Positions 1 to 64,000 of a stretch of DNA of 64,000 nt are shown here, piece after piece (the first letter of the stretch is position 1; the number at the start of each line of letters is the position of its first letter). Under the pieces are notes generated by a model that ran no database searches, had not been told where the DNA came from, and saw only the letters and a list, made by a program, of their open reading frames with translations. This DNA is from Pigmentiphaga humi (lineage in GTDB: Bacteria; Pseudomonadota; Gammaproteobacteria; Burkholderiales; Burkholderiaceae_B): assembly GCF_900606115.1 (NCBI RefSeq), contig NZ_UWPJ01000012.1:62001-126000 (forward strand), read 5' to 3'. A program made the translations under genes and the position numbers.

Positions 1-2417
1 TCACCATCCATGGCGCGCGCGTCGAAGATCTCGCGGACGCTCCCATCCAGGTCACCGTCGTGACGCAGGATGCCGGCACGAGCGGCGCGCAGGCCGAAGA
101 ACGCGCATCGGTCTCTTTCCTGCTCAGCACGGACTTTGCCGGCCAGGGCGACTCCGACTTTGTCGAGATCCTGAAGTGGGAGCAGAACACCGCCTTCAGC
201 GCCGGCGAAGACAGCGCCTACACGCTGGGCGACGCCATGACCGCGCAGATCGACGATCATGGCGTTGCCGGCAGCGGCTTCGCCATCGTCCTGGAGGACC
301 TGCCCCCGGGCACGGTGGTCACCGGCATGACCCTGACCTACATCGGCGGCAAGGAAGTATGGACGGCCAGCGGCACGGGCGGCAATGCCGAACTGCAGGC
401 GTTGATGGACAGCATTACCGTGCAGCCGCCCGCCGACTGGAACGACAACAACCATCCTGACGGGCTGCCCTACACGGCTCGCCTGACGACGTTCTCGAGC
501 GTGGGGGCCAACGACGTCGAGACGCTCCAAGTGGCGCAGCCGGTGGTGCCGGCATCCGATTTGCCGGAGATCTCCGTTACCAGCACCGCGGCCGACCCGG
601 ACGGCACGCCTACCCCCGACGCTCCGCTGGAGGGCAAGCCGGTCGCCATTGCCATCGACCTGAGCAATTCCGCGGACGGCAGTTTCGCCGTCATGGAAGG
701 CAAGCTCTACCTCCAGCTGACCGAGACCGACCTGAACGGCGGCCGGCTCGAGGACGCCAACGGCCCGCTGGCATTGCAACCCGTCGCGGCCGGCGCCATC
801 CCCGGCCTGCCTGCCGGCCAGTACTATGTGGTCGACCTGGCGGACGCCACGCTGCCCCTGCAATTGACGTATTTCCCCTCTGCGGGCGATGCGTACCGGT
901 CCGGTTCGATCACGGTGAACAGCTGGGTCCAGAGCGAGGAGCAGAACGCCCCGCAGCCGGTCACCGCCCACGGCAGCACCACCATCGACCTGGCCCTGGT
1001 CAACAACGGCTACGACATAGGCATCGGCCTCGGCGGCGTGGTCACCGGGATCGAGCATGCGAACAGCAGCACCACAGGCATGATCGAACTGGACGTGTCC
1101 GGCACCGGCCTGGTGGACAACGACGGCTCCGAGCGCGCCTCGTTCGCGGTGCTGCGCAACCTGCCGAACGGCTTCCTGGTCTACACCGGAGACGATGCGT
1201 CGTCCGCAACGCTCGCCATGGCCGACAACGCCGGCAGCCAAGGCGGGACGAACAGCTGGGTGCTGCCGCTGCAGGCCGATGGCTCGCTGCCCAATTACGT
1301 GGCCATCCTGCCCCCGGCCAACTGGAGCGGCACGATCTCCGGCCTCGAACTGTCCGTGCTGAGCGGCGAAACCTCGCTCTCCGAGCAGCGCGAAGACACC
1401 ACCAGCTTCGACCTGGTCGTCCAGGCCCAGGCCGATGGACTGCTCAGCATGACGCCCACGGCGTCCAGCGGCCGCGAGGACGGCATCGTCGCGCTCAACC
1501 TGAACGCGCTGATGGCCGACAGCGAAGCGGTGAGCCTGACCGGCCTGCCCGCCGACTCCTCGGTGGAGAGCATGACGGTGCGCCTGACCGGAGTCGGGGC
1601 GCATGCGGCCTTCTATGTGAACGACGACGGCGCCCAGGTGCTGGTCAGCGATCCTGGCAACACCCTGGGCATCACGGTGACCGAAACCGCGCCCGGCATC
1701 TACGAGATTGCCGGCCTGACGCAGGCGCAAGCCAACAACCTCGGGCTGCTGCAGGCCGCGGGCGCCGCTGCGCCTACGGTGCAGGTAGAGGCATGGACGG
1801 TGGAAAGCGACGGCGGCGACACCTCGGCCATTACCAGCGGCACGCTGGAACTGTCCATCCGCGACGTCCCCGCGACCGTGGGCAACGACGTCCTGCTCTA
1901 CGACGGCCTGCCTCTCAACGGCAAGGGCGGCGATGACACGGTCTGGCTGCGCTATGGCGAAGACATCGATTTCGATCAGTCCAACATGCTGCAGAACATC
2001 GAGACCATCGATCTGACCCGACCCGGGTTCGATCATGTCCTCAGCAACCTGTCGGCACAGGACGTGCTGACGATGACCGATACGCGCCGCGTACTGACCA
2101 TCAACGCGGACAACGGCGACGACGTGTCGTTCAAACCGGGAGAGAGCTGGACACTGGACGGCGCGGCGTCGGTGCCGGGCTACGACGTCTACGTCAATAC
2201 CGTGGACGCCGGCGTACGGGTGGAAGTACGCATCACCAGCGGCCAGTTCGCGCTGGACGATCTGCTGGATGGCCCGAACCCGACCGTAATGGGATTCTCG
2301 TTCAACGCCGCGCCGCCGGCCGGCAGCGATCCGGCCGTCCTGGACGCCCTGTCGGCGCCCCCGCAAAACCCGGCCCTGGACGAGTTCTTGCAGAACCGGG
2401 TCCAGCCCGATCTTTGA
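1..2417 (+). CDS. Large repetitive type I-secreted adhesin/RTX-like protein, C-terminal part (5' end outside window)
   Basis: The frame is already open at base 3 and no stop precedes the GTG at base 60, so this is the end of a longer protein rather than a 785-residue one. The visible part is acidic, almost cysteine-free and rich in Asp, Gly, Thr and Ser, with beta-rich modules like those of bacterial Ig-like adhesin repeats. Near residue 607 (counted from base 60) begins a C-terminal module with one RTX-like motif, GKGGDDTVW, a run resembling type I secretion target domains (NIETIDLT), and a short tail. This fits a LapA/BrtA-type surface adhesin exported by an ABC-type I machinery. No export genes are in view. 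Family assignment is inferred from composition and the C-terminal module; the repeat units and any N-terminal retention module lie outside the window. Confidence 0.75.
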   Translation, partial: TIHGARVEDLADAPIQVTVVTQDAGTSGAQAEERASVSFLLSTDFAGQGDSDFVEILKWEQNTAFSAGEDSAYTLGDAMTAQIDDHGVAGSGFAIVLEDLPPGTVVTGMTLTYIGGKEVWTASGTGGNAELQALMDSITVQPPADWNDNNHPDGLPYTARLTTFSSVGANDVETLQVAQPVVPASDLPEISVTSTAADPDGTPTPDAPLEGKPVAIAIDLSNSADGSFAVMEGKLYLQLTETDLNGGRLEDANGPLALQPVAAGAIPGLPAGQYYVVDLADATLPLQLTYFPSAGDAYRSGSITVNSWVQSEEQNAPQPVTAHGSTTIDLALVNNGYDIGIGLGGVVTGIEHANSSTTGMIELDVSGTGLVDNDGSERASFAVLRNLPNGFLVYTGDDASSATLAMADNAGSQGGTNSWVLPLQADGSLPNYVAILPPANWSGTISGLELSVLSGETSLSEQREDTTSFDLVVQAQADGLLSMTPTASSGREDGIVALNLNALMADSEAVSLTGLPADSSVESMTVRLTGVGAHAAFYVNDDGAQVLVSDPGNTLGITVTETAPGIYEIAGLTQAQANNLGLLQAAGAAAPTVQVEAWTVESDGGDTSAITSGTLELSIRDVPATVGNDVLLYDGLPLNGKGGDDTVWLRYGEDIDFDQSNMLQNIETIDLTRPGFDHVLSNLSAQDVLTMTDTRRVLTINADNGDDVSFKPGESWTLDGAASVPGYDVYVNTVDAGVRVEVRITSGQFALDDLLDGPNPTVMGFSFNAAPPAGSDPAVLDALSAPPQNPALDEFLQNRVQPDL

Positions 2418-2426
2418 CGGCAGGCC

Positions 2427-2514
2427 CTGACCGGCGCCCCCGGCGCCAGTCAGGCCGCAGCGCAGCCTCCACGGCGCGCTGCGGGCTTGCGCCGTTGCTC
2501 TTGTTTTTTGCTTT
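2427..2514 (+). terminator. Tandem terminator after the adhesin gene
   Basis: A hairpin (arms 2427-2438 and 2442-2453, CTGAC and GGCGCC paired with GGCGCC and GTCAG) is followed by a second stem CGGCGC/GCGCCG at 2472-2494. A T-rich run (TTGTTTTTTG) then ends just before the next gene. This looks like a Rho-independent stop for the adhesin transcript. Confidence 0.6.
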
Positions 2515-2539
2515 TGTCTTTCAGCAGGATTTTCTGTAG

Positions 2540-3139
2540 ATGACGGACCACCCGTTGGAAATCGCCCTGGTCCTGAACAGCCACGATACGGATAGCCAAA
2601 TTGCCATTGCCCTGCTGCGCGCCGGTTTCACGGTCTACATATGCGCCAATGGCAAAGAGTTACAGACACTGATCCAGTCCGGCAAGCGCCCCATCGTGCT
2701 ATCGGATGCGATTCTCTCGCGCGGCGAGAGCGATCCGACCGCGCTGAGCATCATCGGACAAACGCCGGCCGCCGCCCAGCCCCAATTGGCCGCCATCCTC
2801 GCTGCCATCGAGCGCCACCGGCCTTCCGACTGGAGACTGTCGTCGCATCCGCGCCGGCTGATCAGCCCGCAAGAACGCTTTCTGCCGTTGACGATGTCGG
2901 AATGGCATTTCATGCAGGAATTGTTGCGCCGTCCGGAGCAGACGCTGGCGTACGAAGATTGGCAAGCCTCGGAACCCGCCGATCTGGCGCGCAAGGCGCG
3001 CAACCTGGCCGTCCTGGTCAATCGGCTCCGCGACAAAGCATCCAGATTGCGCATCGCCCTGCCGTTGGAGTCGATACGCCGCTACGGCTACCGCTTCGCG
3101 GCCCCCTGTATAACGGACCTGGCGGACAAGCGCCTCTGA
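2540..3139 (+). CDS. Winged-helix (OmpR-type C-terminal domain) transcriptional regulator with atypical N-terminal domain
   Basis: The protein has 199 residues. Residues about 115-192 form an OmpR/PhoB-like winged helix, with a recognisable LVNRLRDKASRL recognition-helix region and the terminal wing signature SIRRYGYRFAAPC. Residues 1-95 look like a shortened or degenerate receiver-like fold (IALVLNSHDTD at the start, LSDAILSRG where the phospho-acceptor loop might sit), so phosphorylation is doubtful. No kinase is adjacent. It starts 122 bases after the adhesin gene on the same strand, behind a likely terminator, which suggests but does not prove that it regulates the adhesin. The target is unknown. 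Confidence 0.7.
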   Translation: MTDHPLEIALVLNSHDTDSQIAIALLRAGFTVYICANGKELQTLIQSGKRPIVLSDAILSRGESDPTALSIIGQTPAAAQPQLAAILAAIERHRPSDWRLSSHPRRLISPQERFLPLTMSEWHFMQELLRRPEQTLAYEDWQASEPADLARKARNLAVLVNRLRDKASRLRIALPLESIRRYGYRFAAPCITDLADKRL

Positions 3140-3182
3140 GAACCGAAGCCGCCCTGCAAGCAGCGCCCCCGAGCACCAAAAT

Positions 3183-3206
3183 AAAAAGGGCGCATGCGCT
3201 GCGCCC
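3183..3206 (-). terminator. Rho-independent terminator of ppa
   Basis: Read on the minus strand, GGGCGCA and TGCGCCC arms (3188-3206) are followed by TTTTT (3187-3183) and further T-rich sequence. It lies about 57 bases past the ppa stop. A second GC hairpin without a T-run (CGCTGCCC/GGGCAGCG, 3214-3237) lies between it and ppa. Confidence 0.8.
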
Positions 3207-3262
3207 GGGAGTTCGCTGCCCATCCTGACGGGCAGCGCGATGGCGATAGGATGGATCGCCCG

Positions 3263-3799
3263 TTACTCGGCCGTTTTCTGGTAGCGGTCGATGCCGCCGC
3301 TGATCTCCTGGAAGGCCGCCTCGGGGCCGTCCCAGCCCTTGACCTTGACCCACTTGCCTTTTTCCAGGTCCTTGTAGTGCTCGAAGAAGTGCTGGATGCG
3401 CAGCAGGTACTCGGGCGGCAGGTCTTCGGGTTTTTTCCAGTCGCGATAGATCGGCAGGACCTTGTCCACCGGCACGGCCAGCAGCTTGGCGTCGCCGCCC
3501 GCTTCGTCGTCCATGTTCAGGATGCCGATGGCGCGGCAGCGCACGACCGCGCCTACGGTCACCGGATGGGGGGTGATGACCAGCACGTCGACCGGATCGC
3601 CGTCGTCGGACAGGGTCTGCGGCACGTAGCCGTAATTGCAGGGATAGTGCATGGCCGTCATCATGAAGCGATCGACGAACAAGGCGCCGGTTTCCTTGTC
3701 GACTTCGTACTTGATGGGATCCGCGTTCATCGGGATCTCTATGATGACGTTGAATTCTTCCGGCGCCTTCTTGCCGGGACCGACTCGATCGAGATTCAT
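3263..3799 (-). CDS. ppa: Inorganic pyrophosphatase
   Basis: This is a family I soluble pyrophosphatase of 178 residues, the usual size (E. coli 175-176). It hydrolyses cytosolic PPi to two phosphates and so pulls biosynthetic reactions forward. The conserved metal-binding signature [10 protein letters not shown] is present, along with the N-terminal [17 protein letters not shown] and the YPCNYGYVP motif around the active site. The ATG at 3797-3799 is chosen because [23 protein letters not shown] matches the family N terminus; the same frame stays open much further upstream but that extension is antisense noise over hemY. The ribosome-binding site is weak. It follows hemY on the same strand with a hairpin between them. 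Confidence 0.95.
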
Positions 3800-3832
3800 G
3801 ACTGTCTGAAAAGTTGGAGGGAACAAACAAGA

Positions 3833-3851
3833 CCGGCCGCAGGGCGGCCGG
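3833..3851 (-). terminator. Probable terminator between hemY and ppa
   Basis: A CCGGCCG/CGGCCGG hairpin lies just past the hemY stop. On the minus strand it is followed by TCTTGTTTGTT. The T-run is broken, so some read-through into ppa is possible. Confidence 0.5.
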
Positions 3852-3872
3852 AACGATGGGTGGGAAATGCCA

Positions 3873-5168
3873 TTACAGGCCTGCCGCGCGGTCGGGCGCG
3901 ACGGATTCCTCGCTTTCGAACTGGGGGTGCGCGGCCGCCGGTCCGAACAGGACGGCCTCGTCGCCTTGCAGCGCCGGCAGCCCGACCACGCTCTGCGTGG
4001 CCAGGCGCCAATGGCGCACGGCCTGCTCGGCGCGGTCGGTGCGGTCGTACACGCCGGCCAGCAAGGCATGGGTGCGAGGATCGTCGCGCCGCGCCAGGCT
4101 GCGCTCGAGATAGCGCTGGGCCGGTCCCCACAGGCGGCCGCACAGGCACAGCGTGCCGAGCGCCTGCAGGAGGTCGGGATCGTCGGGATGGTCGCGCAGC
4201 CAGCTTTCCGCCTTCTCCAGCCGCGGCTGGATCTGCGCGGCGCCGCTGCGGGCGTAGGCATGCAGCAACGGGGGCGAAAGCCGGATGTCGAGCGCGTCTT
4301 CCAGTACCTTGCGCACGCGCGCCTCGTCGCCGTCGGCCTCGAAGACTTCCGCCGCCGCCAGCGCCACTTCGGGCAGCACGCGCTCGTCCTCCTTGAGGTC
4401 TTTCCAGATCGCGCGGCGGGTGGCCGCATCGCTGGCCGAACGCAGCAGTTCGGCCGCCGCGGCGGCGATCATGCGGTTGCTGGCAGCGGGATGCAGCGCG
4501 TTGCGCTTGGTCAGCGTACGCGCCAGCTTGAGCACTTCGCCCCAGTGTCCCAGGTCGCGATGGGCACGCAGCGTCAGCCGCAGCGAATGCATATGGCGCG
4601 GGCCGTTCTCGTGCAGCTGCGCAAGCAGGGCCAGCGCTTCTTCCGGGCGCTGCTGGTCGAGCAGCATGTCGGCTTCGACCACGGTCACGGCGGGCTTGAG
4701 CGCGGCATCGGCCCCCGCGGCATCGCGTGCCTGGGCCAGCAGCGCGTCGCGGCGCTCGAACTCCTGCATGGAGTGGGCGGCGCGGGCGGCCGAAAGATGG
4801 GCCAGGACACGGCGCGACGGCACGTCGGTCTGGCCCGCCACTTTGCTCATGTCGGCCTCGGCCTTGGCGTAGCGGCCTTCGAGCAGGTTGATCCAGCCGC
4901 GCTCGAGCAGTTCCTGCTGGTGCGCCAGCGCGCGGCGGGCGCGCCAGCGGCGCACCCGCACCGGCAGGTCCAGGGTCCAGGAAATCGCGCGCAGCGCCAC
5001 GTGCACCGCGGCGAACAGCACGACCAGGATCAGCGCCGCCAGGCTGGCCGACAGCTCGACCCGGTAAGGAGGCAGCAGCAAGGCGACATTGCCGGAGTGG
5101 TAACGCACGCCGACCGCCAGGCCGACGGCCGCCAACAGCAACAGGAGAGTCCAGAACCAGGTGCGCAT
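3873..5168 (-). CDS. hemY: HemY-family TPR membrane protein of the haem biosynthesis cluster
   Basis: The protein has 431 residues. Two N-terminal membrane segments (about residues 3-24 and 42-62) are followed by a tetratricopeptide-like helical region, the HemY_N plus TPR layout of the proteobacterial HemY family. It is not the Bacillus protoporphyrinogen oxidase that shares the name. Its role is thought to be structural or chaperone-like in tetrapyrrole synthesis at the inner membrane. The start lies 3 bases after the hemX stop, so the pair is very likely cotranscribed and translationally coupled. Assignment rests on both sequence features and the invariant hemC-hemD-hemX-hemY order. Confidence 0.9.
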
Positions 5169-5171
5169 GCC

Positions 5172-6332
5172 TTACCTCTGCGCGCCGGGAACGGCATTGC
5201 GCGGCAGCACCGAACGCACCGCCGCGAGGCTGTCGTTGAGCGTGGGCAGCTGGATCGAGATGTCGGTCTCGCGGATCTGCTTGAGCAGCGTTGACGCGCT
5301 GCGGGTGGCCGGCGCCTCGGCATCGAAATAAGTCGTCAGCGCCTGGCCCACTGCGTCCAGGTCGGCCTGCCAGGCATGCTCCTGGCGCGACAGCAGCGCC
5401 AGCCGCGCATTGAGCAGGCGCAGCTTGAGGTTCTCGCGCACCATGGCCCCCTGCTCGGGCGACACCAGCAGCGCCTCTGGCCGATCCACGCGCTGCACGC
5501 GCACCAGGCCGCGCATGTCCTGCACGAAGCCGTCGCGCAACGGCCGCCACCACGCCAGCGCCCGCTGCCACCAGGAGCCGGCGGCCTCGTCGCCCGCCGC
5601 GGCGCCTGCAGGCGCCGCATGCGCGGTTGCCGCGGCGGCGCTGGCCGGCTCGACGCCGGCCAGCAGCGGCACGCGGTCGAGTAATGCGATCAATTGGTCG
5701 ATCTTGACCACCAGCCCGGATACGTCGACCGAAGGCAGGCTGCGCAGCCGTTCGAGATCCTGCGCGATGGCACGCCGCACGGACGTGAACTGGGGCCGGT
5801 CCGCCCGCGCCAGGCGCGCATCGGCCACCTGCAGCGCGGCGATCGAGTTCTGCACGTTGCCGGCCAATTGCAGTTGCTGAGCGGCGATCGCCAGCGCCTG
5901 CTCGACCTCGATCAGCGTCCATTCGTCCTCGCCGCGCGAGAGCTCCTGGTAGAGCTGTTCGAGCGCGGCCTGCTGGCTCTGCGATTCCAGCACCTTGGCT
6001 TCGAGCACGGCCAGCCTGTCGGTATTGCCCTGCGAGACCGACAGGGCCTGGCGCGCGCGCGCCTGCGCATCGCGCGCGAAGGAATCGATCTCGTTGAAAC
6101 GGCGCGCCGACTCGCGTCCGATGGCATCGACCAATTGCTGCTGGCGCCACAGCGCGGCGCCCAGCACCACGATCACGATCAGCGCGAAGGCCAGCCCCGT
6201 CCCCAGCCACGGGAAGGATCGCGTCTGCCGGGCCTTGGCGGGACGGCTCGAGGCACGCTCGGCTGCGGGGCGGGTGTCGGTGGGCGCAGGACCCTGCGCG
6301 GAAGCGGGAGATGCGTTCTCGGATGCAGTCAT
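5172..6332 (-). CDS. hemX: HemX, membrane-anchored uroporphyrinogen-III methyltransferase-like protein
   Basis: The protein has 386 residues with a low-complexity N terminus, one membrane span near residues 42-62 (TGLAFALIVIVVLGAAL) and a long periplasmic helical region predicted to be coiled coil. That is the HemX family layout. The family is often labelled uroporphyrinogen-III C-methyltransferase, but it has no SAM-binding CysG domain, so methylation is unlikely. It probably supports haem synthesis at the membrane. The ATG overlaps the hemD stop by four bases (ATGA), showing tight coupling. Confidence 0.9.
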   Translation of the reverse strand: MTASENASPASAQGPAPTDTRPAAERASSRPAKARQTRSFPWLGTGLAFALIVIVVLGAALWRQQQLVDAIGRESARRFNEIDSFARDAQARARQALSVSQGNTDRLAVLEAKVLESQSQQAALEQLYQELSRGEDEWTLIEVEQALAIAAQQLQLAGNVQNSIAALQVADARLARADRPQFTSVRRAIAQDLERLRSLPSVDVSGLVVKIDQLIALLDRVPLLAGVEPASAAAATAHAAPAGAAAGDEAAGSWWQRALAWWRPLRDGFVQDMRGLVRVQRVDRPEALLVSPEQGAMVRENLKLRLLNARLALLSRQEHAWQADLDAVGQALTTYFDAEAPATRSASTLLKQIRETDISIQLPTLNDSLAAVRSVLPRNAVPGAQR

Positions 6333-7153
6333 GACACCGATTCTATCGCGGCCAGGACAGCCTCATCCGTGGGCGCGCAAGTTTGTAACAGGAGAGGATG
6401 GACGCGGCCCGGCAGCGCCTGCTCCATCACCGTTATTAAATGCCGGGCGATGCGCGGATGGGTTGCAACGAGGCGACAATCGGCCCACCACGGCAGCAGG
6501 CCGGCGCGCGCGAGCTGCTGCGCGACGGCGTCCACGCCTTCGGCGCTGGTCAGCAGCCAGGACGCGCCCTGCCCCCGGCGCGCCAATTCGCGCAAGGCCT
6601 CCAGCGCGTCGGCCGGCCACGCCTGGGGCTCGCGGCGATAGGCGCGGTGCAGGTCCAGCGGCACCCCGGCCTGGCGCAGCCGGCCGGCGAGCCAATCGCG
6701 CCCTTTTCCCTGCGCGCCGCTGCCGCCGCGCACGATCAGCGCGCTGGCGGGCATGGGAGAGGCGGCCAGCACGTCCCACAACGATTCCGAATCGAAATGC
6801 GGGCTGTTCGGGGCAGGCTGGACGATGCGCGGCCGGTTGCCGAAGGCGGGATGCGCGCGCAAGGCCGCGGCGCTGGCCGGCCCCACCACCGCGGCCGCCA
6901 CCTGCTCCGGCCATGTCCATTGCCCCCCCCAGGCCGCGCGGCACTGATCGAGGAACATGCGCACCGCATTGCCGCTGACGAAGACCGCCAGGCCGTAGGC
7001 GGCCGGATCGGGCGGCACGCCGGCCACCGGCGTCAGGCGCAGCGCCGGCAGTTCCAGCGCCCGCCAGCCGCGCCCCGCCAAAGCTTGCGCCAGGCCGGCG
7101 TTCTGGCCGGCCGGACGCGTGAGAACGGCGATCGGGACAGGCTCGGCGGACAT
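6329..7153 (-). CDS. hemD: Uroporphyrinogen-III synthase
   Basis: The protein has 274 residues, the family size. It cyclises hydroxymethylbilane to uroporphyrinogen III with inversion of ring D. The sequence is divergent, as is usual for HemD, but shows the expected two-domain pattern. Recognisable parts are the N-terminal [19 protein letters not shown], the mid-protein [11 protein letters not shown] and the C-terminal [12 protein letters not shown]. It starts 6 bases after the hemC stop and is overlapped by hemX, which makes the identification secure. Confidence 0.9.
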
Positions 7154-7159
7154 CGCGCG

Positions 7160-8086
7160 TCAGCCCAGCGCCGCCAGGATGTCGCGCGCACCCGCCTGCA
7201 GCAATTCTTCGGCCGCTTCCAGGCCCAGGGCCTCGGCGTCGTCGGCCCGGCCGGCTCGCTCGGCGCGTATGACCCGGGTGCCGTCCGGCGTGGCAACCAG
7301 TGCGCGCAGCCGCAGGCGGCCGTCCTCGCCGGCCTGGGCGTAGGCCGCCAGCGGCACCTGGCACGAGCCGCCCAGCCGGCGCGACACGGCGCGCTCGGCC
7401 AGGGCTTCGGCAGTCGTGGCGGCGTGCGCCAGCGGCGCGAGCACGGCGCGCAGGTCGGCGCGATCGGCGCGGATCTCGATGCCCAGCGCCCCCTGGCCGG
7501 CGGCCGGCAGGCTGGTCTCGGGTTCGAGCAGCCCCGCGATGCGGCCGGCCAGCCCCAGCCGCCGCAGGCCGGCGGCGGCCAGCACGATGGCGTCGTATTC
7601 GCCGCGGTCCAGCTTGGCCAGGCGGGTCTGCACGTTGCCGCGCAGCGGCTTGACCTGCAGGTGCGGATGGCGGGCGCGGACCTGCGCTTCGCGGCGCAGG
7701 CTGGAGGTTCCGACCACCGCGCCCGCCGGCATGCTTTCCAGACAGGCGTAGCGCGCGGACACCAGCGCATCGCGCGGGTCGTCGCGTTCGAGCACGGTGG
7801 ACAGCGCGAACTCGGGCGCCATGTCGACCGGCACGTCCTTGAGCGAATGCACGGCGATATCGGCGCGGCCGTCCAGCAGCGCGGCTTCCAGTTCCTTGAC
7901 GAACAGCCCCTTGCCGCCCACCTTGGACAGCGTGCGGTCGAGGATGCGGTCGCCGCGGGTGGTCATGCCCAGCAACTCCACGCTCAGGCCGGGATAAAGC
8001 GCGCGCAGCCTGGCCTGGACGTGTTCGGCCTGCCACAGGGCCAGTTGGCTTTCACGGGTGGCAATGATCAGACGGTCGTTCTTCAA
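7160..8086 (-). CDS. hemC: Porphobilinogen deaminase (hydroxymethylbilane synthase)
   Basis: It polymerises four porphobilinogen units to hydroxymethylbilane on a dipyrromethane cofactor. The protein has about 308 residues, the family size. The N-terminal [16 protein letters not shown] motif, the [22 protein letters not shown] region, HSLKDVP and the cofactor-attachment loop [13 protein letters not shown] (the Cys) are all present. No ATG fits in frame near the conserved N terminus. The start is most likely TTG at 8084-8086, preceded by AGGAATCCACA. The long upstream extension of the frame runs over the ppc promoter and gene and is rejected. It transcribes away from ppc. Confidence 0.93.
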
Positions 8087-8269
8087 TGTGGATTCCTGCT
8101 TGCGGCGCCGGCCGCGCGGCTGTGCGGCGGCTTGCGGCGGGCCTGGCGGCCCGCGTCGTCCCTGGGGATTATAGAAGTATTCGGTAAACGGCCCGCTTTC
8201 ATGGCATCCTTGCTGCAGTGCCGCAAGCACTGTCCGAAGCAGACGCCTACAACAACACCGAGACGTTCC
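8087..8269. promoter_or_regulatory. Divergent promoter region hemC / ppc
   Basis: A 183-base gap separates the hemC start (minus) from the ppc start (plus) and must carry both promoters. The least GC-rich part is around 8167-8200 (ATTATAGAAGTATTCGGTAAA). I see no clear operator and do not assign individual -35/-10 boxes. Confidence 0.45.
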
Positions 8270-11089
8270 ATGACGACCCCGCCCATCGATCCCGACCTTC
8301 CCCTGCGCAACGACATCCGCCTGCTGGGCCGGCTGCTCGGCGACGTGATCCGCGCCAGCGAAGGCACGGGCGTATTCGACACCATCGAGACGGTGCGCCG
8401 CACCGCCGTGCGCTTTCGCCGCGACGGCAACGCCACCGACGGCCGCGCGCTGGAGAAGAACCTCAAGCAGCTCTCCCCCGACGCGGCCAACTCGGTCGTG
8501 CGCGCGTTCAGCTACTACCTGCACCTGGCCAACATCGCCGAAGACCGCGACCAGAACCGGCGCCGCCGCACGCAGTTACTGCGGGAAGACGCGCCGGCGC
8601 GCGGCAGCCTGCAGGAAGCCGTGGCGCGCCTGCGCACGGCGGGCATCGGCAACGCCCGCATGCGGCAATTGCTGGACGAAGCCTCGATCGTGCCGGTGCT
8701 GACCGCCCACCCCACGGAAGTCCAGCGCAAGAGCACGCTCGACGTGCACAAGGAAATCGCCCAACTGCTGCAGGCGCGCGATACGCCGCACACCAGCGAC
8801 GAAGCCGCGGAGCACGCGCTGGCGCTGCTGGGCCGGATCGCCACGCTGTGGCAGACCCGCATGCTGCGCAATTCGCGGCTGACCGTGGCCGACGAGATCG
8901 AGAACGCGCTGTCCTACTACCGCAGCACCTTCCTGGCCGTGATTCCCCAGCTCTACGGCCACCTCGCCCGCCAGCTCGGACGCGAACCGGCCGATCCGTT
9001 CGCGGCCTTCCCCGCGCCGCTCAAGCCCTTCCTGAGCATGGGCAGCTGGATAGGCGGCGATCGCGACGGCAATCCGAACGTGAGTGCGGACACCCTGGAA
9101 CTGGCGCTGCTGCGCCAGAGCGCCACGGTGTTCGAATACTACCTGGAGGAGACCCACGCGCTGGGCGCCGAGCTGTCGATGAGCGCGTTGCTGACGCCGG
9201 CCTCCGGCGCCTTGGCGGAACTGGCCGAGCAGGGCGGCGACGCCTCGGCCCACCGGCGCGACGAACCCTACCGGCGCGCCCTGGTGGGCATCTATGCCCG
9301 CCTGGCCGCCTCGGCCCGGGCGCTTACCGGGCGCAACCTCTCCCGCCGCGAGGCGCCGCAGGCCCGGCCCTACGCGAGCGCGGAGGAGTTCGCCGCCGAC
9401 CTGGCCGTCATTGCCGGCTCGCTCAACACCCATCACGCCGCGCCGGTGGCGCGCCTGCGCCTGGCCGCGCTGCGCCAGGGGGTGGAAGTATTCGGCTTCC
9501 ACCTGGCGACGATAGACCTGCGCCAGAGCTCGGACGTGCATGAACGCACGCTGGCCGAACTGTTCGCGCAGGCAGGGGTGGAACCGCGCTACGACGCGCT
9601 GGACGAAGAAGCGCGCATCGCGCTGCTGCGCCGCGAACTGGCCCAGCCGCGGCCGCTGTTTTCGCCGTGGCTGCGCTACAGCGAGGAAACCACGCGCGAA
9701 CTGGCGATATTCCGGGCCGCCGCCCAGGCCCGCCAGCGCCTGGGAACCCAGGCGGTCCGGCATGCCATCGTCTCCCATACCGAAACCGTCAGCGACCTGC
9801 TCGAAGTGCTGGTGCTGCAGCAGGAAACCGGCTTGATCGCGCCGGGCGGGGCGGGCCGGGCCGCGGACGACGGCGACGGCCTGATGGTCGTCCCCTTGTT
9901 CGAAACCATACCCGACCTGGTCAACGGCCCGGACATCATGGCGCGCTTCCTCGACCTGCCCGAGGTCCGGACGCGCGTGCGCCAGGCCCAGCGCGGCGTG
10001 CAGGAAGTCATGCTGGGCTACTCCGACAGCAACAAGGACGGCGGCTTCCTGACCTCGAACTGGTCGCTCTACCAAGCCGAACGCGCGCTGGTGGAAGTCT
10101 TCAAGGCCCGCAAGGTCCGGCTGCGCCTGTTCCACGGCCGCGGCGGCACCGTGGGACGCGGCGGCGGCTCGAGCTACGATGCCATCCTGGCCCAGCCGCC
10201 CGGCACCGTGGCCGGCCAGATCCGCCTGACCGAACAGGGCGAAGTCATCCAGAGCAAATACAAGGATGCCGAGATCGGCCGCTGGCACCTGGAACTGCTG
10301 ACCGCCGCCACGCTGGAAGCCAGCCTGGCCGACAGCACCGCCAGCGCCTCGGCCGAAGATGCCTTGTTCGAGAGCTACGGCGCCACGATGGACAGGCTAT
10401 CGGCCACCGCGCTGCGCAGCTATCGCGCACTGGTCTACGAAACGCCGGGTTTTGCCGATTATTTCTTCGCTTCCACCCCCATCGCCGAGATCGCCGAGCT
10501 CAACATCGGCTCGCGCCCCGCGGCGCGCAAATCGACCGGCCGCATCGAAGACCTGCGCGCCATACCCTGGGGCTTCTCGTGGGGACAGTGCCGGCTGCTG
10601 TTGCCGGGCTGGTACGGCATGGGATCGGCCATCGACGAATATCTGCGCAGCGGCGACGGCAAGCGGCGCGACCGCATCGCCCATTTGCAGGACATGGCGC
10701 GCCATTGGCCTTTCTTCCGCACGCTGCTCTCCAATATGGAGATGGTGCTGGCCAAGACCGACCTGGTCATCGCGGCGCGCTACGCCCAACTGGTGCCGGA
10801 TGCGGCGCTGCGCAAGCGTATTCTGCAAGCCATAGGCGACGAGCTGAAGCTGACCCTGGCCACGCTCAAGCTGATCACGGGACACCGCCAGTTGCTGGCC
10901 GACAACCCGTCGCTGGCGCGCTCCATCCGCGACCGCATCGCTTACATCGATCCGCTCAACCACTTGCAGATCGAACTGCTGCGGCGCTATCGCGCCCGGG
11001 GGCGCAAGACCGATCCCCAGGGACGGACGCAGAACGGCATCCACCTGACCATCAACGGCATCGCCGCCGGGCTGCGCAACAGCGGCTGA
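8270..11089 (+). CDS. ppc: Phosphoenolpyruvate carboxylase
   Basis: It carboxylates PEP with bicarbonate to oxaloacetate, the main anaplerotic reaction feeding the TCA cycle. The protein has 939 residues, close to the family norm. Catalytic motifs are intact: [13 protein letters not shown] with the essential His near residue 146, [10 protein letters not shown] near residue 582, and the glycine-rich [13 protein letters not shown] loop near residue 617. The C terminus ends in RNSG, the position of the buried NTG-like tail of the family. The ATG at 8270 ([20 protein letters not shown]) is chosen from homology; the frame happens to stay open far upstream across hemC and hemD, which is antisense. 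Confidence 0.97.
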
Positions 11090-11103
11090 GCGCCTCACGG
11101 CAT

Positions 11104-11125
11104 GCGGCTCCCGCCGGGGAGCCGC
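11104..11125 (+). terminator. ppc terminator
   Basis: A nine-base-pair stem GCGGCTCCC/GGGAGCCGC with loop GCCG lies 14 bases past the ppc stop and is followed by the pyrimidine-rich GCTTCTTCCTTCCC. Confidence 0.7.
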
Positions 11126-11262
11126 GCTTCTTCCTTCCCTCCCATCCTATTTTCGCGCCGGCGCTGTTCCTCCGGGCGAGGGGCGCGTGCGTCCGGCGTG
11201 CGCACGCCCGCCGTTCGAGGATCGGGCATTCTCCCTATTGCACTCGCCTGCATTGAGTTTTA

Positions 11263-11285
11263 TATTCGAAAAAGTTTTTTGAATA
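11263..11285. promoter_or_regulatory. AT-rich inverted repeat, candidate operator for the monooxygenase gene
   Basis: The arms TATTCGAAAAA and TTTTTTGAATA form a nearly perfect 23-bp dyad (10 of 11 pairs) around a central G. It ends 18 bases before the ATG at 11304, in an otherwise GC-rich region. Position and symmetry suggest binding by the IclR regulator encoded at 13514-14353; this is inferred. Confidence 0.45.
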
Positions 11286-11303
11286 CAAAACAAAGAGAGC
11301 AAT

Positions 11304-12443
11304 ATGGAACACGTCGATATCGCCATCATCGGCGCAGGCATAGGCGGGATGGCCGCCGCGATCGCCCTGCACCGGGAGGGCTGCAAGGTCGGCATCTACG
11401 AGCAGGCGGCCCGTTTCGGCCGGGTCGGCGCCGGGATCAATCTGACGCCCAATGCCGTGCGCGCGCTGGACGGCCTGGGCGTGGGAGAAGGCCTGCGCGA
11501 GACCGCCTACGAGCCGACCTGCCGGGTGAGCCGGATGTGGGACACCGGCGCGGAAACCTCGCGGCTGGAACTGCACGCCGACGGCCGGCGCCGCTACGGC
11601 GCGCCGCAGTTGACGGTCCACCGCGCCGACCTGCTCACCGCGCTGGAAACGGCGCTGCCGCAGGACTCGGTGCATCTGGGCAGCAAAGTCGTGAGCGTGG
11701 CGCAGGATGCGGCACGCGCCTATGTGGATCTGGCCGACGGCACGCGCGTGTCGGCCGGCGCCGTCATCGGCTGCGACGGCATCCATTCGGTGGTGCGCGC
11801 CGCCCTTGCCGGTCCGGAGGCGCCGCGCTTCACCGGCAAGGTGGCATTCCGGGCCATCGTGCCCACGGCGCCGCTGGCCCGCTACGACCTCACGCCCACC
11901 ACCAAATGGTGGGGGCCGGACTCCTCCAGCCAGATCTTCACCTTCCTGATCAACCGCGGCCGCGAGCTGTTCGTGTTCGCCACCGTCGCCGAAGAGGAAT
12001 GGACCCGGGAATCCTGGTCCATGCAAGGCAGCAAGGAAGAACTGCTGCGCGCCTATGCCGGCTTCCATGAGGAGGCCCGCGCGATCCTGTCGCAGTGCGA
12101 CGTCGTCCTGAAGACCGCGCTCTACATACGCGACCCCATGCCGCGCTGGACCGAGGGCCGCATCACGCTGCTGGGCGATGCCTGCCACGCCATGCTGCCC
12201 TTCATGGCCCAGGGCGCCGCGATGGGCCTGGAAGACGCCGTGGTGCTGAGCCGCTGCCTGGCCGGACAGCGCGGCGACATGCCCGGGGCCCTGCTGCGCT
12301 ACGAACGCGCGCGCCTGGAGCGCACCGCGCGCATCCAGCGCGGCTCGCTGCAGAACGATTGGCTGCGGGCGGATACGAATGCGGACTGGGTCTATGGCTT
12401 CGATGCCTGGACCGAGCCTTTGCCGGAGCAGGCAGGCGCCTGA
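11304..12443 (+). CDS. FAD-dependent aromatic-ring monooxygenase, NicC / salicylate-hydroxylase type
   Basis: The protein has 379 residues in the class A flavoprotein hydroxylase fold. GAGIGGMAAAIAL near residue 10 is the Rossmann FAD motif, GCDGIHSVVR near residue 155 is the DG motif, and LLGDACHAMLPFMAQGA near residue 290 is the GD motif that closes the FAD site. It uses NAD(P)H and O2 to hydroxylate an aromatic ring. Residue patterns, including the KWW segment and the C-terminal WVYGFDAW, resemble 6-hydroxynicotinate 3-monooxygenase (NicC) more than generic salicylate hydroxylase, but the substrate cannot be read from sequence. It heads a probable unit with the Bug protein 30 bases downstream and the IclR gene. 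Confidence 0.8.
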   Translation: MEHVDIAIIGAGIGGMAAAIALHREGCKVGIYEQAARFGRVGAGINLTPNAVRALDGLGVGEGLRETAYEPTCRVSRMWDTGAETSRLELHADGRRRYGAPQLTVHRADLLTALETALPQDSVHLGSKVVSVAQDAARAYVDLADGTRVSAGAVIGCDGIHSVVRAALAGPEAPRFTGKVAFRAIVPTAPLARYDLTPTTKWWGPDSSSQIFTFLINRGRELFVFATVAEEEWTRESWSMQGSKEELLRAYAGFHEEARAILSQCDVVLKTALYIRDPMPRWTEGRITLLGDACHAMLPFMAQGAAMGLEDAVVLSRCLAGQRGDMPGALLRYERARLERTARIQRGSLQNDWLRADTNADWVYGFDAWTEPLPEQAGA

Positions 12444-12473
12444 GCCGTCCCCCCTTTTCCCGGAGAGCCCATC

Positions 12474-13442
12474 ATGCACAGACGACATTTCCTCGGCACG
12501 CTAGCCGCTGGCGCAGGCGCCAGCGTCCTTTCCCCGGTCCACGCCCAACCGTCCGGCTTCCCCTCGCGTCCGATCCGGATGCTGGTGGGCTTCGCCCCGG
12601 GCGGCGCCACCGACGTCGCGTTCCGCGTGCTGGCGCAGAACGCCGCAGGCATCCTCAAGCAGCCTGTCGTCGTCGAAAACAAGCCCGGCGCCGGCATGGT
12701 CATTCCGGCCCAATTGATGCAAAGCACGCCGCCGGACGGCTATACCATCGCGCAAGTCGCGGTGTCGGTGTTCCGCGCGCCCTACCTGGTCAAGACCAAC
12801 TGGGATCCCCTGAAAGACCTGAAGTACATCATCGGCCTGGCTTCGTATTCGTTCGGCCTGGTCGTGCCTGCCTCCTCGCCGATACGCACGCTCGCCGACT
12901 ATCTCGCCTACGCCAAGGCCCGCCCGGGCGAGCTGAGCTATGGCACGCCGGGTACGCTGTCCTCGCCCCACCTGACCATGGAAGACCTGGCCTTCCAGGC
13001 AGGCGTGAAATTCAACCACGTCCCGTTCAAGGGCGGGGCCGAGGCGCTGGCCGCGCTGCTGGGCGGGCACATCATGTCGCTGGCAGACGGCCCCAGTTGG
13101 GCACAACACGTCGAATCCGGCCAGTTGCGCCTGCTGGCAACCGGCGGCGAAACGCGCAGCGCGCGATTCTCGGCCGCACCGACCCTGCGCGAGCTGGGCT
13201 ACGACATCGTGCAGAACGCGCCCTTCGGGCTGGCGGCCCCGCGCGACACCGATCCCGGCGTGGTCCGCGTCCTGCACGACGCGTTCAAGCGGTCCATGGA
13301 CATGGACAACTACCGCGCCGCGCTCAAGCAGTACGACCTGGATGCGGCCTACCTGAGCAGCGAACAATTCACCCGCTTCGCCGCCGAGACCACGGAGAAG
13401 GAAGGACGGCTGATCGACCGCATCGGGCTGCGCAAGCTGTAG
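12474..13442 (+). CDS. Bug/TctC-family periplasmic solute-binding protein
   Basis: The protein has 322 residues. It has a twin-arginine-like export signal (MHRRHFLGTLAAGAGA, cleavage near VHAQ) and then the Bug start FPSRPIRMLVGFAPGGATDVAFR. VVVENKPGAGM and the YGTPGTLSSPHLTMEDL region are also family landmarks. Bug proteins bind small carboxylates in the periplasm with a two-lobed fold, often serving TctAB permeases encoded elsewhere. Its place directly after the monooxygenase suggests the ligand is that enzyme's substrate or a relative. Confidence 0.88.
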   Translation: MHRRHFLGTLAAGAGASVLSPVHAQPSGFPSRPIRMLVGFAPGGATDVAFRVLAQNAAGILKQPVVVENKPGAGMVIPAQLMQSTPPDGYTIAQVAVSVFRAPYLVKTNWDPLKDLKYIIGLASYSFGLVVPASSPIRTLADYLAYAKARPGELSYGTPGTLSSPHLTMEDLAFQAGVKFNHVPFKGGAEALAALLGGHIMSLADGPSWAQHVESGQLRLLATGGETRSARFSAAPTLRELGYDIVQNAPFGLAAPRDTDPGVVRVLHDAFKRSMDMDNYRAALKQYDLDAAYLSSEQFTRFAAETTEKEGRLIDRIGLRKL

Positions 13443-13513
13443 GGAAACGGGTTCGCTTCCTGGAGATAGAATAGGCGGCAGCGGACCCGCCGCCCTATTT
13501 TCCACCCCGCCTC

Positions 13514-14353
13514 ATGACAGATAACGAGAAGCCGGCGCTCGACATACCGGACGGCTCCCCCGGGACATCCGCCGCGCCCGCCAAAGATCCCTACTGGGTC
13601 GACGCCCTGGCCCAAGGCCTCGCCGTCCTGGAAGCCTTCGATTGCGACCAGCCCTCGCTGACGCTCAGCGAACTGGCGGCGCGCCTGGGCTGGAGCCGCA
13701 GCAAGCCCCACCGTTTCGTGCACACGCTGGAAAAGCTCGGCTTCCTTCAGCGGGAAACCGTGAGCAGGCGCTACCGGCTGACGGCCCACGCCATGAAACT
13801 GGGCTTCGCCTATCTGAAACGGCTGCCGCTGGTGGAGCTGGCGCAGCCCGTGCTGGACCGGCTGCGCACCGAGGTCGGGGCGTCGGTCCACATGGCCCTG
13901 CTGGATCGCGGCGAACTGGTCTACGTGGCGCAGGCGCGCATCCCGCTGCCGACCTCGATAGACATCCACGTCGGTTCGCGCATGGCGCCCCATGCCTCGT
14001 CCATCGGCCGCATTCTGCTGGCCTACCAGCAGCCGGATGAAATCGACCGGCTGCTTGGACAAGCGCCGATCCCGGCCTTGACGGAAAAATCGACAGTGGA
14101 CCCGGACGCGTTCCGCACGCTGCTGGAAACCGCGCGGCAGCGGGGCTACGTCTACAACGACGAGGAATTCCACCGGGGCGTGCGTTCTATCGCAGCCCCC
14201 GTATTCGACGCGTCAGGGGCCGTTGCGGCCGGCCTGAACGCGACCGCGATGACCTACACCTTCACCGACGAAGTGGTCCAGGGCACCGTCATCCCGGCCG
14301 TGTTGCGGGCGGCGCGGGAATTGTCGCTGGCGCTGGGGCACCGGACGCCCTGA
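13514..14353 (+). CDS. IclR-family transcriptional regulator
   Basis: The protein has 279 residues. After a 30-residue disordered start, a winged helix-turn-helix (about residues 35-95: LTLSELAARLGWSRSKPHRFVHTLEKLGFL) is followed by a GAF-like effector domain (VGASVHMALLDRGELVYVAQ through RGYVYNDEEFHRGVRSIAAPV). This is the full IclR layout. It follows the Bug gene by 71 bases on the same strand and probably controls the monooxygenase-Bug unit in response to an aromatic or carboxylate effector. The dyad at 11263-11285 is the best operator candidate. Confidence 0.9.
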   Translation: MTDNEKPALDIPDGSPGTSAAPAKDPYWVDALAQGLAVLEAFDCDQPSLTLSELAARLGWSRSKPHRFVHTLEKLGFLQRETVSRRYRLTAHAMKLGFAYLKRLPLVELAQPVLDRLRTEVGASVHMALLDRGELVYVAQARIPLPTSIDIHVGSRMAPHASSIGRILLAYQQPDEIDRLLGQAPIPALTEKSTVDPDAFRTLLETARQRGYVYNDEEFHRGVRSIAAPVFDASGAVAAGLNATAMTYTFTDEVVQGTVIPAVLRAARELSLALGHRTP

Positions 14354-14382
14354 GCCGGCGGCTCGGGGCAATAGGGCGATAG

Positions 14383-14481
14383 TCAGCGCAGGTACTGCGC
14401 CGCCACCGCTACCGCCAGGCCAATGGCGCCGATCAGTACCAACATCCGCATCAGCGTCATGCCTTTCTGGAACACCTTCAT
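14383..14481 (-). CDS. Small single-span membrane protein (32 residues)
   Basis: The reading frame from the ATG at 14479-14481 gives MKVFQKGMTLMRMLVLIGA and a hydrophobic stretch ending in AAQYLR. A GAGG element lies five bases upstream of the ATG on the minus strand. It follows the first TerC gene on the same strand, beyond a GC hairpin. The frame also extends upstream to 14568, but that part is proline/alanine-rich and overlaps the hairpin, so the short form is preferred. Function unknown; the coding call rests only on the ribosome-binding site and the clean membrane segment. Confidence 0.45.
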   Translation of the reverse strand: MKVFQKGMTLMRMLVLIGAIGLAVAVAAQYLR

Positions 14482-14529
14482 ACCATCCTCGGTCAGGGGC
14501 CGGCCTGCAAGCGGGCCGATGAATATTGC

Positions 14530-14560
14530 GGGGCCGGCGCCTTTCGCGGCTGCCGGCCCC
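14530..14560 (-). terminator. GC-rich hairpin after the first terC gene
   Basis: Arms GGGGCCGGC (14530-14538) and GCCGGCCCC (14552-14560) form a perfect nine-pair stem just past the TerC stop. There is no T-run on the minus strand (GCAATATTCAT follows), so it may terminate weakly or stabilise the 3' end. Confidence 0.4.
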
Positions 14561-14574
14561 GGCGCCAACCTGCC

Positions 14575-15303
14575 TCAGGCCTGGCTGACGGCTTCCGTCT
14601 TCTTGCGGCGCGCCAGCAGCGTGCCGGCGGCGACCACGACCAACGCGCCGATGATTTCGGCGGCATAGGTGATCTCGGTATTGTAGGCCGCCAGCGAGCT
14701 CGGCTGGATCACGTGTTCCTGGACGGCCACATCGGTGATGAACATGCCGCCGGCGATCCAGCCCAGCAGCGCGCCGCCCAGGGTGATCACGAGCGGGAAG
14801 CGGTCGATCAGCTTGAGCACCAGCGTGCTGCCCCAGACGATGATGGGCACGCTGACCAGCAGGCCGAAGATCACCAGGCCGAGCTGGTGGGCTTCGTCGG
14901 CGCGCTGCGCGGCGCCGGCGATGGCGATGACGTTGTCCAGGCTCATGACGAAGTCGGCGATGATGATGGTCTTGATCGCGGCGAGCAGCGTGGCGCCGCC
15001 CCGGATGTTGTCATGGCCCTCGTCCTCGGGCACCAGCAGCTTGATGCCGATCCAGAACAGCAGCGCGCCGCCGACCAGTTTGAGGAACGGGATCTGCAGC
15101 ATCGTCACCGCGAAAGCGATCAGGATGACCCGCAGCACGATGGCGCCGGCGGTACCCCAAAGTATCCCCTGCATGCGCCGCTTGGCGGGCAGGTTGCGGC
15201 AGGCGAGCGCGATCACGACAGCGTTGTCGCCGCCGAGCAGGATATCGATGATGATGATTTGCAGGACTGCGCTCCAGCTGAGCGTCTGGAAAAACTCAAG
15301 CAC
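14575..15303 (-). CDS. TerC/YjbE-family integral membrane protein
   Basis: The protein has 242 residues with about seven membrane spans. It carries the two hallmark acidic membrane motifs of the TerC family, LLGGDNAVVIALACRNLP near residue 22 and DFVMSLDNVIAIAGAA near residue 115. Relatives have been linked to metal (especially manganese) export, for example to protect secreted or membrane enzymes from mismetallation. The start is GTG at 15301-15303, preceded by GGGAG at ideal spacing. A second family member lies immediately upstream but behind its own terminator. Exact ion and role are unproven here. Confidence 0.85.
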   Translation of the reverse strand: MLEFFQTLSWSAVLQIIIIDILLGGDNAVVIALACRNLPAKRRMQGILWGTAGAIVLRVILIAFAVTMLQIPFLKLVGGALLFWIGIKLLVPEDEGHDNIRGGATLLAAIKTIIIADFVMSLDNVIAIAGAAQRADEAHQLGLVIFGLLVSVPIIVWGSTLVLKLIDRFPLVITLGGALLGWIAGGMFITDVAVQEHVIQPSSLAAYNTEITYAAEIIGALVVVAAGTLLARRKKTEAVSQA

Positions 15304-15331
15304 GTGTGACTCCCTAAGTCGAAACCCGGTC

Positions 15332-15362
15332 GGGCGTACTTCGCCGAAACGACGATTCGCCC
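15332..15362 (-). promoter_or_regulatory. Hairpin in the 5' leader of the first terC gene
   Basis: On the minus strand GGGCG pairs with CGCCC around an inner TCGTCG/CGGCGA stem with a TTT loop. The nested stem ends about 28 bases before the GTG start. TerC-family genes often carry manganese-sensing yybP-ykoY leaders, but I do not find that riboswitch's GGGGAGTA core, so this is reported only as a structured leader. Confidence 0.35.
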
Positions 15363-15439
15363 TTCCTTATTTTTTTGGCCAATAAAGCCCCTTCCCTACC
15401 CAGGCCGACGGCACCCGCATGCCGCAATCCTGGTCCAGG

Positions 15440-15477
15440 AAGAGAAAAGCCGGTCTGGCATCGTACGCCAGACCGGC
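15440..15477 (-). terminator. Rho-independent terminator of the second terC gene
   Basis: On the minus strand a perfect 11-bp stem (GCCGGTCTGGC with GCCAGACCGGC, loop of seven) at 15449-15477 is followed by TTTTCTCTT. It sits 29 bases past the stop of the upstream TerC gene and separates the two terC genes transcriptionally. Confidence 0.85.
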
Positions 15478-15506
15478 ACGCTACAACAAGAGTGACAACC
15501 CGAGCG

Positions 15507-16211
15507 TCAGGCCGCCTGATCGCCGGTGGTCTTCCTGGCGATCATGATTTTGCCGATGATCAGCACGACGACGGCACCGACGATGCCCGCGGCGATTTCC
15601 GCGCCGTGATGGGTCATCCCCATCGAGGCCTCGATCGCTTCGGTATGCAAGGCCGGATCGTTGACGAACAGCTCGCCCGCGATGAAACCCAGCAGCGCCG
15701 CGCCCAGCCAGACGATCAGCGGGAAACGCTCGATCACCTTCAGCAGCAGCGTGCTGCCGAAGATCACCAGCGGGATGCTGATGGCCAGGCCCAGAACCAG
15801 CAGGACCGTGTTGCCCATGGCGGCGGCCGCCACGGCGATCACGTTGTCCAGGCTCATGACCAGGTCGGCGATCAGGATGGTCCGGATGGCGGCCATCAGG
15901 CCGTCCTTGGTCGACGAACCAGCCTCGTCCTCACCTTCCGGCAACAACAGCGAAACACCGATGTACAGCAACAGCAGCGAGCCGATGAGCTTCAGCCAGG
16001 GCAATTGCAGCAGTTGAGCCGCAACCAGCGTCAAGACGATACGCATCACGATGGCGGCCGCAGAGCCGATCACGATTGCTTTCTTTTGTTGATGCGCCGG
16101 CAGCGAACGCGCCGCCAGGGCGATGACCACCGCGTTGTCCCCCGACAACAAGATGTTCACCCAGATGATTTGAATGAGGGCCAGAACAAAGGCCGCCGAA
16201 CCAAACTCCAT
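15507..16211 (-). CDS. TerC/YjbE-family integral membrane protein (second copy)
   Basis: The protein has 234 residues and shares the architecture and both motifs of its neighbour: LLSGDNAVVIALAARSLP near residue 22 and LIADLVMSLDNVIAVAAAA near residue 110. About seven membrane spans are visible. AGGAG lies six bases before the ATG. The two copies are clearly paralogous but well diverged, so this is not a recent duplication. Each probably moves a divalent cation, most likely manganese by family precedent. Confidence 0.85.
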   Translation of the reverse strand: MEFGSAAFVLALIQIIWVNILLSGDNAVVIALAARSLPAHQQKKAIVIGSAAAIVMRIVLTLVAAQLLQLPWLKLIGSLLLLYIGVSLLLPEGEDEAGSSTKDGLMAAIRTILIADLVMSLDNVIAVAAAAMGNTVLLVLGLAISIPLVIFGSTLLLKVIERFPLIVWLGAALLGFIAGELFVNDPALHTEAIEASMGMTHHGAEIAAGIVGAVVVLIIGKIMIARKTTGDQAA

Positions 16212-16230
16212 GCGTCTCTCCTAAAAAGGT

Positions 16231-16312
16231 AGATCCCCCCCTACGCGCTTACGCGCGCCCCCCAGGGGGCTCTACTTACGGACCGGCGGAGCCGGATCCG
16301 CTGTGCTCTGGG
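16231..16312. repeat. Dispersed GC-rich repeat, copy A
   Basis: The element has two modules. The first (16235-16270) begins with a C-tract, then TACGCGCTTACGCGCG and CCCCCCAGGGGGC. It is identical to 57167-57202. The second (16270-16306), holding ACGGACCGGCGGAGCCGG and ATCCGCTGTGC, is identical over 37 bases to 18776-18812. Each module contains self-complementary stretches (CCCCCAGGGGG; CCGGC-GGA-GCCGG). This copy sits directly after the sucD stop, where it could act as a transcript end. Confidence 0.8.
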
Positions 16313-16335
16313 TGGGAAGGGGTATGTTGGTTTTT

Positions 16336-17217
16336 TTACAGAACGGACTTGAGGAGCTTGCCCATCTCGGACGGGTTCTTGGTCGTCTTGATGCCGCAAG
16401 CTTCCATGATCTCCAGCTTGGCCTCGGCCGTGTCGGCGCCGCCCGAGATCAGCGCGCCGGCGTGGCCCATGCGCTTGCCGGCCGGAGCCGTGACGCCGGC
16501 GATGAAGCCGACCACCGGTTTCTTCATGTTGTCCTTGGCCCACTGCGCGGCGTTCACTTCGTCCGGGCCGCCGATTTCGCCGATCATGATGACGGCGTCG
16601 GTGTCGGGATCGTCATTGAACATCTTCAGCACGTCGATGTGCTTCAGGCCGTTGATGGGATCGCCGCCGATGCCGACTGCGCTCGACTGGCCCAGGCCCA
16701 GTTCCGTGACCTGGCCCACGGCTTCGTAGGTAAGCGTGCCCGAGCGGCTGACGATGCCGATGCGGCCCTTGCGGTGAATGTGGCCGGGCATGATGCCGAT
16801 CTTGATTTCGTCGGGGGTGATCAGGCCGGGGCAGTTGGGTCCGAGCAGCAGCGTGCGCTTGTTCTCGGCGCGCATGCGGTTGCGGACTTCCAGCATGTCG
16901 CGGACGGGGATGCCCTCGGTAATGCAGATGGCCAGATCCAGGTCGGCCTCGACGGCTTCCCAGATCGCGGCGGCGGCGCCCGCGGGCGGCACGTAGATCA
17001 CCGACACGTTGGCGCCGGTGGCGGCCTTGGCTTCGGAAACGTTGGCGTAGATGGGCACGCCTTCGAAGTCCTCGCCGGCCTTCTTGGGGTTCACGCCGGC
17101 CACGAAGCAGTTCTTGCCGTTGGCGTATTCGCGGCACATGCGGGTGTGGAACTGGCCGGTCTTGCCGGTGATCCCCTGCGTGACGACCTTGGTATCTTTA
17201 TTGATCAGAATCGACAT
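16336..17217 (-). CDS. sucD: Succinyl-CoA ligase (ADP-forming) alpha subunit
   Basis: The protein has 293 residues, the standard size. An N-terminal CoA-binding Rossmann domain ([30 protein letters not shown]) is followed by the ligase domain. The phosphorylated active-site His lies in [17 protein letters not shown] near residue 246. With SucC it forms succinate, CoA and ATP from succinyl-CoA in the TCA cycle. It starts 38 bases after sucC on the same strand, in the usual sucC-sucD order. Confidence 0.97.
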
Positions 17218-17255
17218 TTCGAGTCCTTAATATTCTTTGCTGTGCGCTCGCGCGC

Positions 17256-18416
<1,161 letters not shown>

Positions 18417-18700
18417 GCGGAGCCTTCGCTGTCGGGTAGACGTTGAATGTTCGGTTGAAGAAGTCCTGCGCGATGGTCGAACATGCGCCCGGAAACGGAT
18501 GGGGATAGCGCCTTCGTCGCCGCGGCCGGGCAAACAAACGCCCACGCACCCGTGCTCAATAGGAGCAGGGCCGCGGGCGTTCGCATAGCGAGGCGGTTGG
18601 CGGTCACGGACATACGCTAAGGGTGCCCGATTGCACGGGAATGCCGGCTGGTTTCAGGATTGGCCGGAAATGCAATGGGCGGGCGATAAAACCCGAAGAG
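18417..18700. other. Intergenic region upstream of sucC
   Basis: Together with repeat copy B this leaves about 415 bases without a confident gene. It should hold the sucCD promoter. A minus-strand frame at 18413-18613 has a signal-peptide-like start and overlaps the sucC ATG by four bases, but no ribosome-binding site is visible and it is not called. The stretch ATAAAACCCGAAGAGTATAGC (18685-18705) is the only AT-richer patch. Confidence 0.4.
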
Positions 18701-18825
18701 TATAGCACCCCCCCTTACGCGCTTCGCGCCAAGGAAGCCCGCCCCCTACCCGCTTCGCGGGCCCCCTCGAGGGGACTCTACTTACGGACCGGCGGAGCCG
18801 GATCCGCTGTGCGCGGGGTCTGAGA
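18701..18825. repeat. Dispersed GC-rich repeat, copy B
   Basis: This copy has a C-tract with CGCGCTTCGCGCC, an extra inserted segment (CCCGCTTCGCGGGCCCCCTCGA) and the 37-base module at 18776-18812 shared exactly with copy A. It ends 7 bases before the stop codon of the minus-strand lipoprotein gene, so like copy A it lies at a 3' end. Copies A and B flank sucCD as direct repeats about 2.5 kb apart. Confidence 0.8.
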
Positions 18826-18831
18826 CGTTGT

Positions 18832-20439
18832 CTACTGCACCACGACCGTCAGGGCGGAGCCAGGCGGGACCGCGACCAGTTCGGAATACGTCCTCGCCGA
18901 CGGGCGGCGCACGACGGGGAAGTGGCCGGCCGCTTGCAGCGTGGAAGGCGCGCTCGTCGGCAATTTGCGCGCCGAGGCAAAGGCCGGACCGTCGATCGCC
19001 GGCAGATCGTAGCCTCCCTGGGCCAGGTGCGGATGCCCGAAACCGGCCGGCGGCGCCGCGGGCAGCAGCGCGAGCGACGCGCCCCAATCCCGCAGCGCGG
19101 CGGGAGCTCCCGCGCCGCCCGCCTGCTTGATCGCCTGGTCGAGCACGGCAAAGGAGTCGGTGGACACCAGGCTTTTCACCAGGCCGCGGTAGAAATCCAT
19201 GCCGTATTGGCGCAGCAGGTAGCCGCCGAAGCTGCTCGCGATCGAATACGAGAAGCAGCGCGAGCCCGGGTCGCCGTCCCAACTCCGGATGAAGTCGCAA
19301 TTCTGGCTGTTGCCGAGCCAACCCGTGAACTCCTGATCGCGCAGCGTGTTGTAGCCGGGCACCAGCCGGCCCGATGCCGACTCTTCCACCATCAGCGCCG
19401 TCATTTCCTCCAGCCATGTCTCGAACGCGTAGCTCGGCGCCTCGCCGCGGCTTGCGGTGCGATGATAGAAATTCGACATGTGGGTCATTTCGTGCGCCAG
19501 CGTTCCATAGATGGCGTTCTGCCCCTCCTGGCCAGCCAGGTAGATGGTTTCGGTATCCATGAACAAGGCCACGGCTTCGTTGCTGAGCGGCTCGTCACGC
19601 TTGAGCATGCCGTTGGCGCCGAAGAAATAGCCGAGCAATCCCCACGGCTTGCCGTCGGGCGTCAGGTTGGCGAACACGACGTCCACGTCCTGGTCAGCCT
19701 CGATATAGCCGCCGCCCACGGTCTGGCCCCAGGGTATGCCGACGAGATCGAGCACCATGGGATAGACGGAATCCCCCGTCGAGGAAAACTTGGCCTGTAT
19801 CGCGTCGACCAAGGCCTCGCTCACTTTCGTCGGCGAGCGCTCGTCGTTTTCCACCCATAGATTCAGCATGCGTCCGTCGGCGGCCGCCCACCTGCGCGCC
19901 AGAGTGGTCTGGAAACGCCTGACGCCATCGGCGTGCAGCCATTCCCGTGCATCGCCCTCCGCCGACACGCGCGCGGCGGCGCTCCTGCCCTGCCCCGCCG
20001 CGGCTTCGGCGGCCGCGGGAACGGGAGGCCGGTAATCGCGGATATAGGACGGAACCTGGTTGAAGCCACGCACGGGGGCCGGGTCGGCCTGCGCGGCGGT
20101 CTTGGACGATGCCGACGCGCCTGCCGCCGCCGACACATCGATGGCGGGCATGTCGACGGCGCGGTCGGAAACGTTGGTAAAGACCAGGGTAAGCGTGCGG
20201 CCGGCCACGCCGTCGAGCGTCACCGACACGGGCGTGCCCGATGCCGAACCGCTGTTGTCGTAGCGCCAGATGCCTACGCCGCTGCCATAGGTCCGGGCAT
20301 CGACCGCGCCGCACTGCGCGCCGCTGCAGGCAGCGGACAGCGCCGCCGCGGAACCGTCGGCGCCCCCGCCGCCGCAGGACGCCAGCGAGGCAACCAAAAC
20401 AATGCCGGCCAACGCCCGGTAGGCAACCGTGCTGTTCAT
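18832..20439 (-). CDS. Secreted/lipoprotein zinc metallopeptidase, HExxH type (M30 hyicolysin-like)
   Basis: The protein has 535 residues. The N terminus is a lipoprotein signal, LVASLASC followed by a glycine run, so it is probably anchored to a membrane after export. Residues near 316-320 read HEMTH within TLAHEMTHMSNFYH, the zinc-binding HExxH motif, with a downstream Glu in ETWLEEMTALMVEES as likely third ligand. This pattern and the spacing resemble peptidase family M30. AGGAGGGG lies at good distance before the ATG. It stands alone, with repeat B at its 3' end. Substrate unknown. Confidence 0.75.
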   Translation of the reverse strand: MNSTVAYRALAGIVLVASLASCGGGGADGSAAALSAACSGAQCGAVDARTYGSGVGIWRYDNSGSASGTPVSVTLDGVAGRTLTLVFTNVSDRAVDMPAIDVSAAAGASASSKTAAQADPAPVRGFNQVPSYIRDYRPPVPAAAEAAAGQGRSAAARVSAEGDAREWLHADGVRRFQTTLARRWAAADGRMLNLWVENDERSPTKVSEALVDAIQAKFSSTGDSVYPMVLDLVGIPWGQTVGGGYIEADQDVDVVFANLTPDGKPWGLLGYFFGANGMLKRDEPLSNEAVALFMDTETIYLAGQEGQNAIYGTLAHEMTHMSNFYHRTASRGEAPSYAFETWLEEMTALMVEESASGRLVPGYNTLRDQEFTGWLGNSQNCDFIRSWDGDPGSRCFSYSIASSFGGYLLRQYGMDFYRGLVKSLVSTDSFAVLDQAIKQAGGAGAPAALRDWGASLALLPAAPPAGFGHPHLAQGGYDLPAIDGPAFASARKLPTSAPSTLQAAGHFPVVRRPSARTYSELVAVPPGSALTVVVQ

Positions 20440-20525
20440 CGCACCCCTCCTGAATTAGGTTTTGGGCGCAACATATCACGACCATGCCCGCCTGGGGCAT
20501 GCCTGGGCATTCCCAACGCCAGCCG

Positions 20526-20819
20526 TCAGCGCAGGGATTGCACGTCGAGCTGGGCCGGCAGCCCCTCTCCCGGTGGACGAACGACCTTGCCGGCGACCAC
20601 GGCGTTGCGGGACTGCAGCTCGAGCATTTGCTGCCGGGTCAGGCCCCGCAGCGTCCATTGCGCATCCTTCGTCTCCAGCACGGCGGAGACGAAAGGTTCG
20701 CTGCCCTTGAGAAGAATGCGCCCTTCCACCACGATCACGTCGCCCGCCCGAGGCGCGGACTGGGCACAGCCCCACAGGCCGGACAGGCTCAGGCACAGGG
20801 CCAGCAACAATGCGCGCAC
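20526..20819 (-). CDS. Small lipoprotein of unknown function
   Basis: The protein has 97 residues from the GTG at 20817-20819, preceded by GAGG at suitable distance. A signal peptide (ALLLALCLSLSGLWGC) ends in a cysteine, though Trp at the -2 position is unusual for a lipobox. The mature part (GDVIVVEGRILLKGSEPF, AVLETKDAQWTLRGLTRQQMLE) reads like a compact beta-rich domain. The frame stays open to 20879 but that extension lacks a signal. No family recognised. Confidence 0.6.
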   Translation of the reverse strand: MRALLLALCLSLSGLWGCAQSAPRAGDVIVVEGRILLKGSEPFVSAVLETKDAQWTLRGLTRQQMLELQSRNAVVAGKVVRPPGEGLPAQLDVQSLR

Positions 20820-20922
20820 GGCAGCCTCGCGGAAAGATAATGAAGGGAAAGTGTACGGATTTTCCGTCCCGGACAGCAAAGACGCCGTCCGGGAAACGGA
20901 AACCGGCCCCGCGCAGGTGGCG

Positions 20923-21948
20923 CTATTGCAATTTCATGCCCGTGTCGCGCGCCAATTTGCCGAATTTCGCGTATTCGCTGCGCATCGTGGCGCCGAACCG
21001 CTCAGGGGTCGCATCGGGGATCGGTGGCGTGCCGAAGTTCTTGAACTTGGCGGAAATTTCCGGATCCGCCAGCGCCTTCACAATACCCGCGTTGATCTTG
21101 GCGATCACCTCGCGCGGCGTCGAGGCGGGAACCATCGCACCGAAGGTGGAGGATATGTCGTAGCCCGGCAGCCCCGACTCCGCGACGGTAGGCACGTCGG
21201 GCAGCGTAGAGGAGCGCTCGGCCATCGTACCGGCCAGGATACGCAGATTGCCGGCCTTGACCTGGGGCACGATCGCGACCTGTCCATAAATGGCCAATTG
21301 CACGTCGTTGCCGATCAGCGCCTTCACGCCTTCAGACCCCTTGTACGGCACGTGCAGCAACTCGACGCCCGCCATCGAACGGAACAATTCCCCTGCCATA
21401 TTGCCGGACGAACCGGCGCCTGGCGTGGCGTATGCGATCTTGCCCGGATGCTTCTTGGCGTAGTCGATGAGATCCTGCACCGTGCGCAGCGGCGAGGACG
21501 CATTGACCGTCAGATACATCGGCAAATGCGCCGCGCCGATGACGGGGGCGAAATCCTTGAGCGGGTCGTACGACAGCTTGCCGTAGACGTGTGGATTGAT
21601 GCCCCACAACGTGCTGTCGCCGAACAAGATGGTGTAGCCGTCCGGTTCGGATTTGGCGACAAAGGAGGCGGCCACGACGCCCGAGGCGCCGGGCCGGTTC
21701 TCCACCACCACCGGCACGCTCCATATTTCGGCGAGCCGCTGGGTGATCAGGCGCGTCAGCGCGTCGGGCACCACGCCGGGCGTGGTCGGCACGACGACCC
21801 GGACGGCCCGGGTCGGGTAGTCGGACTGCGCCTGAACGGCGCCGCCGCCAAGCAGCAGCGCGCCCACCGTCAAAGCGCATCCGGCAAGGCGCATGACTCG
21901 CGCGCCGGAGACTGCGGACCTCATGCCAATCGATGTCATAGCTTGCAC
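20923..21948 (-). CDS. Bug/TctC-family periplasmic solute-binding protein
   Basis: It is a Bug protein of about 341 residues with a signal peptide ending near GAVQAQ, then YPTRAVRVVVPTTPGVVPDALTR, VVVENRPGASGVV and YATPGAGSSGNMAGELF. Two starts are possible. GTG at 21946-21948 has GGAGG at ideal spacing; ATG at 21937-21939 is in the same frame but too far from it. It is the last gene of the minus-strand operon with the FMN reductase, hydrolases and luciferase-like monooxygenase, so the ligand is probably that pathway's substrate. Confidence 0.88.
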   Translation of the reverse strand: MQAMTSIGMRSAVSGARVMRLAGCALTVGALLLGGGAVQAQSDYPTRAVRVVVPTTPGVVPDALTRLITQRLAEIWSVPVVVENRPGASGVVAASFVAKSEPDGYTILFGDSTLWGINPHVYGKLSYDPLKDFAPVIGAAHLPMYLTVNASSPLRTVQDLIDYAKKHPGKIAYATPGAGSSGNMAGELFRSMAGVELLHVPYKGSEGVKALIGNDVQLAIYGQVAIVPQVKAGNLRILAGTMAERSSTLPDVPTVAESGLPGYDISSTFGAMVPASTPREVIAKINAGIVKALADPEISAKFKNFGTPPIPDATPERFGATMRSEYAKFGKLARDTGMKLQ

Positions 21949-21995
21949 TGTCTTCCTCCTTGGTGGATATATAAGTTTTCTCGGTGCCTCGGCGC

Positions 21996-22592
21996 TCAGG
22001 CCTCGGCAAGAGACGAGACACGCTCCAGAGCCGCCTTCATCCTGGCGAACTGGACCACCTGCCGCCCTACGCATTCGAGCTGGAAGGCCGCGGCCGCATC
22101 CCGGCACGCGCCCGTTTCGTCAAAAAGCGGAATCGAGGTATTGAGTACGGCGCCCAGCGGCGTGGGCCAGCCCCGCAAAGAATGCGCGATGGCGCGCAAC
22201 GCGGTCAGCGCATGGCCTGCGCCTTGCCATCCGGCCCCGCAAGCGATCAGGCCGATCGCGCAGCCGTCGAAATAGACGCGCTCGTCGCGACTCAGGTCCT
22301 CGGTATAGTCCAGCGCGTTCTTGAGCAGGCCCGAAATCGTGCCGTGATACGACGGCGAAGCGATGATGAGTCCGTCGCAGCGCCGCAGCAGCGCGGTCAG
22401 CCGCTGCGCGGCACCGCTGCGTTCGGGCCGCTCGGGCGCGTACATCGGCATCTCGAGCTCGGGCCCGGCCAGCATGGCGACCCGGGCGCCTTCGCGTTCG
22501 GCTGCGCGCAGGCTGAGCGCGAGCGCCTTTTCGGACGAAGAGCCGGCGCGGGTGGTGCCGCCCAGGCCGACGATCAGAGGTTGGTAGTCCAT
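21996..22592 (-). CDS. NADPH-dependent FMN reductase
   Basis: The protein has 198 residues in the flavodoxin-like FMN_red fold: GLGGTTRAGSSSEKAL at the N terminus binds phosphate, and IIASPSYHGTISGLLKNALDYTEDL is the flavin-contact signature. The ATG at 22590-22592 (MDYQPLIVGLGG) has AAGGAA upstream and overlaps the end of the preceding hydrolase by 19 bases. It probably supplies reduced FMN to the luciferase-like monooxygenase in the same operon, the usual two-component arrangement. Confidence 0.88.
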   Translation of the reverse strand: MDYQPLIVGLGGTTRAGSSSEKALALSLRAAEREGARVAMLAGPELEMPMYAPERPERSGAAQRLTALLRRCDGLIIASPSYHGTISGLLKNALDYTEDLSRDERVYFDGCAIGLIACGAGWQGAGHALTALRAIAHSLRGWPTPLGAVLNTSIPLFDETGACRDAAAAFQLECVGRQVVQFARMKAALERVSSLAEA

Positions 22593-23452
22593 GGCATTTC
22601 CTTTTGATGGACTCGGCGTAGAAAGCCGATGGTCAAGTCGTTGAAGCGATCGGCCTGTTCGATATTGGGGCAATGGCCGCAACGCTCGAAGACATGCACT
22701 TCGCTGTGCCTGATGCGCCGGCCCAGTTCCTCGGCATAGCCGGGCAGGCGAAGGCGGTCCTCGGCTCCTGCGACGATCAGCGCCGGTACGGCGATCGCCT
22801 CATAGGGCGTGGGGTCCGCGCGGCCGAAGGCGCTTGCTGCGCCAGTCGGCATTGCAGGCTTCAGGCGCGGCGCGGCCGCGCACTCCCACGCGCCGGGCAG
22901 CAGCGCAAGTTGCTGCCGGCGCGCGACATAGTCCTCATCAGCCGCCCATCCCGGGTCGTGGAACATCGCCCCCAGCATCGCGCGCATCGCCTCGGGCGTG
23001 CCATCGTAGGAAAGCAATGTCTGCCGCTCGGGCGTCAGCGGGACGAAACCGCCTCCGCTCGCGGCGACAAGCGAGCGAATCGGCAATAGGCCGGAAGACT
23101 CGGCGGCGATGCGCAGCAGATTGCTGGCGCCCATCGAATTGCCGACGAAGTCCGCCTCGTCCGTGCCCCGCTCGGCCAGCATCCGCGCGACGAAGCGGCT
23201 CAGGTGCCGCACGGAGCGCCCGCGAGGATCGGCAAAGTCGAATACCTTGTCGGTACGCCCGAAACCGAGCCAATCGGGCGCCAATACATGGAAGTGCCGG
23301 GCGAGCGCCGGCAGCGTGAATTCCCAGCTGAGTTCAGCTGCCGCGCCGAACTCGCCCGAATGCAGCAACACGACGGTCGGCCCCTCTCCGGCCTCGAGAT
23401 AATGAGTGCGGATACCGTCGATGTCGATGTAGCGGCCGGTCATTTCGTTCAC
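22574..23452 (-). CDS. Alpha/beta hydrolase (meta-cleavage-product-hydrolase-like)
   Basis: The protein has 292 residues with an intact triad: nucleophile Ser in GNSMGASN near residue 107, acid in VAGAEDRLRLP and His in FERCGHCPNIEQ. VVLLHSGEFG forms the oxyanion region. This pattern fits C-C or ester hydrolases of aromatic pathways. The GTG start at 23450-23452 overlaps the preceding gene's stop (GTGA); an in-frame ATG follows at 23441-23443. It is part of the operon below the 25534-25557 palindrome. Substrate unknown. Confidence 0.85.
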   Translation of the reverse strand: MNEMTGRYIDIDGIRTHYLEAGEGPTVVLLHSGEFGAAAELSWEFTLPALARHFHVLAPDWLGFGRTDKVFDFADPRGRSVRHLSRFVARMLAERGTDEADFVGNSMGASNLLRIAAESSGLLPIRSLVAASGGGFVPLTPERQTLLSYDGTPEAMRAMLGAMFHDPGWAADEDYVARRQQLALLPGAWECAAAPRLKPAMPTGAASAFGRADPTPYEAIAVPALIVAGAEDRLRLPGYAEELGRRIRHSEVHVFERCGHCPNIEQADRFNDLTIGFLRRVHQKEMPWTTNL

Positions 23453-24669
23453 CGCACGAAATCGCGGCTCATGCCGCCCGCATCGGCGAACTGCCGGTCG
23501 GGCTCGGCTTCGCGCCGCGCGCGCATTTCGCTTTCGTCGTAGCCGGCGACCAATGCGTTCAAACGTGGCCGGACCTCGCGCGCAAACAGCGCCATGGACC
23601 GCATGCTTGCTTCGCTGGTCATCGAACCGGCGTGCCCCATCATCAACAGATGCCCGAAGCCGCCGCTATATTCCCAGAACGCCTTGATCTGCTCGTAGAC
23701 TTCGTCCGGCGTACCGGCAAACAGGTTGCCGCGCGCCATCTGCTCCTCGACCGTCGCCGGAGCGCCGCCGCCGGCGGGCTTCAGGAATTGGGCGGCGACG
23801 GCCGGAGGATGGTATCCGGGAGGATTCGAGAACTGTGGCGCTCCCTTGCTGGTGTTCAGGTACCACAGCAGCTGCTCGGCACCGGCACGGGCCTGGGCGC
23901 TGGTCTCGCCAACATGGACCAGCGCGCAATAAGCCAACCGGTCGAGCGGTGCCGGCCGGCCGTGCGCGTCGCGGTAGGCCTGGCGATAGCCGTCGAAAAT
24001 CTTTCGGATGTTCTGGTAGCCGGCCAGGAAAACCGCGCCGACGTGCCCGCGCCGGGCCACTGGCGCCGTGCTCGGGCCGCTGCCTACGGTGACCCAGACG
24101 GGCGGATGGGGCTGTTGCCAGGGCCGGGGCCAGATGTTGACCTGGCGATGGGTATAGAAACGGCCTTCGAAATTGAACGGACCGTCGTGCGTCGTCCAGG
24201 CCTTCAGGATCAGGTCGTGGGCTTCCCAGACACGCTGGCTGCCGCGGAACGCGCTGATGTTGGCGGCCGCGGCCTCGTACGGCACGCCGCGCACGAAACC
24301 GCACTCGAGCCTCCCCCGGGACAGCACATCGATCATCGCCATTTCTTCGGCCACGCGCACGGGCTGATTGCGGTTCGCGAGCGGATTGCCCAGAACCAGC
24401 AGCCGCGCGCGGGTGGTCTGGCGGGCGAGGATGCTGAGCATCAGCGGTACGGCGGGCACCGTGCATGTGGGCGTCTGGTGATGCTCGTTCAGCATCAAAT
24501 CCATGCCCAGGCTTTCCGCCTCCAGCCACATATCGAGATACATGTGGTAGAGATCGGCCCCCTTGCGAGGATCGTAATGCTTGTTCGGCAGGCTGACCCG
24601 GATCGATTCGTAGGTGTCGGAATCGGGCAGATACGGGTACGGGCACTCGGTGAAGAACCAGGTTTGCAT
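23449..24669 (-). CDS. Luciferase-like (LLM) flavin-dependent monooxygenase
   Basis: The protein has 406 residues in the bacterial luciferase-like TIM barrel family. Landmarks are LGMDLMLNEHHQTPTCTVPAV, LLVLGNPLANRNQPVRVAEEMAMIDVLSRGR, GFVRGVPYE, and a C-terminal region with FAGTPDEVYEQIKAFWEYSGG. Such enzymes use reduced FMN and O2 to oxidise or cleave a small organic substrate. An FMN reductase in the same operon supports this. It follows the upstream hydrolase by 11 bases. Substrate cannot be deduced. Confidence 0.88.
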   Translation of the reverse strand: MQTWFFTECPYPYLPDSDTYESIRVSLPNKHYDPRKGADLYHMYLDMWLEAESLGMDLMLNEHHQTPTCTVPAVPLMLSILARQTTRARLLVLGNPLANRNQPVRVAEEMAMIDVLSRGRLECGFVRGVPYEAAAANISAFRGSQRVWEAHDLILKAWTTHDGPFNFEGRFYTHRQVNIWPRPWQQPHPPVWVTVGSGPSTAPVARRGHVGAVFLAGYQNIRKIFDGYRQAYRDAHGRPAPLDRLAYCALVHVGETSAQARAGAEQLLWYLNTSKGAPQFSNPPGYHPPAVAAQFLKPAGGGAPATVEEQMARGNLFAGTPDEVYEQIKAFWEYSGGFGHLLMMGHAGSMTSEASMRSMALFAREVRPRLNALVAGYDESEMRARREAEPDRQFADAGGMSRDFVR

Positions 24670-24680
24670 GGAAATTCCTG

Positions 24681-25469
24681 TCAGGCGGCCAGATTGGGGG
24701 CGACAAACTCCAACACGTGGCCAACGAACGTGTCAGGCTGCTCGATATGCGGCGCATGGCCGGCTGCATCGATCGTGCGCAGGTCGGCTCGTGGAATCAG
24801 GCTCGCGTAAGCCCGGCCGTAATCCGGCGTGACAAAGCTATCGGAGGCTCCCCACAGCATCAGGGTCGGCACGCTGATCCGGTGCAGCCGGCGCGGCAAC
24901 TTGGGGTTGTGCATGTAGGGATCCCAGGTGTACATGCCCAGCGCGATGCGATTGGCCGCCGCCGTCTGCCATTCCTGGTCGGTGCGGCCGGATGAGCCGG
25001 GCGCCTTGGACGGGTCGTGCCACATCAGTTGTTCGACGCTCTCGGGAGACATCGCGAAAATGTCGGCAATGTCGCGGTCGTCGCGCGTGCCGGGCTTGAT
25101 GCCGACGGCGTCGACCAGGATCAGTTGGCCGATACGCTGCTGATTGCGCACCGCGATCTCGGCCGCCGCCCAGCCGCCCATGGAGAAGCCCATCAGCACC
25201 GCATCCCGCAGATCCAGGGCATCCATCAGATCCAGGTACAGATAGACGAGATCTTCCAGGCCGTCGAAATGCTCGGGAATGGCGCTGCCGGCAAACCCGG
25301 GATGGATGGGCTCGATGATTTCCATGTGTTTGGCGAGCTCATCCGTGAAAGGATGAGATGAAGCCGGACCGCTTCCGCCATGCAGCATCAATAGCGGGCG
25401 GCCGCGCCCTTTGCGGATGACCGGCAGCTCGATGCCTTGCAGGCTGAGCGTGGTCTCGGTGATTGGCAT
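24681..25469 (-). CDS. Alpha/beta hydrolase
   Basis: The protein has 262 residues. The triad is visible: Ser in MGFSMGGWAA, Asp in LWGASDSFVTP and His in DAAGHAPHIEQP, with LLMLHGGSGP as the oxyanion segment. It is the first gene of the five-gene catabolic operon and lies directly behind the palindrome at 25534-25557. Along with the second hydrolase at 22574-23452 it gives the pathway two distinct hydrolytic steps or a pair with different specificity. Confidence 0.87.
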   Translation of the reverse strand: MPITETTLSLQGIELPVIRKGRGRPLLMLHGGSGPASSHPFTDELAKHMEIIEPIHPGFAGSAIPEHFDGLEDLVYLYLDLMDALDLRDAVLMGFSMGGWAAAEIAVRNQQRIGQLILVDAVGIKPGTRDDRDIADIFAMSPESVEQLMWHDPSKAPGSSGRTDQEWQTAAANRIALGMYTWDPYMHNPKLPRRLHRISVPTLMLWGASDSFVTPDYGRAYASLIPRADLRTIDAAGHAPHIEQPDTFVGHVLEFVAPNLAA

Positions 25470-25533
25470 TGAGAATCTCCAACGGATCGAATGGCGCAGC
25501 GCCTCGGAACTGCATGCTGCGAATCTGGCAAAA

Positions 25534-25557
25534 TTATTAATGATTAATCATTAATAA
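25534..25557. promoter_or_regulatory. Perfect 24-bp palindrome, operator candidate for the adjacent GntR regulator
   Basis: The half-site TTATTAATGATT is followed at once by its exact reverse complement, twelve perfect pairs. It is a strikingly AT-rich island in GC-rich DNA, 65 bases upstream of the first gene of the catabolic operon. The nine-base core TTAATGATT occurs again at 26407-26415, 62 bases ahead of the GntR gene start, suggesting autoregulation as well. Confidence 0.7.
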
Positions 25558-25613
25558 AAAATAAGGGTTAACCAGATGTCCGTAGCCGCAATGGGAGCAA
25601 AACGAAAAGGAGG

Positions 25614-26345
25614 CTACAAGCCGGAGGGCAGGCCCAGGCCGCCCAATGGGCGCCGCACGAGCTGGCGCGCAGCGGTACGCGCGGCCGCGATATCGCGCCG
25701 CTCGAGCGCGTCGACCAATTCGCGCCAGGGCTCGCTGACCTCATGGGGATCCGTGCTGTTGCGCAGCGCGGTATGGAAATACATGCGGGACTGCGAGGTG
25801 AACCGATTCCAGTTCCGGGCCAGGCGTCCGTTGCCCGAACAGTCGCAGATCCAGAGGTTCAACGCATTGCCAAGCGCCAGTTGAGCCCTGATATCGCCAT
25901 TGGCCAGCGCCTCGTCCAATTCGGCCAGCAGCCGCCGGCCGGCCGCCAGTTGCTCGGCGGATACATGCTGCGCCGCCAGTTCGGCCGCGAGTTCGAGCAG
26001 GGCTGCCCGAAGCTGGAATAGCTCGACGATTTCCTCGTCGCTCAGCTCAACCACGCGCACGCCGCGCCACGGCTCGCGGACCAACAACTCCTCGCCGACC
26101 AATAGCTGCAGCGCTTCGCGGATCGGCCCGTTGGAATAACCGAACTCCTCTGCCAGCGCGCTTTCCCGAACCCACATACCCGGCGGATAGACTCCCGTCA
26201 CGATCCGGTCGCGCAGCACTTCGGCAAGGCTGCTGCCAATGGATTGCGTCGCCCCTGGCGGCATGGCGACCGGCGACACATCGCGAGCGGCGGCCGATGC
26301 CGATTGAGCGGAGTCTTTGCGGGGTGAAGTGGCGCGAGGGGCCAT
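25614..26345 (-). CDS. GntR-family (FadR/FCD) transcriptional regulator
   Basis: The protein has 243 residues from the ATG at 26343-26345. A winged helix (LAEVLRDRIVTGVYPPGMWVRESALAEEFGYSNGPIREALQLL, shown here only as a region, about residues 38-80) precedes an all-helical FCD effector domain (LFQLRAALLELAAELAA onwards). This is the FadR subgroup layout, which usually responds to organic acids. It lies upstream of the catabolic operon on the same strand, with the 24-bp palindrome between. A longer start at 26447 is possible but adds unconserved sequence. Confidence 0.85.
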   Translation of the reverse strand: MAPRATSPRKDSAQSASAAARDVSPVAMPPGATQSIGSSLAEVLRDRIVTGVYPPGMWVRESALAEEFGYSNGPIREALQLLVGEELLVREPWRGVRVVELSDEEIVELFQLRAALLELAAELAAQHVSAEQLAAGRRLLAELDEALANGDIRAQLALGNALNLWICDCSGNGRLARNWNRFTSQSRMYFHTALRNSTDPHEVSEPWRELVDALERRDIAAARTAARQLVRRPLGGLGLPSGL

Positions 26346-26935
26346 GATGAGCGAGAGGCGGCAGCGACGGGAAAGCCGCAGCCTGGCTTGGCGCGCCGCC
26401 GAATCGTTAATGATTTCGAGGCTTGGTTTATACCATGTGCATGCCAAGGCGTGGACAGGCCTAATCCGAATCGCCGGGATCGTCGAGGTCCGTGCCCCGC
26501 AATACCTGTTTGATGGTGGCTTGCCCGAAGCCCCGCGACATCAGGAACCGCAACTGCTTGGCGCGCTGCGCCGCATCGGCGGGCAACTCGCCGAACCGCT
26601 TGCGCCAGACCTCGCGCGCACGCGCCAGCTCGGTGGCTTCCAGATCGCTGCGCAAATCGGCGATCTGCGCATCCGCCACGCCGTGCTGGCGCAGCTCGTA
26701 CATGATCCGCACCGTGCCCTGCTTGGCCGCGAGCCGGTGCACCACGCTCTGGGCATAGCGTTCGGTGGAAAGCCAGCCCTCTTTCTCGAGCGTGTCGAGC
26801 ACGGCCCGGACTTCTTCTTCTTCGCCGAAACGGGCGAGCTTGCGGCCCAGCTCGAGACGGCTGTGCTCGCGCCTGGACAAATAGCCGACCGCCCGGGCCT
26901 TCAACGTAGGACCCTTGGCTGCCGGCTTGCCGTCG

Positions 26936-28009
<1,074 letters not shown>

Positions 28010-28052
28010 TCTGGGATCCTTGGGTTGATGGGCGAATTATGGCACTGGCCTA

Positions 28053-28072
28053 TACTGTATAAAAAAACAGTA
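28053..28072 (-). promoter_or_regulatory. LexA (SOS) box of recA
   Basis: TACTGTATAAAAAAACAGTA matches the proteobacterial SOS consensus CTG-N10-CAG exactly, with perfect TACTGT/ACAGTA outer arms. It lies 44-63 bases upstream of the recA ATG, where it would cover the promoter. Confidence 0.92.
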
Positions 28073-28245
28073 TGGGACTGCAAGCTCCCACCTCGAAAAA
28101 CAACGCCTCCGGCGCAGCGGCGAAAAGCCATGAAGGCGGCTCATGAGCTACATGAAGCGCGCTGCCTTCCTCTCTCCCTGAGGCATTACTAGACTTGTCG
28201 CGACACCTGCCGGACGGCGGGCGCTCCCGGACAAGGACTTCCTCA

Positions 28246-29304
28246 ATGTGGCAACCCGACATCGACGCGGCCGAACTGACTTCAGCATTCCGCCGCCAGC
28301 TTCAACTGTGCAATCTTCAGCCGGGCGAAACGGTGGCGTTTCTCACCGATCAGGGCTCGGATCGCACCGCCGTGGACGCCGGCTTCGCGGCGGCGGCGGA
28401 GCTGGACAACCAGGCCTACGAGATCCACGTGCGCCAAGGCACGGACGACCGCTACATGCAGTCCAACCCGTTCCTGGCCCCCGGGCTGATCGACGCCATC
28501 TGCAAAGCGGACCTGGTGATCTGCTTTTTCGTCGGCTTCTTTTCCGCCTGGCAGAAGCCCGCCCGGGCGGCTGGCGCGCGCGTGCTCAATATTCTGGATA
28601 AGCCCTACCAGTTGATCCGCCTGCAGGCCACGCCCGAATTGCGGCAGGCGGTGGTCGCGGCCAGCCGCCGGCTGGAAACGGCCAGGACGATACGCGTGCT
28701 CAGCGAGGCCGGTACCGACCTCGTCTGGGACATCGACAAATCCACTCCGCTGTCGGTGCACTATGGCGCGGCCGACCTGCCCGGCACGATGGATCAATGG
28801 GGCCAGGGCATGGTGGCTACCTTCCCGGTGGAGGGTTCGGCCCACGGCCGGGTCGTCGTTCAACCCGGGGACGTCTGGATTCTGCCCTATGCGCGCATGG
28901 TGCAGTCCACCATCGACCTGGACGTACGCGAAGGATTCATCCGCAATATCCGGGGCGGACTGGACGCCGACGTCTTCCGGTATTGGCTGGACAGTTGCAA
29001 GACCAGCGAGACGGACCTGGACCCCTACGCGCTATCCCACTTGGGGTGGGGGCTCAACCCACGAGCGCGCTGGGACGACATCATCCGCTATGAGAACCAG
29101 CCAGATTATCTGATCGCATCGATGCGCAGCTATCCGGGAAGCTTTCTGTTCTCGACCGGCCCCGGCCCCCGCCGCAAAACGCGCGGCCACATCGACATGC
29201 CCATGAACCACTGCACGATCCAGCTCGACGGCGAAACCGTGGTCGAGCGCGGCCGCATCGTCGCTCCGGACCTGATCGCGGATCCGGCACGCACCGGCCA
29301 CTGA
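28246..29304 (+). CDS. NicX-like (2,5-dihydroxypyridine dioxygenase / M29-aminopeptidase fold) metalloenzyme
   Basis: The protein has 352 residues from the ATG at 28246 (AAGGA eight bases upstream), the length of Pseudomonas NicX (about 350). The family metal site is recognisable: His265 in SHLGWGLNPRA and His315/Asp317 in GHIDMPMNH. These align with the iron ligands I recall for NicX (His265, His318, Asp320). YGAADLPGTMDQWGQG and SFLFSTGPGP also match that family. NicX opens 2,5-dihydroxypyridine to N-formylmaleamate. The substrate here may be another dihydroxylated heterocycle. It heads a unit with an arylformamidase-like hydrolase and a Bug protein. Confidence 0.78.
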   Translation: MWQPDIDAAELTSAFRRQLQLCNLQPGETVAFLTDQGSDRTAVDAGFAAAAELDNQAYEIHVRQGTDDRYMQSNPFLAPGLIDAICKADLVICFFVGFFSAWQKPARAAGARVLNILDKPYQLIRLQATPELRQAVVAASRRLETARTIRVLSEAGTDLVWDIDKSTPLSVHYGAADLPGTMDQWGQGMVATFPVEGSAHGRVVVQPGDVWILPYARMVQSTIDLDVREGFIRNIRGGLDADVFRYWLDSCKTSETDLDPYALSHLGWGLNPRARWDDIIRYENQPDYLIASMRSYPGSFLFSTGPGPRRKTRGHIDMPMNHCTIQLDGETVVERGRIVAPDLIADPARTGH

Positions 29305-29332
29305 AAGGCACACTCCACACTCCATCCTCTGT

Positions 29333-29378
29333 GCGAGGCCGCTGCCTTTGGAGATTTCCACCCCGGGGGCGGCCTCGC
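29333..29378 (+). other. Intercistronic hairpin between NicX-like and hydrolase genes
   Basis: The ten-base arms GCGAGGCCGC (29333-29342) and GCGGCCTCGC (29369-29378) are perfect complements around a 26-base loop. There is no T-run. It may be an mRNA processing or stability element that sets unequal expression of the two genes. Confidence 0.45.
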
Positions 29379-29397
29379 CATGAAAAGGAACACGCTC

Positions 29398-30264
29398 ATG
29401 AAATTCCTGGACTACCCCGAACGCCCCCCCCTGCGACCGCAGGCGGCCGCCTACCACGAACGGGTACTCGCGCTCGCATCCGGGACGCAAGGAGAAGAAG
29501 CCGCCTATGGCGACGATCCGCTGCAACGCCTGCTCGTCTTCGCCGCGCGGGAACCGGCGGGAGAAACGCTGCTGGTATTCCACGGCGGCAACTGGACGCA
29601 TGGATACAAGGAGTGGATGGCATTGATGGCGCCGCCGTTGAACCGGCGCGGCATCGCGCTGGTTTCCGCCGGCTACCGGTTGGGCCCGGTCAACCCTCAT
29701 CCGGTCGGCTTGAGCGACTGCGGCCTCGCTCTGCAGTGGGTCGGCCGCAACCTGTCACGTCTGGGCGGCCGGCCCGATGCGATCTTCCTCGGCGGACACT
29801 CGGCCGGCGCGCATCTCGCCGCGCTGCTGGCGGTGGCGCCTGAAAGCGCCGGTGCCGGCGCCCTGCCGGCAATCGCCGGTTGCCTGCCGGTGTCCGGCAT
29901 CTATCTGTTCGGACAGGACACTCAGGCCGCCGTGCCGCCCGCGCTCTTCCCGGATGGGGGCACCGAGGAACGACATGCCGCAGCCAGCCCGCTGCGGGCC
30001 GCGCTGGCCGGCGCCCCCCCCTTCCACATTTCCTGGGGCTCCGACGATCTGCCCCATATCCGCGCCCAGTCCGCGCATATGTTCCAGGCCCTGCGCACGG
30101 CAGGCGTGGAAGCAGAAACCCTGGTAATGGAAAACTGCGACCACTTCGCCGCCAGCTACGCCACGGCCGAGCCGGAGGGCGGGTGGGTCGGATCGGCGGA
30201 ACGCTTCATGCGCAGGCATCGCGCCCGGCAACATGCCGGCAAGAGCGATGAGCCGCATTCATAG
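29398..30264 (+). CDS. Alpha/beta hydrolase, arylformamidase (kynurenine formamidase)-like
   Basis: The protein has 288 residues from the ATG at 29398, which has AAGGAA eight bases upstream (an ATG 18 bases earlier is less well placed). HGGNW near residue 62 is the oxyanion motif of the HSL/arylformamidase group, and Ser135 lies in GGHSAGAHLA. A C-terminal ENCDHFA could give the His. If the upstream enzyme makes an N-formyl amide, as NicX does, a deformylase step here is plausible. That link is inference. Confidence 0.8.
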   Translation: MKFLDYPERPPLRPQAAAYHERVLALASGTQGEEAAYGDDPLQRLLVFAAREPAGETLLVFHGGNWTHGYKEWMALMAPPLNRRGIALVSAGYRLGPVNPHPVGLSDCGLALQWVGRNLSRLGGRPDAIFLGGHSAGAHLAALLAVAPESAGAGALPAIAGCLPVSGIYLFGQDTQAAVPPALFPDGGTEERHAAASPLRAALAGAPPFHISWGSDDLPHIRAQSAHMFQALRTAGVEAETLVMENCDHFAASYATAEPEGGWVGSAERFMRRHRARQHAGKSDEPHS

Positions 30265-30408
30265 CCGGTATGAGCGCCGCGCGGTAGCTGGCGCGCCCAT
30301 CCCTGCTTAGACTGCATTATGACAAACGCCGCCGGCATCGCCGAACACGACCGCCCTCCGGCGTGCCGATGCGCCGACACTCGCGGCGCACGATAAAAAG
30401 GAGACTCC

Positions 30409-31392
30409 GTGCCTGACCTCCCCCTTCCCTTCGCGCTGCGCGCCTGCGCGGCCGTGCTGCTGGCGGCCGCGTCGCTCGCAGTCCAGGCCAGCTATCCCGA
30501 CCGCCCCTTGCGTCTCATCGTTCCTTCCGCCGCCGGCGGCAGCACCGACCTGCTGGCGCGCCAGATATCCATCCCATTGTCGCGCCAGCTCGGCCAGCCT
30601 GTCGTGGTGGAGAACAAGCCCGGCGCCGGCACCGCCATCGGTGCCCAGTCGCTCGCCGCCGCCAGGCCGGATGGCTACACCCTCATGCTGACGACCAACT
30701 CCACCTTCACGCTGAATCCCGCGCTGAGCAGGCATGCTCCGACCTACGACCCGGTCAAGGACTTCGAACCCGTCGCGACGATCGCCGACCTTCCTCTGGT
30801 GCTGGCGATACGCGCCTCCTACGGCATCAGTACGGTGCAGGAACTGATCGCAGCGGCCAAGGCCGCGCCCGACACCTATCGCTTCAGCAGTTTCGGGCAG
30901 GGAACAGGGTCGCATTTCGCGGGGGCGAATTTCGAGGCGGAGACCGGTGTGAAACTCGGCCACGTGCCCTACCAGGGCGGACCACCGTCGGTCCACGCCA
31001 TGCTGGGCGGCCAGACGGCGATGACCGTGAACTCCGTCATGATCCTGCTTCCGCACATCAAGGCCGGCACGGTGAGGGCTCTGGCGGTCACGACGCCGCA
31101 GCGCTCCGGATTGCTGCCCGACGTGCCGACGCTGGCCGAAGCGGGCTACCCGCAAGCGGGACTGGAAGGCTGGAGCGCGATCGTCGCGCCGCGCGGCACG
31201 CCTGCCGAAGCGATCTCGCAGCTGCAGGCTGCGCTCTCGACGATCATGGCCGAGGCGGCGTTCCGCAAGCAGCTCGTGGAGTCGGGCTTCGATCCGGCCT
31301 ATCGAATCATCGGCAACTGGGCGGAATTCGTTACGGCGGAGACGAACCGATTTCGCCAGATCGTCGAACGCACAGGCCTCGCCCGGGACTGA
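30409..31392 (+). CDS. Bug/TctC-family periplasmic solute-binding protein
   Basis: The protein has 327 residues. The signal peptide (VLLAAASLAVQAS) is followed by YPDRPLRLIVPSAAGGSTDLLARQ, VVVENKPGAGTAIGAQ and the YQGGPPSVHAMLGGQTAM ligand-loop region. It is the third gene after the NicX-like and hydrolase genes on the same strand and probably captures that pathway's carboxylated substrate in the periplasm. No TctAB permease genes are in the window. Confidence 0.88.
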   Translation: MPDLPLPFALRACAAVLLAAASLAVQASYPDRPLRLIVPSAAGGSTDLLARQISIPLSRQLGQPVVVENKPGAGTAIGAQSLAAARPDGYTLMLTTNSTFTLNPALSRHAPTYDPVKDFEPVATIADLPLVLAIRASYGISTVQELIAAAKAAPDTYRFSSFGQGTGSHFAGANFEAETGVKLGHVPYQGGPPSVHAMLGGQTAMTVNSVMILLPHIKAGTVRALAVTTPQRSGLLPDVPTLAEAGYPQAGLEGWSAIVAPRGTPAEAISQLQAALSTIMAEAAFRKQLVESGFDPAYRIIGNWAEFVTAETNRFRQIVERTGLARD

Positions 31393-31481
31393 ACGGCCGC
31401 GGCAACGAAACGTTGCGCGCGCGCCGGGAGCTTCATAGACTCCCCTCGTGCACACGAACGCCACCGCGCCGCGGCTCCCCT

Positions 31482-32399
31482 GTGAAACCTGCTTTCGATC
31501 TGAACCTCCTGCCGGTCCTCGACGCGCTCATCAGCCAGGGAAGTGTATCCGGCGCTGCCGAGCTGCTCGGCATTACCCAGTCGGCGGCCAGCCACGCACT
31601 GCGCCGGCTGCGCGAGCACTTCAACGACCCGCTGTTCGTCCGCTCGGGCAGTCGCATGCTGCCCACACCCCGGCTCCAGGCGCTGGAGTCCTTCGTGCGC
31701 TCGACCATGGAGGGTCTGCACAGTCATCTCGACCCCAGGTTCGAGTTCGACCCGGCCACGGCGTCGCGCACGTTCACGCTGAGCTCCACCGACATGGGCG
31801 AAGCCGACTTCCTGGCATCCATCGTCGGCGAACTGCGCCGCCAAGCGCCTCGCTGCCGGCTGCGCATGGTGCCGGTCAAGCCGCGCGACGTTGCCGGCGC
31901 CCTAGAAAGCGGCGATGTCGATCTGGCGATCGGCGCGCAGCGCCTGACCAGCGAAGGGCTCTACCAACAACGGCTGGTGCGCAACCGTCTGGTATGCATC
32001 GCATCGGCAGACAGCTATCCGGATCTGTCCGCACTCACTCCGGAAGCATTCGCCGACCTGCCCCATATTGCGATCAACCCGTACGGCTACGATGAAGACT
32101 TGTACGAGTGGGCGTTCCAGGAACGCGGCCTGCACCGCCGCTTCGTCGTGACAACACGCAGCTTCCTGGCCGTGCCCCTGCTCGTGACGCGTTCAGACCT
32201 GGTCGCTACCGTCCCCGAAACGCTGCCGCGCCATTTCGGCGGGTTGGCCCGGCTGCATTGCCTTCCACCCTGCATAGAGCTGCCGCCCATCCTGATGCGG
32301 CAGGCCTGGCATCCGCGCTACCACTCGGATCCTGCCAATGTCTGGTTGCGCGCGATGATTTTCAAACTGTTCTCCGACGGCGCACAGGCGGCGCCTTGA
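31482..32399 (+). CDS. LysR-family transcriptional regulator (NahR/NodD-like subgroup)
   Basis: The protein has 305 residues from the GTG at 31482-31484. The start fits the classic FDLNLLPVLDALI opening, helix-turn-helix GAAELLGITQSAASHALRRLRE and FVRSGSRMLPTPRLQAL linker of the NahR-like subgroup. The C-terminal effector-binding domain is complete. Unusually it lies downstream of and codirectional with its likely targets (28246-31392) rather than divergent. The longer open frame from 31413 adds unconserved sequence. Confidence 0.88.
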   Translation: MKPAFDLNLLPVLDALISQGSVSGAAELLGITQSAASHALRRLREHFNDPLFVRSGSRMLPTPRLQALESFVRSTMEGLHSHLDPRFEFDPATASRTFTLSSTDMGEADFLASIVGELRRQAPRCRLRMVPVKPRDVAGALESGDVDLAIGAQRLTSEGLYQQRLVRNRLVCIASADSYPDLSALTPEAFADLPHIAINPYGYDEDLYEWAFQERGLHRRFVVTTRSFLAVPLLVTRSDLVATVPETLPRHFGGLARLHCLPPCIELPPILMRQAWHPRYHSDPANVWLRAMIFKLFSDGAQAAP

Positions 32400-32436
32400 C
32401 CGCCTGACAGAATGTTTCTCCCGAAGCCGCCGCCCG

Positions 32437-33462
32437 CTAGGCGCGCGGCTGCGCCCCCCGGCGATAAACCATCAACGCCCGCCGATACCGATTGACCATT
32501 TCCCCCCGCTGGTTCCGTGCCTCGGTCAGCACCGACACCACCCCCTGGTCGGGCCGCGAGCCGGAGGCGCGCGCGCCTTCGACCGTGGACCGCGCCTCCA
32601 GCGTGTCGCCCGGCATGAGATCGGCGCCGAATTCGACGTCGGTCCATCCCAGGTTGACGGTGACGCGGCCGAAGGTGCGCGTGGACAGGGCGACGGCGAT
32701 CGCGATGCCGACGGTTTGCGGCACGACCGGCCCTTCCAATCCCAGCGAGCGGGCGAAGTCGTGGTCGTGGTTGAGCGGCTGCCACTCCATCGCGCGCAGC
32801 GCATGCAGCGTCGCTTCTTCGGCCATCACAGTCTTGCGCGGGCCGTGCACGAAGGTTTCGCCTGCGCGCAAGTCCTCGAAATAGAGCCCGGTCTGTTCCA
32901 GCCAGGCCCCATCCTCCTGCTGCGCATGCGAGGCGAAGCGCGGCTCCAGGGCGGGCTCTCCCGCCATCCGGTCGGGGCCGGCCGCGCCGTGCCAGAGTTC
33001 GAGTTCGTAGCGCAGTTCGGCCACTTGTTCGCGGCGCTGGTTGAAGCCGCGCGTGCACAGCGCGGCCTTGCCCAGGCTGGCGTCGAGCCGTTCGACGGCC
33101 AGTACGTCGGTTTCGACGTAGAGGGTGTCGCCGCCGAACATCGGCCGCGTGAGCGCGATGCTGGACATGGCCACGATGCGCCGGCGCCGGCCGAAGGTCT
33201 TGGCGGTCATGCCGATCAGGCGCTGCAGGGTCAGGGTGCTGACCATGATGGGCTGTTTCCACTCGGTCTGCGCGGCGTAGCATTGGTCGTAGTGGACCAT
33301 GGCCGCGTTGAGCGTATCCAGGCATTCGGCCACGTTGTCCTGCTGCGAGAACGTGATGCCGGGCCGGTGCACGAAACGCTGGCCGGGCGCGAGCTGTTCG
33401 AATCCCAGGCCGAAGCGTTCGGCGTAGACACTGTCGTCCTGCCGGTAGTACGAGGTATGCAT
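32437..33462 (-). CDS. Tandem MaoC/hotdog acyl-CoA hydratase (itaconyl-/mesaconyl-CoA hydratase type)
   Basis: The protein has 341 residues with two consecutive hotdog halves. The first (residues about 15-150) holds HRPGITFSQQDNVAECLDTLN and the second (about 180-330) holds GPRKTVMAEEATLHALRAMEWQPLNHD region elements with NHDHDFARSLGLEGPVV. This double-MaoC layout is that of mesaconyl-CoA hydratases. Next to a CitE-like lyase and a CaiB-like CoA-transferase it fits the itaconate route: itaconyl-CoA to (S)-citramalyl-CoA. It follows the lyase gene by 18 bases on the same strand. Confidence 0.8.
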   Translation of the reverse strand: MHTSYYRQDDSVYAERFGLGFEQLAPGQRFVHRPGITFSQQDNVAECLDTLNAAMVHYDQCYAAQTEWKQPIMVSTLTLQRLIGMTAKTFGRRRRIVAMSSIALTRPMFGGDTLYVETDVLAVERLDASLGKAALCTRGFNQRREQVAELRYELELWHGAAGPDRMAGEPALEPRFASHAQQEDGAWLEQTGLYFEDLRAGETFVHGPRKTVMAEEATLHALRAMEWQPLNHDHDFARSLGLEGPVVPQTVGIAIAVALSTRTFGRVTVNLGWTDVEFGADLMPGDTLEARSTVEGARASGSRPDQGVVSVLTEARNQRGEMVNRYRRALMVYRRGAQPRA

Positions 33463-33480
33463 GCGGATCTCCGGTTGCGC

Positions 33481-34332
33481 TCAGGACGGCACGGCTTGCC
33501 GCAGGATGCGGCAGGCGCCGAGGTAGACAGGCTCGTCGACCATGGCGCCCCCCACCGAGCAGGCCCGCCCGCCCGCCGCCACGTAGGCCGCCACGACCTC
33601 GCGCGCCCAGGCCAGCCGCTGCGCGCTCGGGGCGAACGCCTGGACGATGATGGGCCACTGGCGCGGATGGATCGCTAGCTTGCCGTGAAAGCCCATCGCG
33701 CGGGCGCGCTCGCAGTCGACGCGCAGGCCGGCGTCGTCGTCGATCTGCACGTGCGGGACGTCCAGCAGGGGCACGCCGCTGGTCTCGAACAGCAGGCGGC
33801 CGCGTACATAGGCCAGGGCTTCCCAGCCGATATCGGCGCCCGCGTCCACCGCGTAATCGACCGCGCCGAACGCCAGACCCGCCAGACATGCGCCGGCCTG
33901 CGCGATGTCCGCGGCCTGGCGCACGCCGCGCACGGATTCGATCAATGCCATGACGCGCACCGCCTCGCGGGCTGCCCGGGCATGCGCATGCGCCAGCCGG
34001 ACTTCGGCAGCGCTCTCGGCCTTGGGCAGCACCACCAGATCGAGGGCGGGCAAGGGGCCGGCATGGGCCAGCGCGTAAAGGTCTTCGAGGCCGGCGGCGG
34101 TCTGCGGCGGGGAGATCCGCAGGGCCACCACGGGCTGGCCGGGCGCGGCCGGGTCCAGCGCGGCGAGCCAGGACAGCGTGTCGCGGCGGGCGCTGTCCTT
34201 GTCCTGTACGGGTACGGCGTCTTCCAGGTCGATGATGACGCCCGGCGCGCCGCCGCGCAGCGCCTTGTCGTAGCGGTCCGGCCGGTTGCCGGGGCAGAAC
34301 AGGAAGGTGGGGGGTAGCAAGGGCTGGATCAC
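33481..34332 (-). CDS. HpcH/HpaI (CitE-like) CoA-ester lyase, possible citramalyl-CoA lyase
   Basis: The protein has 283 residues. FLFCPGNRPDRYDKALRGGAPGVIIDLEDAVP at the N terminus (CoA-binding Arg and catalytic Asp/Glu region), VLPKAESAAEV, ALIESVRGV and FGAVDYAVDAGAD are the standard CitE/malyl-CoA lyase landmarks, ending with KLAIHPRQ. In the proposed pathway it would split citramalyl-CoA to acetyl-CoA and pyruvate. The gene lies between the regulator and the hydratase in one minus-strand group. A beta-methylmalyl-CoA or malyl-CoA substrate remains possible. Confidence 0.8.
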   Translation of the reverse strand: MIQPLLPPTFLFCPGNRPDRYDKALRGGAPGVIIDLEDAVPVQDKDSARRDTLSWLAALDPAAPGQPVVALRISPPQTAAGLEDLYALAHAGPLPALDLVVLPKAESAAEVRLAHAHARAAREAVRVMALIESVRGVRQAADIAQAGACLAGLAFGAVDYAVDAGADIGWEALAYVRGRLLFETSGVPLLDVPHVQIDDDAGLRVDCERARAMGFHGKLAIHPRQWPIIVQAFAPSAQRLAWAREVVAAYVAAGGRACSVGGAMVDEPVYLGACRILRQAVPS

Positions 34333-34372
34333 GCAGGCTCTCCGATACGGGATCGCGGCCGGCGCGACCGGT

Positions 34373-35110
34373 TCAGACGGTCGGCTCGCGCCGCATGACG
34401 GTGGTGAACAAATGGCGGCCTTCGGGGAACAGCGTCACCGAAGCGACGATCAGGTCTTTCTTGTTTCCGTAATACCAGGTGCGGGTACGCAGCGTCGGCG
34501 TGCTGGGCGCGGTCTCCAGCAGGGCGGCCTGCGCCCGGGTCAGCCGCACGGCATCGATTTCCTGGCGGATTTCGCACACCCGGTCGCCGCGCCGCTCGGC
34601 CAGCAACTCGGCGACCGAGGCGCGGTAGCCGTCCATCGCGTCGAGCGCTTCGGCATAGAGCGGGGGCACGTGGTGTTCGCTGTAGACCACCGGCGGCGCG
34701 CCTTCGGCCCGCCTCAGGCCGGTAACGCGGATGAAACGCTGCGCCGGCGGCAGCCGCAGCGCCCGCGCCGAGGGCTCGTTGCCGTCCACTTCCTTGATGG
34801 CCAGCGTGTGGAAGGTAAAGCCGCGCGTGAAGCGCAGGATGTCGTCCACCGTGTTGCCGACGTGGACGAAATCGCCGGTGGGCTGGGTCGACTCCACCCG
34901 CGTGCCTATGCCGGGCCGGCGGCTCACCAGCCCCTGCATTTCCAGCTCGCGCAGCGCGCCGCGCACGGTAATGCGGCTGACGTTGAATTGCTTGCCCAGC
35001 TCGTGTTCGGTCGGCAGCAGTCCGCCCGCGGGATAAATGCCGTCGCGGATCCGCCGGATCAGGGTCTGGGCCAGCAGCTTGTACTGCGAGCCGGCACTGC
35101 GCTGGAACAT
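34373..35110 (-). CDS. GntR-family (HutC/UTRA) transcriptional regulator
   Basis: The protein has 245 residues. The N-terminal winged helix (LAQTLIRRIRDGIYPAGGLLPTEHELGKQFNVSRITVRGALREL, about residues 12-58) and a C-terminal UTRA ligand domain (LRRAEGAPPVVYSEHHVP, RTRTWYYGNKKDLIVASVTLFPEGRH) define the HutC subgroup. It sits between the CoA-transferase gene and the lyase gene on the same strand, 11 bases after the transferase stop. It most likely controls this set and the divergent Bug gene, with the palindrome at 36363-36374 as a candidate site. Confidence 0.87.
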   Translation of the reverse strand: MFQRSAGSQYKLLAQTLIRRIRDGIYPAGGLLPTEHELGKQFNVSRITVRGALRELEMQGLVSRRPGIGTRVESTQPTGDFVHVGNTVDDILRFTRGFTFHTLAIKEVDGNEPSARALRLPPAQRFIRVTGLRRAEGAPPVVYSEHHVPPLYAEALDAMDGYRASVAELLAERRGDRVCEIRQEIDAVRLTRAQAALLETAPSTPTLRTRTWYYGNKKDLIVASVTLFPEGRHLFTTVMRREPTV

Positions 35111-35121
35111 GGGGCAACACG

Positions 35122-36321
35122 TCAGAGAACGCCAAGGGCTTTAAGTCTACCCTGCTCTTCCTCGCCCACCCCCAGGGAGGCGAGCAGCGCGGCGGTGTCC
35201 GCGCCCATGGCGGGCGCTGGGCTGGGCGGCACCGGCCCGCGCGACGTCCGCAGCGGGCTGGCCAGCACGTCGAGGCGCTCGCCGCCGTCCAGCTCGAAGC
35301 GGCGGATGCGCTCGCCGGCGCGCGCCACGGGCGCATCCAGCGCCTCGCCGACGGACCAGACCGGCGCGGCCGGCACCGCCCCGCCGAAGATTTCCATCCA
35401 CTGCGCCGTGGTGCGCGCCGAGAGCGCCTGGTCGAGCAATTCGGTCAGCGCCTCGCGGTGCCGCTTGCGCTGCGCGAAATCCAGGAAGCGGGGATCGGCG
35501 ACCCACTCCGGCCGGCCGATCCGTTCGCACAGGGCGCGCCAGAACTTTTCCTTGTTGCACATCAGGTAGATCCAGCCGTCGGCGGTGCGGTAGAGCTGGC
35601 AGGGCGTCAGCGACGGGTGGCCCGAGCGCGGCTGCCGCTCGGTCCCGCGAGCCCCGTTCAGATACCACGCGCCGACGTAATTGAGGTTGTACAAGGCCAC
35701 GTCGTACAGGCTGGTGTCGACGTCGCAGCCCTTGCCGCTGCGCGCGGCGTCCAGCAGGCCGCTGACCAGCCCGACCGACATCACCACCCCGGTCATGTAG
35801 TCCACCAGCGAGAGTCCCATGCGCGTCGGCGGCGTGTCCGGTTCGCCGGTCAGGGAGAAATAGCCCGCCTCGGCCTGCATGAGGTAGTCGTAGCCCGGCC
35901 AGGCGGCCCGTTCGCCGGTGCGTCCATAGGCCGAGATGTGGGCGCAGACCAGCGCCGGATTGACGTCTTTGAGCTGCTCGTAGGTCAGCCCCAGCTTGGC
36001 CGGCACGTCGCCCCGCAGGTTGTCGACCACGCCATGCGCGGTGGCCGCCAGCCGCCGGAACAGCGCGCGTCCCTCGGGATGGGCCAGGTTCAGCGCCATG
36101 CTCTTCTTGCCGCAGTTCAGGCTCTGGAAGAACAGGCTTTGCGCGCTTTCCGGCAACGCTTCGAGGAAATGCGGGCCGACCAGCCGGGACACGTCGCCGC
36201 CCTGGTCAGCCTGCTCGATCTTGATGATCTCGGCCCCCAGCGACGCCAGCAGCTGCGTGCCGAAAGGCGCGGCGCCATACTGCTCGACAGCCAGGATGCG
36301 AAACCCGTGGAGTAATGACAT
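35122..36321 (-). CDS. CaiB/BaiF-family (class III) CoA-transferase, possible itaconate CoA-transferase
   Basis: The protein has 399 residues. The N-terminal RILAVEQYGAAPFGTQLLASLGAEIIKIEQADQGGD and NCGKKSMALNLAHPEGR are family signatures. The catalytic Asp should be the one in GLSLVDYMTGVV near residue 168. It transfers CoA to a carboxylate without free energy loss. First gene of the minus-strand set with regulator, lyase and hydratase, it would activate itaconate (or mesaconate/citramalate) to its CoA ester. Confidence 0.85.
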   Translation of the reverse strand: MSLLHGFRILAVEQYGAAPFGTQLLASLGAEIIKIEQADQGGDVSRLVGPHFLEALPESAQSLFFQSLNCGKKSMALNLAHPEGRALFRRLAATAHGVVDNLRGDVPAKLGLTYEQLKDVNPALVCAHISAYGRTGERAAWPGYDYLMQAEAGYFSLTGEPDTPPTRMGLSLVDYMTGVVMSVGLVSGLLDAARSGKGCDVDTSLYDVALYNLNYVGAWYLNGARGTERQPRSGHPSLTPCQLYRTADGWIYLMCNKEKFWRALCERIGRPEWVADPRFLDFAQRKRHREALTELLDQALSARTTAQWMEIFGGAVPAAPVWSVGEALDAPVARAGERIRRFELDGGERLDVLASPLRTSRGPVPPSPAPAMGADTAALLASLGVGEEEQGRLKALGVL

Positions 36322-36362
36322 GACAGCTCGCTCATCGAAATTTGGGCAGGAACATCTTGTGT

Positions 36363-36374
36363 TTGTTATAACAA
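36363..36374. promoter_or_regulatory. Perfect 12-bp palindrome in the divergent CoA-transferase / Bug promoter region
   Basis: TTGTTATAACAA lies in an AT-rich pocket between the divergent starts at 36321 and 36437. Its form is compatible with HutC-subgroup GntR operators, so the regulator at 34373-35110 may act here on both directions. Confidence 0.5.
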
Positions 36375-36436
36375 TATATCAAAATCCCCATCCAGAAAAG
36401 CCGGCTGCCGGCGCCATTCCTAAAGAGGAGACTTCC

Positions 36437-37417
36437 ATGACCAAGCTGCTCCCGTTGCTGCTGGGCCTGGCCGCCGCGCTGGCCGGCCAGGCCGCCCACG
36501 CCGACCGGACCTTTCCCGACAAACCGGTGCGCGTGGTCGTGCCCTTCCCGCCCGGACAAGGCTCGGACATCCTGGCTCGCGCCATCGGCGACAAGCTCTC
36601 GCAGAAATGGGGGCAGGCGGTGGTGGTGGAGAACAAAGCCGGCGCCAACGGCGCCATCGCCCTGCAGGAAGTGGCGCGCGCCAAAGGCGACGGCCACACC
36701 CTGCTGGTGACCTCGAATTCGCCCGTGGTCATCAATCCCAGCCTGTACAAGCAGCTTCCCTACGACGCCGAACGCGATTTCCAGCCGATCGCGCTGCTGG
36801 CGGCGACCGACATGCTGATGGTGGTGAACAGCCAGTTCCCGGCCACCACGCTCGCCGAGGTCGTCGCCCACCTGAAGGCGCATCCGGGCCAGTACAGCTA
36901 CGCCTCGCCGGGCACGGGCTCCACCAGCCACCTGAGCATGGAAGTATTCAAGCAGCGCGCCGGCGTGGAGATCACCCACGTGCCCTACAAGGGCAGCCCG
37001 CCCGCTTTCACCGACCTGATCGGCGGCTCGACCCAGCTGATGATCGACGCGCTGCCCAGCGCCCTGCCCCAGGTCAAGGCCGGCCGCGTGCGCGCCATCG
37101 CCATCACCAGCAGCGATACGCCGTCCACCATCGTGCCAGACGTGCCGCTGGCCAGCGCCGCCGGCGTCACCGGACTGCCCGGCCGGGCCTGGTACGGCAT
37201 GTTCGCGCCGCGCGCCACGCCGGCCCCCGTCGTGGCCAAGATCGTGGCCGACGTGCAGGACGTGCTGCAGATGCCGGACATCGCCGCCAAGCTGCCGCAG
37301 CTGGGGCTGGAGGCCGTGCCGGCAACGCCGCCCGCAGAATTCGGCCGTTTCCTGGCCAAGGAGCGCGCCTATTGGGTGGACGCCACGCGTCGCACCGGCA
37401 TGTACCAGATCGAATAG
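36437..37417 (+). CDS. Bug/TctC-family periplasmic solute-binding protein
   Basis: The protein has 326 residues from the ATG at 36437, with AGAGGAG upstream. Signal peptide cleavage is near QAAHAD. FPDKPVRVVVPFPPGQGSDILAR, VVVENKAGANGAIALQ and YASPGTGSTSHLSMEVF follow the family pattern. It is divergent from the CoA-transferase set and followed within 73 bases by a TctDE-like two-component system. This pairing recalls the Bug-TctDE sensing of citrate described in Bordetella, here probably for a C5 dicarboxylate. Confidence 0.88.
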   Translation: MTKLLPLLLGLAAALAGQAAHADRTFPDKPVRVVVPFPPGQGSDILARAIGDKLSQKWGQAVVVENKAGANGAIALQEVARAKGDGHTLLVTSNSPVVINPSLYKQLPYDAERDFQPIALLAATDMLMVVNSQFPATTLAEVVAHLKAHPGQYSYASPGTGSTSHLSMEVFKQRAGVEITHVPYKGSPPAFTDLIGGSTQLMIDALPSALPQVKAGRVRAIAITSSDTPSTIVPDVPLASAAGVTGLPGRAWYGMFAPRATPAPVVAKIVADVQDVLQMPDIAAKLPQLGLEAVPATPPAEFGRFLAKERAYWVDATRRTGMYQIE

Positions 37418-37490
37418 TGACGCCGTCCCCAGGCTGGGGGACAATGGCGGGAACCTCCTTGGTGCGCCGCACCGAAGTTAGAATCCCGCC

Positions 37491-38180
37491 ATGCGCATCC
37501 TTATCGCCGAAGACGACAACATACTCGCCGATGGCCTGTCCCGCTCGCTGCGCCAGAACGGCTACGCGGTCGACGCCGTGCACGACGGCATCGAGGCGGA
37601 CTCGGCCCTGGCGGCCCAACCCTTCGACCTGCTGATCCTGGACATCGGCCTGCCGCGCCTGTCCGGCACCGAGGTGCTGCGGCGCCTGCGCGCGCGCAAC
37701 TCGCACATGCCGGTGCTCATCCTTACCGCCGCCGACAGCGTCGAGCAGCGCGTCAAGGGGCTGGACCTGGGCGCCGACGACTACATGGCCAAACCGTTCG
37801 CGCTGTCCGAACTGGAGGCCCGGGTGCGGGCGCTGACGCGGCGCGGCGCCGGCGGCGGCCCTGCGCTGCTGCGGCATGGACGGCTGACCTTCGACCAGGT
37901 CGGCCGCGTGGTCACCATCGACGACCAGCTCGTCGAACTGTCCGCGCGCGAAGTCAGCCTGCTGGAAGTGCTGCTCTCGCGCAGCGGGCGCATGGTCAGC
38001 AAGAAACAGCTGGTGGACCACTTGTGCGAATGGGGCGAGGAGGTCAGCACCAACGCGATCGAGGTCTACGTGCACCGCCTGCGCAAGAAGCTCGAGCCGG
38101 GCGACGTGCGCATCGCCACCGTGCGCGGCCTGGGCTACTGCCTGGAACGCGAGGCGGGTGCGCAGAACGGCGCCGCCTGA
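37491..38180 (+). CDS. OmpR-family response regulator, TctD-like
   Basis: The protein has 229 residues. The receiver domain is intact: EDD near residue 7, the phospho-acceptor Asp in LLILDIGLPRLSG near residue 51, and the KPF Lys near residue 101. A winged-helix effector domain (LSAREVSLLEVLLSRSGRMVSKKQL, VYVHRLRKKLEP, IATVRGLGYCLE) ends the protein. It partners the sensor kinase starting 17 bases downstream. Likely targets are uptake genes for carboxylates, by analogy with TctD. Confidence 0.92.
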   Translation: MRILIAEDDNILADGLSRSLRQNGYAVDAVHDGIEADSALAAQPFDLLILDIGLPRLSGTEVLRRLRARNSHMPVLILTAADSVEQRVKGLDLGADDYMAKPFALSELEARVRALTRRGAGGGPALLRHGRLTFDQVGRVVTIDDQLVELSAREVSLLEVLLSRSGRMVSKKQLVDHLCEWGEEVSTNAIEVYVHRLRKKLEPGDVRIATVRGLGYCLEREAGAQNGAA

Positions 38181-38196
38181 GCGGCCGCCGGGGCAC

Positions 38197-39645
38197 ATGG
38201 ACCAGGACGCCACCGGCCAGCTGGCGCCGGCCCCCGGCATCGAACGGCCCGCGCGCTCGCTGTTCGGCGAGATCCTGGACTGGATGCTGGTGCCGCTGTT
38301 CCTGCTGTGGCCGATCAGCGTCGCCATCACCTATGTCGTGGCGCAATCGATCTCGGTCGCGCCCTATGACCGGGGCCTGGCCAATTCCGTGCTGGCGCTG
38401 TCCCAGCAGATCAAGGACGTGAACGGCCGCGCCCGGCTGCAGTTGCCGGTGCCCGCGCGCGAGATGCTGCGCGCCGACGAAACCGACAGCGTGTTCTATC
38501 TGGTGCTGGGCAGCCGCGGCGAATACCTGAGCGGCGACCGCGAACTGCCGCTGCCTTCGCTGGAGCGGCCGCTGCCCGGCATCATCCAGTATCGCGACGA
38601 TGTGATGCGCGGCTTCGCGGTGCGGGTGGCCTATACCTGGGTCGCGCTGCCCAATACGCCCAGCGCGCAGCCGGCGCTGGTGCAGGTGGCCGAGACCCTG
38701 GAAAAGCGCGCGCAGCTGGCCAGCGAGATCGTCAAGGGCGTGATCCTGCCCCAGTTCGTGATCCTGCCGCTCGCCGTCGTGCTGGTGTGGTTCGGGCTGT
38801 CGCGCGGCATCGCGCCGCTGGGCAGGCTGCAGCAGCGGCTGCGGGCGCGCCGGCCGGGCGACCTCTCCCCCATCGACGAGCGCGAAGTCCCGCAGGAGAT
38901 CGCGCCGCTGGTGGGGGCGATGAACGAGCTGCTGCTGCAGCTGTCGGCCAATGTGGAAGCGCAGAAACGCTTCGTCGCCGATGCCGCGCACCAGTTGAAG
39001 ACGCCGCTGGCCGGCATACGCACCCAGGCCGAGCTGGCGCTGCGCAACGCCAGCCCGGAAGACATGGAAGCCAGCCTGCGGCACCTGACCGCGGGCGCGG
39101 AACGGGCCACCCGCGTGGTCAACCAGCTGCTGGCCCTGGCGCGCGCCGAGGATACCGGCAGCCCCGTGGACATCTCGGCCCGGGTCGACCTGCAGGCCAT
39201 TGCCAGCGAACAGGCGCAGAACTGGGTGCACGAGGCCATGGAGCGCCAGATCGACCTGGGCTTCGAAGGCCCCGAAGAACCCGTGGCCGCGATCGGCAAT
39301 GCCCTGTTGCTGGCCGAGCTGATCAACAACCTGATCGACAACGCCCTGCGCTATACGCCGCGCGGCGGCACGGTCACGGTGCGGGTCGCCGAAGAGCCGG
39401 AAGGCGCGCGCCTGGACGTCGAAGATTCCGGGCCGGGCATTCCTCCCGGCGAGCAGGAGCTGGTGTTCGACCGCTTCTACCGCATCCTGGGCTCGAACGC
39501 CGAAGGCAGCGGCCTGGGCCTGGCCATCGTGCGCGAGATCGCGCAGCGCCACGGCGCCACGATATCCGTTTCCGACAATCCGCAAGGCGGCCTGCCGGGC
39601 ATGCCCGGCACCCGCATCAGCGTAGCCTTTCCGCCGGCCGCCTGA
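38197..39645 (+). CDS. Sensor histidine kinase, TctE-like
   Basis: The protein has 482 residues. An N-terminal membrane span near residues 27-48 (WMLVPLFLLWPISVAITYVV), a periplasmic TctE-type sensing domain and a second span near residue 185 are followed by a kinase core. The phospho-accepting His265 lies in HQLKTPLAGIRTQAE. The N box (NNLIDNALRYTP), G1 (EDSGPGIPPGE) and G2 (GSGLGLAIVREIA) are intact. It senses a periplasmic signal, possibly the loaded Bug protein, and phosphorylates the regulator upstream. The ATG at 38197 is chosen over an earlier in-frame ATG inside the regulator gene. Confidence 0.92.
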   Translation: MDQDATGQLAPAPGIERPARSLFGEILDWMLVPLFLLWPISVAITYVVAQSISVAPYDRGLANSVLALSQQIKDVNGRARLQLPVPAREMLRADETDSVFYLVLGSRGEYLSGDRELPLPSLERPLPGIIQYRDDVMRGFAVRVAYTWVALPNTPSAQPALVQVAETLEKRAQLASEIVKGVILPQFVILPLAVVLVWFGLSRGIAPLGRLQQRLRARRPGDLSPIDEREVPQEIAPLVGAMNELLLQLSANVEAQKRFVADAAHQLKTPLAGIRTQAELALRNASPEDMEASLRHLTAGAERATRVVNQLLALARAEDTGSPVDISARVDLQAIASEQAQNWVHEAMERQIDLGFEGPEEPVAAIGNALLLAELINNLIDNALRYTPRGGTVTVRVAEEPEGARLDVEDSGPGIPPGEQELVFDRFYRILGSNAEGSGLGLAIVREIAQRHGATISVSDNPQGGLPGMPGTRISVAFPPAA

Positions 39646-39663
39646 ACCGGACGCCGGACCAGG

Positions 39664-40422
39664 TCAGCGATCTTCACCGCGCGCCCGGCTCTCCTCCTCG
39701 CACCAGGCGGCCCAGGCCCGGTCGAAATCGCCTTGCGTCTCGATAGTCGCCTGGCTCTCGCCCGCCGACAGGTAGTTGATGCCGCGGTCGCCGCCGGCCA
39801 AGGTAATCGCCTGGATCTGCAGCCGCGCGTTCAACTCGAGATAGACGCTGCGCGCGACCGCCTGCGGGATCGATCCGGCCACCACGACCGCGCCATGGCC
39901 GCGCTGCAGGCATACGGCCTTGTCGTCGAGCGCGATAGCCAGTTGCCGTCCCAGCGCCTGGTCGCGGATCAACAGGTCGGAGCGATCGCCCACGGTATCC
40001 CGGATCTCGAACAGCGGCACCCCCGGCCCGATGAATCCGCAGACGTGGCATACCGGCCGCATGGGTACCGGGCCGATGCCGAACGGGATGACCGTGGGCG
40101 AGTGGCTGTGCACGACCGCCAGCACGTCCGGACGGCGGCGGTAGATCTCGCCGTGGATGTAGCGCTCCAGGTAGAGCTGCCGGTCTTCCCGCCCGACCGG
40201 GCGGCTGTCCAGGTCGAGTTCGACGATGTCGTCGGCCTGCACCGAGGCTGGCGCGAGGGAACGCGCCAGCAGGAAGCGGTCGGGATGGTCCGGCGATCGC
40301 GCGCTCACGTGGCCGTAGCCGTCGAGCACGCCCTGCCGCACCAGTATGTGGTTGGCCTTGACCAGGTCCGAAACGCGCCGCGTCCACGCCCCGGACCGGC
40401 CCTGCATGGTTGCCTGCTTCAT
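39664..40422 (-). CDS. Class II aldolase/adducin-family protein (aldolase or decarboxylase)
   Basis: The protein has 252 residues. The zinc site of class II aldolases is visible: HSHSPTVIPFG (HxH) and LQRGHGAVVVAG (third His), with ARSPDHPDRFLLAR at the N terminus. Family members cleave sugar phosphates or decarboxylate hydroxylated aromatic acids. Next to a Rieske oxygenase and its reductase the decarboxylase role is attractive. The ATG at 40420-40422 is one base after the Bug stop, implying coupling; an ATG 12 bases further upstream is also possible. Confidence 0.8.
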   Translation of the reverse strand: MKQATMQGRSGAWTRRVSDLVKANHILVRQGVLDGYGHVSARSPDHPDRFLLARSLAPASVQADDIVELDLDSRPVGREDRQLYLERYIHGEIYRRRPDVLAVVHSHSPTVIPFGIGPVPMRPVCHVCGFIGPGVPLFEIRDTVGDRSDLLIRDQALGRQLAIALDDKAVCLQRGHGAVVVAGSIPQAVARSVYLELNARLQIQAITLAGGDRGINYLSAGESQATIETQGDFDRAWAAWCEEESRARGEDR

Positions 40423-40423
40423 C

Positions 40424-41386
40424 TCAGTCCCCATGTATCTGCTTGACCTTGATGATTTCCGCGAATCGCGCCACGTCGGCATCGAGCACCTTGCGGAAGT
40501 GCGCGGCGCTGCCGCCCACCGGCTCGAAAAAGGACTCGGCCATCTTCGCGCGCACCCGCGGTTGCTGCATGATCGCATTGACGCTGGCGTTCAGCCTGTC
40601 GATCACGTCCTTGGGCGTGTTCGCGGGCGCCATCAGCCCGAACCATCCGTCCAGGTCGTAATCCTTGACGCCGGCTTCGGACACCGTGGGAATGTCGGGC
40701 GCGATGTCGGACCGCTTCGCCGTGGTCACGGCGTAGGGAACCAGCCGCCCGTCCTTGAAGAAGGCGTTCAGATTGCCGATGGCGTTGAACAGCAGATCCA
40801 CCTGCCCGCCCAGCACGTTGGGAATGGCATCGGCACAGCCCTTGTAAGGCACGTGCACCATGGAGATGCCGGCCTCGGCCTGGAATACTTCCGCGGCCAG
40901 GTGCTGGATGGACCCCACGCCACAAGAGGTATAGGTGAGCTTGCCGGGATTGCGCTTGGCGTAAGCGATCAGTTCCGGCAGCGTGCGTATGGGCAGGGAC
41001 GGCCGGCCCGCGACGACGATGGGCGGCCGCGCGGCCAGCACCACCGGCGCCAGCCGCGACAGGCTGACGGACCGCCCCGCCATCAGCGTCTGGTTGATCG
41101 CGATCTGGTTGGGCGCCATGATCAGCGTATACCCGTCGGGAGCGGCGCGCGCAACCGCTTCCAGGCCGATGTTGCTGTTGGCTCCCGGCTTGTTCTCGAC
41201 GACGAACGGCTGTCCGTATTCGGCCTGCAATTCGGCGGCGAGCAGCCGCGCCACGGTATCCGCGCCGCCGCCCGGGGGCAGCGGCACTACCAGGCGCACG
41301 GGCCTGTCGGGGTACGCGGCGTGGGCCGCCGTGGCGGCCAGGCAGGCGATGGCGCACAGCCTGGCGATGGATGTTGCGATAGTCAT
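40424..41386 (-). CDS. Bug/TctC-family periplasmic solute-binding protein
   Basis: The protein has 320 residues. After the signal (AIACLAATAAHAA) come YPDRPVRLVVPLPPGGGADTVAR, FVVENKPGANSNIGLEAV and YTSCGVGSIQHLAAEVF. It is placed between the Rieske oxygenase gene and the class II aldolase gene on the same strand, so it probably binds the aromatic carboxylate that the oxygenase attacks. Confidence 0.88.
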   Translation of the reverse strand: MTIATSIARLCAIACLAATAAHAAYPDRPVRLVVPLPPGGGADTVARLLAAELQAEYGQPFVVENKPGANSNIGLEAVARAAPDGYTLIMAPNQIAINQTLMAGRSVSLSRLAPVVLAARPPIVVAGRPSLPIRTLPELIAYAKRNPGKLTYTSCGVGSIQHLAAEVFQAEAGISMVHVPYKGCADAIPNVLGGQVDLLFNAIGNLNAFFKDGRLVPYAVTTAKRSDIAPDIPTVSEAGVKDYDLDGWFGLMAPANTPKDVIDRLNASVNAIMQQPRVRAKMAESFFEPVGGSAAHFRKVLDADVARFAEIIKVKQIHGD

Positions 41387-41447
41387 GGTGTCTCCTTGGT
41401 TTTTGGTGGATGAACGGCGTGCGCCGCCGCTGCGTGTACCTTGCCGG

Positions 41448-42551
41448 TCAAAACCGTGCGCCCGCTTCGCGCGCCGCCATGTCGTAGAGCACGCGGCGCA
41501 TCATCAGCCCCGGTTTGTCGGGAGCGAAATTCAGGTCGAACTGCGGCTCGACGTCCCGCGTCACGACGTCGAGAATCCACTCCAGCGCATCGACGTCCTC
41601 CAGATAGGCCTTGGCCGACGCCTCGTGCAGATACGCATCGGCGGCCGGATCGTCGAGGTTGGAGTCGCGGCTGTTGAACCACCAGTAGTGGATGCTGCCG
41701 TTGCTCTCGGGCGTGAAGGCGTGCGTGATGTTGAAGCGGTAGGTGCGCGGCCTGCCGCCGGGATCGGCGTTGTCGACGATGCTGGCGAAGGCCGTGTGCA
41801 AGGCCGGCGACGCGAAGCGGGCTTCGGAATAGCGATCGACCGGCTTGCCCATGAGGCCTGTCGGCACGCCGTACACCGCCGGCGGAGGCGAGTTCTTCAG
41901 GGTCCGGTCGATGATCACCACGCTGCGCTCCTGACGCACGTCGAGCTTGCTGCGGGCGTATTCCGGCGTACCGATGGCGCCGGGATGCAGGAAGGGAAAA
42001 TGGGTCTGGTCCAGCAGGTTCTCGTGCATGGATACATAGTCCGACTTCATGTGGAAGCTGCCGTGCACACTCTTCCATTCCTGGCTGGCCAGCCAGCTCG
42101 TGTCGGGAACCAGCCCGACATCGGCGTGGTCCGGGTCGCCCATCCAGATCCAGACCAGCGGCGCGCGCTCGACGACGGGAAAGCTGCGCACCTGTGCATT
42201 GGTCGGCACCAGCGGCATGGAGGGCATGCTCACGCACCGGCCCGACGGGTCGAACTGCATGCCGTGGTAGCCGCACATCAGCACGTCGCCTTCCAGCCGG
42301 CCCTTGGCCAGCGGGAAAGAACGGTGCGGGCAGCGGTTGCGCACGGCGACAGGCTCGCCGGCCAGCGTCCGGTACAGGGCCACGTCCACGCCCAGGAAGC
42401 GGCGGCTGATCAGCTCGCGCGTGATTTCGCTGGACAAGCCGGCCACATACCAGCAATTGCGTACCAGCGGCGTACGGTGATCGGCGAAACCGCCCGGCTC
42501 GAAACAGAAATCGGTGTGGAGTTCGGGGATGGCATCAGCGATGCGGTTCAT
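41448..42551 (-). CDS. Rieske non-haem iron oxygenase, vanillate O-demethylase (VanA)-like
   Basis: The protein has 367 residues. The Rieske centre is intact: NRCPHRSFPLAKG and LMCGYHGMQFD (C-x-H ... C-x2-H, about residues 72-95). The mononuclear iron site is in ENLLDQTHFPFLHPG, with Asp and two His. VanA-type enzymes demethylate or hydroxylate aromatic acids using electrons from a VanB-type reductase, encoded next upstream. Substrate may be vanillate or another methoxy- or carboxy-substituted ring; the associated class II aldolase gene argues against a plain van operon. Confidence 0.87.
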   Translation of the reverse strand: MNRIADAIPELHTDFCFEPGGFADHRTPLVRNCWYVAGLSSEITRELISRRFLGVDVALYRTLAGEPVAVRNRCPHRSFPLAKGRLEGDVLMCGYHGMQFDPSGRCVSMPSMPLVPTNAQVRSFPVVERAPLVWIWMGDPDHADVGLVPDTSWLASQEWKSVHGSFHMKSDYVSMHENLLDQTHFPFLHPGAIGTPEYARSKLDVRQERSVVIIDRTLKNSPPPAVYGVPTGLMGKPVDRYSEARFASPALHTAFASIVDNADPGGRPRTYRFNITHAFTPESNGSIHYWWFNSRDSNLDDPAADAYLHEASAKAYLEDVDALEWILDVVTRDVEPQFDLNFAPDKPGLMMRRVLYDMAAREAGARF

Positions 42552-42585
42552 GGCAGCGCACTCCTTCTGAAAAGGGATGGAAAGC

Positions 42586-43563
42586 TCAGGCGTCGAGCAC
42601 CAGGCGCGATCCGCGTATGCGGGATACGCAGATGCAAAGAGAGCCGCCCTTGGCGCGCTCTTCTTCGCTCAGATAGCGGTCGCGGTGCTCGATCGGACCG
42701 TCGGACTCGATCACCGGCAACGGACACAGCCCGCACTCGCCGCGCGCGCAGTCCCACAACACCGGCACCTCGGCAAGTCGCAGCGCATCGAGAATGCTGG
42801 CATCCGCGCTGACCTGCACGACCTTGGCCGAACGCCTCAGTTCGACCTCGAAGGCAGCCTCGTCGCCCATGGGACCGGCAGTGAACAACTCGCTGCGCAC
42901 CCGGTCCGGCTCCCATCCCAACGCTGCCCCGGCCGCATGGACGGCTGCGATCATCGGCGCGGGACCGCATATATAGACGCGCGTGAGCGCCGGCTGCGCG
43001 GACAGCAGCGCGCGCAGGTCGAGTTCGCCTTGCTCATCGCTGTAATGGAAACGGACGCGATCGCCCGCAAGCCGCGCCAGCGTTTCGCGATATGCCATCT
43101 GCGCCGGGCTGCGTCCGGCGAACACCACGCGATAGTCGCAACGGCGGCGCGCCAGGCTGCGCGCCATCGACACGATGGGCGTCACGCCTATGCCCCCGGC
43201 GACCAGCAGGGTCGACGCATCGCGCCGGTCCAGCGGGAAATTGTTGACCGGCGGCGTGATGCGCAGACAGGTGCCGGCCCGGAAGGTCTCGTGGATGAAA
43301 GCCGAGCCGCGGGCGCGGTCCTCTCGCTGCACGGCGATGCGGTAGACGTTGCGCGGGTCGTCGTCGCCTTCCAATCCGCCGATCAGCGAGTAATGCCGCA
43401 CGATGGGGCCGCGCGTCCCGGACACCATGTGCAGGGCCACGTGCGCGCCCGGCTCGTAGCGCGGCAGCGGACGGCCGTCGGCCGCCGCCAGGAGGTACTC
43501 GGTCACGCGCGGCGTCAGCGTCCGCACGCCGGCCACCCTCACGTCCATGAATTTGCTCGTCAC
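42586..43563 (-). CDS. PDR/VanB-family oxygenase reductase (FMN and plant-type 2Fe-2S)
   Basis: The protein has 325 residues. A ferredoxin-reductase FMN domain (RHYSLIGGLE; VAGGIGVTPIVSMARSL for the NAD domain; VYICGPAPMI) is joined to a C-terminal plant-type ferredoxin. Its cluster ligands are the three Cys of DCARGECGLCPLPV (C-x4-C-x2-C) and the Cys in LCICVSR. It passes electrons from NADH to the Rieske oxygenase encoded 34 bases downstream. The same architecture occurs in phthalate dioxygenase reductase. Confidence 0.9.
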   Translation of the reverse strand: MTSKFMDVRVAGVRTLTPRVTEYLLAAADGRPLPRYEPGAHVALHMVSGTRGPIVRHYSLIGGLEGDDDPRNVYRIAVQREDRARGSAFIHETFRAGTCLRITPPVNNFPLDRRDASTLLVAGGIGVTPIVSMARSLARRRCDYRVVFAGRSPAQMAYRETLARLAGDRVRFHYSDEQGELDLRALLSAQPALTRVYICGPAPMIAAVHAAGAALGWEPDRVRSELFTAGPMGDEAAFEVELRRSAKVVQVSADASILDALRLAEVPVLWDCARGECGLCPLPVIESDGPIEHRDRYLSEEERAKGGSLCICVSRIRGSRLVLDA

Positions 43564-43647
43564 ACCACCCGCTCCTCTTTCCTCTCTATGGGTTTGCCGG
43601 CGAATCGGGTCCGCCCCGCTTGTGGGAAATGATTTTATTAAGGAACA

Positions 43648-43677
43648 ATAGCGCTCATTTATTCAAAAAATAGCTAT
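43648..43677. promoter_or_regulatory. AT-rich inverted repeat between divergent reductase and LysR genes
   Basis: ATAGC (43648-43652) and GCTAT (43673-43677) flank an AT-rich 20-base centre in the 148-base divergent region. The size and place fit a LysR-regulator contact region, but the arms are short. Confidence 0.35.
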
Positions 43678-43711
43678 CAGTAATCTCGATCAAGAAAAAC
43701 AGGATCCGTCC

Positions 43712-44626
43712 ATGGACGCTATTACCCAACTCAAGACCTTCACGATCGTGGTGGCCTGCGGCGGCTTCTCCGAGGCTGCGCGCCAAATGAACGTGGTGCC
43801 TTCGGTCGTGGCCAAGCGCGTGCGCCAACTGGAAGCAACCGTCGGCGCCCGGCTGTTCGACCGCACCACGCGGACGGTGCGCCTGACCGAGGCGGGCGAG
43901 AAACTGCACGCCCGCGCCGGCGTGCTGGTCGCCAGCTTCGAAGACCTGGTGCAGAGCGTGGAACGCGACGCGTCCAAACTGGTGGGCCACCTGCGCGTGG
44001 CCATACCGACCACCCTCACCACCGTCCGCCTGGGCGCGATATTCAATGCCTTCCTGCTCGAGCACGACCGCATCACGCTGGACATCTCGCTGGTGGACCA
44101 CTCCACCAACCCGGCAGAGCGGGACTATGACCTTGCCATCAGCGGCCGGCCGGCGAGCTACGAAGGCGTGGTCGAGATCCCCCTGTGCCCGGTGGACACG
44201 CTGCTGTGCGCCACGCCGGCCTACCTGCAGCGGCACGGGCGGCCCCGCCATCCCCAGGCCCTGACCGAGCACGCCTGCCTGGTATTCAAGCCCTCCGGCA
44301 CGGCCTGGCACTTCCAGAGCCCCAAGGGCGGCATCAGCGTGGACATCCCGCCCCGGCTGACGGCCGACGACAATCTGACCCTGCGCAATGCCGCGCGGAT
44401 GGGGCTGGGCATCGCCGCCCTGCCCGGCTACGTGGCCCAGGCCGACATCGCATCCGGGGCGCTGGTGACGGTGCTCGACGAATTCCCATTGCAAGAGACG
44501 TGGTTCAGGGCCTACGTGCCGCGCAGAAAGCAGCACGTAGCCCGGATCGCGGCGATGGTCGACTGGCTGACGCAACACCTGCGGCAGGATGTTGCCGTTC
44601 CCTGGGAAAGAGATATCGACAAGTGA
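43712..44626 (+). CDS. LysR-family transcriptional regulator
   Basis: The protein has 304 residues. MDAITQLKTFTIVVACGGFSEAARQMNVVPSVVAKRVRQLEA is the N-terminal helix-turn-helix (about residues 18-42), followed by FDRTTRTVRLTEAGEKL and a periplasmic-binding-like effector domain. It reads away from the Rieske oxygenase set, the standard LysR arrangement, and probably activates that operon with an aromatic coinducer. Confidence 0.88.
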   Translation: MDAITQLKTFTIVVACGGFSEAARQMNVVPSVVAKRVRQLEATVGARLFDRTTRTVRLTEAGEKLHARAGVLVASFEDLVQSVERDASKLVGHLRVAIPTTLTTVRLGAIFNAFLLEHDRITLDISLVDHSTNPAERDYDLAISGRPASYEGVVEIPLCPVDTLLCATPAYLQRHGRPRHPQALTEHACLVFKPSGTAWHFQSPKGGISVDIPPRLTADDNLTLRNAARMGLGIAALPGYVAQADIASGALVTVLDEFPLQETWFRAYVPRRKQHVARIAAMVDWLTQHLRQDVAVPWERDIDK

Positions 44627-44775
44627 CGAAAATTCAGTTTCCCGTCAGTAAAACGTAAGTGCCGGGTCAGCAACTGTTTCTACTCTGGTTTCGAGCCCGG
44701 GACTCGCGCAGTACCGGGCCAGTCTGCCATACCCACCTTCATAGCAAGCAGGCACACCCGAGGAGACACCCTTTC

Positions 44776-46452
44776 ATGAGCACCACCGTCAGCAGTACTG
44801 GGGCACCGGCGCCAGCGTCGCGCCCCATGACCAAAGAAGAGCGACGCGTGATCTTTGCCTCGTCGCTTGGTACGGTTTTCGAGTGGTACGACTTCTATCT
44901 GTACGGATCCCTCGCCGCCATCATCGCGCGGCAGTTCTTCTCGGGGGTCAACGAGACCGCCGCCTTCATCTTCGCCCTGCTCGCCTTCGCCGCCGGTTTC
45001 GCCGTCCGGCCCTTCGGCGCCCTCGTGTTCGGCCGCCTGGGGGACATGGTCGGACGCAAGTACACCTTCCTCATCACCATCCTGATCATGGGCCTGTCCA
45101 CGTTCATCGTGGGTATCCTGCCCTCGTACGCATCGATAGGCATGGCCGCTCCCGTCATCCTCATCATCCTGCGGCTGGCCCAGGGCCTGGCGCTGGGCGG
45201 CGAATACGGCGGCGCCGCCACCTACGTGGCCGAGCATGCCCCGCACGGCAGGCGCGGCGCCTACACCAGCTGGATCCAGACGACCGCGACCCTGGGCCTG
45301 TTCCTGTCGCTGCTGGTGATCCTCGGCGTGCGCACCGCCACCGGCGAGGAAGCCTTCGCGGCATGGGCATGGCGCGTGCCGTTCCTGGTCTCCATCCTGC
45401 TGCTGGCGATCTCGGTGTGGATCCGGCTCAAGCTGAACGAGTCGCCCGCTTTCCAGCGCATGAAGGCCGAGGGCAAGGAATCCAAGGCGCCGCTGACCGA
45501 ATCCTTCGGGCGCTGGAGCAACCTGAAGGTGGTGCTGCTGGCGCTGCTCGGCCTGACCGCCGGCCAGGCCGTGGTCTGGTATACGGGTCAGTTCTATTCG
45601 CTGTTCTTCCTGACCCAGACCCTCAAGGTCGATGCGTTCACGGCCAACATCCTGATCGCGCTGGCCCTGCTGATCGGCACGCCGTTCTTCGTGATCTTCG
45701 GCACGCTGTCCGACCGTATCGGCCGCAAACCCATCATCATGGCCGGATGCCTGATCGCCGCGCTGGCGTATTTCCCGCTGTTCAAGGCCATTACCCACTA
45801 CGCCAACCCGGCCCTGGAAGCCGCCCAGGCCAACGCGCCGGTGGTGGTGGTGGCCGATCCCAAGAGCTGCTCGTTCCAGTTCAACCCGGTGGGCACCGCC
45901 AAGTTCGTCAGCTCATGCGACCAGGCCAAATCCTTCCTGGCGTCGAATTCGGTCAATTACAGCAACGAAACCGCTCCCGCCGGTTCCGTAGCCAAGATCA
46001 AGATCGGCGACACCACGGTGGATTCCTTCGAGGGCGCCGGCCTGTCGACGGCCGAAATGAAGACCCGCAGCGACGAACTCAAGGCCCGCCTGACCTCGGA
46101 GATCCGCAACCACGGCTACCCGGCCAAGGCCGACCCGGCGCAGATCAACCACGTCATGCTGGTCGTGCTGCTGACGCTGCTGGTGATTCTGGTAACCATG
46201 GTCTACGGTCCGATCGCGGCCATGCTGGTGGAGATGTTCCCGACGCGCATCCGCTATACCTCGATGAGCCTGCCTTATCACATAGGCAACGGCTGGTTCG
46301 GTGGCTTCCTGCCCACAACGGCCTTTGCTATCGTGGCAGCAACTGGTAACATTTATAACGGCTTGTGGTATCCGATCGCCATTGCGGTAATGAGCCTGGT
46401 GGTCGGCACGCTGTTCATCAAGGAGACCAAGGACAACCGGCTGGAAGACTGA
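44776..46452 (+). CDS. MFS transporter, metabolite:H+ symporter (MHS) family, with extra soluble insert
   Basis: The protein has 558 residues. The signature ASSLGTVFEWYDFYLYGSLA opens the first span, and GRLGDMVGRKYTF and DRIGRKPIIMAG are the loop motifs of MHS transporters. Typical members have about 430-450 residues. Here a hydrophilic segment near residues 340-455, with two cysteines (KSCSFQF, SSCDQAK), is inserted before the last group of spans. It should move an organic acid with protons. The ATG at 44776 is chosen for the M-TKEERR family start. Confidence 0.87.
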   Translation: MSTTVSSTGAPAPASRPMTKEERRVIFASSLGTVFEWYDFYLYGSLAAIIARQFFSGVNETAAFIFALLAFAAGFAVRPFGALVFGRLGDMVGRKYTFLITILIMGLSTFIVGILPSYASIGMAAPVILIILRLAQGLALGGEYGGAATYVAEHAPHGRRGAYTSWIQTTATLGLFLSLLVILGVRTATGEEAFAAWAWRVPFLVSILLLAISVWIRLKLNESPAFQRMKAEGKESKAPLTESFGRWSNLKVVLLALLGLTAGQAVVWYTGQFYSLFFLTQTLKVDAFTANILIALALLIGTPFFVIFGTLSDRIGRKPIIMAGCLIAALAYFPLFKAITHYANPALEAAQANAPVVVVADPKSCSFQFNPVGTAKFVSSCDQAKSFLASNSVNYSNETAPAGSVAKIKIGDTTVDSFEGAGLSTAEMKTRSDELKARLTSEIRNHGYPAKADPAQINHVMLVVLLTLLVILVTMVYGPIAAMLVEMFPTRIRYTSMSLPYHIGNGWFGGFLPTTAFAIVAATGNIYNGLWYPIAIAVMSLVVGTLFIKETKDNRLED

Positions 46453-46476
46453 TTCCCGGCCGTCCGTTCGCCAGCA

Positions 46477-46510
46477 CTGCTGCCTGCCTACAACAGTAGG
46501 CGGGCAGCAG
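46477..46510 (+). terminator. Terminator hairpin after the MHS transporter gene
   Basis: A 15-pair stem (CTGCTGCCTGCCTAC with GTAGGCGGGCAGCAG, one G-T pair) and loop AACA lie 25 bases past the stop. Only a weak pyrimidine run (CCTTTCTCTCC) follows, so it may also act as a processing site before the ABC operon. Confidence 0.6.
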
Positions 46511-46607
46511 CGCCTAAAACCTTTCTCTCCGAGAGGGATTTCGCGTTAGCGTAACGCCGCATCCTCCGGGCCTCGCCGGCCTTTCCCGTCCATCGGAGAA
46601 CCACGCC

Positions 46608-47360
46608 ATGCCGGCGACCGAGTCCACCGCTCCCTGGCGCATTTCCGGGGGAGAACCCAGCATCATCGCCGAATCTCTCGGCAAATCCTTTCTGACCGGT
46701 AATGTGCGCGAACGTATCCTGCGCAATTTGTCGGTTAGCATCATTCCAGGCGAGTTGACGCTGATTTCCGGCCCGTCGGGCTGCGGCAAAAGTACCCTGC
46801 TCGCCATCCTCAGCGGCATGCTGCGTCCCGACGAAGGCCGTGTCCGCGTACTCGGACAGGATCTGGGGCAACTGCGGCTCCAGGAACTCGAACGGTTCCG
46901 GCTCATGCATACGGGCTTCGTATTCCAAGGCTTCAATTTGTTTCCGGCGCTTACCGCGCAGGAACAGGTCATGTTGCCTTTACGCTACATCGGCATGCCT
47001 GCCCGGGAAGCCGACCAGCATGCCTGGTCCGCCCTGGAAGAAGTGGGCATGGCCGGCCGCGCCGGCATGCGCCCGGCCAGCCTGTCGGGCGGCGAGCAGC
47101 AGCGCGTGGCGATCGCCCGCGCGCTCGCCAAGCAGCCGGACCTGCTGTTCGCCGACGAGCCCACCAGCGCGCTGGACGCCGGCAACGGCATGAAAGTCAT
47201 CGACATCCTGCATCGCATCGCACACCGCCACGGCGCCACGGTGTTGTGCGTCAGCCACGATCCGCGCCTGATCGGCCATGCGGATCGCATTTTGACCATG
47301 GAAGACGGGAACATCCTCGACGATCGCCGCGTGGACGTGCCCGTTGCCGTTTATTCATAG
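46608..47360 (+). CDS. ABC transporter ATP-binding protein (LolD/MacB/DevA type)
   Basis: The protein has 250 residues. Walker A GPSGCGKST is near residue 55, Q-loop FVFQGFNLFP, signature LSGGEQQR near residue 160, Walker B LLFADEPTSALD and the H-loop VSHD are all intact. This NBD type works with MacB/FtsX-like permeases that move lipids, peptides or lipoproteins out of the inner membrane. A periplasmic adaptor gene follows by 19 bases. No permease gene lies in the operon or elsewhere in the window. Confidence 0.88.
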   Translation: MPATESTAPWRISGGEPSIIAESLGKSFLTGNVRERILRNLSVSIIPGELTLISGPSGCGKSTLLAILSGMLRPDEGRVRVLGQDLGQLRLQELERFRLMHTGFVFQGFNLFPALTAQEQVMLPLRYIGMPAREADQHAWSALEEVGMAGRAGMRPASLSGGEQQRVAIARALAKQPDLLFADEPTSALDAGNGMKVIDILHRIAHRHGATVLCVSHDPRLIGHADRILTMEDGNILDDRRVDVPVAVYS

Positions 47361-47379
47361 ATAGGAGCGCCCGGACCTC

Positions 47380-48288
47380 GTGCTTTTCCGTGCCCACTTT
47401 TTCCGCCTCACGGCCTTCGCCATGCTTGCCGGCAGCACGCTGCTCGCGGGGTGTTCGCGGCCGGCCGACCCGCAGGCCGAGTCCGGCGCGGCCGACCAGC
47501 CGGCCTACGCCGCGGTGGCCCGCGGCCGGGTCGACGTCGAAGGCGGGCTGATCCGCGTCGGCGCGGCCGTGGACGGTACGATCGCGCAGGTGGCCGTACG
47601 CGATGGCGACAAGGTCCGCAAAGGCCAGCCGCTGATCGACCTGGACCCCGCCGCAGCCCGGCTCGCGGTCGATGCCGCCCAGGCCGAACTGCGCCAGTTG
47701 CAGGCCCAGGAACGGGTGCAGCGCGGCCGCATTGCCGGCCTGAAGCAGCAGGCCCAGCGCCTGGCCGAAGCTGCTGCCGGCGGCGCCGTGACCGGCCAGT
47801 CGGCCGACGACGCCCGGCATGCCGCGGTCCAGGCCGAGGCGGAAGCGGCCGCGGCCCTGGCCGCAGTCGAGGTCGCGCGCCAGAAGGTGCTCGCCGCGCA
47901 ATGGACGCTCGAGCGCCAGCAGATACGCGCGCCCGCCGACGGCGAAATCGTCGGCCTGAAAGTACAACTGGGCAACACCGTCACCACGCAGACCGAACTG
48001 CTGCAATTGCTGCCGCGCCGGCCGCTGCTGGTGCGCGCCGACGTCAACGAAGCCTACGTGGCCGCGCTCAAGCCCGGCATGCAGGCCGAGATCGTTTCCG
48101 AGGCTTCGCCGGAAGCCCCCCCCACCGCCGCCCGCCTCGAACGCATAGGCAGCGTCTACCAGGCCATGCCGCCCGGCGACGATCCGCAAGACCGGGTCAG
48201 CCGCCGTGGCGTCGAGTCCCTGCTGTCCATCGCCCATCCCGAGAAACTGCGCGTCGGCCAGCGCGTGCTCGTCCGCTTTCTTCCTTGA
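47380..48288 (+). CDS. HlyD/MFP-family periplasmic adaptor lipoprotein
   Basis: The protein has 302 residues from a GTG start. The lipoprotein signal ends in LLAGCSRP. A biotinyl-lipoyl-like half (GAAVDGTIAQVAVRDGDKVRKGQPL), a helical hairpin (AQAELRQLQAQERVQRGRIAG onwards) and the closing lipoyl half (IRAPADGEIVGLKVQLGNTV) follow, as in DevB/MacA-type adaptors. It would link an inner-membrane exporter to an outer-membrane channel. It lies between the ATPase gene and the phosphatase gene. Confidence 0.87.
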   Translation: MLFRAHFFRLTAFAMLAGSTLLAGCSRPADPQAESGAADQPAYAAVARGRVDVEGGLIRVGAAVDGTIAQVAVRDGDKVRKGQPLIDLDPAAARLAVDAAQAELRQLQAQERVQRGRIAGLKQQAQRLAEAAAGGAVTGQSADDARHAAVQAEAEAAAALAAVEVARQKVLAAQWTLERQQIRAPADGEIVGLKVQLGNTVTTQTELLQLLPRRPLLVRADVNEAYVAALKPGMQAEIVSEASPEAPPTAARLERIGSVYQAMPPGDDPQDRVSRRGVESLLSIAHPEKLRVGQRVLVRFLP

Positions 48289-48298
48289 AGGCTTTTTT

Positions 48299-49054
48299 AT
48301 GTTGATCGACCTCCACTCCGCCAAAGGGCTCGCCGAATCCGAATGGATCGTGCTGTGCGACTTCGACGGCACCATTTCCACACGCGACGTCACCGACACC
48401 CTGTTGGACCGCTTCGGCAAGCCTGGCTGGCAAGCGCTCGAAGAGGCCTGGGAACGCGGCGAGATCGGCTCGCGCACCTGCATGGCCGAACAGATCGCGC
48501 TGATCGACGCCAGCAAGGAAGAACTGGAAGAACTGGTCGACAGCATAGAAATCGATCCGGCGTTTCCGGATTTCGTCCGGCAGGCGCGCGCGCTGGGTGT
48601 GCCGGTGCACGTGGTCAGCGACGGCCTGGCCGCGGTCATCACCCGCGTCCTCGGACGCCATGGACTGGCCGATCTGCCGGTCGTGGCCAACCGCATCAAG
48701 CAGGTCGGTCCGCGCAGTTGGAAGCTGGACTTCCCGTACGCCGATGCCGCCTGCAGCAAGGCCAGCGGCACGTGCAAGTGCTCGTATGGCGCCGACGTGC
48801 GGCAATCGCGCTCGCGCATCCTCTACGTCGGCGACGGCGCCTCCGACTTCTGCGTGGCCGGCACCGTCGATTTCGTGCTGGCCAAGCACCGGCTGATCGA
48901 CTATTGCCGCGACCACGGCCTGGTCCACATTCCGATTGCCGGCTTCAGCGAGGCCCGCAATGCGCTCGAATTCATCCTGGGTGGCCAACTGCACGCGATC
49001 GCGCAGCCGCCGCGCGAGTTCGGCGTTCCTCCCGCTGCAGCAGGCAGGGCCTGA
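48299..49054 (+). CDS. HAD-superfamily (MtnX / HAD-IB type) phosphatase
   Basis: The protein has 251 residues from the ATG at 48299. CDFDGTISTRD near residue 20 holds the nucleophile Asp, VHVVSDGLAAVI is motif II and ILYVGDGASDFC is motif IV. A GTCKC cluster matches MtnX-like phosphatases, which act on small phosphomonoesters. It lies 10 bases after the adaptor gene. In this operon the substrate might be a lipid or sugar phosphate; a methionine-salvage role is unlikely without other mtn genes nearby. Confidence 0.83.
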   Translation: MLIDLHSAKGLAESEWIVLCDFDGTISTRDVTDTLLDRFGKPGWQALEEAWERGEIGSRTCMAEQIALIDASKEELEELVDSIEIDPAFPDFVRQARALGVPVHVVSDGLAAVITRVLGRHGLADLPVVANRIKQVGPRSWKLDFPYADAACSKASGTCKCSYGADVRQSRSRILYVGDGASDFCVAGTVDFVLAKHRLIDYCRDHGLVHIPIAGFSEARNALEFILGGQLHAIAQPPREFGVPPAAAGRA

Positions 49055-49083
49055 ACGCGCAGGACCTAGTTCGAACGGTTTTC

Positions 49084-49950
49084 ATGATTACATCTGCGGA
49101 TTTCTACTTCGAAGGCGGCCGCTCGGGCGTGCTGCTCATACATGGATTGACCGGTACGCCGAACGAGATGCGTACCGTTGCCAAGGGCCTGCACCGCGCG
49201 GGCTACACCGTTTACGGGATGCAGCTCGCCGGGCATTGCGGGGACGTCGACGACCTCGTCCGGACCCGCTGGCAGGATTGGTACGCCAGTGTCGAGCAGG
49301 CCCTCGACAAGCTCGGCCGCGAAGTCGACCACTGCTTCGTGGCGGGCCTGTCCATGGGCGCGGTGCTGGCGCTCAAGGCCGCCGCCGACCACCCCGACAA
49401 AGTGGCCGGCGTAGGCGTCTATGGCGCGACCTTCCGCTACGACGGCTGGAACATCCCCTGGTATTGGCGCCTGTCGTTCCTGCTGCCCTGGTTCAAGCGC
49501 CTGAACATCTTCCAGGACAAGGTGTTCGACGAAGAGCCGCCCTACGGCCTCAAGGACGAGCGCCTGCGCGCCGCCGTCTCGTCCAGCATGCTCGGCGGCG
49601 ACAGCGCCGACGCCGGGCTGCCGGGCAATCCCTTCCCTGCCCTGGCCGAGCTGATCCAGCTCTCGGCCGTCGTGCGCAAGCAGCTGCCCCAGGTGCGCTG
49701 CCCCTGCCTGGTGATGCATGCCGCCCATGACGACATGGCCAGCGTGGGCAACGCCGAACTGGTAGTGCAGCGCGTGCGCGGTCCCGCCAAGCTGGTGCTG
49801 CTGCACGACAGCTACCACATGATCACGGTGGACCGGGAACGCCGCGAAGTCATCCGCGAGTCGGCCGAGTTCTTCGACGCCGTGGCGGCGCAGCGCAAGG
49901 CGCTCGCCACCCCCGGCTCGGCAGACGCGACGCTGGCGATGGCGCGATGA
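49084..49950 (+). CDS. Alpha/beta hydrolase (carboxylesterase / monoacylglycerol-lipase-like)
   Basis: The protein has 288 residues from the ATG at 49084. GVLLIHGLTGTPNEMRTVAKGL is the oxyanion segment, nucleophile Ser is in VAGLSMGAVLAL near residue 90, Asp in MHAAHDDMASVGN and His in LLHDSYHMITVD. The pattern matches Est30-type esterases with a small cap (PWYWRLSFLLPWFKRL). It overlaps the next gene by four bases (ATGA). An acyl-ester or lipid substrate is likely. Confidence 0.85.
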   Translation: MITSADFYFEGGRSGVLLIHGLTGTPNEMRTVAKGLHRAGYTVYGMQLAGHCGDVDDLVRTRWQDWYASVEQALDKLGREVDHCFVAGLSMGAVLALKAAADHPDKVAGVGVYGATFRYDGWNIPWYWRLSFLLPWFKRLNIFQDKVFDEEPPYGLKDERLRAAVSSSMLGGDSADAGLPGNPFPALAELIQLSAVVRKQLPQVRCPCLVMHAAHDDMASVGNAELVVQRVRGPAKLVLLHDSYHMITVDRERREVIRESAEFFDAVAAQRKALATPGSADATLAMAR

Positions 49951-50303
49951 CGCCGCTCGTCGCGCTGCTCTGGACGCTCAACGTCCTGGTGGACACCGGC
50001 GGCCAGCTCGCCTTCAAGGCTGCCGCCAGCCATCCCGCCGGCGGCAGCGGCCTGCAGTACTGGCGGCAACTGGCCGCGCGGCCCTGGATCTGGATAGGCA
50101 TAGGCTGCTATATCCTGGAATTCGTAGTCTGGCTAGCGTTCCTGTCGCTGGTGCCGCTGTCCGAAGGCGTGCTGCTCGGCTCCATCAACATCGTCGCCAT
50201 CATGATCGCCGGCCGTTTCCTGTTCAACGAACGCCTGACGCCGCTGCGCGTGGCCGGCATCGCCCTGATCGCCGCCGGCGTCGCCGTGGTGGGAATCCCC
50301 TGA
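49947..50303 (+). CDS. Small EamA/EmrE-like four-span membrane protein (first of a pair)
   Basis: The protein has 118 residues with four membrane segments. LSLVPLSEGVLLGSINIVAIMIAGRFLFNERLTPLRVAGIALIAAGVAVV (positions about 65-116) is the EamA/SMR helix-3/4 pattern. Its start overlaps the hydrolase stop by four bases and its stop overlaps the next gene's ATG by one base. Together with that gene it forms a paired small transporter, like ArnE/ArnF, which flips undecaprenyl-linked aminoarabinose. Confidence 0.8.
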   Translation: MTPLVALLWTLNVLVDTGGQLAFKAAASHPAGGSGLQYWRQLAARPWIWIGIGCYILEFVVWLAFLSLVPLSEGVLLGSINIVAIMIAGRFLFNERLTPLRVAGIALIAAGVAVVGIP

Positions 50304-50701
50304 TGGGCCGCTTCTACCTGATAGGCTTCGGCCTGCTGATGGCCTTCGATACGCTCGCGCAGGTCAGCTTCAAGCTTGCCGCCAACCACGCGATGCCGCT
50401 GGCCGCCGATCTCGACTGGCTGCTGCGGGTATTCGGCCAGCCCTGGATATATGGCGCCTTCGTCGGCTATGTAGGCGCCTTCTTCACCTGGATGGCCTTG
50501 CTCAAGCGCGCGCCGATCGGCCCGGCATTCGCCGCCTCGCACCTGGAAGTCGTAACCGTCATGCTGGCATCGGTATGGCTGTTCGACGAGCATATCGGCA
50601 CCCACCAGACCGTGGGGGCCGTGCTGATCCTGGCCGGCATCGTCTGCCTGGCCTTCGGCGAGGCGCGCGAAGCCCCCGCCGACGCCGGCCATGGCGCCTG
50701 A
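50303..50701 (+). CDS. Small EamA/EmrE-like four-span membrane protein (second of a pair)
   Basis: The protein has 132 residues with four spans. ALLKRAPIGPAFAASHLEVVTVMLASVWLFDEHIGTHQTVGAVLILAGIVCL (about residues 70-120) shows the same helix-3/4 pattern as its neighbour. The pair is diverged in sequence, consistent with a heterodimer of fixed opposite topology. The gene overlaps the previous one by one base and the next by 11 bases. Confidence 0.8.
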   Translation: MGRFYLIGFGLLMAFDTLAQVSFKLAANHAMPLAADLDWLLRVFGQPWIYGAFVGYVGAFFTWMALLKRAPIGPAFAASHLEVVTVMLASVWLFDEHIGTHQTVGAVLILAGIVCLAFGEAREAPADAGHGA

Positions 50702-51908
50702 GCCCGGCGCCGTCGAGATCCCGCCCACCGCCGGGCTGCCGCTGCGTGCCGGCGACCTGCTGCCGGCAGGGCCGGCCGACCTGGAAACCTTCGTGGCGCG
50801 CTGGCTGGGCGTCGACGCGCTGCAGCTCGAATGCTCCGGCACCGCCAGCCTCGTCGTCGCCCTGACGGCGCTGGCCGGCGCCAGCGCCCGCAAAACCGTG
50901 GTGCTGCCGGCTTATACCTGCCCACTGGTGGCGCTGGCCGTGCACCGCTGCGGGCTGCGCATCCGCCTGTGCGACCTCGCGCCGGGGCACTTCGACTTCG
51001 ACCGGGATGCGCTGGCCGCCGCCTGCGGTGCCGACACGCTCGCCATCGTCGTCACTCACCTGGCCGGCCGCGTGGCCGACCTCGACACGGCGCTGGACTG
51101 CGCCGCCTCCTGCGGCGCGGCGGTGATCGAAGATGCGGCGCAGTCGCTGGGCGCGCGCCGCCATGGCCGCAGCGTGGGCCTGGAGGGCGATGCCGGATTC
51201 TTCAGCCTCGCGGCAGGCAAGGGCTTGAGCATTTTCGAAGGCGGCTTGCTGCTGGCGCGCGACCCGGCGATGCGAGCGGCGCTGCAGACCGGCAGTGCGC
51301 GCCTGGTGCCCGCCGACTGGCGCTGGGAGCTGCGGCGCAGCGTGGAGCTGCTGGGCTATGCGGCGCTGTACGGCCCGCGCGGGATGCGCCTGGCCTACGG
51401 CAATCCGCAGCGCGCGGCGCTGCGGGCGGGCGACCCGGTGCGCGCGGCCGGCGACGATTTCTCGCTGGCCATTCCCTTGCATCGCGTCGGACCCTGGCGG
51501 CGCGGCGTCGGCGCCCGCGCGGCGCGCCGCCTGCCCGCCTTCGCCGAAGCGGCCACCCGGCGCGCGCTGCAGCGCCTGCCGCGGCTCCAGTCCCTGCCCG
51601 GCGTCCAGGTGCTGCACGACCGGCGCCCCGATGAACAGGGCGTATGGCCCTTCTTCATGCTGGTGCTGCCCGACGCCGCGCGCCGCGACCGCGTGCTGGC
51701 GCAGCTATGGGGCGCCGGCCTGGGCGTGGGGCCGCTGTTCGTCCATACGCTGCCGGACTACGACTACCTGCGCGCCATCGTGCCCGCGGCCGACGTGCCC
51801 CGGGCCCGCGATTTCGCCGCCCGCTCGCTCTCCATCAGCAATAGCCATTGGCTGGACGACGGCCGCTTCGACGCGCTGACGGCGCGCCTGGCCAAGCTCT
51901 TGTCCTGA
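50691..51908 (+). CDS. DegT/DnrJ/EryC1/StrS-family PLP aminotransferase
   Basis: The protein has 405 residues. LECSGTASLVVALTAL (cofactor phosphate), VVLPAYTCPLVALAVHRCGL, VIEDAAQSLGARRHG (pyridine-binding Asp) and Lys177 in FSLAAGKGLSIFEGG (Schiff base) are present. This family makes amino sugars for surface glycans and lipids, for example ArnB. Here it ends an operon with a paired small-transporter module, an esterase and a phosphatase. The sugar substrate is unknown and the Lys motif is not the commonest version. Confidence 0.82.
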   Translation: MAPEPGAVEIPPTAGLPLRAGDLLPAGPADLETFVARWLGVDALQLECSGTASLVVALTALAGASARKTVVLPAYTCPLVALAVHRCGLRIRLCDLAPGHFDFDRDALAAACGADTLAIVVTHLAGRVADLDTALDCAASCGAAVIEDAAQSLGARRHGRSVGLEGDAGFFSLAAGKGLSIFEGGLLLARDPAMRAALQTGSARLVPADWRWELRRSVELLGYAALYGPRGMRLAYGNPQRAALRAGDPVRAAGDDFSLAIPLHRVGPWRRGVGARAARRLPAFAEAATRRALQRLPRLQSLPGVQVLHDRRPDEQGVWPFFMLVLPDAARRDRVLAQLWGAGLGVGPLFVHTLPDYDYLRAIVPAADVPRARDFAARSLSISNSHWLDDGRFDALTARLAKLLS

Positions 51909-51929
51909 CGGGCCCGGAGGGACCCGGCC

Positions 51930-52415
51930 TTACAGGAACCGGTCCAGCATGCGCCGGCTCGCCCGGTCGAGCTTGTCCAGGTCGCGGATCAGGAAATGGA
52001 TGCCGTGGCCGTCCGAGATCAGCAGCTTGGACTGCGAGATGCGGCGGATGTCCTGCTCGCTCTTGAGCGCCAGCCGGGCCTCGCCGCGGCTGGTCTCGAC
52101 GGTCCAGGCAGTAGGCGTCACGTAACTGTCCACCGACACGATGCGCAAGATCTCCGGCATGAACTCGCGGCGCGCCAGTTCGTCCCTGACCAGGTCGCGC
52201 GCCTGCGGCGGCAGCTCGTCGAGCCGGGAAATCCACGCCACTTCATGGCCGGTAGGGCCGACCAGCGAAATATCCTCGGATTCGGTATCGATGGGGAAAG
52301 CGCGCACCGGCACGACCTCTTCGGCGGGGCCGCCGTCGGCGGGCGTATGGATCAGCCGGCCGAAGGCGTTGCGGCTCAGCATGAAGGGAAAGCCGTTGCT
52401 GGCCGGGATGCTCAT
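51930..52415 (-). CDS. DUF1854 protein (cyanophycin-locus associated)
   Basis: The protein has 161 residues. VVPVRAFPIDTESEDISLVGPTGHEVAWI and TPTAWTVETSRGEARLALKSEQDIRRI are typical of DUF1854 proteins, which are found beside an ABC exporter and cyanophycin synthetase genes in many proteobacteria. No catalytic motif is evident. Its start overlaps the ABC gene's stop by four bases, implying joint function with that transporter. Confidence 0.8.
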   Translation of the reverse strand: MSIPASNGFPFMLSRNAFGRLIHTPADGGPAEEVVPVRAFPIDTESEDISLVGPTGHEVAWISRLDELPPQARDLVRDELARREFMPEILRIVSVDSYVTPTAWTVETSRGEARLALKSEQDIRRISQSKLLISDGHGIHFLIRDLDKLDRASRRMLDRFL

Positions 52416-54679
52416 GACTCCTCCTCGCTCCAGGTATTGTCGCTGCCCGGCGGATCGAGCTGGCGGGTCTGCGCCTGGTGCAGGCGATAGTACGCGCCGC
52501 CCTTGGCGATGAGGTCTTCGTGGCGGCCTTCCTCGACGATGCGGCCGCGGTCCAGCACCACCAGGCGGTCGGCCCGGCGCAGCGTGCTCAGGCGATGCGC
52601 CACGGCAATCGTGGTGCGGCCCTGCACCAGGTTGTCCAGGGCCTTCTGGATCTCCTGCTCGGTGGAGGTATCCACCGAAGATGTCGCTTCGTCCAGGATC
52701 AGGATACGCGGATCGATAAGCAGCGCCCGGGCGATCGAAATACGCTGGCGCTCACCGCCCGACAAGGCCTGGCCCCGCTCGCCCACCAGCGAGTCGTAGC
52801 CGTGCGGCAGCCGCAGGATGAACTCGTGGGCATGGGCCGCCCGCGCCGCGGCGACGATTTCCGCGCGCGTGGCATGGGGCTTGCCGTAGGCGATGTTCTC
52901 GGCCACGGTGCCGAAGAACAGGAAGGGCTCCTGCAGCACGACGCCGATGTTGTGGCGGTACTCGGGGATGGACAGCGCGCGGATGTCCACGCCGTCCACC
53001 TTGATCGAGCCCTGCGATACGTCGTAGAAACGGCAGATCAGGTTGACCAGCGTGCTCTTGCCCGAGCCGCTGTGGCCCACCAGGCCGATCATCTCGCCCG
53101 GCGCGATGTCCAGGTCGATGCCGCGCAGCACGGCGCGCGTGCCGTAGCGGAACACCGCGTCGCGGATCTGGATGCGGCCTTCCACATGCGCGAGCGGCAC
53201 CGGGCTGGCCGGCTCGGGCACGCTGGAGACGCGGTCCAGGATGTCGAAAATGCGCTTGGCGCCGGCCGCCGCCTTCTGCGTGACCGAGACGATGCGGCTC
53301 ATGGAATCGAGCCGCAGGTAGAAGCGGCTGATGTAGGCCAGGAAGGCGGCCAGCACGCCGACCGAGATGCGATGGTTGGCGATCTGCCAGATGCCGAAGA
53401 TCCAGACCACCAGCAGCCCCACTTCGGTCAGCAGGATCACGGTGGGCGAGAACATGGACCACACCGTGTTGACCCGGTCGTTGACCGCCAGGTTGTGGTT
53501 GTTCGCCTCGCGGAACCGCGCCACTTCGCGCTTTTCCTGGGCGAAGGCCTTGACCACGCGAATGCCGGGAATGGTGTCGGCCAGCACGTTGGTGATCTCG
53601 GCCCAGTTGCGGTCGACCTTCTCGAAGCCATGGCGCAGCTTGTCGCGCACCAGGTGGATGAGCCAGGCGATGAAGGGCAGCGGCAACAGCGTGACCAGGG
53701 CCAGCCAGGGGTCGATCGAGACCAGGATGGCCGCGGTCATCAGGATCATCAGCACGTCGGTGGCGAAATCCAGCAGGTGCAGCGACAGGAACACGCAGAT
53801 GCGGTCGGTCTCGTTGCCGATGCGCGCCATCAGGTCGCCGGTGCGCTTGCCGCCGAAGTATTCGAGCGACAGCTGCTGCAGGTGCTCGTACGCGCTGGTG
53901 CGCAGGTCCGCGCCTATGCGTTCGCTGACCCAGGCCAGGATGTAGGTGCGGCTCCAGCCCAGCACCCAGGCCACGAGCGCCGCGGCCAGCAGGCCCGAAA
54001 GATAGAACCCGGCCAGTTCGTAGTCGATGGGCTGGCCGTTCTGGAACGGGATCAGCACGTCGTCCATCAGCGGCATGGTCAGGTACGGCGGCACCAGCGT
54101 GGCCGCGGTGGACAGGACGGTCAGGATGAAGCCGGCGATCAGCCGGCCGCGGTACGGACGCGCGAAGCGGCGCAGCCGCAGCAGCGCCCAGCCTTTGGGC
54201 GCGCTTTCGGCGTCCTCGTCCTCACAGGCGGGGCACACGGACTCGCCCGGCGGCAGCGCGGCGTGGCAGCGCGGGCACGCCGGCGCCAGCCGCACGGCCA
54301 CGCCCCCCTCGGCCAGCGCCGCGAGCTGGCGTTCGAATTGCTCGGAAAAGCGCACCGCGCCCACGTGGTGGGCCATGGTCGTGCGCCACAGCGCCAGGCG
54401 CTCCCGCGCGTCCGCGAGTTCGATCCCCACCACGCCGGCGTGGTCGGACAACGCCAGCTTCAGGCCCTCGTGCAGCGGCCACGCTTTCCAGCCCTGCACG
54501 CCCTGCGCCGCCGACAGCAGGCGCCGCTCGGTCAGGATGAGCAGCCCGCGCGCATAGCGCAGGTCGGTGTCGAGATCCAGCTCGACCCAGGCGCAAAGGC
54601 TTTCTCCTTCGGCCATCGAGGGCAATGCCTGGTCGCGCCAGGCGTCGGGCAGGGAGGCGAATGGGGAAGGCGCGGTCAT
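52412..54679 (-). CDS. ABC exporter (fused TMD-NBD) with N-terminal zinc ribbon, cyanophycin-locus type
   Basis: The protein has 755 residues from the ATG at 54677-54679. About 130 residues of unknown fold are followed by a four-cysteine zinc ribbon (CPRCHAALPPGESVCPAC, near residues 134-154). Then come a six-span exporter domain (about 165-480) and an NBD with GHSGSGKST near 535, LSGGERQR near 641 and ILILDEATS. The frame extends to a TTG at 54697. It diverges from the cyanophycin synthetase genes. Transported substrate unknown; the family is known by association with cyanophycin clusters, not by a proven function. Confidence 0.88.
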   Translation of the reverse strand: MTAPSPFASLPDAWRDQALPSMAEGESLCAWVELDLDTDLRYARGLLILTERRLLSAAQGVQGWKAWPLHEGLKLALSDHAGVVGIELADARERLALWRTTMAHHVGAVRFSEQFERQLAALAEGGVAVRLAPACPRCHAALPPGESVCPACEDEDAESAPKGWALLRLRRFARPYRGRLIAGFILTVLSTAATLVPPYLTMPLMDDVLIPFQNGQPIDYELAGFYLSGLLAAALVAWVLGWSRTYILAWVSERIGADLRTSAYEHLQQLSLEYFGGKRTGDLMARIGNETDRICVFLSLHLLDFATDVLMILMTAAILVSIDPWLALVTLLPLPFIAWLIHLVRDKLRHGFEKVDRNWAEITNVLADTIPGIRVVKAFAQEKREVARFREANNHNLAVNDRVNTVWSMFSPTVILLTEVGLLVVWIFGIWQIANHRISVGVLAAFLAYISRFYLRLDSMSRIVSVTQKAAAGAKRIFDILDRVSSVPEPASPVPLAHVEGRIQIRDAVFRYGTRAVLRGIDLDIAPGEMIGLVGHSGSGKSTLVNLICRFYDVSQGSIKVDGVDIRALSIPEYRHNIGVVLQEPFLFFGTVAENIAYGKPHATRAEIVAAARAAHAHEFILRLPHGYDSLVGERGQALSGGERQRISIARALLIDPRILILDEATSSVDTSTEQEIQKALDNLVQGRTTIAVAHRLSTLRRADRLVVLDRGRIVEEGRHEDLIAKGGAYYRLHQAQTRQLDPPGSDNTWSEEES

Positions 54680-54716
54680 GAGCGGGGAGTGCCCCAAATT
54701 AGCAACATAAGGGTTT

Positions 54717-54771
54717 GTAACTATTTTTGATTCGTGAAATTATGTCAGGATCGCGTAAGTATTATAGTTAC
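54717..54771. promoter_or_regulatory. Inverted repeat in divergent ABC / cyanophycin synthetase promoter region
   Basis: GTAACTAT (54717-54724) and ATAGTTAC (54764-54771) are exact complements separated by 39 bases in an AT-rich section of the roughly 350-base gap between divergent genes. This could be a looped or split operator, or simply promoter symmetry. Confidence 0.4.
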
Positions 54772-54899
54772 CCGCGTTCTTATCCCATACGACCAAATAA
54801 TGCGTTGTAGCGCCGCATCGGGGGATTCCCTAGGCTGCCTCTCGGGCCTTGCCCGTACCGCGTGTGCCCAATACATTTCCGCAGACTGCGTGGAATCCG

Positions 54900-54970
54900 C
54901 CCCCACTATCCGCTTCGCGCGCCCTCGCGGCATCGGCAGCCCCCGGAGCCGGATCCGCGGTGCCGTGAGC
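54900..54970. repeat. Dispersed GC-rich repeat, diverged copy C
   Basis: A short C-tract, CCGCTTCGCGCGCCC and CGGAGCCGGATCCGC (54944-54958; the last is identical to copies A and B) keep the order of the repeat modules but the rest has decayed. It lies about 60 bases upstream of the first cphA-like gene. Confidence 0.6.
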
Positions 54971-55030
54971 CGGACAGCGCAATTCTGTAGTAGCCGATAG
55001 CACCTCGTTCTGGATATTGAACCAATCGAT

Positions 55031-57295
55031 ATGAACCGCAAACGCATTGACATCCTGAACGTGCTATCCCTGCGCGGCCCCAGCATGTGGACATATCCGC
55101 CCGTGCTGGAAGCCTGGGTGGACATTGGCGAGCTGGAGGATTTTCCCTCCAACCTGATTCCCGGCTTTTACGAGCGCCTGTCCAGCTGGCTGCCTACGCT
55201 GATCGAGCACCGCTGCAGCTACGACGAGCGCGGCGGCTTCCTGCGCCGGGTGCAGGAAGGCACCTGGCCCGGGCATATCCTGGAGCACGTCACGCTGGAA
55301 CTGCAGAACCTGGCCGGACTGCCCGGCGGCTTCGGCAAGGCCCGCGAAACGTCCACCCGCGGCGTGTATCGCGTGGTGGTCAGCGCCTACCAGGAAGAAG
55401 TCACCCGCGCCGCCCTGGCCACCGCGCGCGACCTGGTCATGGCCGCCATCGAGGACCGGCCGTTCGACGTCCCGGGCGCCCTCGACGCGCTGCGCGACCT
55501 GGTCAACGAATACTGGCTCGGCCCCAGCACCGCCAGCATCGTACAGGCGGCCGAAGATAGGCGCATTCCGTACATTCGCCTGAACCAGGGCAATCTGGTC
55601 CAGTTCGGCTACGGCGCCGCCCAGCACCGCATCTGGACGGCCGAGACCGATCGCACCAGCGCCGTGGCCGAAGGCATCGCCTGCGACAAGGACCTCACCA
55701 AGAGCCTGCTGCAGGCCTGCGGCGTTCCCGTTCCCGAAGGACGCATGGTCCAGAACAAGAACGACGCCTGGGAAGCGGCGCAGGACATCGGCCTGCCCGT
55801 GGTGATCAAGCCCTGCGACGGCAACCATGGACGCGGCGTATTCCTGGACCTGAACACGCGCGAAGCCATCGAGACCGCATTCGGCGTCGCCAGCGGCGAG
55901 GGCAGCGGCGTCATCGTCGAACGCTACGTGCCGGGCAACGAACACCGGCTGCTGGTCGTGGGCGACCGCCTGGTGGCGGCCGCGCGCGGCAAGACCGCGT
56001 CGGTGACCGGCGACGGCAAATCGACCATCCTCGAACTGATCGCCGCGCAGCTCAACTCCGACCCGCGCCGGGGCAATACGGAAGAGCATCCGCTGAACCT
56101 GGTGGCGCTGGATTCGGCGGCCCGCATCGAGCTCGAACGCCAGGGCTGCCACGGCGACGCCGTCCCGCCCGAAGGCGAGGAAGTGCTGATCCAGCGCAAC
56201 GGCAACGTCGCCTTCGACTGCACCGACGAAGTCCATCCCTCCATCGCCGCCCACGTGCGGCTGGCGGCCCGCATCGTCGGCCTGGACATCGCCGGCATCG
56301 ACCTGGTGGCCGAGGACATCTCCCGGCCGCTGGAAGAGCAAGGCGGCGCCATCGTCGAAGTGAACGCCGGCCCCGGCCTGCTCATGCACCTGAAGCCCGC
56401 CGACGGCCAGCCGCGCCCGGTGGGCCGCGCAATCGTCGATCACCTTTTCCCCAACGGCGGCGAAGGACGCATTCCGCTGGTCGGCGTCAGCGGCAGCCAC
56501 GGCACCACCCTGGTGACGCAGCTGGTCGGCCAGTTCCTGCGCCTGTCCGGGCTGCGCATGGCGGCGGCCTCCAGCGAAGGCCTGTTCTTCGACCGGCGCC
56601 GGGTGCAAGCCGACGGCGCAAGCTGGGAAGCGGCGCGCCGCGCGCTGCGCAACCCCATGATCGAGGCCGCCGTGATCGAGAACGGCGCGCGCGCCATCCT
56701 GACCGAGGGCCTGGCCTACGACCGCTGCCAGGTCGGCGTGATCACCAGCCTGGACCCGGCCCAGACCCATCCCGACCTTTCCATCCTCGAGCCGCAGCAG
56801 ATCTACAACGTGCTGCGCACCCAGGTCGACGTGGTGCTGCCGACCGGCTATGCGGTGCTCAACGGCGACGACGGGCAGGTCGCCGACATGGCCCGGCTGT
56901 GCGACGGCGAGGCGATCTTCTATGCGCTCGACCGCGGCAACGCCCGCGTGGCCGAGCACCTGGCGCAAGGCAGGCGCGCGGTCTATGCAGCCGGCGGCGC
57001 CATCGTGCTGGCGCAGGGCGAAGCGGTCACCGAGCTCACGCCGCTGTCGGCCATCCCCTGCCTGGCCGGCCACGGCGACCTCGGACTGGTGCTGGCCGGC
57101 GTGGCCGCGGGATGGGCGCTGGACCTGCCGCTGGACTGTCTGCGCGCGGGCGTGGAGAGCTACAGCCCCCCCCTACGCGCTTACGCGCGCCCCCCAGGGG
57201 GCGGCACTGGCGGACTGGCGGAGCCAGATCCGCTGTGCCCTGGGTCGGGCGGGGGGCTGGCGTACGCGCCGGGCAGTGCGCAGCACCATGAATAA
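55031..57295 (+). CDS. Cyanophycin-synthetase-like protein, degenerate P-loop and truncated C terminus
   Basis: The protein has 754 residues. The N-terminal domain (VLSLRGPSMWTYPPVLE) and ATP-grasp domain (DKDLTKSLLQACGVPVPEG, VIKPCDGNHGRGVFLDL, IVEVNAGPGLLMHLKP) are intact and resemble the neighbouring CphA. The Mur-ligase-like domain is altered: the ATP-binding loop reads GVSGSHGTTL near residue 486 instead of GTNGKTT. Homology stops near residue 711; the last 44 residues are encoded by repeat copy D and look foreign (RAYARPPGGGTGG). The Mur-ligase C-terminal lobe is therefore missing. It cannot do the Arg-adding step as CphA does; it may assist CphA or be decaying. Confidence 0.85.
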   Translation: MNRKRIDILNVLSLRGPSMWTYPPVLEAWVDIGELEDFPSNLIPGFYERLSSWLPTLIEHRCSYDERGGFLRRVQEGTWPGHILEHVTLELQNLAGLPGGFGKARETSTRGVYRVVVSAYQEEVTRAALATARDLVMAAIEDRPFDVPGALDALRDLVNEYWLGPSTASIVQAAEDRRIPYIRLNQGNLVQFGYGAAQHRIWTAETDRTSAVAEGIACDKDLTKSLLQACGVPVPEGRMVQNKNDAWEAAQDIGLPVVIKPCDGNHGRGVFLDLNTREAIETAFGVASGEGSGVIVERYVPGNEHRLLVVGDRLVAAARGKTASVTGDGKSTILELIAAQLNSDPRRGNTEEHPLNLVALDSAARIELERQGCHGDAVPPEGEEVLIQRNGNVAFDCTDEVHPSIAAHVRLAARIVGLDIAGIDLVAEDISRPLEEQGGAIVEVNAGPGLLMHLKPADGQPRPVGRAIVDHLFPNGGEGRIPLVGVSGSHGTTLVTQLVGQFLRLSGLRMAAASSEGLFFDRRRVQADGASWEAARRALRNPMIEAAVIENGARAILTEGLAYDRCQVGVITSLDPAQTHPDLSILEPQQIYNVLRTQVDVVLPTGYAVLNGDDGQVADMARLCDGEAIFYALDRGNARVAEHLAQGRRAVYAAGGAIVLAQGEAVTELTPLSAIPCLAGHGDLGLVLAGVAAGWALDLPLDCLRAGVESYSPPLRAYARPPGGGTGGLAEPDPLCPGSGGGLAYAPGSAQHHE
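57165..57250. repeat. Dispersed GC-rich repeat, copy D, inside the 3' end of the cphA-like gene
   Basis: Bases 57167-57202 are identical over 36 bases to the first module of copy A (16235-16270). The second module (GGCGGACTGGCGGAGCCAGATCCGCTGTGCC) follows with a few changes. The copy is read in frame as protein and the stop codon comes 43 bases after it, so the repeat sets the C terminus of the protein. Confidence 0.85.
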
Positions 57296-57316
57296 ATGAA
57301 TCAGGAACACAGACAC

Positions 57317-59935
57317 ATGGAAGTCTCACGTATCCGCGCGCTGCGGGGCCCCAATCTGTGGAGCCGCCGCACCGCGCTCGAAGCGATCGTTTCCTGCGAC
57401 GAGGCCGAACGCGACATCGCCCGCATCGCCGGCTTCGAAGACCGCCTGCGCGCGCGCTTTCCCGCCATCGGACTGCTCCAGCCCGTGGGGCAGGAGAACG
57501 CGATCCCGCTGGCGCGCGCGCTGGGCCTGACGGCGCTGGCGCTGCAGGCGCAGGCCGGCTGCCCGGTCACCTTCCTGGCCGCGGTGCCCACGCTGGAATC
57601 CGGCATCTACCAAGTCGCGGTCGAGTACACCGAAGAAGCGGTGGGCCGGCTGGCGCTGGAGCTGGCCGAGCAGCTGTGCGCGGCCGCCGTGCGGGATGCG
57701 CCCTTCGATCTCGAAGCCGCGCTGGCCCGGCTGCGCGATCTCGACGAAGACGTGCGCATCGGCCCCAGCACGAGCGCAATCGTGCAGGCCGCCGTGCAGC
57801 GCGGCATCCCGTTCCGCCGCCTGACCGAGGGCAGCCTGGTCCAGTTCGGCTGGGGCAAGCGCCAGCGGCGCATCCAGGCGGCCGAAATGGACCGCAGCAG
57901 CGCCATCGCCGAATCGATCGCGCAAGACAAGGAACTGACCAAGATGCTGCTGCACACGGCCGGCGTGCCGGTGCCGCAAGGACGGCCGGTAAGCGACGCC
58001 GAAGACGCCTGGGCCGCAGCGCAGGAGATCGGCGCCCCGGTGGTGGTCAAGCCGCAGGACGGCAACCAGGGCAAGGGCGTGGCGGTCAACGTCTCGACCC
58101 GCGAACAGGTGCTCGCGGCCTACGAAGTGGCCGAGCGCTACGGCTCGTCGGTCATGGTCGAGCGCTACATCCCCGGCCACGATTTCCGCCTGCTGGTGGT
58201 CGGCAACGCGCTGGTGGCGGCCTCGCGGCGCGATCCGCCCCAGGTGTTCGGCGACGCGGTCCACACCATCCGCGAACTGGTCGAGGAGGTCAACAAGGAT
58301 CCGCGGCGCGGCGAAGGCCACGCCACCAGCCTGACCAAGATCCGGCTGGACGACATCGCCATGGCCACGCTCGCCAAGTCCGGCTATACGCCCGACTCGG
58401 TCCCGCCCAAGGGCGCGCTGGTGATCCTGCGCAACAACGCCAACCTGAGCACGGGCGGCACCGCCACCGACGTGACCGACGACGTGCATCCGGAATTCGC
58501 CGCCCACGCCATCGCCGCGGCGCGCACCGTCGGCCTGGATATTTGCGGGGTGGACGTGGTCGCCGGCACCGTCATCCAGCCCATGGAAAGCCAGGGCGGC
58601 GCCATCGTCGAGGTCAACGCCGCGCCGGGCCTGCGCATGCACCTCGCGCCTTCCTACGGCAAGCCGCGCGCGGTGGGCGAAGCCGTCATCGCCGACATGT
58701 TCGCGTCCGACGACGACGGCCGCATCCCGCTGGTGGCCGTAGCCGGCACCAACGGCAAGACCACGACCGTGCGCCTGATCGCCCACCTGCTCGGCGCGAA
58801 GGGCCACACCGTGGGCATGACCAATTCCGACGGCGTCTACATCGGCGCGCAGCGCATCGACGTGGGCGACTGCAGCGGCCCGCGCAGCGCGCGCAACGTG
58901 CTGCTGCACCCCGACGTGGACGCGGCGGTGTTCGAAACCGCGCGCGGCGGCATCCTGCGCGAAGGCCTGGGCTTCGACCGCTGCGACGTCGCGGTGGTCA
59001 CCAACATCGGCATGGGCGACCACCTGGGCCTGAACTTCATCAGCACCGTCGAAGACCTCGCCGTGGTCAAGCGCGTGATCGTCGAGAACGTCGCGCCCAC
59101 CGGCACCGCCGTGCTCAACGCCGCCGACGCCAACGTCGCGGCCATGGCCGAAGCCTGCCCGGGTTCGGTGATCTTCTTCTCCAGCGACCGCCAGCACACG
59201 CTGATCACGACCCATCGCGCCAAGAACCAGCGCGTGGTCTACCGCGACGGCGACGACATCGTCGCGGCACAGGGCGGCGAGGAACACCGCATCGCGCTGG
59301 CCGGCATTCCCATCACCTACGACGGCGCCATCGACTTCCAGGTCGAGAACGCGATGGCGGCCATCGCCGCCGCCTGGGCGCTGGGGCTGGATTGGGACAC
59401 CGTGCGTCGCGGCGCGGGCAGCTTCGTCAACGACGCGCAGACCGCTCCCGGGCGCTTCAACCGCTTCACCTTCCGCGGCGCCACCGTTTTCGCCGACTAC
59501 GGCCACAACCCCGACGCCATCCATGCGCTGGTGCGCGCGATCGAGCGCATGCCCGCCAACCGGCGCTCGGCGGTCATCAGCGGCGCCGGCGACCGGCGCG
59601 ACATCGACATCCAGAAGCAGACCGAAATCCTCGGCGCGGCGTTCGAGCAGGTCGTGCTGTACGAAGACCAATGCCAGCGCGGCCGCCAGGACGGCGAGGT
59701 GCTGGCGCTGCTGCGGCGCGGCCTGGAAGGCGCCACCCGCACGCGCGACGTGCGCGAGATCCGGGGTGAGTTCCTCGCCATCGATACGGCCCTGGACGAA
59801 TTGCAGCCGGGCGACCTGTGCCTGATCCTGGTCGATCAGGTGGAAGAGGCGCTGGCCCACATTGCCGGGCGCATCGCCGACGACGCGCTCAAGGGCGCGA
59901 CGCTGTCCCCAGCCGGTCTATCAGCCGCGCATTGA
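57317..59935 (+). CDS. cphA: Cyanophycin synthetase
   Basis: The protein has 872 residues, the family size. MEVSRIRALRGPNLWSRRTALEAIV fits the CphA N terminus, so the ATG at 57317 is preferred over one 21 bases upstream that abuts the previous stop. The ATP-grasp domain adds aspartate (DKELTKMLLHTAGVPVPQG; VVKPQDGNQGKGVAVNV). The Mur-ligase-like domain adds arginine: P-loop GTNGKTTTVRLI near residue 476, ARGGILREGLGFDRCDV, and the C-terminal lobe with GRFNRF, DYGHNPDAIHALV and ISGAGDRRDIDI. It makes the Asp-Arg storage polymer in cytoplasmic granules. Its 3' end overlaps the convergent arginase-like gene by 47 bases. Confidence 0.95.
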   Translation: MEVSRIRALRGPNLWSRRTALEAIVSCDEAERDIARIAGFEDRLRARFPAIGLLQPVGQENAIPLARALGLTALALQAQAGCPVTFLAAVPTLESGIYQVAVEYTEEAVGRLALELAEQLCAAAVRDAPFDLEAALARLRDLDEDVRIGPSTSAIVQAAVQRGIPFRRLTEGSLVQFGWGKRQRRIQAAEMDRSSAIAESIAQDKELTKMLLHTAGVPVPQGRPVSDAEDAWAAAQEIGAPVVVKPQDGNQGKGVAVNVSTREQVLAAYEVAERYGSSVMVERYIPGHDFRLLVVGNALVAASRRDPPQVFGDAVHTIRELVEEVNKDPRRGEGHATSLTKIRLDDIAMATLAKSGYTPDSVPPKGALVILRNNANLSTGGTATDVTDDVHPEFAAHAIAAARTVGLDICGVDVVAGTVIQPMESQGGAIVEVNAAPGLRMHLAPSYGKPRAVGEAVIADMFASDDDGRIPLVAVAGTNGKTTTVRLIAHLLGAKGHTVGMTNSDGVYIGAQRIDVGDCSGPRSARNVLLHPDVDAAVFETARGGILREGLGFDRCDVAVVTNIGMGDHLGLNFISTVEDLAVVKRVIVENVAPTGTAVLNAADANVAAMAEACPGSVIFFSSDRQHTLITTHRAKNQRVVYRDGDDIVAAQGGEEHRIALAGIPITYDGAIDFQVENAMAAIAAAWALGLDWDTVRRGAGSFVNDAQTAPGRFNRFTFRGATVFADYGHNPDAIHALVRAIERMPANRRSAVISGAGDRRDIDIQKQTEILGAAFEQVVLYEDQCQRGRQDGEVLALLRRGLEGATRTRDVREIRGEFLAIDTALDELQPGDLCLILVDQVEEALAHIAGRIADDALKGATLSPAGLSAAH

Positions 59936-60767
59936 GCGCGAGCTGCTGCGCCTGCCAGTCGGCCAGGCGCTCGGCCGACGGCGCCTGCTGGCCGTCGGCG
60001 GCGCTCAGCCAGCGCTTCCACCACGCGCGGTAGCGATACAGCGACACCTCGCCGGTGATGTCGCTGCCGATCACGGTGCCGGCGAGCGCATCCAGCGCGG
60101 CGTACAGGTGCGATTCGCGCAGCACGCCCTGGTCCCAGTTCGTCCGGGCCACGTCGGGGCTGAACACGTCCTTGTCGATGGAAACATAGGCCGGCTCGCG
60201 CGATGCGGCCAGCATGGGCAGGACCGCCTGCATCAGCGCCTCGGGCCCGGCGAAGCTGCGCACCGCGCTTCCCAGGCCGGCCATCCTGGCCCAGCCCACG
60301 CCCACGTCCATGCACCAGTAGCTCAGCTTGCCCGCCGCCAGCGGCCGCAGGTAATTCTCCCAGCTGTGCCGCCAGCCCACGTCGCCCGAGGTAATGCCGA
60401 TCACGTGCACGTGCGAGACGAAAGGCAGCCGGGCCACGCGCCGCACCCACGAGCCGCAATGGATGCCGAAGGCGTAGCGCATGTTGTCCGGATGGTTGTC
60501 GAACACGATCACCCGGAACGGTCCGCGCTCGTGCCGGCGCTCGATCAGCGGCCAGCTCAGGTGATGGAAATCGCCGCTGCCCATCAGTACCGGACCATGG
60601 CTGGCCGGCATGCGCGCATCCAGGTGGTCGCGCAGCCTGCGAAAGGCGGCGAGCGAGCAGCCGAAGCGCGCGGTCTCCTGCCAGTCCTGCAGCGGCACCA
60701 CCTCGGCGCCCGGCATGCCGAGGCAGGAACCGTCGAAATCCAGCACCAGCGGCGCAGGCGTGCTCAT
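59889..60767 (-). CDS. Arginase/agmatinase-family (ureohydrolase-like) protein
   Basis: The protein has 292 residues from the ATG at 60765-60767. The ureohydrolase fold motifs are recognisable but altered: GSGDFHHLSWPLIE for the first metal motif, IVFDNHPDNM for DAHxD, and AYVSIDKDVFSPDV for the SxDxDxxDP motif. Some metal ligands may differ, so classical arginase activity is uncertain. Beside cphA an arginine- or guanidino-hydrolysing role in cyanophycin turnover is reasonable. It overlaps the GNAT-like gene upstream by four bases and converges on cphA. Confidence 0.8.
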   Translation of the reverse strand: MSTPAPLVLDFDGSCLGMPGAEVVPLQDWQETARFGCSLAAFRRLRDHLDARMPASHGPVLMGSGDFHHLSWPLIERRHERGPFRVIVFDNHPDNMRYAFGIHCGSWVRRVARLPFVSHVHVIGITSGDVGWRHSWENYLRPLAAGKLSYWCMDVGVGWARMAGLGSAVRSFAGPEALMQAVLPMLAASREPAYVSIDKDVFSPDVARTNWDQGVLRESHLYAALDALAGTVIGSDITGEVSLYRYRAWWKRWLSAADGQQAPSAERLADWQAQQLALNARLIDRLGTASRP

Positions 60768-61873
60768 GGCCGCGCCCCCCCGTCGCGCCAGGCGCGATCG
60801 CTTTCGAAACGGCCGGCAAAACGCGCCAGCACGGCGCGCAGCAGCGGGTTGCGGATGTACACGGCATGCCGGGTGAAGGTGAATGCCGCGCCCAGGTAGG
60901 ACTTGATCTGCGGGTCGGTCCAGCCGGCGATGTAGTGGCGCAGCCCGCGTTCGATGGCGTACTCGAGATTGACCATCCAGCTCACGAAATACAGATTGTG
61001 CTCGCGCGCCTCGGGATAGAGAAAGCCGACGTATTTGTCGACCAGGTTGCCGTCGCACTCGTAGCAGAGGTTGTAGCCTATCATCCGGCCGCCATGCCGG
61101 TAGACGAACACGACGCCGCCGCTGGCGGCATCCTGCAGCACACGCTGGAAGAACGACGCAGTCAGCCGGTCGAAGTGGATCTCGCTCTGCGCGTAGACGT
61201 TCTCGTAGAGCGCATAGAATTCGGCCAGCACGGCAGGCTCGAAAAAGCGCGGATCGCCGACCGGCACGCGCTCGATCTCCAGTTGCGCGCGGGCGCGCAG
61301 CTTACGGCGGATATCCTTGCGGCGCGAGTGCGACAGGCGCGCCAGGTAGTCGTCCACGCTGGCGAAATCCACCGCCACGTAGGCCAGCGCCTGGCCTTCG
61401 ACCAGCACGAAGCCCTGCTCCCGGCAGGCTTGCGCCAGCGCCTGAGCGTGCGCGTTTTCCGCGGTGCTCAGCAGCGGCGAATCCTGGGGAAGATCCTTGA
61501 CGATCAGCAAGGGCTGGCGCGTCCCCTGCTCGTGCCGGAGCCGGCCGGCCAGCGCGGCCGGTTCGGTGCCGGAAGCCAGCAGCGCGTATTCCGATACGGT
61601 GGTGCCGACGAAGGCGGTGCGCGGCTGCAGCAGTCGGCGCCACAACCGGAAGCCGGGCAGGCGCCGGACCAGCCGGCGGGTGGATTCGTCGGCCGTGGTC
61701 AGCAGGTCGAAGCGGGCGCTGAACATCGGCCCGCCGTCGCCCGTCACCCACGCGGTGAAGCCCTCCGGCGGGCAGGCCAGGAAATGGCCCACCAGCCCTT
61801 CGGGTTCGAGGCGATTCAGGTAAGGCCGCATGAAGTCCGGGCGGGCGCCCGGACCGTCACGCTCAGCCGCCAT
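60764..61873 (-). CDS. GNAT/FemAB-like acyl- or aminoacyl-transferase family protein
   Basis: The protein has 369 residues. The C-terminal half (LARLSHSRRKDIRRKLRARAQLEIERV, FYALYENVYAQSEIHFDRLT, VFVYRHGGRMIGYNLCYE, RGLRHYIAGWTDPQIKSYLGA) has the look of the FemAB/BioF2-like GNAT group. Such enzymes transfer acyl or aminoacyl groups. It is coupled to the arginase-like gene (ATGA overlap) and overlaps the aminotransferase gene by 11 bases, so all three are one unit. Its role in cyanophycin metabolism is not known to me. Confidence 0.75.
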   Translation of the reverse strand: MAAERDGPGARPDFMRPYLNRLEPEGLVGHFLACPPEGFTAWVTGDGGPMFSARFDLLTTADESTRRLVRRLPGFRLWRRLLQPRTAFVGTTVSEYALLASGTEPAALAGRLRHEQGTRQPLLIVKDLPQDSPLLSTAENAHAQALAQACREQGFVLVEGQALAYVAVDFASVDDYLARLSHSRRKDIRRKLRARAQLEIERVPVGDPRFFEPAVLAEFYALYENVYAQSEIHFDRLTASFFQRVLQDAASGGVVFVYRHGGRMIGYNLCYECDGNLVDKYVGFLYPEAREHNLYFVSWMVNLEYAIERGLRHYIAGWTDPQIKSYLGAAFTFTRHAVYIRNPLLRAVLARFAGRFESDRAWRDGGARP

Positions 61874-63239
61874 TCTTCGCGCGGGTCAGCAACTGGTCGA
61901 GCAGCGCCAGGCCCTGGTCGATTTCCTCGGGCGTGATGTGCAGCGACGGCGCGAAGGTGATGACGTTCTTGTAATAGCCGCCCACGTCCAGCACCAGGCC
62001 CATCTTCTTGCCGTTGTAGTCGAGGTCGCCGGACAGGCCGATGTCGACCATGCGGTCCAGCAGCGCCTTGTTGGGCGTGAAGCCGTCTTCGGTGCAGATC
62101 TCGGCGCGCAGCGCCAGGCCCAGGCCGTCGACGTCGCCGATCTCGCGGTGGCGCTTCTGCAGGTCCTTCAGGCCCTCCAGGAAGTGCGCGCCGCTCTTCA
62201 TGACCATGGACTCGTAATCGACCTCGGCCAGCATCTTCATGGTTTCCAGGCCCACGGCGGTGCCGAGCGGGTTGGAAGCGAAGGTCGAGTGGGTCGATCC
62301 CGGCGGGAACACGGTCGGGTTGATCAGTTCTTCGCGCGCCCACAGGCCGGCCAGCGGGTTCAGGCCGTTGGTCAGCGCCTTGCCGAACACCAGCACGTCG
62401 GGCTTGACGCCGAAGTGCTCGATGGCCCAGAGCTTGCCGGTGCGGTAGAAACCCATCTGGATCTCGTCGACCACCAGCAGGATGTTGTACTGGTCGAGGA
62501 CTTTCTTGAGGCCCTTGAAGAAGCTGGCCGGCGGCACGACGTAGCCGCCCGTGCCCTGGATCGCCTCGACGTAGAAGGCCGCGTATTCGGCCTGCTCGAC
62601 CTTGGGATCCCAGACGCCGTTGTATTCGGTCTCGAACAGGCGGGCGAAGCCGGCCACGCAATGCTCGCTGTATTCCTCGGCCGTCATGCCGCGCGGACGG
62701 CGGAACGGATACGGGAAGGGCACGAAGTGCGCGCGCTCGCCGAAGTGGCCGTAGCGGCGGCGGTAGCGGTAGCTCGAGGTGATGGCCGAGGCGCCCAGCG
62801 TGCGGCCGTGGTAGCCGCCCTCGAACGCGAACATCAGGCTCTTGCCGCCCGTGGCGTTGCGCACCAGCTTGAGCGAATCTTCGACGGATTGCGAACCGCC
62901 GACGTTGAAGTGGACGCGGCCCTTGTAGCCGAACTTGCGCTCGGCGTCCTGCGCGATGACTTTGGCCAGTTCGATCTTGGTCGGGTGCAGGTACTGGCTG
63001 GCGACCTGGGGCAGCACGTCGATCTGCTGCTTGAGCACATTATTCAGGCGCTCATTGCCATAGCCGAAGTTGACCGCCGAATACCACATCTGCAGGTCGA
63101 GATAGGCCGTGCCCTTGGCATCGTATATATAGCTGCCTTCGCAGCGTTCGAAGATCTTGGGCGGATTGACGTAGTGGACTGTATCGCCGAACGAACAATA
63201 TTGCGCTTCGTCCGCCAGCAATTGGGATTCGGAACTCAT
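61863..63239 (-). CDS. Class III PLP aminotransferase
   Basis: The protein has 458 residues from the ATG at 63237-63239. RVHFNVGGSQSVEDSLKLVRNATGG, EGGYHGRTLGASAI, LLVVDEIQMGFYRTG and the Schiff-base Lys287 in LVFGKALTNGLNPLAG are all intact. Family members act on omega-amino groups of ornithine, acetylornithine, GABA and similar compounds. Joined to the arginase-like and GNAT-like genes beside cphA, it could process ornithine or another breakdown product of cyanophycin. Exact substrate unproven. The open frame extends upstream to 63368 without family similarity. Confidence 0.87.
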   Translation of the reverse strand: MSSESQLLADEAQYCSFGDTVHYVNPPKIFERCEGSYIYDAKGTAYLDLQMWYSAVNFGYGNERLNNVLKQQIDVLPQVASQYLHPTKIELAKVIAQDAERKFGYKGRVHFNVGGSQSVEDSLKLVRNATGGKSLMFAFEGGYHGRTLGASAITSSYRYRRRYGHFGERAHFVPFPYPFRRPRGMTAEEYSEHCVAGFARLFETEYNGVWDPKVEQAEYAAFYVEAIQGTGGYVVPPASFFKGLKKVLDQYNILLVVDEIQMGFYRTGKLWAIEHFGVKPDVLVFGKALTNGLNPLAGLWAREELINPTVFPPGSTHSTFASNPLGTAVGLETMKMLAEVDYESMVMKSGAHFLEGLKDLQKRHREIGDVDGLGLALRAEICTEDGFTPNKALLDRMVDIGLSGDLDYNGKKMGLVLDVGGYYKNVITFAPSLHITPEEIDQGLALLDQLLTRAKNGG

Positions 63240-63565
63240 GGAATGGAAAGCCTCGGAATAGAGGGGGCAGCCGCAGTTCGCTGCCGGGCTGGCGCCCTGT
63301 TTAGCCGTTACGAAATCATCGTCGAACAAGACCCGGCCCCTGCCTGCCCGCCGCTGCGGTCTGCTCACGGGAAAACCCGGATGAAGGAATGATATCCGCC
63401 GCGGGTCGTAACATACGCGGTGTGAAGAAACATTTCAATTACTATTCTGTTAACTGCGGCGCCGCAACCACGAAGCATCGTCCCGCTGGCAAAACAGACA
63501 GTAAGATCACCGAACTCCGCGGCTGGTGCCCCCGCCGCGGCCTCTCCGCCCTGCCCGCGTCCTCC
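63240..63565. other. Divergent intergenic region
   Basis: About 326 bases separate the aminotransferase (minus) from the efflux lipoprotein gene (plus). The AT-rich patch at 63419-63450 (GTGAAGAAACATTTC, ACTATTCTGTTAA) is the likeliest promoter area. I see no clear operator, repeat or RNA gene. Confidence 0.5.
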
Positions 63566-64000
63566 ATGCCGTTCATCCAGCTCCCCTTCTGCCGTTCCCG
63601 ACCTCGCAGCGCAGCATGGCACGCGCTTGCGCTGCTGGCCTGCCTGGCGGGCTGTGCGGCGCCGCCGGCGGTGCCCGAACTTGCCACGGACGTGCCGGCG
63701 CAATGGCAGAACGCCGCCGGCGCCGGCATCGCGCCCGCCGCCGGGCCCTGGTGGCAGGCTTTCGGCGACCCCATGCTCGACCAATTGATCGGGCAGGCGC
63801 TGGCGGGGAACTTCGGCATCGCCGAAGCCCAGGCGCGCCTGCAGGCGGCGCGCAGGCTGGCAGGCGCCGCGCAGGCGCCATACCGCCCCGCCCTGGCGGC
63901 TCGCACCCGCGACGCCATCGCCGCGGATGCCAGCACCTCTTACTTCCAGGCGGGATTCGACGCCACCTGGGAACTCGGCCTGTTCGGCCGCGCCGAGAGC
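63566..64000 (+). CDS. RND efflux outer-membrane factor lipoprotein, NodT/OprM type (3' end outside window)
   Basis: The frame from the ATG at 63566 is open to the end of the window (145 codons seen of roughly 470 expected). A lipoprotein signal (ALALLACLAGCAAP) is followed by WWQAFGDPMLDQLIGQALAGN, the standard opening of the NodT family, then EAQARLQAARRLAG and the start of the barrel region (STSYFQAGFDATWELGLFGR). It would form the outer-membrane channel of a tripartite efflux pump. The inner-membrane partner and adaptor should lie beyond base 64000. Confidence 0.9.
   Translation, partial: MPFIQLPFCRSRPRSAAWHALALLACLAGCAAPPAVPELATDVPAQWQNAAGAGIAPAAGPWWQAFGDPMLDQLIGQALAGNFGIAEAQARLQAARRLAGAAQAPYRPALAARTRDAIAADASTSYFQAGFDATWELGLFGRAES

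Follow-up and report, generated by a model that had tools for sequence, protein, structure and literature searches.

The cyanophycin synthetase CphA1 is a one-chain machine that houses three active sites in most of its members. Its N, G, and M sites lie in a single chain, with TmCphA1 lacking the N site (PMC9262961). The hydrolase motif of the N domain, Cx19HxxEH, occurs in 83% of nr70 CphA1 sequences, and the isolated SuCphA1 N domain, when added in trans, makes TmCphA1 primer independent (PMC9262961). In the ATP-grasp (G) domain, R323 and R458 contact the incoming Asp, R458 at its alpha-carboxylate (PMC9427784), and alanine at position 267 impairs both SuCphA1 and TeCphA1 (PMC9262961, PMC9427784). 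The related CphA2 is described as having neither the Mur-ligase P-loop nor the lid (PMC9427784) and as being without the N-domain motif (PMC9262961). Tandem genes accompanied by an ABC transporter gene are already in print (PMC10687191).

The window, by which we mean the whole 64,000-nucleotide stretch of Pigmentiphaga humi DNA that was analyzed, carries two tandem cphA-type genes on the same strand, and an earlier sequence-only reading had placed them correctly at 55031 to 59935. Gene A (CphA-prime; 55031 to 57295, plus strand; NF010623, 1022.6 bits against a cut-off of 877) encodes a truncated cyanophycin synthetase paralogue of 754 amino acids, and gene B (57296 to 59935, plus strand) a full-length CphA of 879 amino acids. 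The conserved start of B is probably the ATG at 57317 (MEVSRIRALRGP), because five close relatives have identical DNA where their B begins. Divergent from the pair lie, on the minus strand, an ABC exporter-type transporter gene (52412 to 54697; NF052233, "cyanophycin metabolism-associated ABC transporter," 1359.9 against a curated cut-off of 880) and a DUF1854 gene (51930 to 52415; NF052234, "cyanophycin metabolism-associated DUF1854 family protein," 213.2 against 150). The downstream arginase-family, FemAB-like, and aminotransferase genes were rejected as parts of the system, being present at only 3 of 80 named loci.

Residues are numbered after Synechocystis SuCphA1 by alignment, and sequences were read from 79 loci in 77 genomes, picked so that the genera are represented, and in addition from the window, L045, and L052. 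The A and B counts leave out L052_A, which is cut by the locus end and was read separately in a longer version, and the class singles L053 to L057; they take the two pieces of L111_B as one protein. The terminal lobe is not visible in L107_B, L115_B, and L128_B, where contigs or stretches end.

The most conspicuous feature of A is the loss of its Mur-ligase half, which had been recognized from the GSHGTTL loop and from an end of homology near residue 711 with some 160 to 170 residues gone; our alignment bears this out. Positions 495 to 501 of A read GSHGTTL where both B and SuCphA1 have GTNGKTT, ENGARA replaces ETARGG, QT replaces the catalytic DH (585-586), homology to SuCphA1 stops at residue 713, and the C-terminal lobe, 167 residues in B from position 724 onward, has no counterpart. 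What is left of this domain (56471 to 57166, limits approximate) is a core remnant that is nevertheless predicted to fold, with pLDDT mostly above 90. The residues that follow, about 713 to 754, were rejected both as a lobe remnant and as a functional extension: the DNA at 57165 to 57255 is a copy of a dispersed repeat with at least 44 matches in its own genome (its own place included, with 40 of 267 candidates scored), translated as a disordered tail (pLDDT below 50 over 717 to 754).

The tandem is widespread in Burkholderiales, A adjoins B in 77 of 79 loci, and the doubt that had been voiced as to whether the truncated form is general can be settled in part: 61 of 81 sampled A proteins are cut at one point and lack both P-loop and lid, as in the window, while the other 20 keep the Mur-ligase loop, the DH, and the terminal lobe (97 lobe residues in L131_A, scored as full length). 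At named loci these full-length copies belong to Achromobacter, Cupriavidus, and Bordetella species, two strains of Cupriavidus necator among them, and in such copies A may, judging from these motifs, still ligate something. Relatives with an intact loop and full C terminus, which the sequence-only reading held would point to a local pseudogene, thus exist, but truncation is common across the order and a local pseudogene is therefore rejected, as it also is by conservation and selection. Nor did the full-length copies regain their lobe by conversion from B, since lobe identity to their own B averages 38% and reaches at most 42% (19 full-length A proteins, leaving out L131_A); with conversion ruled out, we take full-length A as the probable ancestral state, whereas unconstrained parsimony alone, applied to a tree in which several nodes are weak, makes truncation ancestral (3 changes versus 11 losses).

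While A has lost one site, it has kept another that B lacks. The N-domain motif (55214 to 55288, CSYDERGGFLRRVQEGTWPGHILEH; primer-making function per PMC9262961) is present in 79 of 81 A proteins, the window's included, versus none of 79 B proteins, and every one of the 77 genomes sampled has at least one copy; in the two genomes that hold a second A unpaired with B, the B-adjacent A is the copy without it. The ATP-grasp domain of A (55517 to 56470, limits approximate) is altered in a different manner. Its ATP and catalytic residues are conserved, as had been claimed: the window's A keeps K220, K261, H267, R309, N394, D431, and E450, and across the sample K220, K261, R309, and D431 occur in 81 of 81, E450 in 80, and H267 in 78. 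The claim does not extend to the Asp pocket, where R323 is Gly and R458 Leu in the window, N394 alone remaining of the Asp-binding residues; both arginines are substituted in 81 of 81 A proteins and retained in 79 of 79 B proteins, and a five-residue Asp-binding loop (396-400, including Ser396) is missing from 81 of 81 A proteins versus 0 of 78 B proteins and 0 of 12 single-gene CphA1s. Because the two arginines and the loop are gone throughout, the description of A as "only the Asp-adding half" is probably wrong. At an 85% threshold for class-specific sites, seven A-derived ones fall in the G domain (188, 203, 307, 323, 353, 393, and 458), several at or beside published substrate contacts (PMC9427784).

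In B the only such site within the 724-position core is 267, which is Gln in the window and in 78 of 79 B proteins. Otherwise every Asp and Arg ligation residue that we checked is in place: the window's B has R323, N394, R458, and the Ser396 loop as well as GTNGKTT, ETARGG, DH, DYGHNP, and GDRRD, and NGKTT and DH of the Mur-ligase domain occur in 79 of 79. In eleven single-gene CphA1s from this order or class, the N motif, H267, both arginines, the loop, and the DH are all intact. Standing apart from these eleven are G087s, which has S at 59 but is canonical at the other sites, and two CphA1-like genes of G154 that have Q267, have lost the N motif, and are unpaired with A; left uncounted were the single-gene CphA1 of G323, which is spread across contigs, and the divergent and partial one of G233. 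The rule that each genome keeps one His267 had to be rejected, as it holds in 75 of 77 genomes and fails in G066 and G090, where neither A nor B has it.

We think it rather probable, from this partition of sites, that a cyanophycin synthetase has been divided between A and B, with the N site in A and the polymerase in B. Here we infer the activities of A and B from published mutants of homologues. B would be the polymerase, its ATP-grasp domain adding Asp and its Mur-ligase domain adding Arg, with the primer-making site lost; A would provide this site in trans and cleave chains resembling cyanophycin to yield primers or short chains. The Mur-ligase domain of A would have become dispensable and been repeatedly pared back to a structural core, and its ATP-grasp domain would have been re-tooled for a substrate other than free Asp, at a guess a beta-Asp-Arg unit. 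Of the three roles previously suggested for A, priming the backbone comes closest, but by way of an N-terminal hydrolase site that the suggestion did not mention and that B lacks. Several observations weigh against a divided synthetase: with Q267 the G site of B may be weak or altered, H267 is missing from both proteins in G066 and G090, the two unpaired G154 genes likewise combine Q267 with loss of the N motif, and wild-type Cupriavidus necator, with two CphA homologues, reportedly makes no cyanophycin (PMC11362209, citing Adames 2013). If so, a divided synthetase offers a handle on the role of these two homologues, and it predicts that B expressed alone would give poor polymer, which is relevant for cyanophycin production.

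A second reading, which may hold alongside a divided synthetase and which we would put at a little under an even chance, is that A is a CphA2-like dipeptide ligase acting on beta-Asp-Arg. Truncated A shares the CphA2 architecture without Mur-ligase P-loop or lid (PMC9427784), and its ATP and catalytic residues are kept around an Asp pocket that is changed and newly conserved; R323G and the loss of the five-residue loop would fit a bulkier unit that has no free beta-carboxylate. Against this, A carries the N motif that CphA2 lacks, R458, the alpha-carboxylate contact, is gone as well, and A is nearer to CphA1 in score (504.9 versus 191.7 bits) and fold (TMq 0.86 versus 0.66 at best). Moreover, both of the f142 genomes seen have an A whose ligase site is damaged. 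In G433, A is short of 69 G-domain positions and has H267A and D431A; in G554 it has H267L and E450A; and both proteins retain the N-site residues. If the G433 system works, the ligase of A is not needed there.

The neighboring genes bear on what the product is for. The divergent ABC gene is present at 80 of 80 named loci, and DUF1854 occurs in 51 of 52 genomes of the family that bear CphA-type matches versus 0 of 49 others, and in 85 of 94 versus 0 of 156 at the level of the order; no pair is recognized in eight of the nine misses, and the ninth is a fragmented assembly (in these family, order, and class searches pairs were judged by match number and identity, and the genome samples overlap by a few genomes). 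In G242, G278, and G300 DUF1854 and the pair are kept together even though they are unlinked. We take the names of NF052233 and NF052234 to state an association and not a tested role, and we found no mention of DUF1854 in the open-license literature searched. One of the 101 family genomes has a cyanophycinase above the cut-off, next to an additional single-gene CphA1, and four more have matches below the cut-off (G060 broken; G033, G077, and G000 weak). That the locus makes an ordinary intracellular cyanophycin store, with the transporter and DUF1854 as bystanders or in some other function, is possible, although we lean against it. B retains nearly all of its ligation residues, published authors class these genes as storage genes (PMC5178258, PMC10687191), and DUF1854 occurs in three genomes of the class without a CphA match, but the co-occurrence of DUF1854 with the pair, linked or not, and the rarity of cyanophycinase speak against storage.

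As an extension of the divided synthetase, the ABC exporter and DUF1854 could act in the same pathway, plausibly moving its product across the membrane; the ligase substrate, the direction of transport, and the cargo are guesses. It is tempting, but on the whole doubtful, to speculate that the pair is a two-subunit synthetase for a cyanophycin-like polymer or oligomer that is exported and not stored. Polymerization of Asp and Arg would then fall to B, while A would trim the chains to a length suited to priming or export and would add, or cap them with, a unit other than Asp; secretion of the product would be the task of the ABC transporter and DUF1854. Export would explain the rarity of cyanophycinase in these genomes, and would give a handle on why betaproteobacteria with cphA are mostly without a recognizable one (PMC10206079).

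Domain-wise selection constrains the remaining alternatives. A and B are sister clades (support for A+B of 1.0 in a tree without CphA2, L052_A, L107_B, L111_B, L111_Bb, L115_B, L128_B, and fragments), and their domains have diverged unequally: among 18 genome pairs, which are not independent, A has the lower N-domain dN in 17 and the higher dN of the Mur-ligase core in 15, with one tie. Across 2,628 pairs from 73 genomes, taken from loci other than the window at which both partners are present and uncut, the value for A is above that for B in 16% of pairs for the N domain and in 99% for the Mur-ligase core, unlike the G domain, which is about equally constrained in both (distance ratio 1.03). 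It is quite unlikely that the ATP-grasp domain of A ligates nothing and plays a structural or regulatory part instead, with A serving as a scaffold to hold polymer or to complete a hetero-oligomer with B: the predicted folding of the Mur-ligase remnant, as though needed for packing, and the damaged G sites in two f142 genomes would suit a scaffold, but the near-universal ATP and catalytic residues and a G domain as constrained as that of B, with a core that is not, would not. Finally, the lost loop, DH, and lobe and a Mur-ligase core dN/dS of 0.24 to 0.49 in seven Pigmentiphaga-type comparisons might suggest a decaying duplicate, but this is highly improbable, as had been argued from the ATP-grasp motifs, because dN/dS of the N and G domains stays below 0.15 in all 18 comparisons (purifying selection and no relaxation over the ATP-grasp domain, the check that had been proposed), all 52 match-bearing family genomes have at least two CphA-type matches, truncation falls at one point in 61 of 81, and G433 and G554, with their partial losses, are the only genomes read that come near to a loss of A beside a constrained B.

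Compared with known systems, the pair shares the N-G-M domain order of CphA1, and the predicted structure of A superimposes on SuCphA1 at TMq 0.84 to 0.86 with 38 to 39% identity. A does not group with CphA2 in scores or in fold, and in the tree its sister is B; PMC5178258 names the tandem CphA1 and CphA2, which does not match this descent. For CphA2 we found no cyanobacterial match among 22 plasmid-collection records, and a viral scan for CphA2-type proteins gave one N-domain protein only. The closest published arrangement is the "group 1" cluster of PMC10687191, which, as here, has two cphA copies, an ABC transporter, and no cphB; a composite transposon was suggested there from flanking insertion sequences, and active sites are not compared in its account of the cluster. 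In the open-license literature searched we found no description of a partition of sites between A and B. The CphA1 machine thus seems to be split over two genes that are kept as a pair across the order and tied to a transporter, with the N site in A only, the M site in B only where A is truncated, and one G site changed in each.

The two tandem genes described in the sequence-only reading are borne out, namely gene A, a truncated CphA paralogue (55031-57295, + strand, 754 residues), and gene B, a full-length CphA (57296-59935, + strand, 879 residues). B passes both NCBIfam cyanophycin synthetase models, whereas A passes the subfamily model (1022.6 bits, cut-off 877) and scores 704.1 on the equivalog model, below its cut-off of 850. 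Alignment of both proteins with Synechocystis CphA1 (SuCphA1), whose checked residue numbering is used here, also confirmed the broken Mur-ligase loop (GSHGTTL) and the loss of the entire terminal lobe that had been claimed for A; in addition, ETARGG has become ENGARA and the catalytic DH is absent, while B retains all four features. A is predicted to fold well, as its structural model has a mean pLDDT of 90.1, falls below 50 only at residues 717-754, and matches CphA1 best (TMq up to 0.86), then CphA2 (0.66 at best). Named relatives among the genomes searched place the window close to Pigmentiphaga, with 84% identity in A for P. kullae and 70% over the best segment for P. litoralis.

The lobe has left no remnant in the final 42 residues of A, which derive from a dispersed repeat and are predicted to be disordered. 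This repeat has at least 44 matches within its own genome, counting its own position and with 40 of 267 candidates scored. Three copies of about 80 to 90 bases lie in the window (57165-57255, 16235-16322, and 18739-18820), and gene A takes its final codons from the first of them. In relatives L137, L138, and L201 and in same-genus loci L058 and L059, A ends at 723 to 724 residues.

The active sites of CphA1 appear to be divided between the two proteins. In CphA1, primer-making has been assigned to the N-domain motif Cx19HxxEH (PMC9262961); the acyl-phosphate is stabilized by His267 together with Arg309, and the incoming Asp, which sits in a small space next to Ser396, is contacted at its beta-carboxylate by Asn394 and Arg323 and at its alpha-carboxylate by Arg458 (PMC9427784). 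Sequences were taken from 79 loci in 77 genomes, and 81 A and 79 B proteins were tabulated, those of the window included. The N motif is present in 79/81 A proteins and in 0/79 B proteins. A keeps K220, K261, R309, and D431 in all 81 cases, E450 in 80, H267 in 78, and N394 in 77, but both arginines are gone: 78 proteins have G and three have S in place of R323, and R458 has given way to L in 78 and to I, M, or Q in one each. Its Ser396 loop is short by five residues in 81/81 proteins, compared with 0/78 B proteins and 0/12 single-gene CphA1s. In B, K220, K261, R309, R323, N394, E450, and R458 are kept in 79/79 and D431 in all 79 with proper coverage (one L111 fragment is misaligned there), and H267 is replaced by Q in 78/79. 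In a scan of a 724-position core, with 12 single-gene CphA1s (SuCphA1 among them) for comparison and a threshold of 85%, position 267 was the only class-specific site derived in B; those derived in A were 188, 203, 307, 323, 353, 393, and 458 in the ATP-grasp (G) domain, as well as 1 and 540.

Eleven single-gene CphA1s from the order and class samples have the N motif, H267, both arginines, the loop, and DH, and three more are incomplete: G087s has S at 59, and G154s1 and G154s2 have lost the N motif and carry Q at 267. The last two are divergent extra CphA1-like genes (G154:C1:5339469-5345837; L231, L245), and their genome has an A/B pair as well. In the single-gene CphA1 genomes of genus g83 (L223-L226), a second Mur-ligase-like stretch, 30 to 33% identical to the Mur domain of B, lies closely downstream of CphA1. 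Three viral contigs of 58-176 kb, L247 (2998-3735), L248, and L249, share the same 246-residue open frame, a stand-alone CphA N domain with Cx19HxxEH intact (CSVGRAGGFFKRVKEGTWMGHIIEH) and no ATP-grasp domain in the frame, possibly a phage-borne cyanophycin-cutting enzyme.

A (81 proteins) and B (75) form sister clades (support 1.0 for A+B, 0.961 for A, and 1.0 for B). In 18 genome comparisons, which are not independent, A had the lower N-domain dN in 17. For the Mur-ligase (M) core, A had the higher dN in 15 comparisons, the opposite held in two, and one was a tie. Within A, dN/dS stayed below 0.15 for both N and G. The mean distance in A relative to B was 0.81 in the N domain, 1.03 in the G domain, and 1.67 in the M core (2628 pairs, 73 genomes). 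Taken together, these values indicate that M is relaxed in A, N is relaxed in B, and G is constrained in both.

Individual genomes provide natural tests. In G060 and G086, of one genus, the A adjoining B lacks the N motif (PHEH, QEEQ) and a second A on a separate contig has it, so that 77/77 genomes hold at least one A with the motif. Family f142 does not belong to the order, and the two genomes seen from it both have an A with a damaged ligase site and a retained N motif. In G433 A, 74 core positions are absent (62 of these fall in 323-400), and the changes K220R, H267A, D431A, and E450D are present; G554 A carries H267L, E450A, and R458Q. G433 A is 66% identical to the window A in the N domain and 39% in what remains of G. 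Few as they are, these cases point to the N site as the indispensable part of A and suggest that a Q-bearing B could probably function with A's ligase out of action. G554 B (L135) has H267, yet nests among Q-bearing B proteins, with its sister L052_B (G433) carrying Q, and is likely a reversion. Its partner A has Leu for His267 and Ala for Glu450, and the Gln-to-His change in B is a possible compensation.

Matches were found in 52/101 family genomes, every one with at least two CphA-type matches, in 94/250 order genomes, and in 14/274 class genomes. A precedes B on the same strand in 77/79 loci, the remaining two being the second A copies of G060 and G086, which adjoin no B. Sixty-one A proteins are truncated and have neither NGKT nor DH (0/61 for each); 20 were counted as full length (including L131 A, whose lobe has only 97 residues), and all retain NGKT or NGKS, plus DH. 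Among the closest 80 named loci, mostly Achromobacter, Cupriavidus, Pandoraea, and Ralstonia, A is full length in 72, truncated in 7, and not recognized in 1. The lobe of full-length A is old and no recent copy of that of B, because the two share a mean identity of just 38%. If full length is assumed to be ancestral, the tree requires 11 losses, several nodes being weak; unconstrained parsimony favors a truncated ancestor, with 3 changes. Three A proteins of genus g35 (L104-L106, from G034, G090, and G066) are highly diverged and lack recognizable Mur-ligase signatures, the loop being replaced by GGDELKH, GGDEILG, and GGKEIDG. In G090 and G066, position 267 of A is Gln as well, leaving no His267 anywhere in their pairs.

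Divergent from A lie an ABC gene (52412-54697, - strand), whose product is of the exporter type judging by its matches in Pfam and NCBIfam, and a DUF1854 gene (51930-52415, - strand). All 80 named loci have the ABC gene in divergent orientation and 79 have DUF1854, the exception (L173) being a short contig. In a second set of 80 A loci (L045, L058-L136), 76 had an ABC match inside the short fetched stretch, 73 divergent and 3 in the same direction (L097, L100, and L101); those without were L095 and L098, the A copies without B, and L115 and L130. The ABC gene was absent from the short flanks of 14/14 single-gene CphA1 loci and from three short G433 stretches. DUF1854 occurred in 51/52 match-bearing family genomes versus 0/49 others and in 85/94 match-bearing order genomes versus 0/156 others, the nine lacking it being six of one genus, G210, and G233 (no recognized pair in these) and the fragmented G219. 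In G242, G278, and G300, it has been kept on the contig that carries the pair, at a considerable distance. In the class sample it occurred in 8/274 genomes, five with a pair (both f142 genomes included) and three without a CphA match (G343, G385, and G525); because it is found in these three and, among the control genomes, in Sulfolobus acidocaldarius, DUF1854 must have other roles or partners. Downstream of B (59889-63368, - strand) lie genes of the arginase family, of FemAB-like type, and for a class III aminotransferase, which adjoin the pair in the closest relatives only (3/80 named loci). A cyanophycinase above the cut-off was found in 1/101 family genomes, G087, next to an additional single-gene CphA1 and away from its pair, and four more had matches under the cut-off.

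Our analysis leads us to propose that the chain is most likely built by B and cut into primers by A via its N domain. The G-domain pocket of A, conserved yet altered and opened, argues for a ligation whose nucleophile is not free Asp; a beta-Asp-Arg unit would be our guess. The transporter beside the pair suggests that the product leaves the cytoplasm, and we infer that the ABC protein may export the polymer.

Parts of this picture are in print: PMC5178258 reports the Sideroxydans tandem as CphA1/CphA2 and knows of no cyanophycinase gene in betaproteobacteria, two CphA homologues are reported for C. necator (PMC11362209), and a cluster of two cphA genes and an ABC gene is described in PMC10687191. 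In NCBIfam, the names of both the ABC family and the DUF1854 family already refer to cyanophycin. In the open-licence literature, we found no description of the site division, the altered Asp pocket, the repeated truncation, or the DUF1854 link. For TmCphA1, the isolated N domain of SuCphA1 has been reported to do such primer-cutting in trans (PMC9262961), and A would serve B through its own N domain in a like manner.
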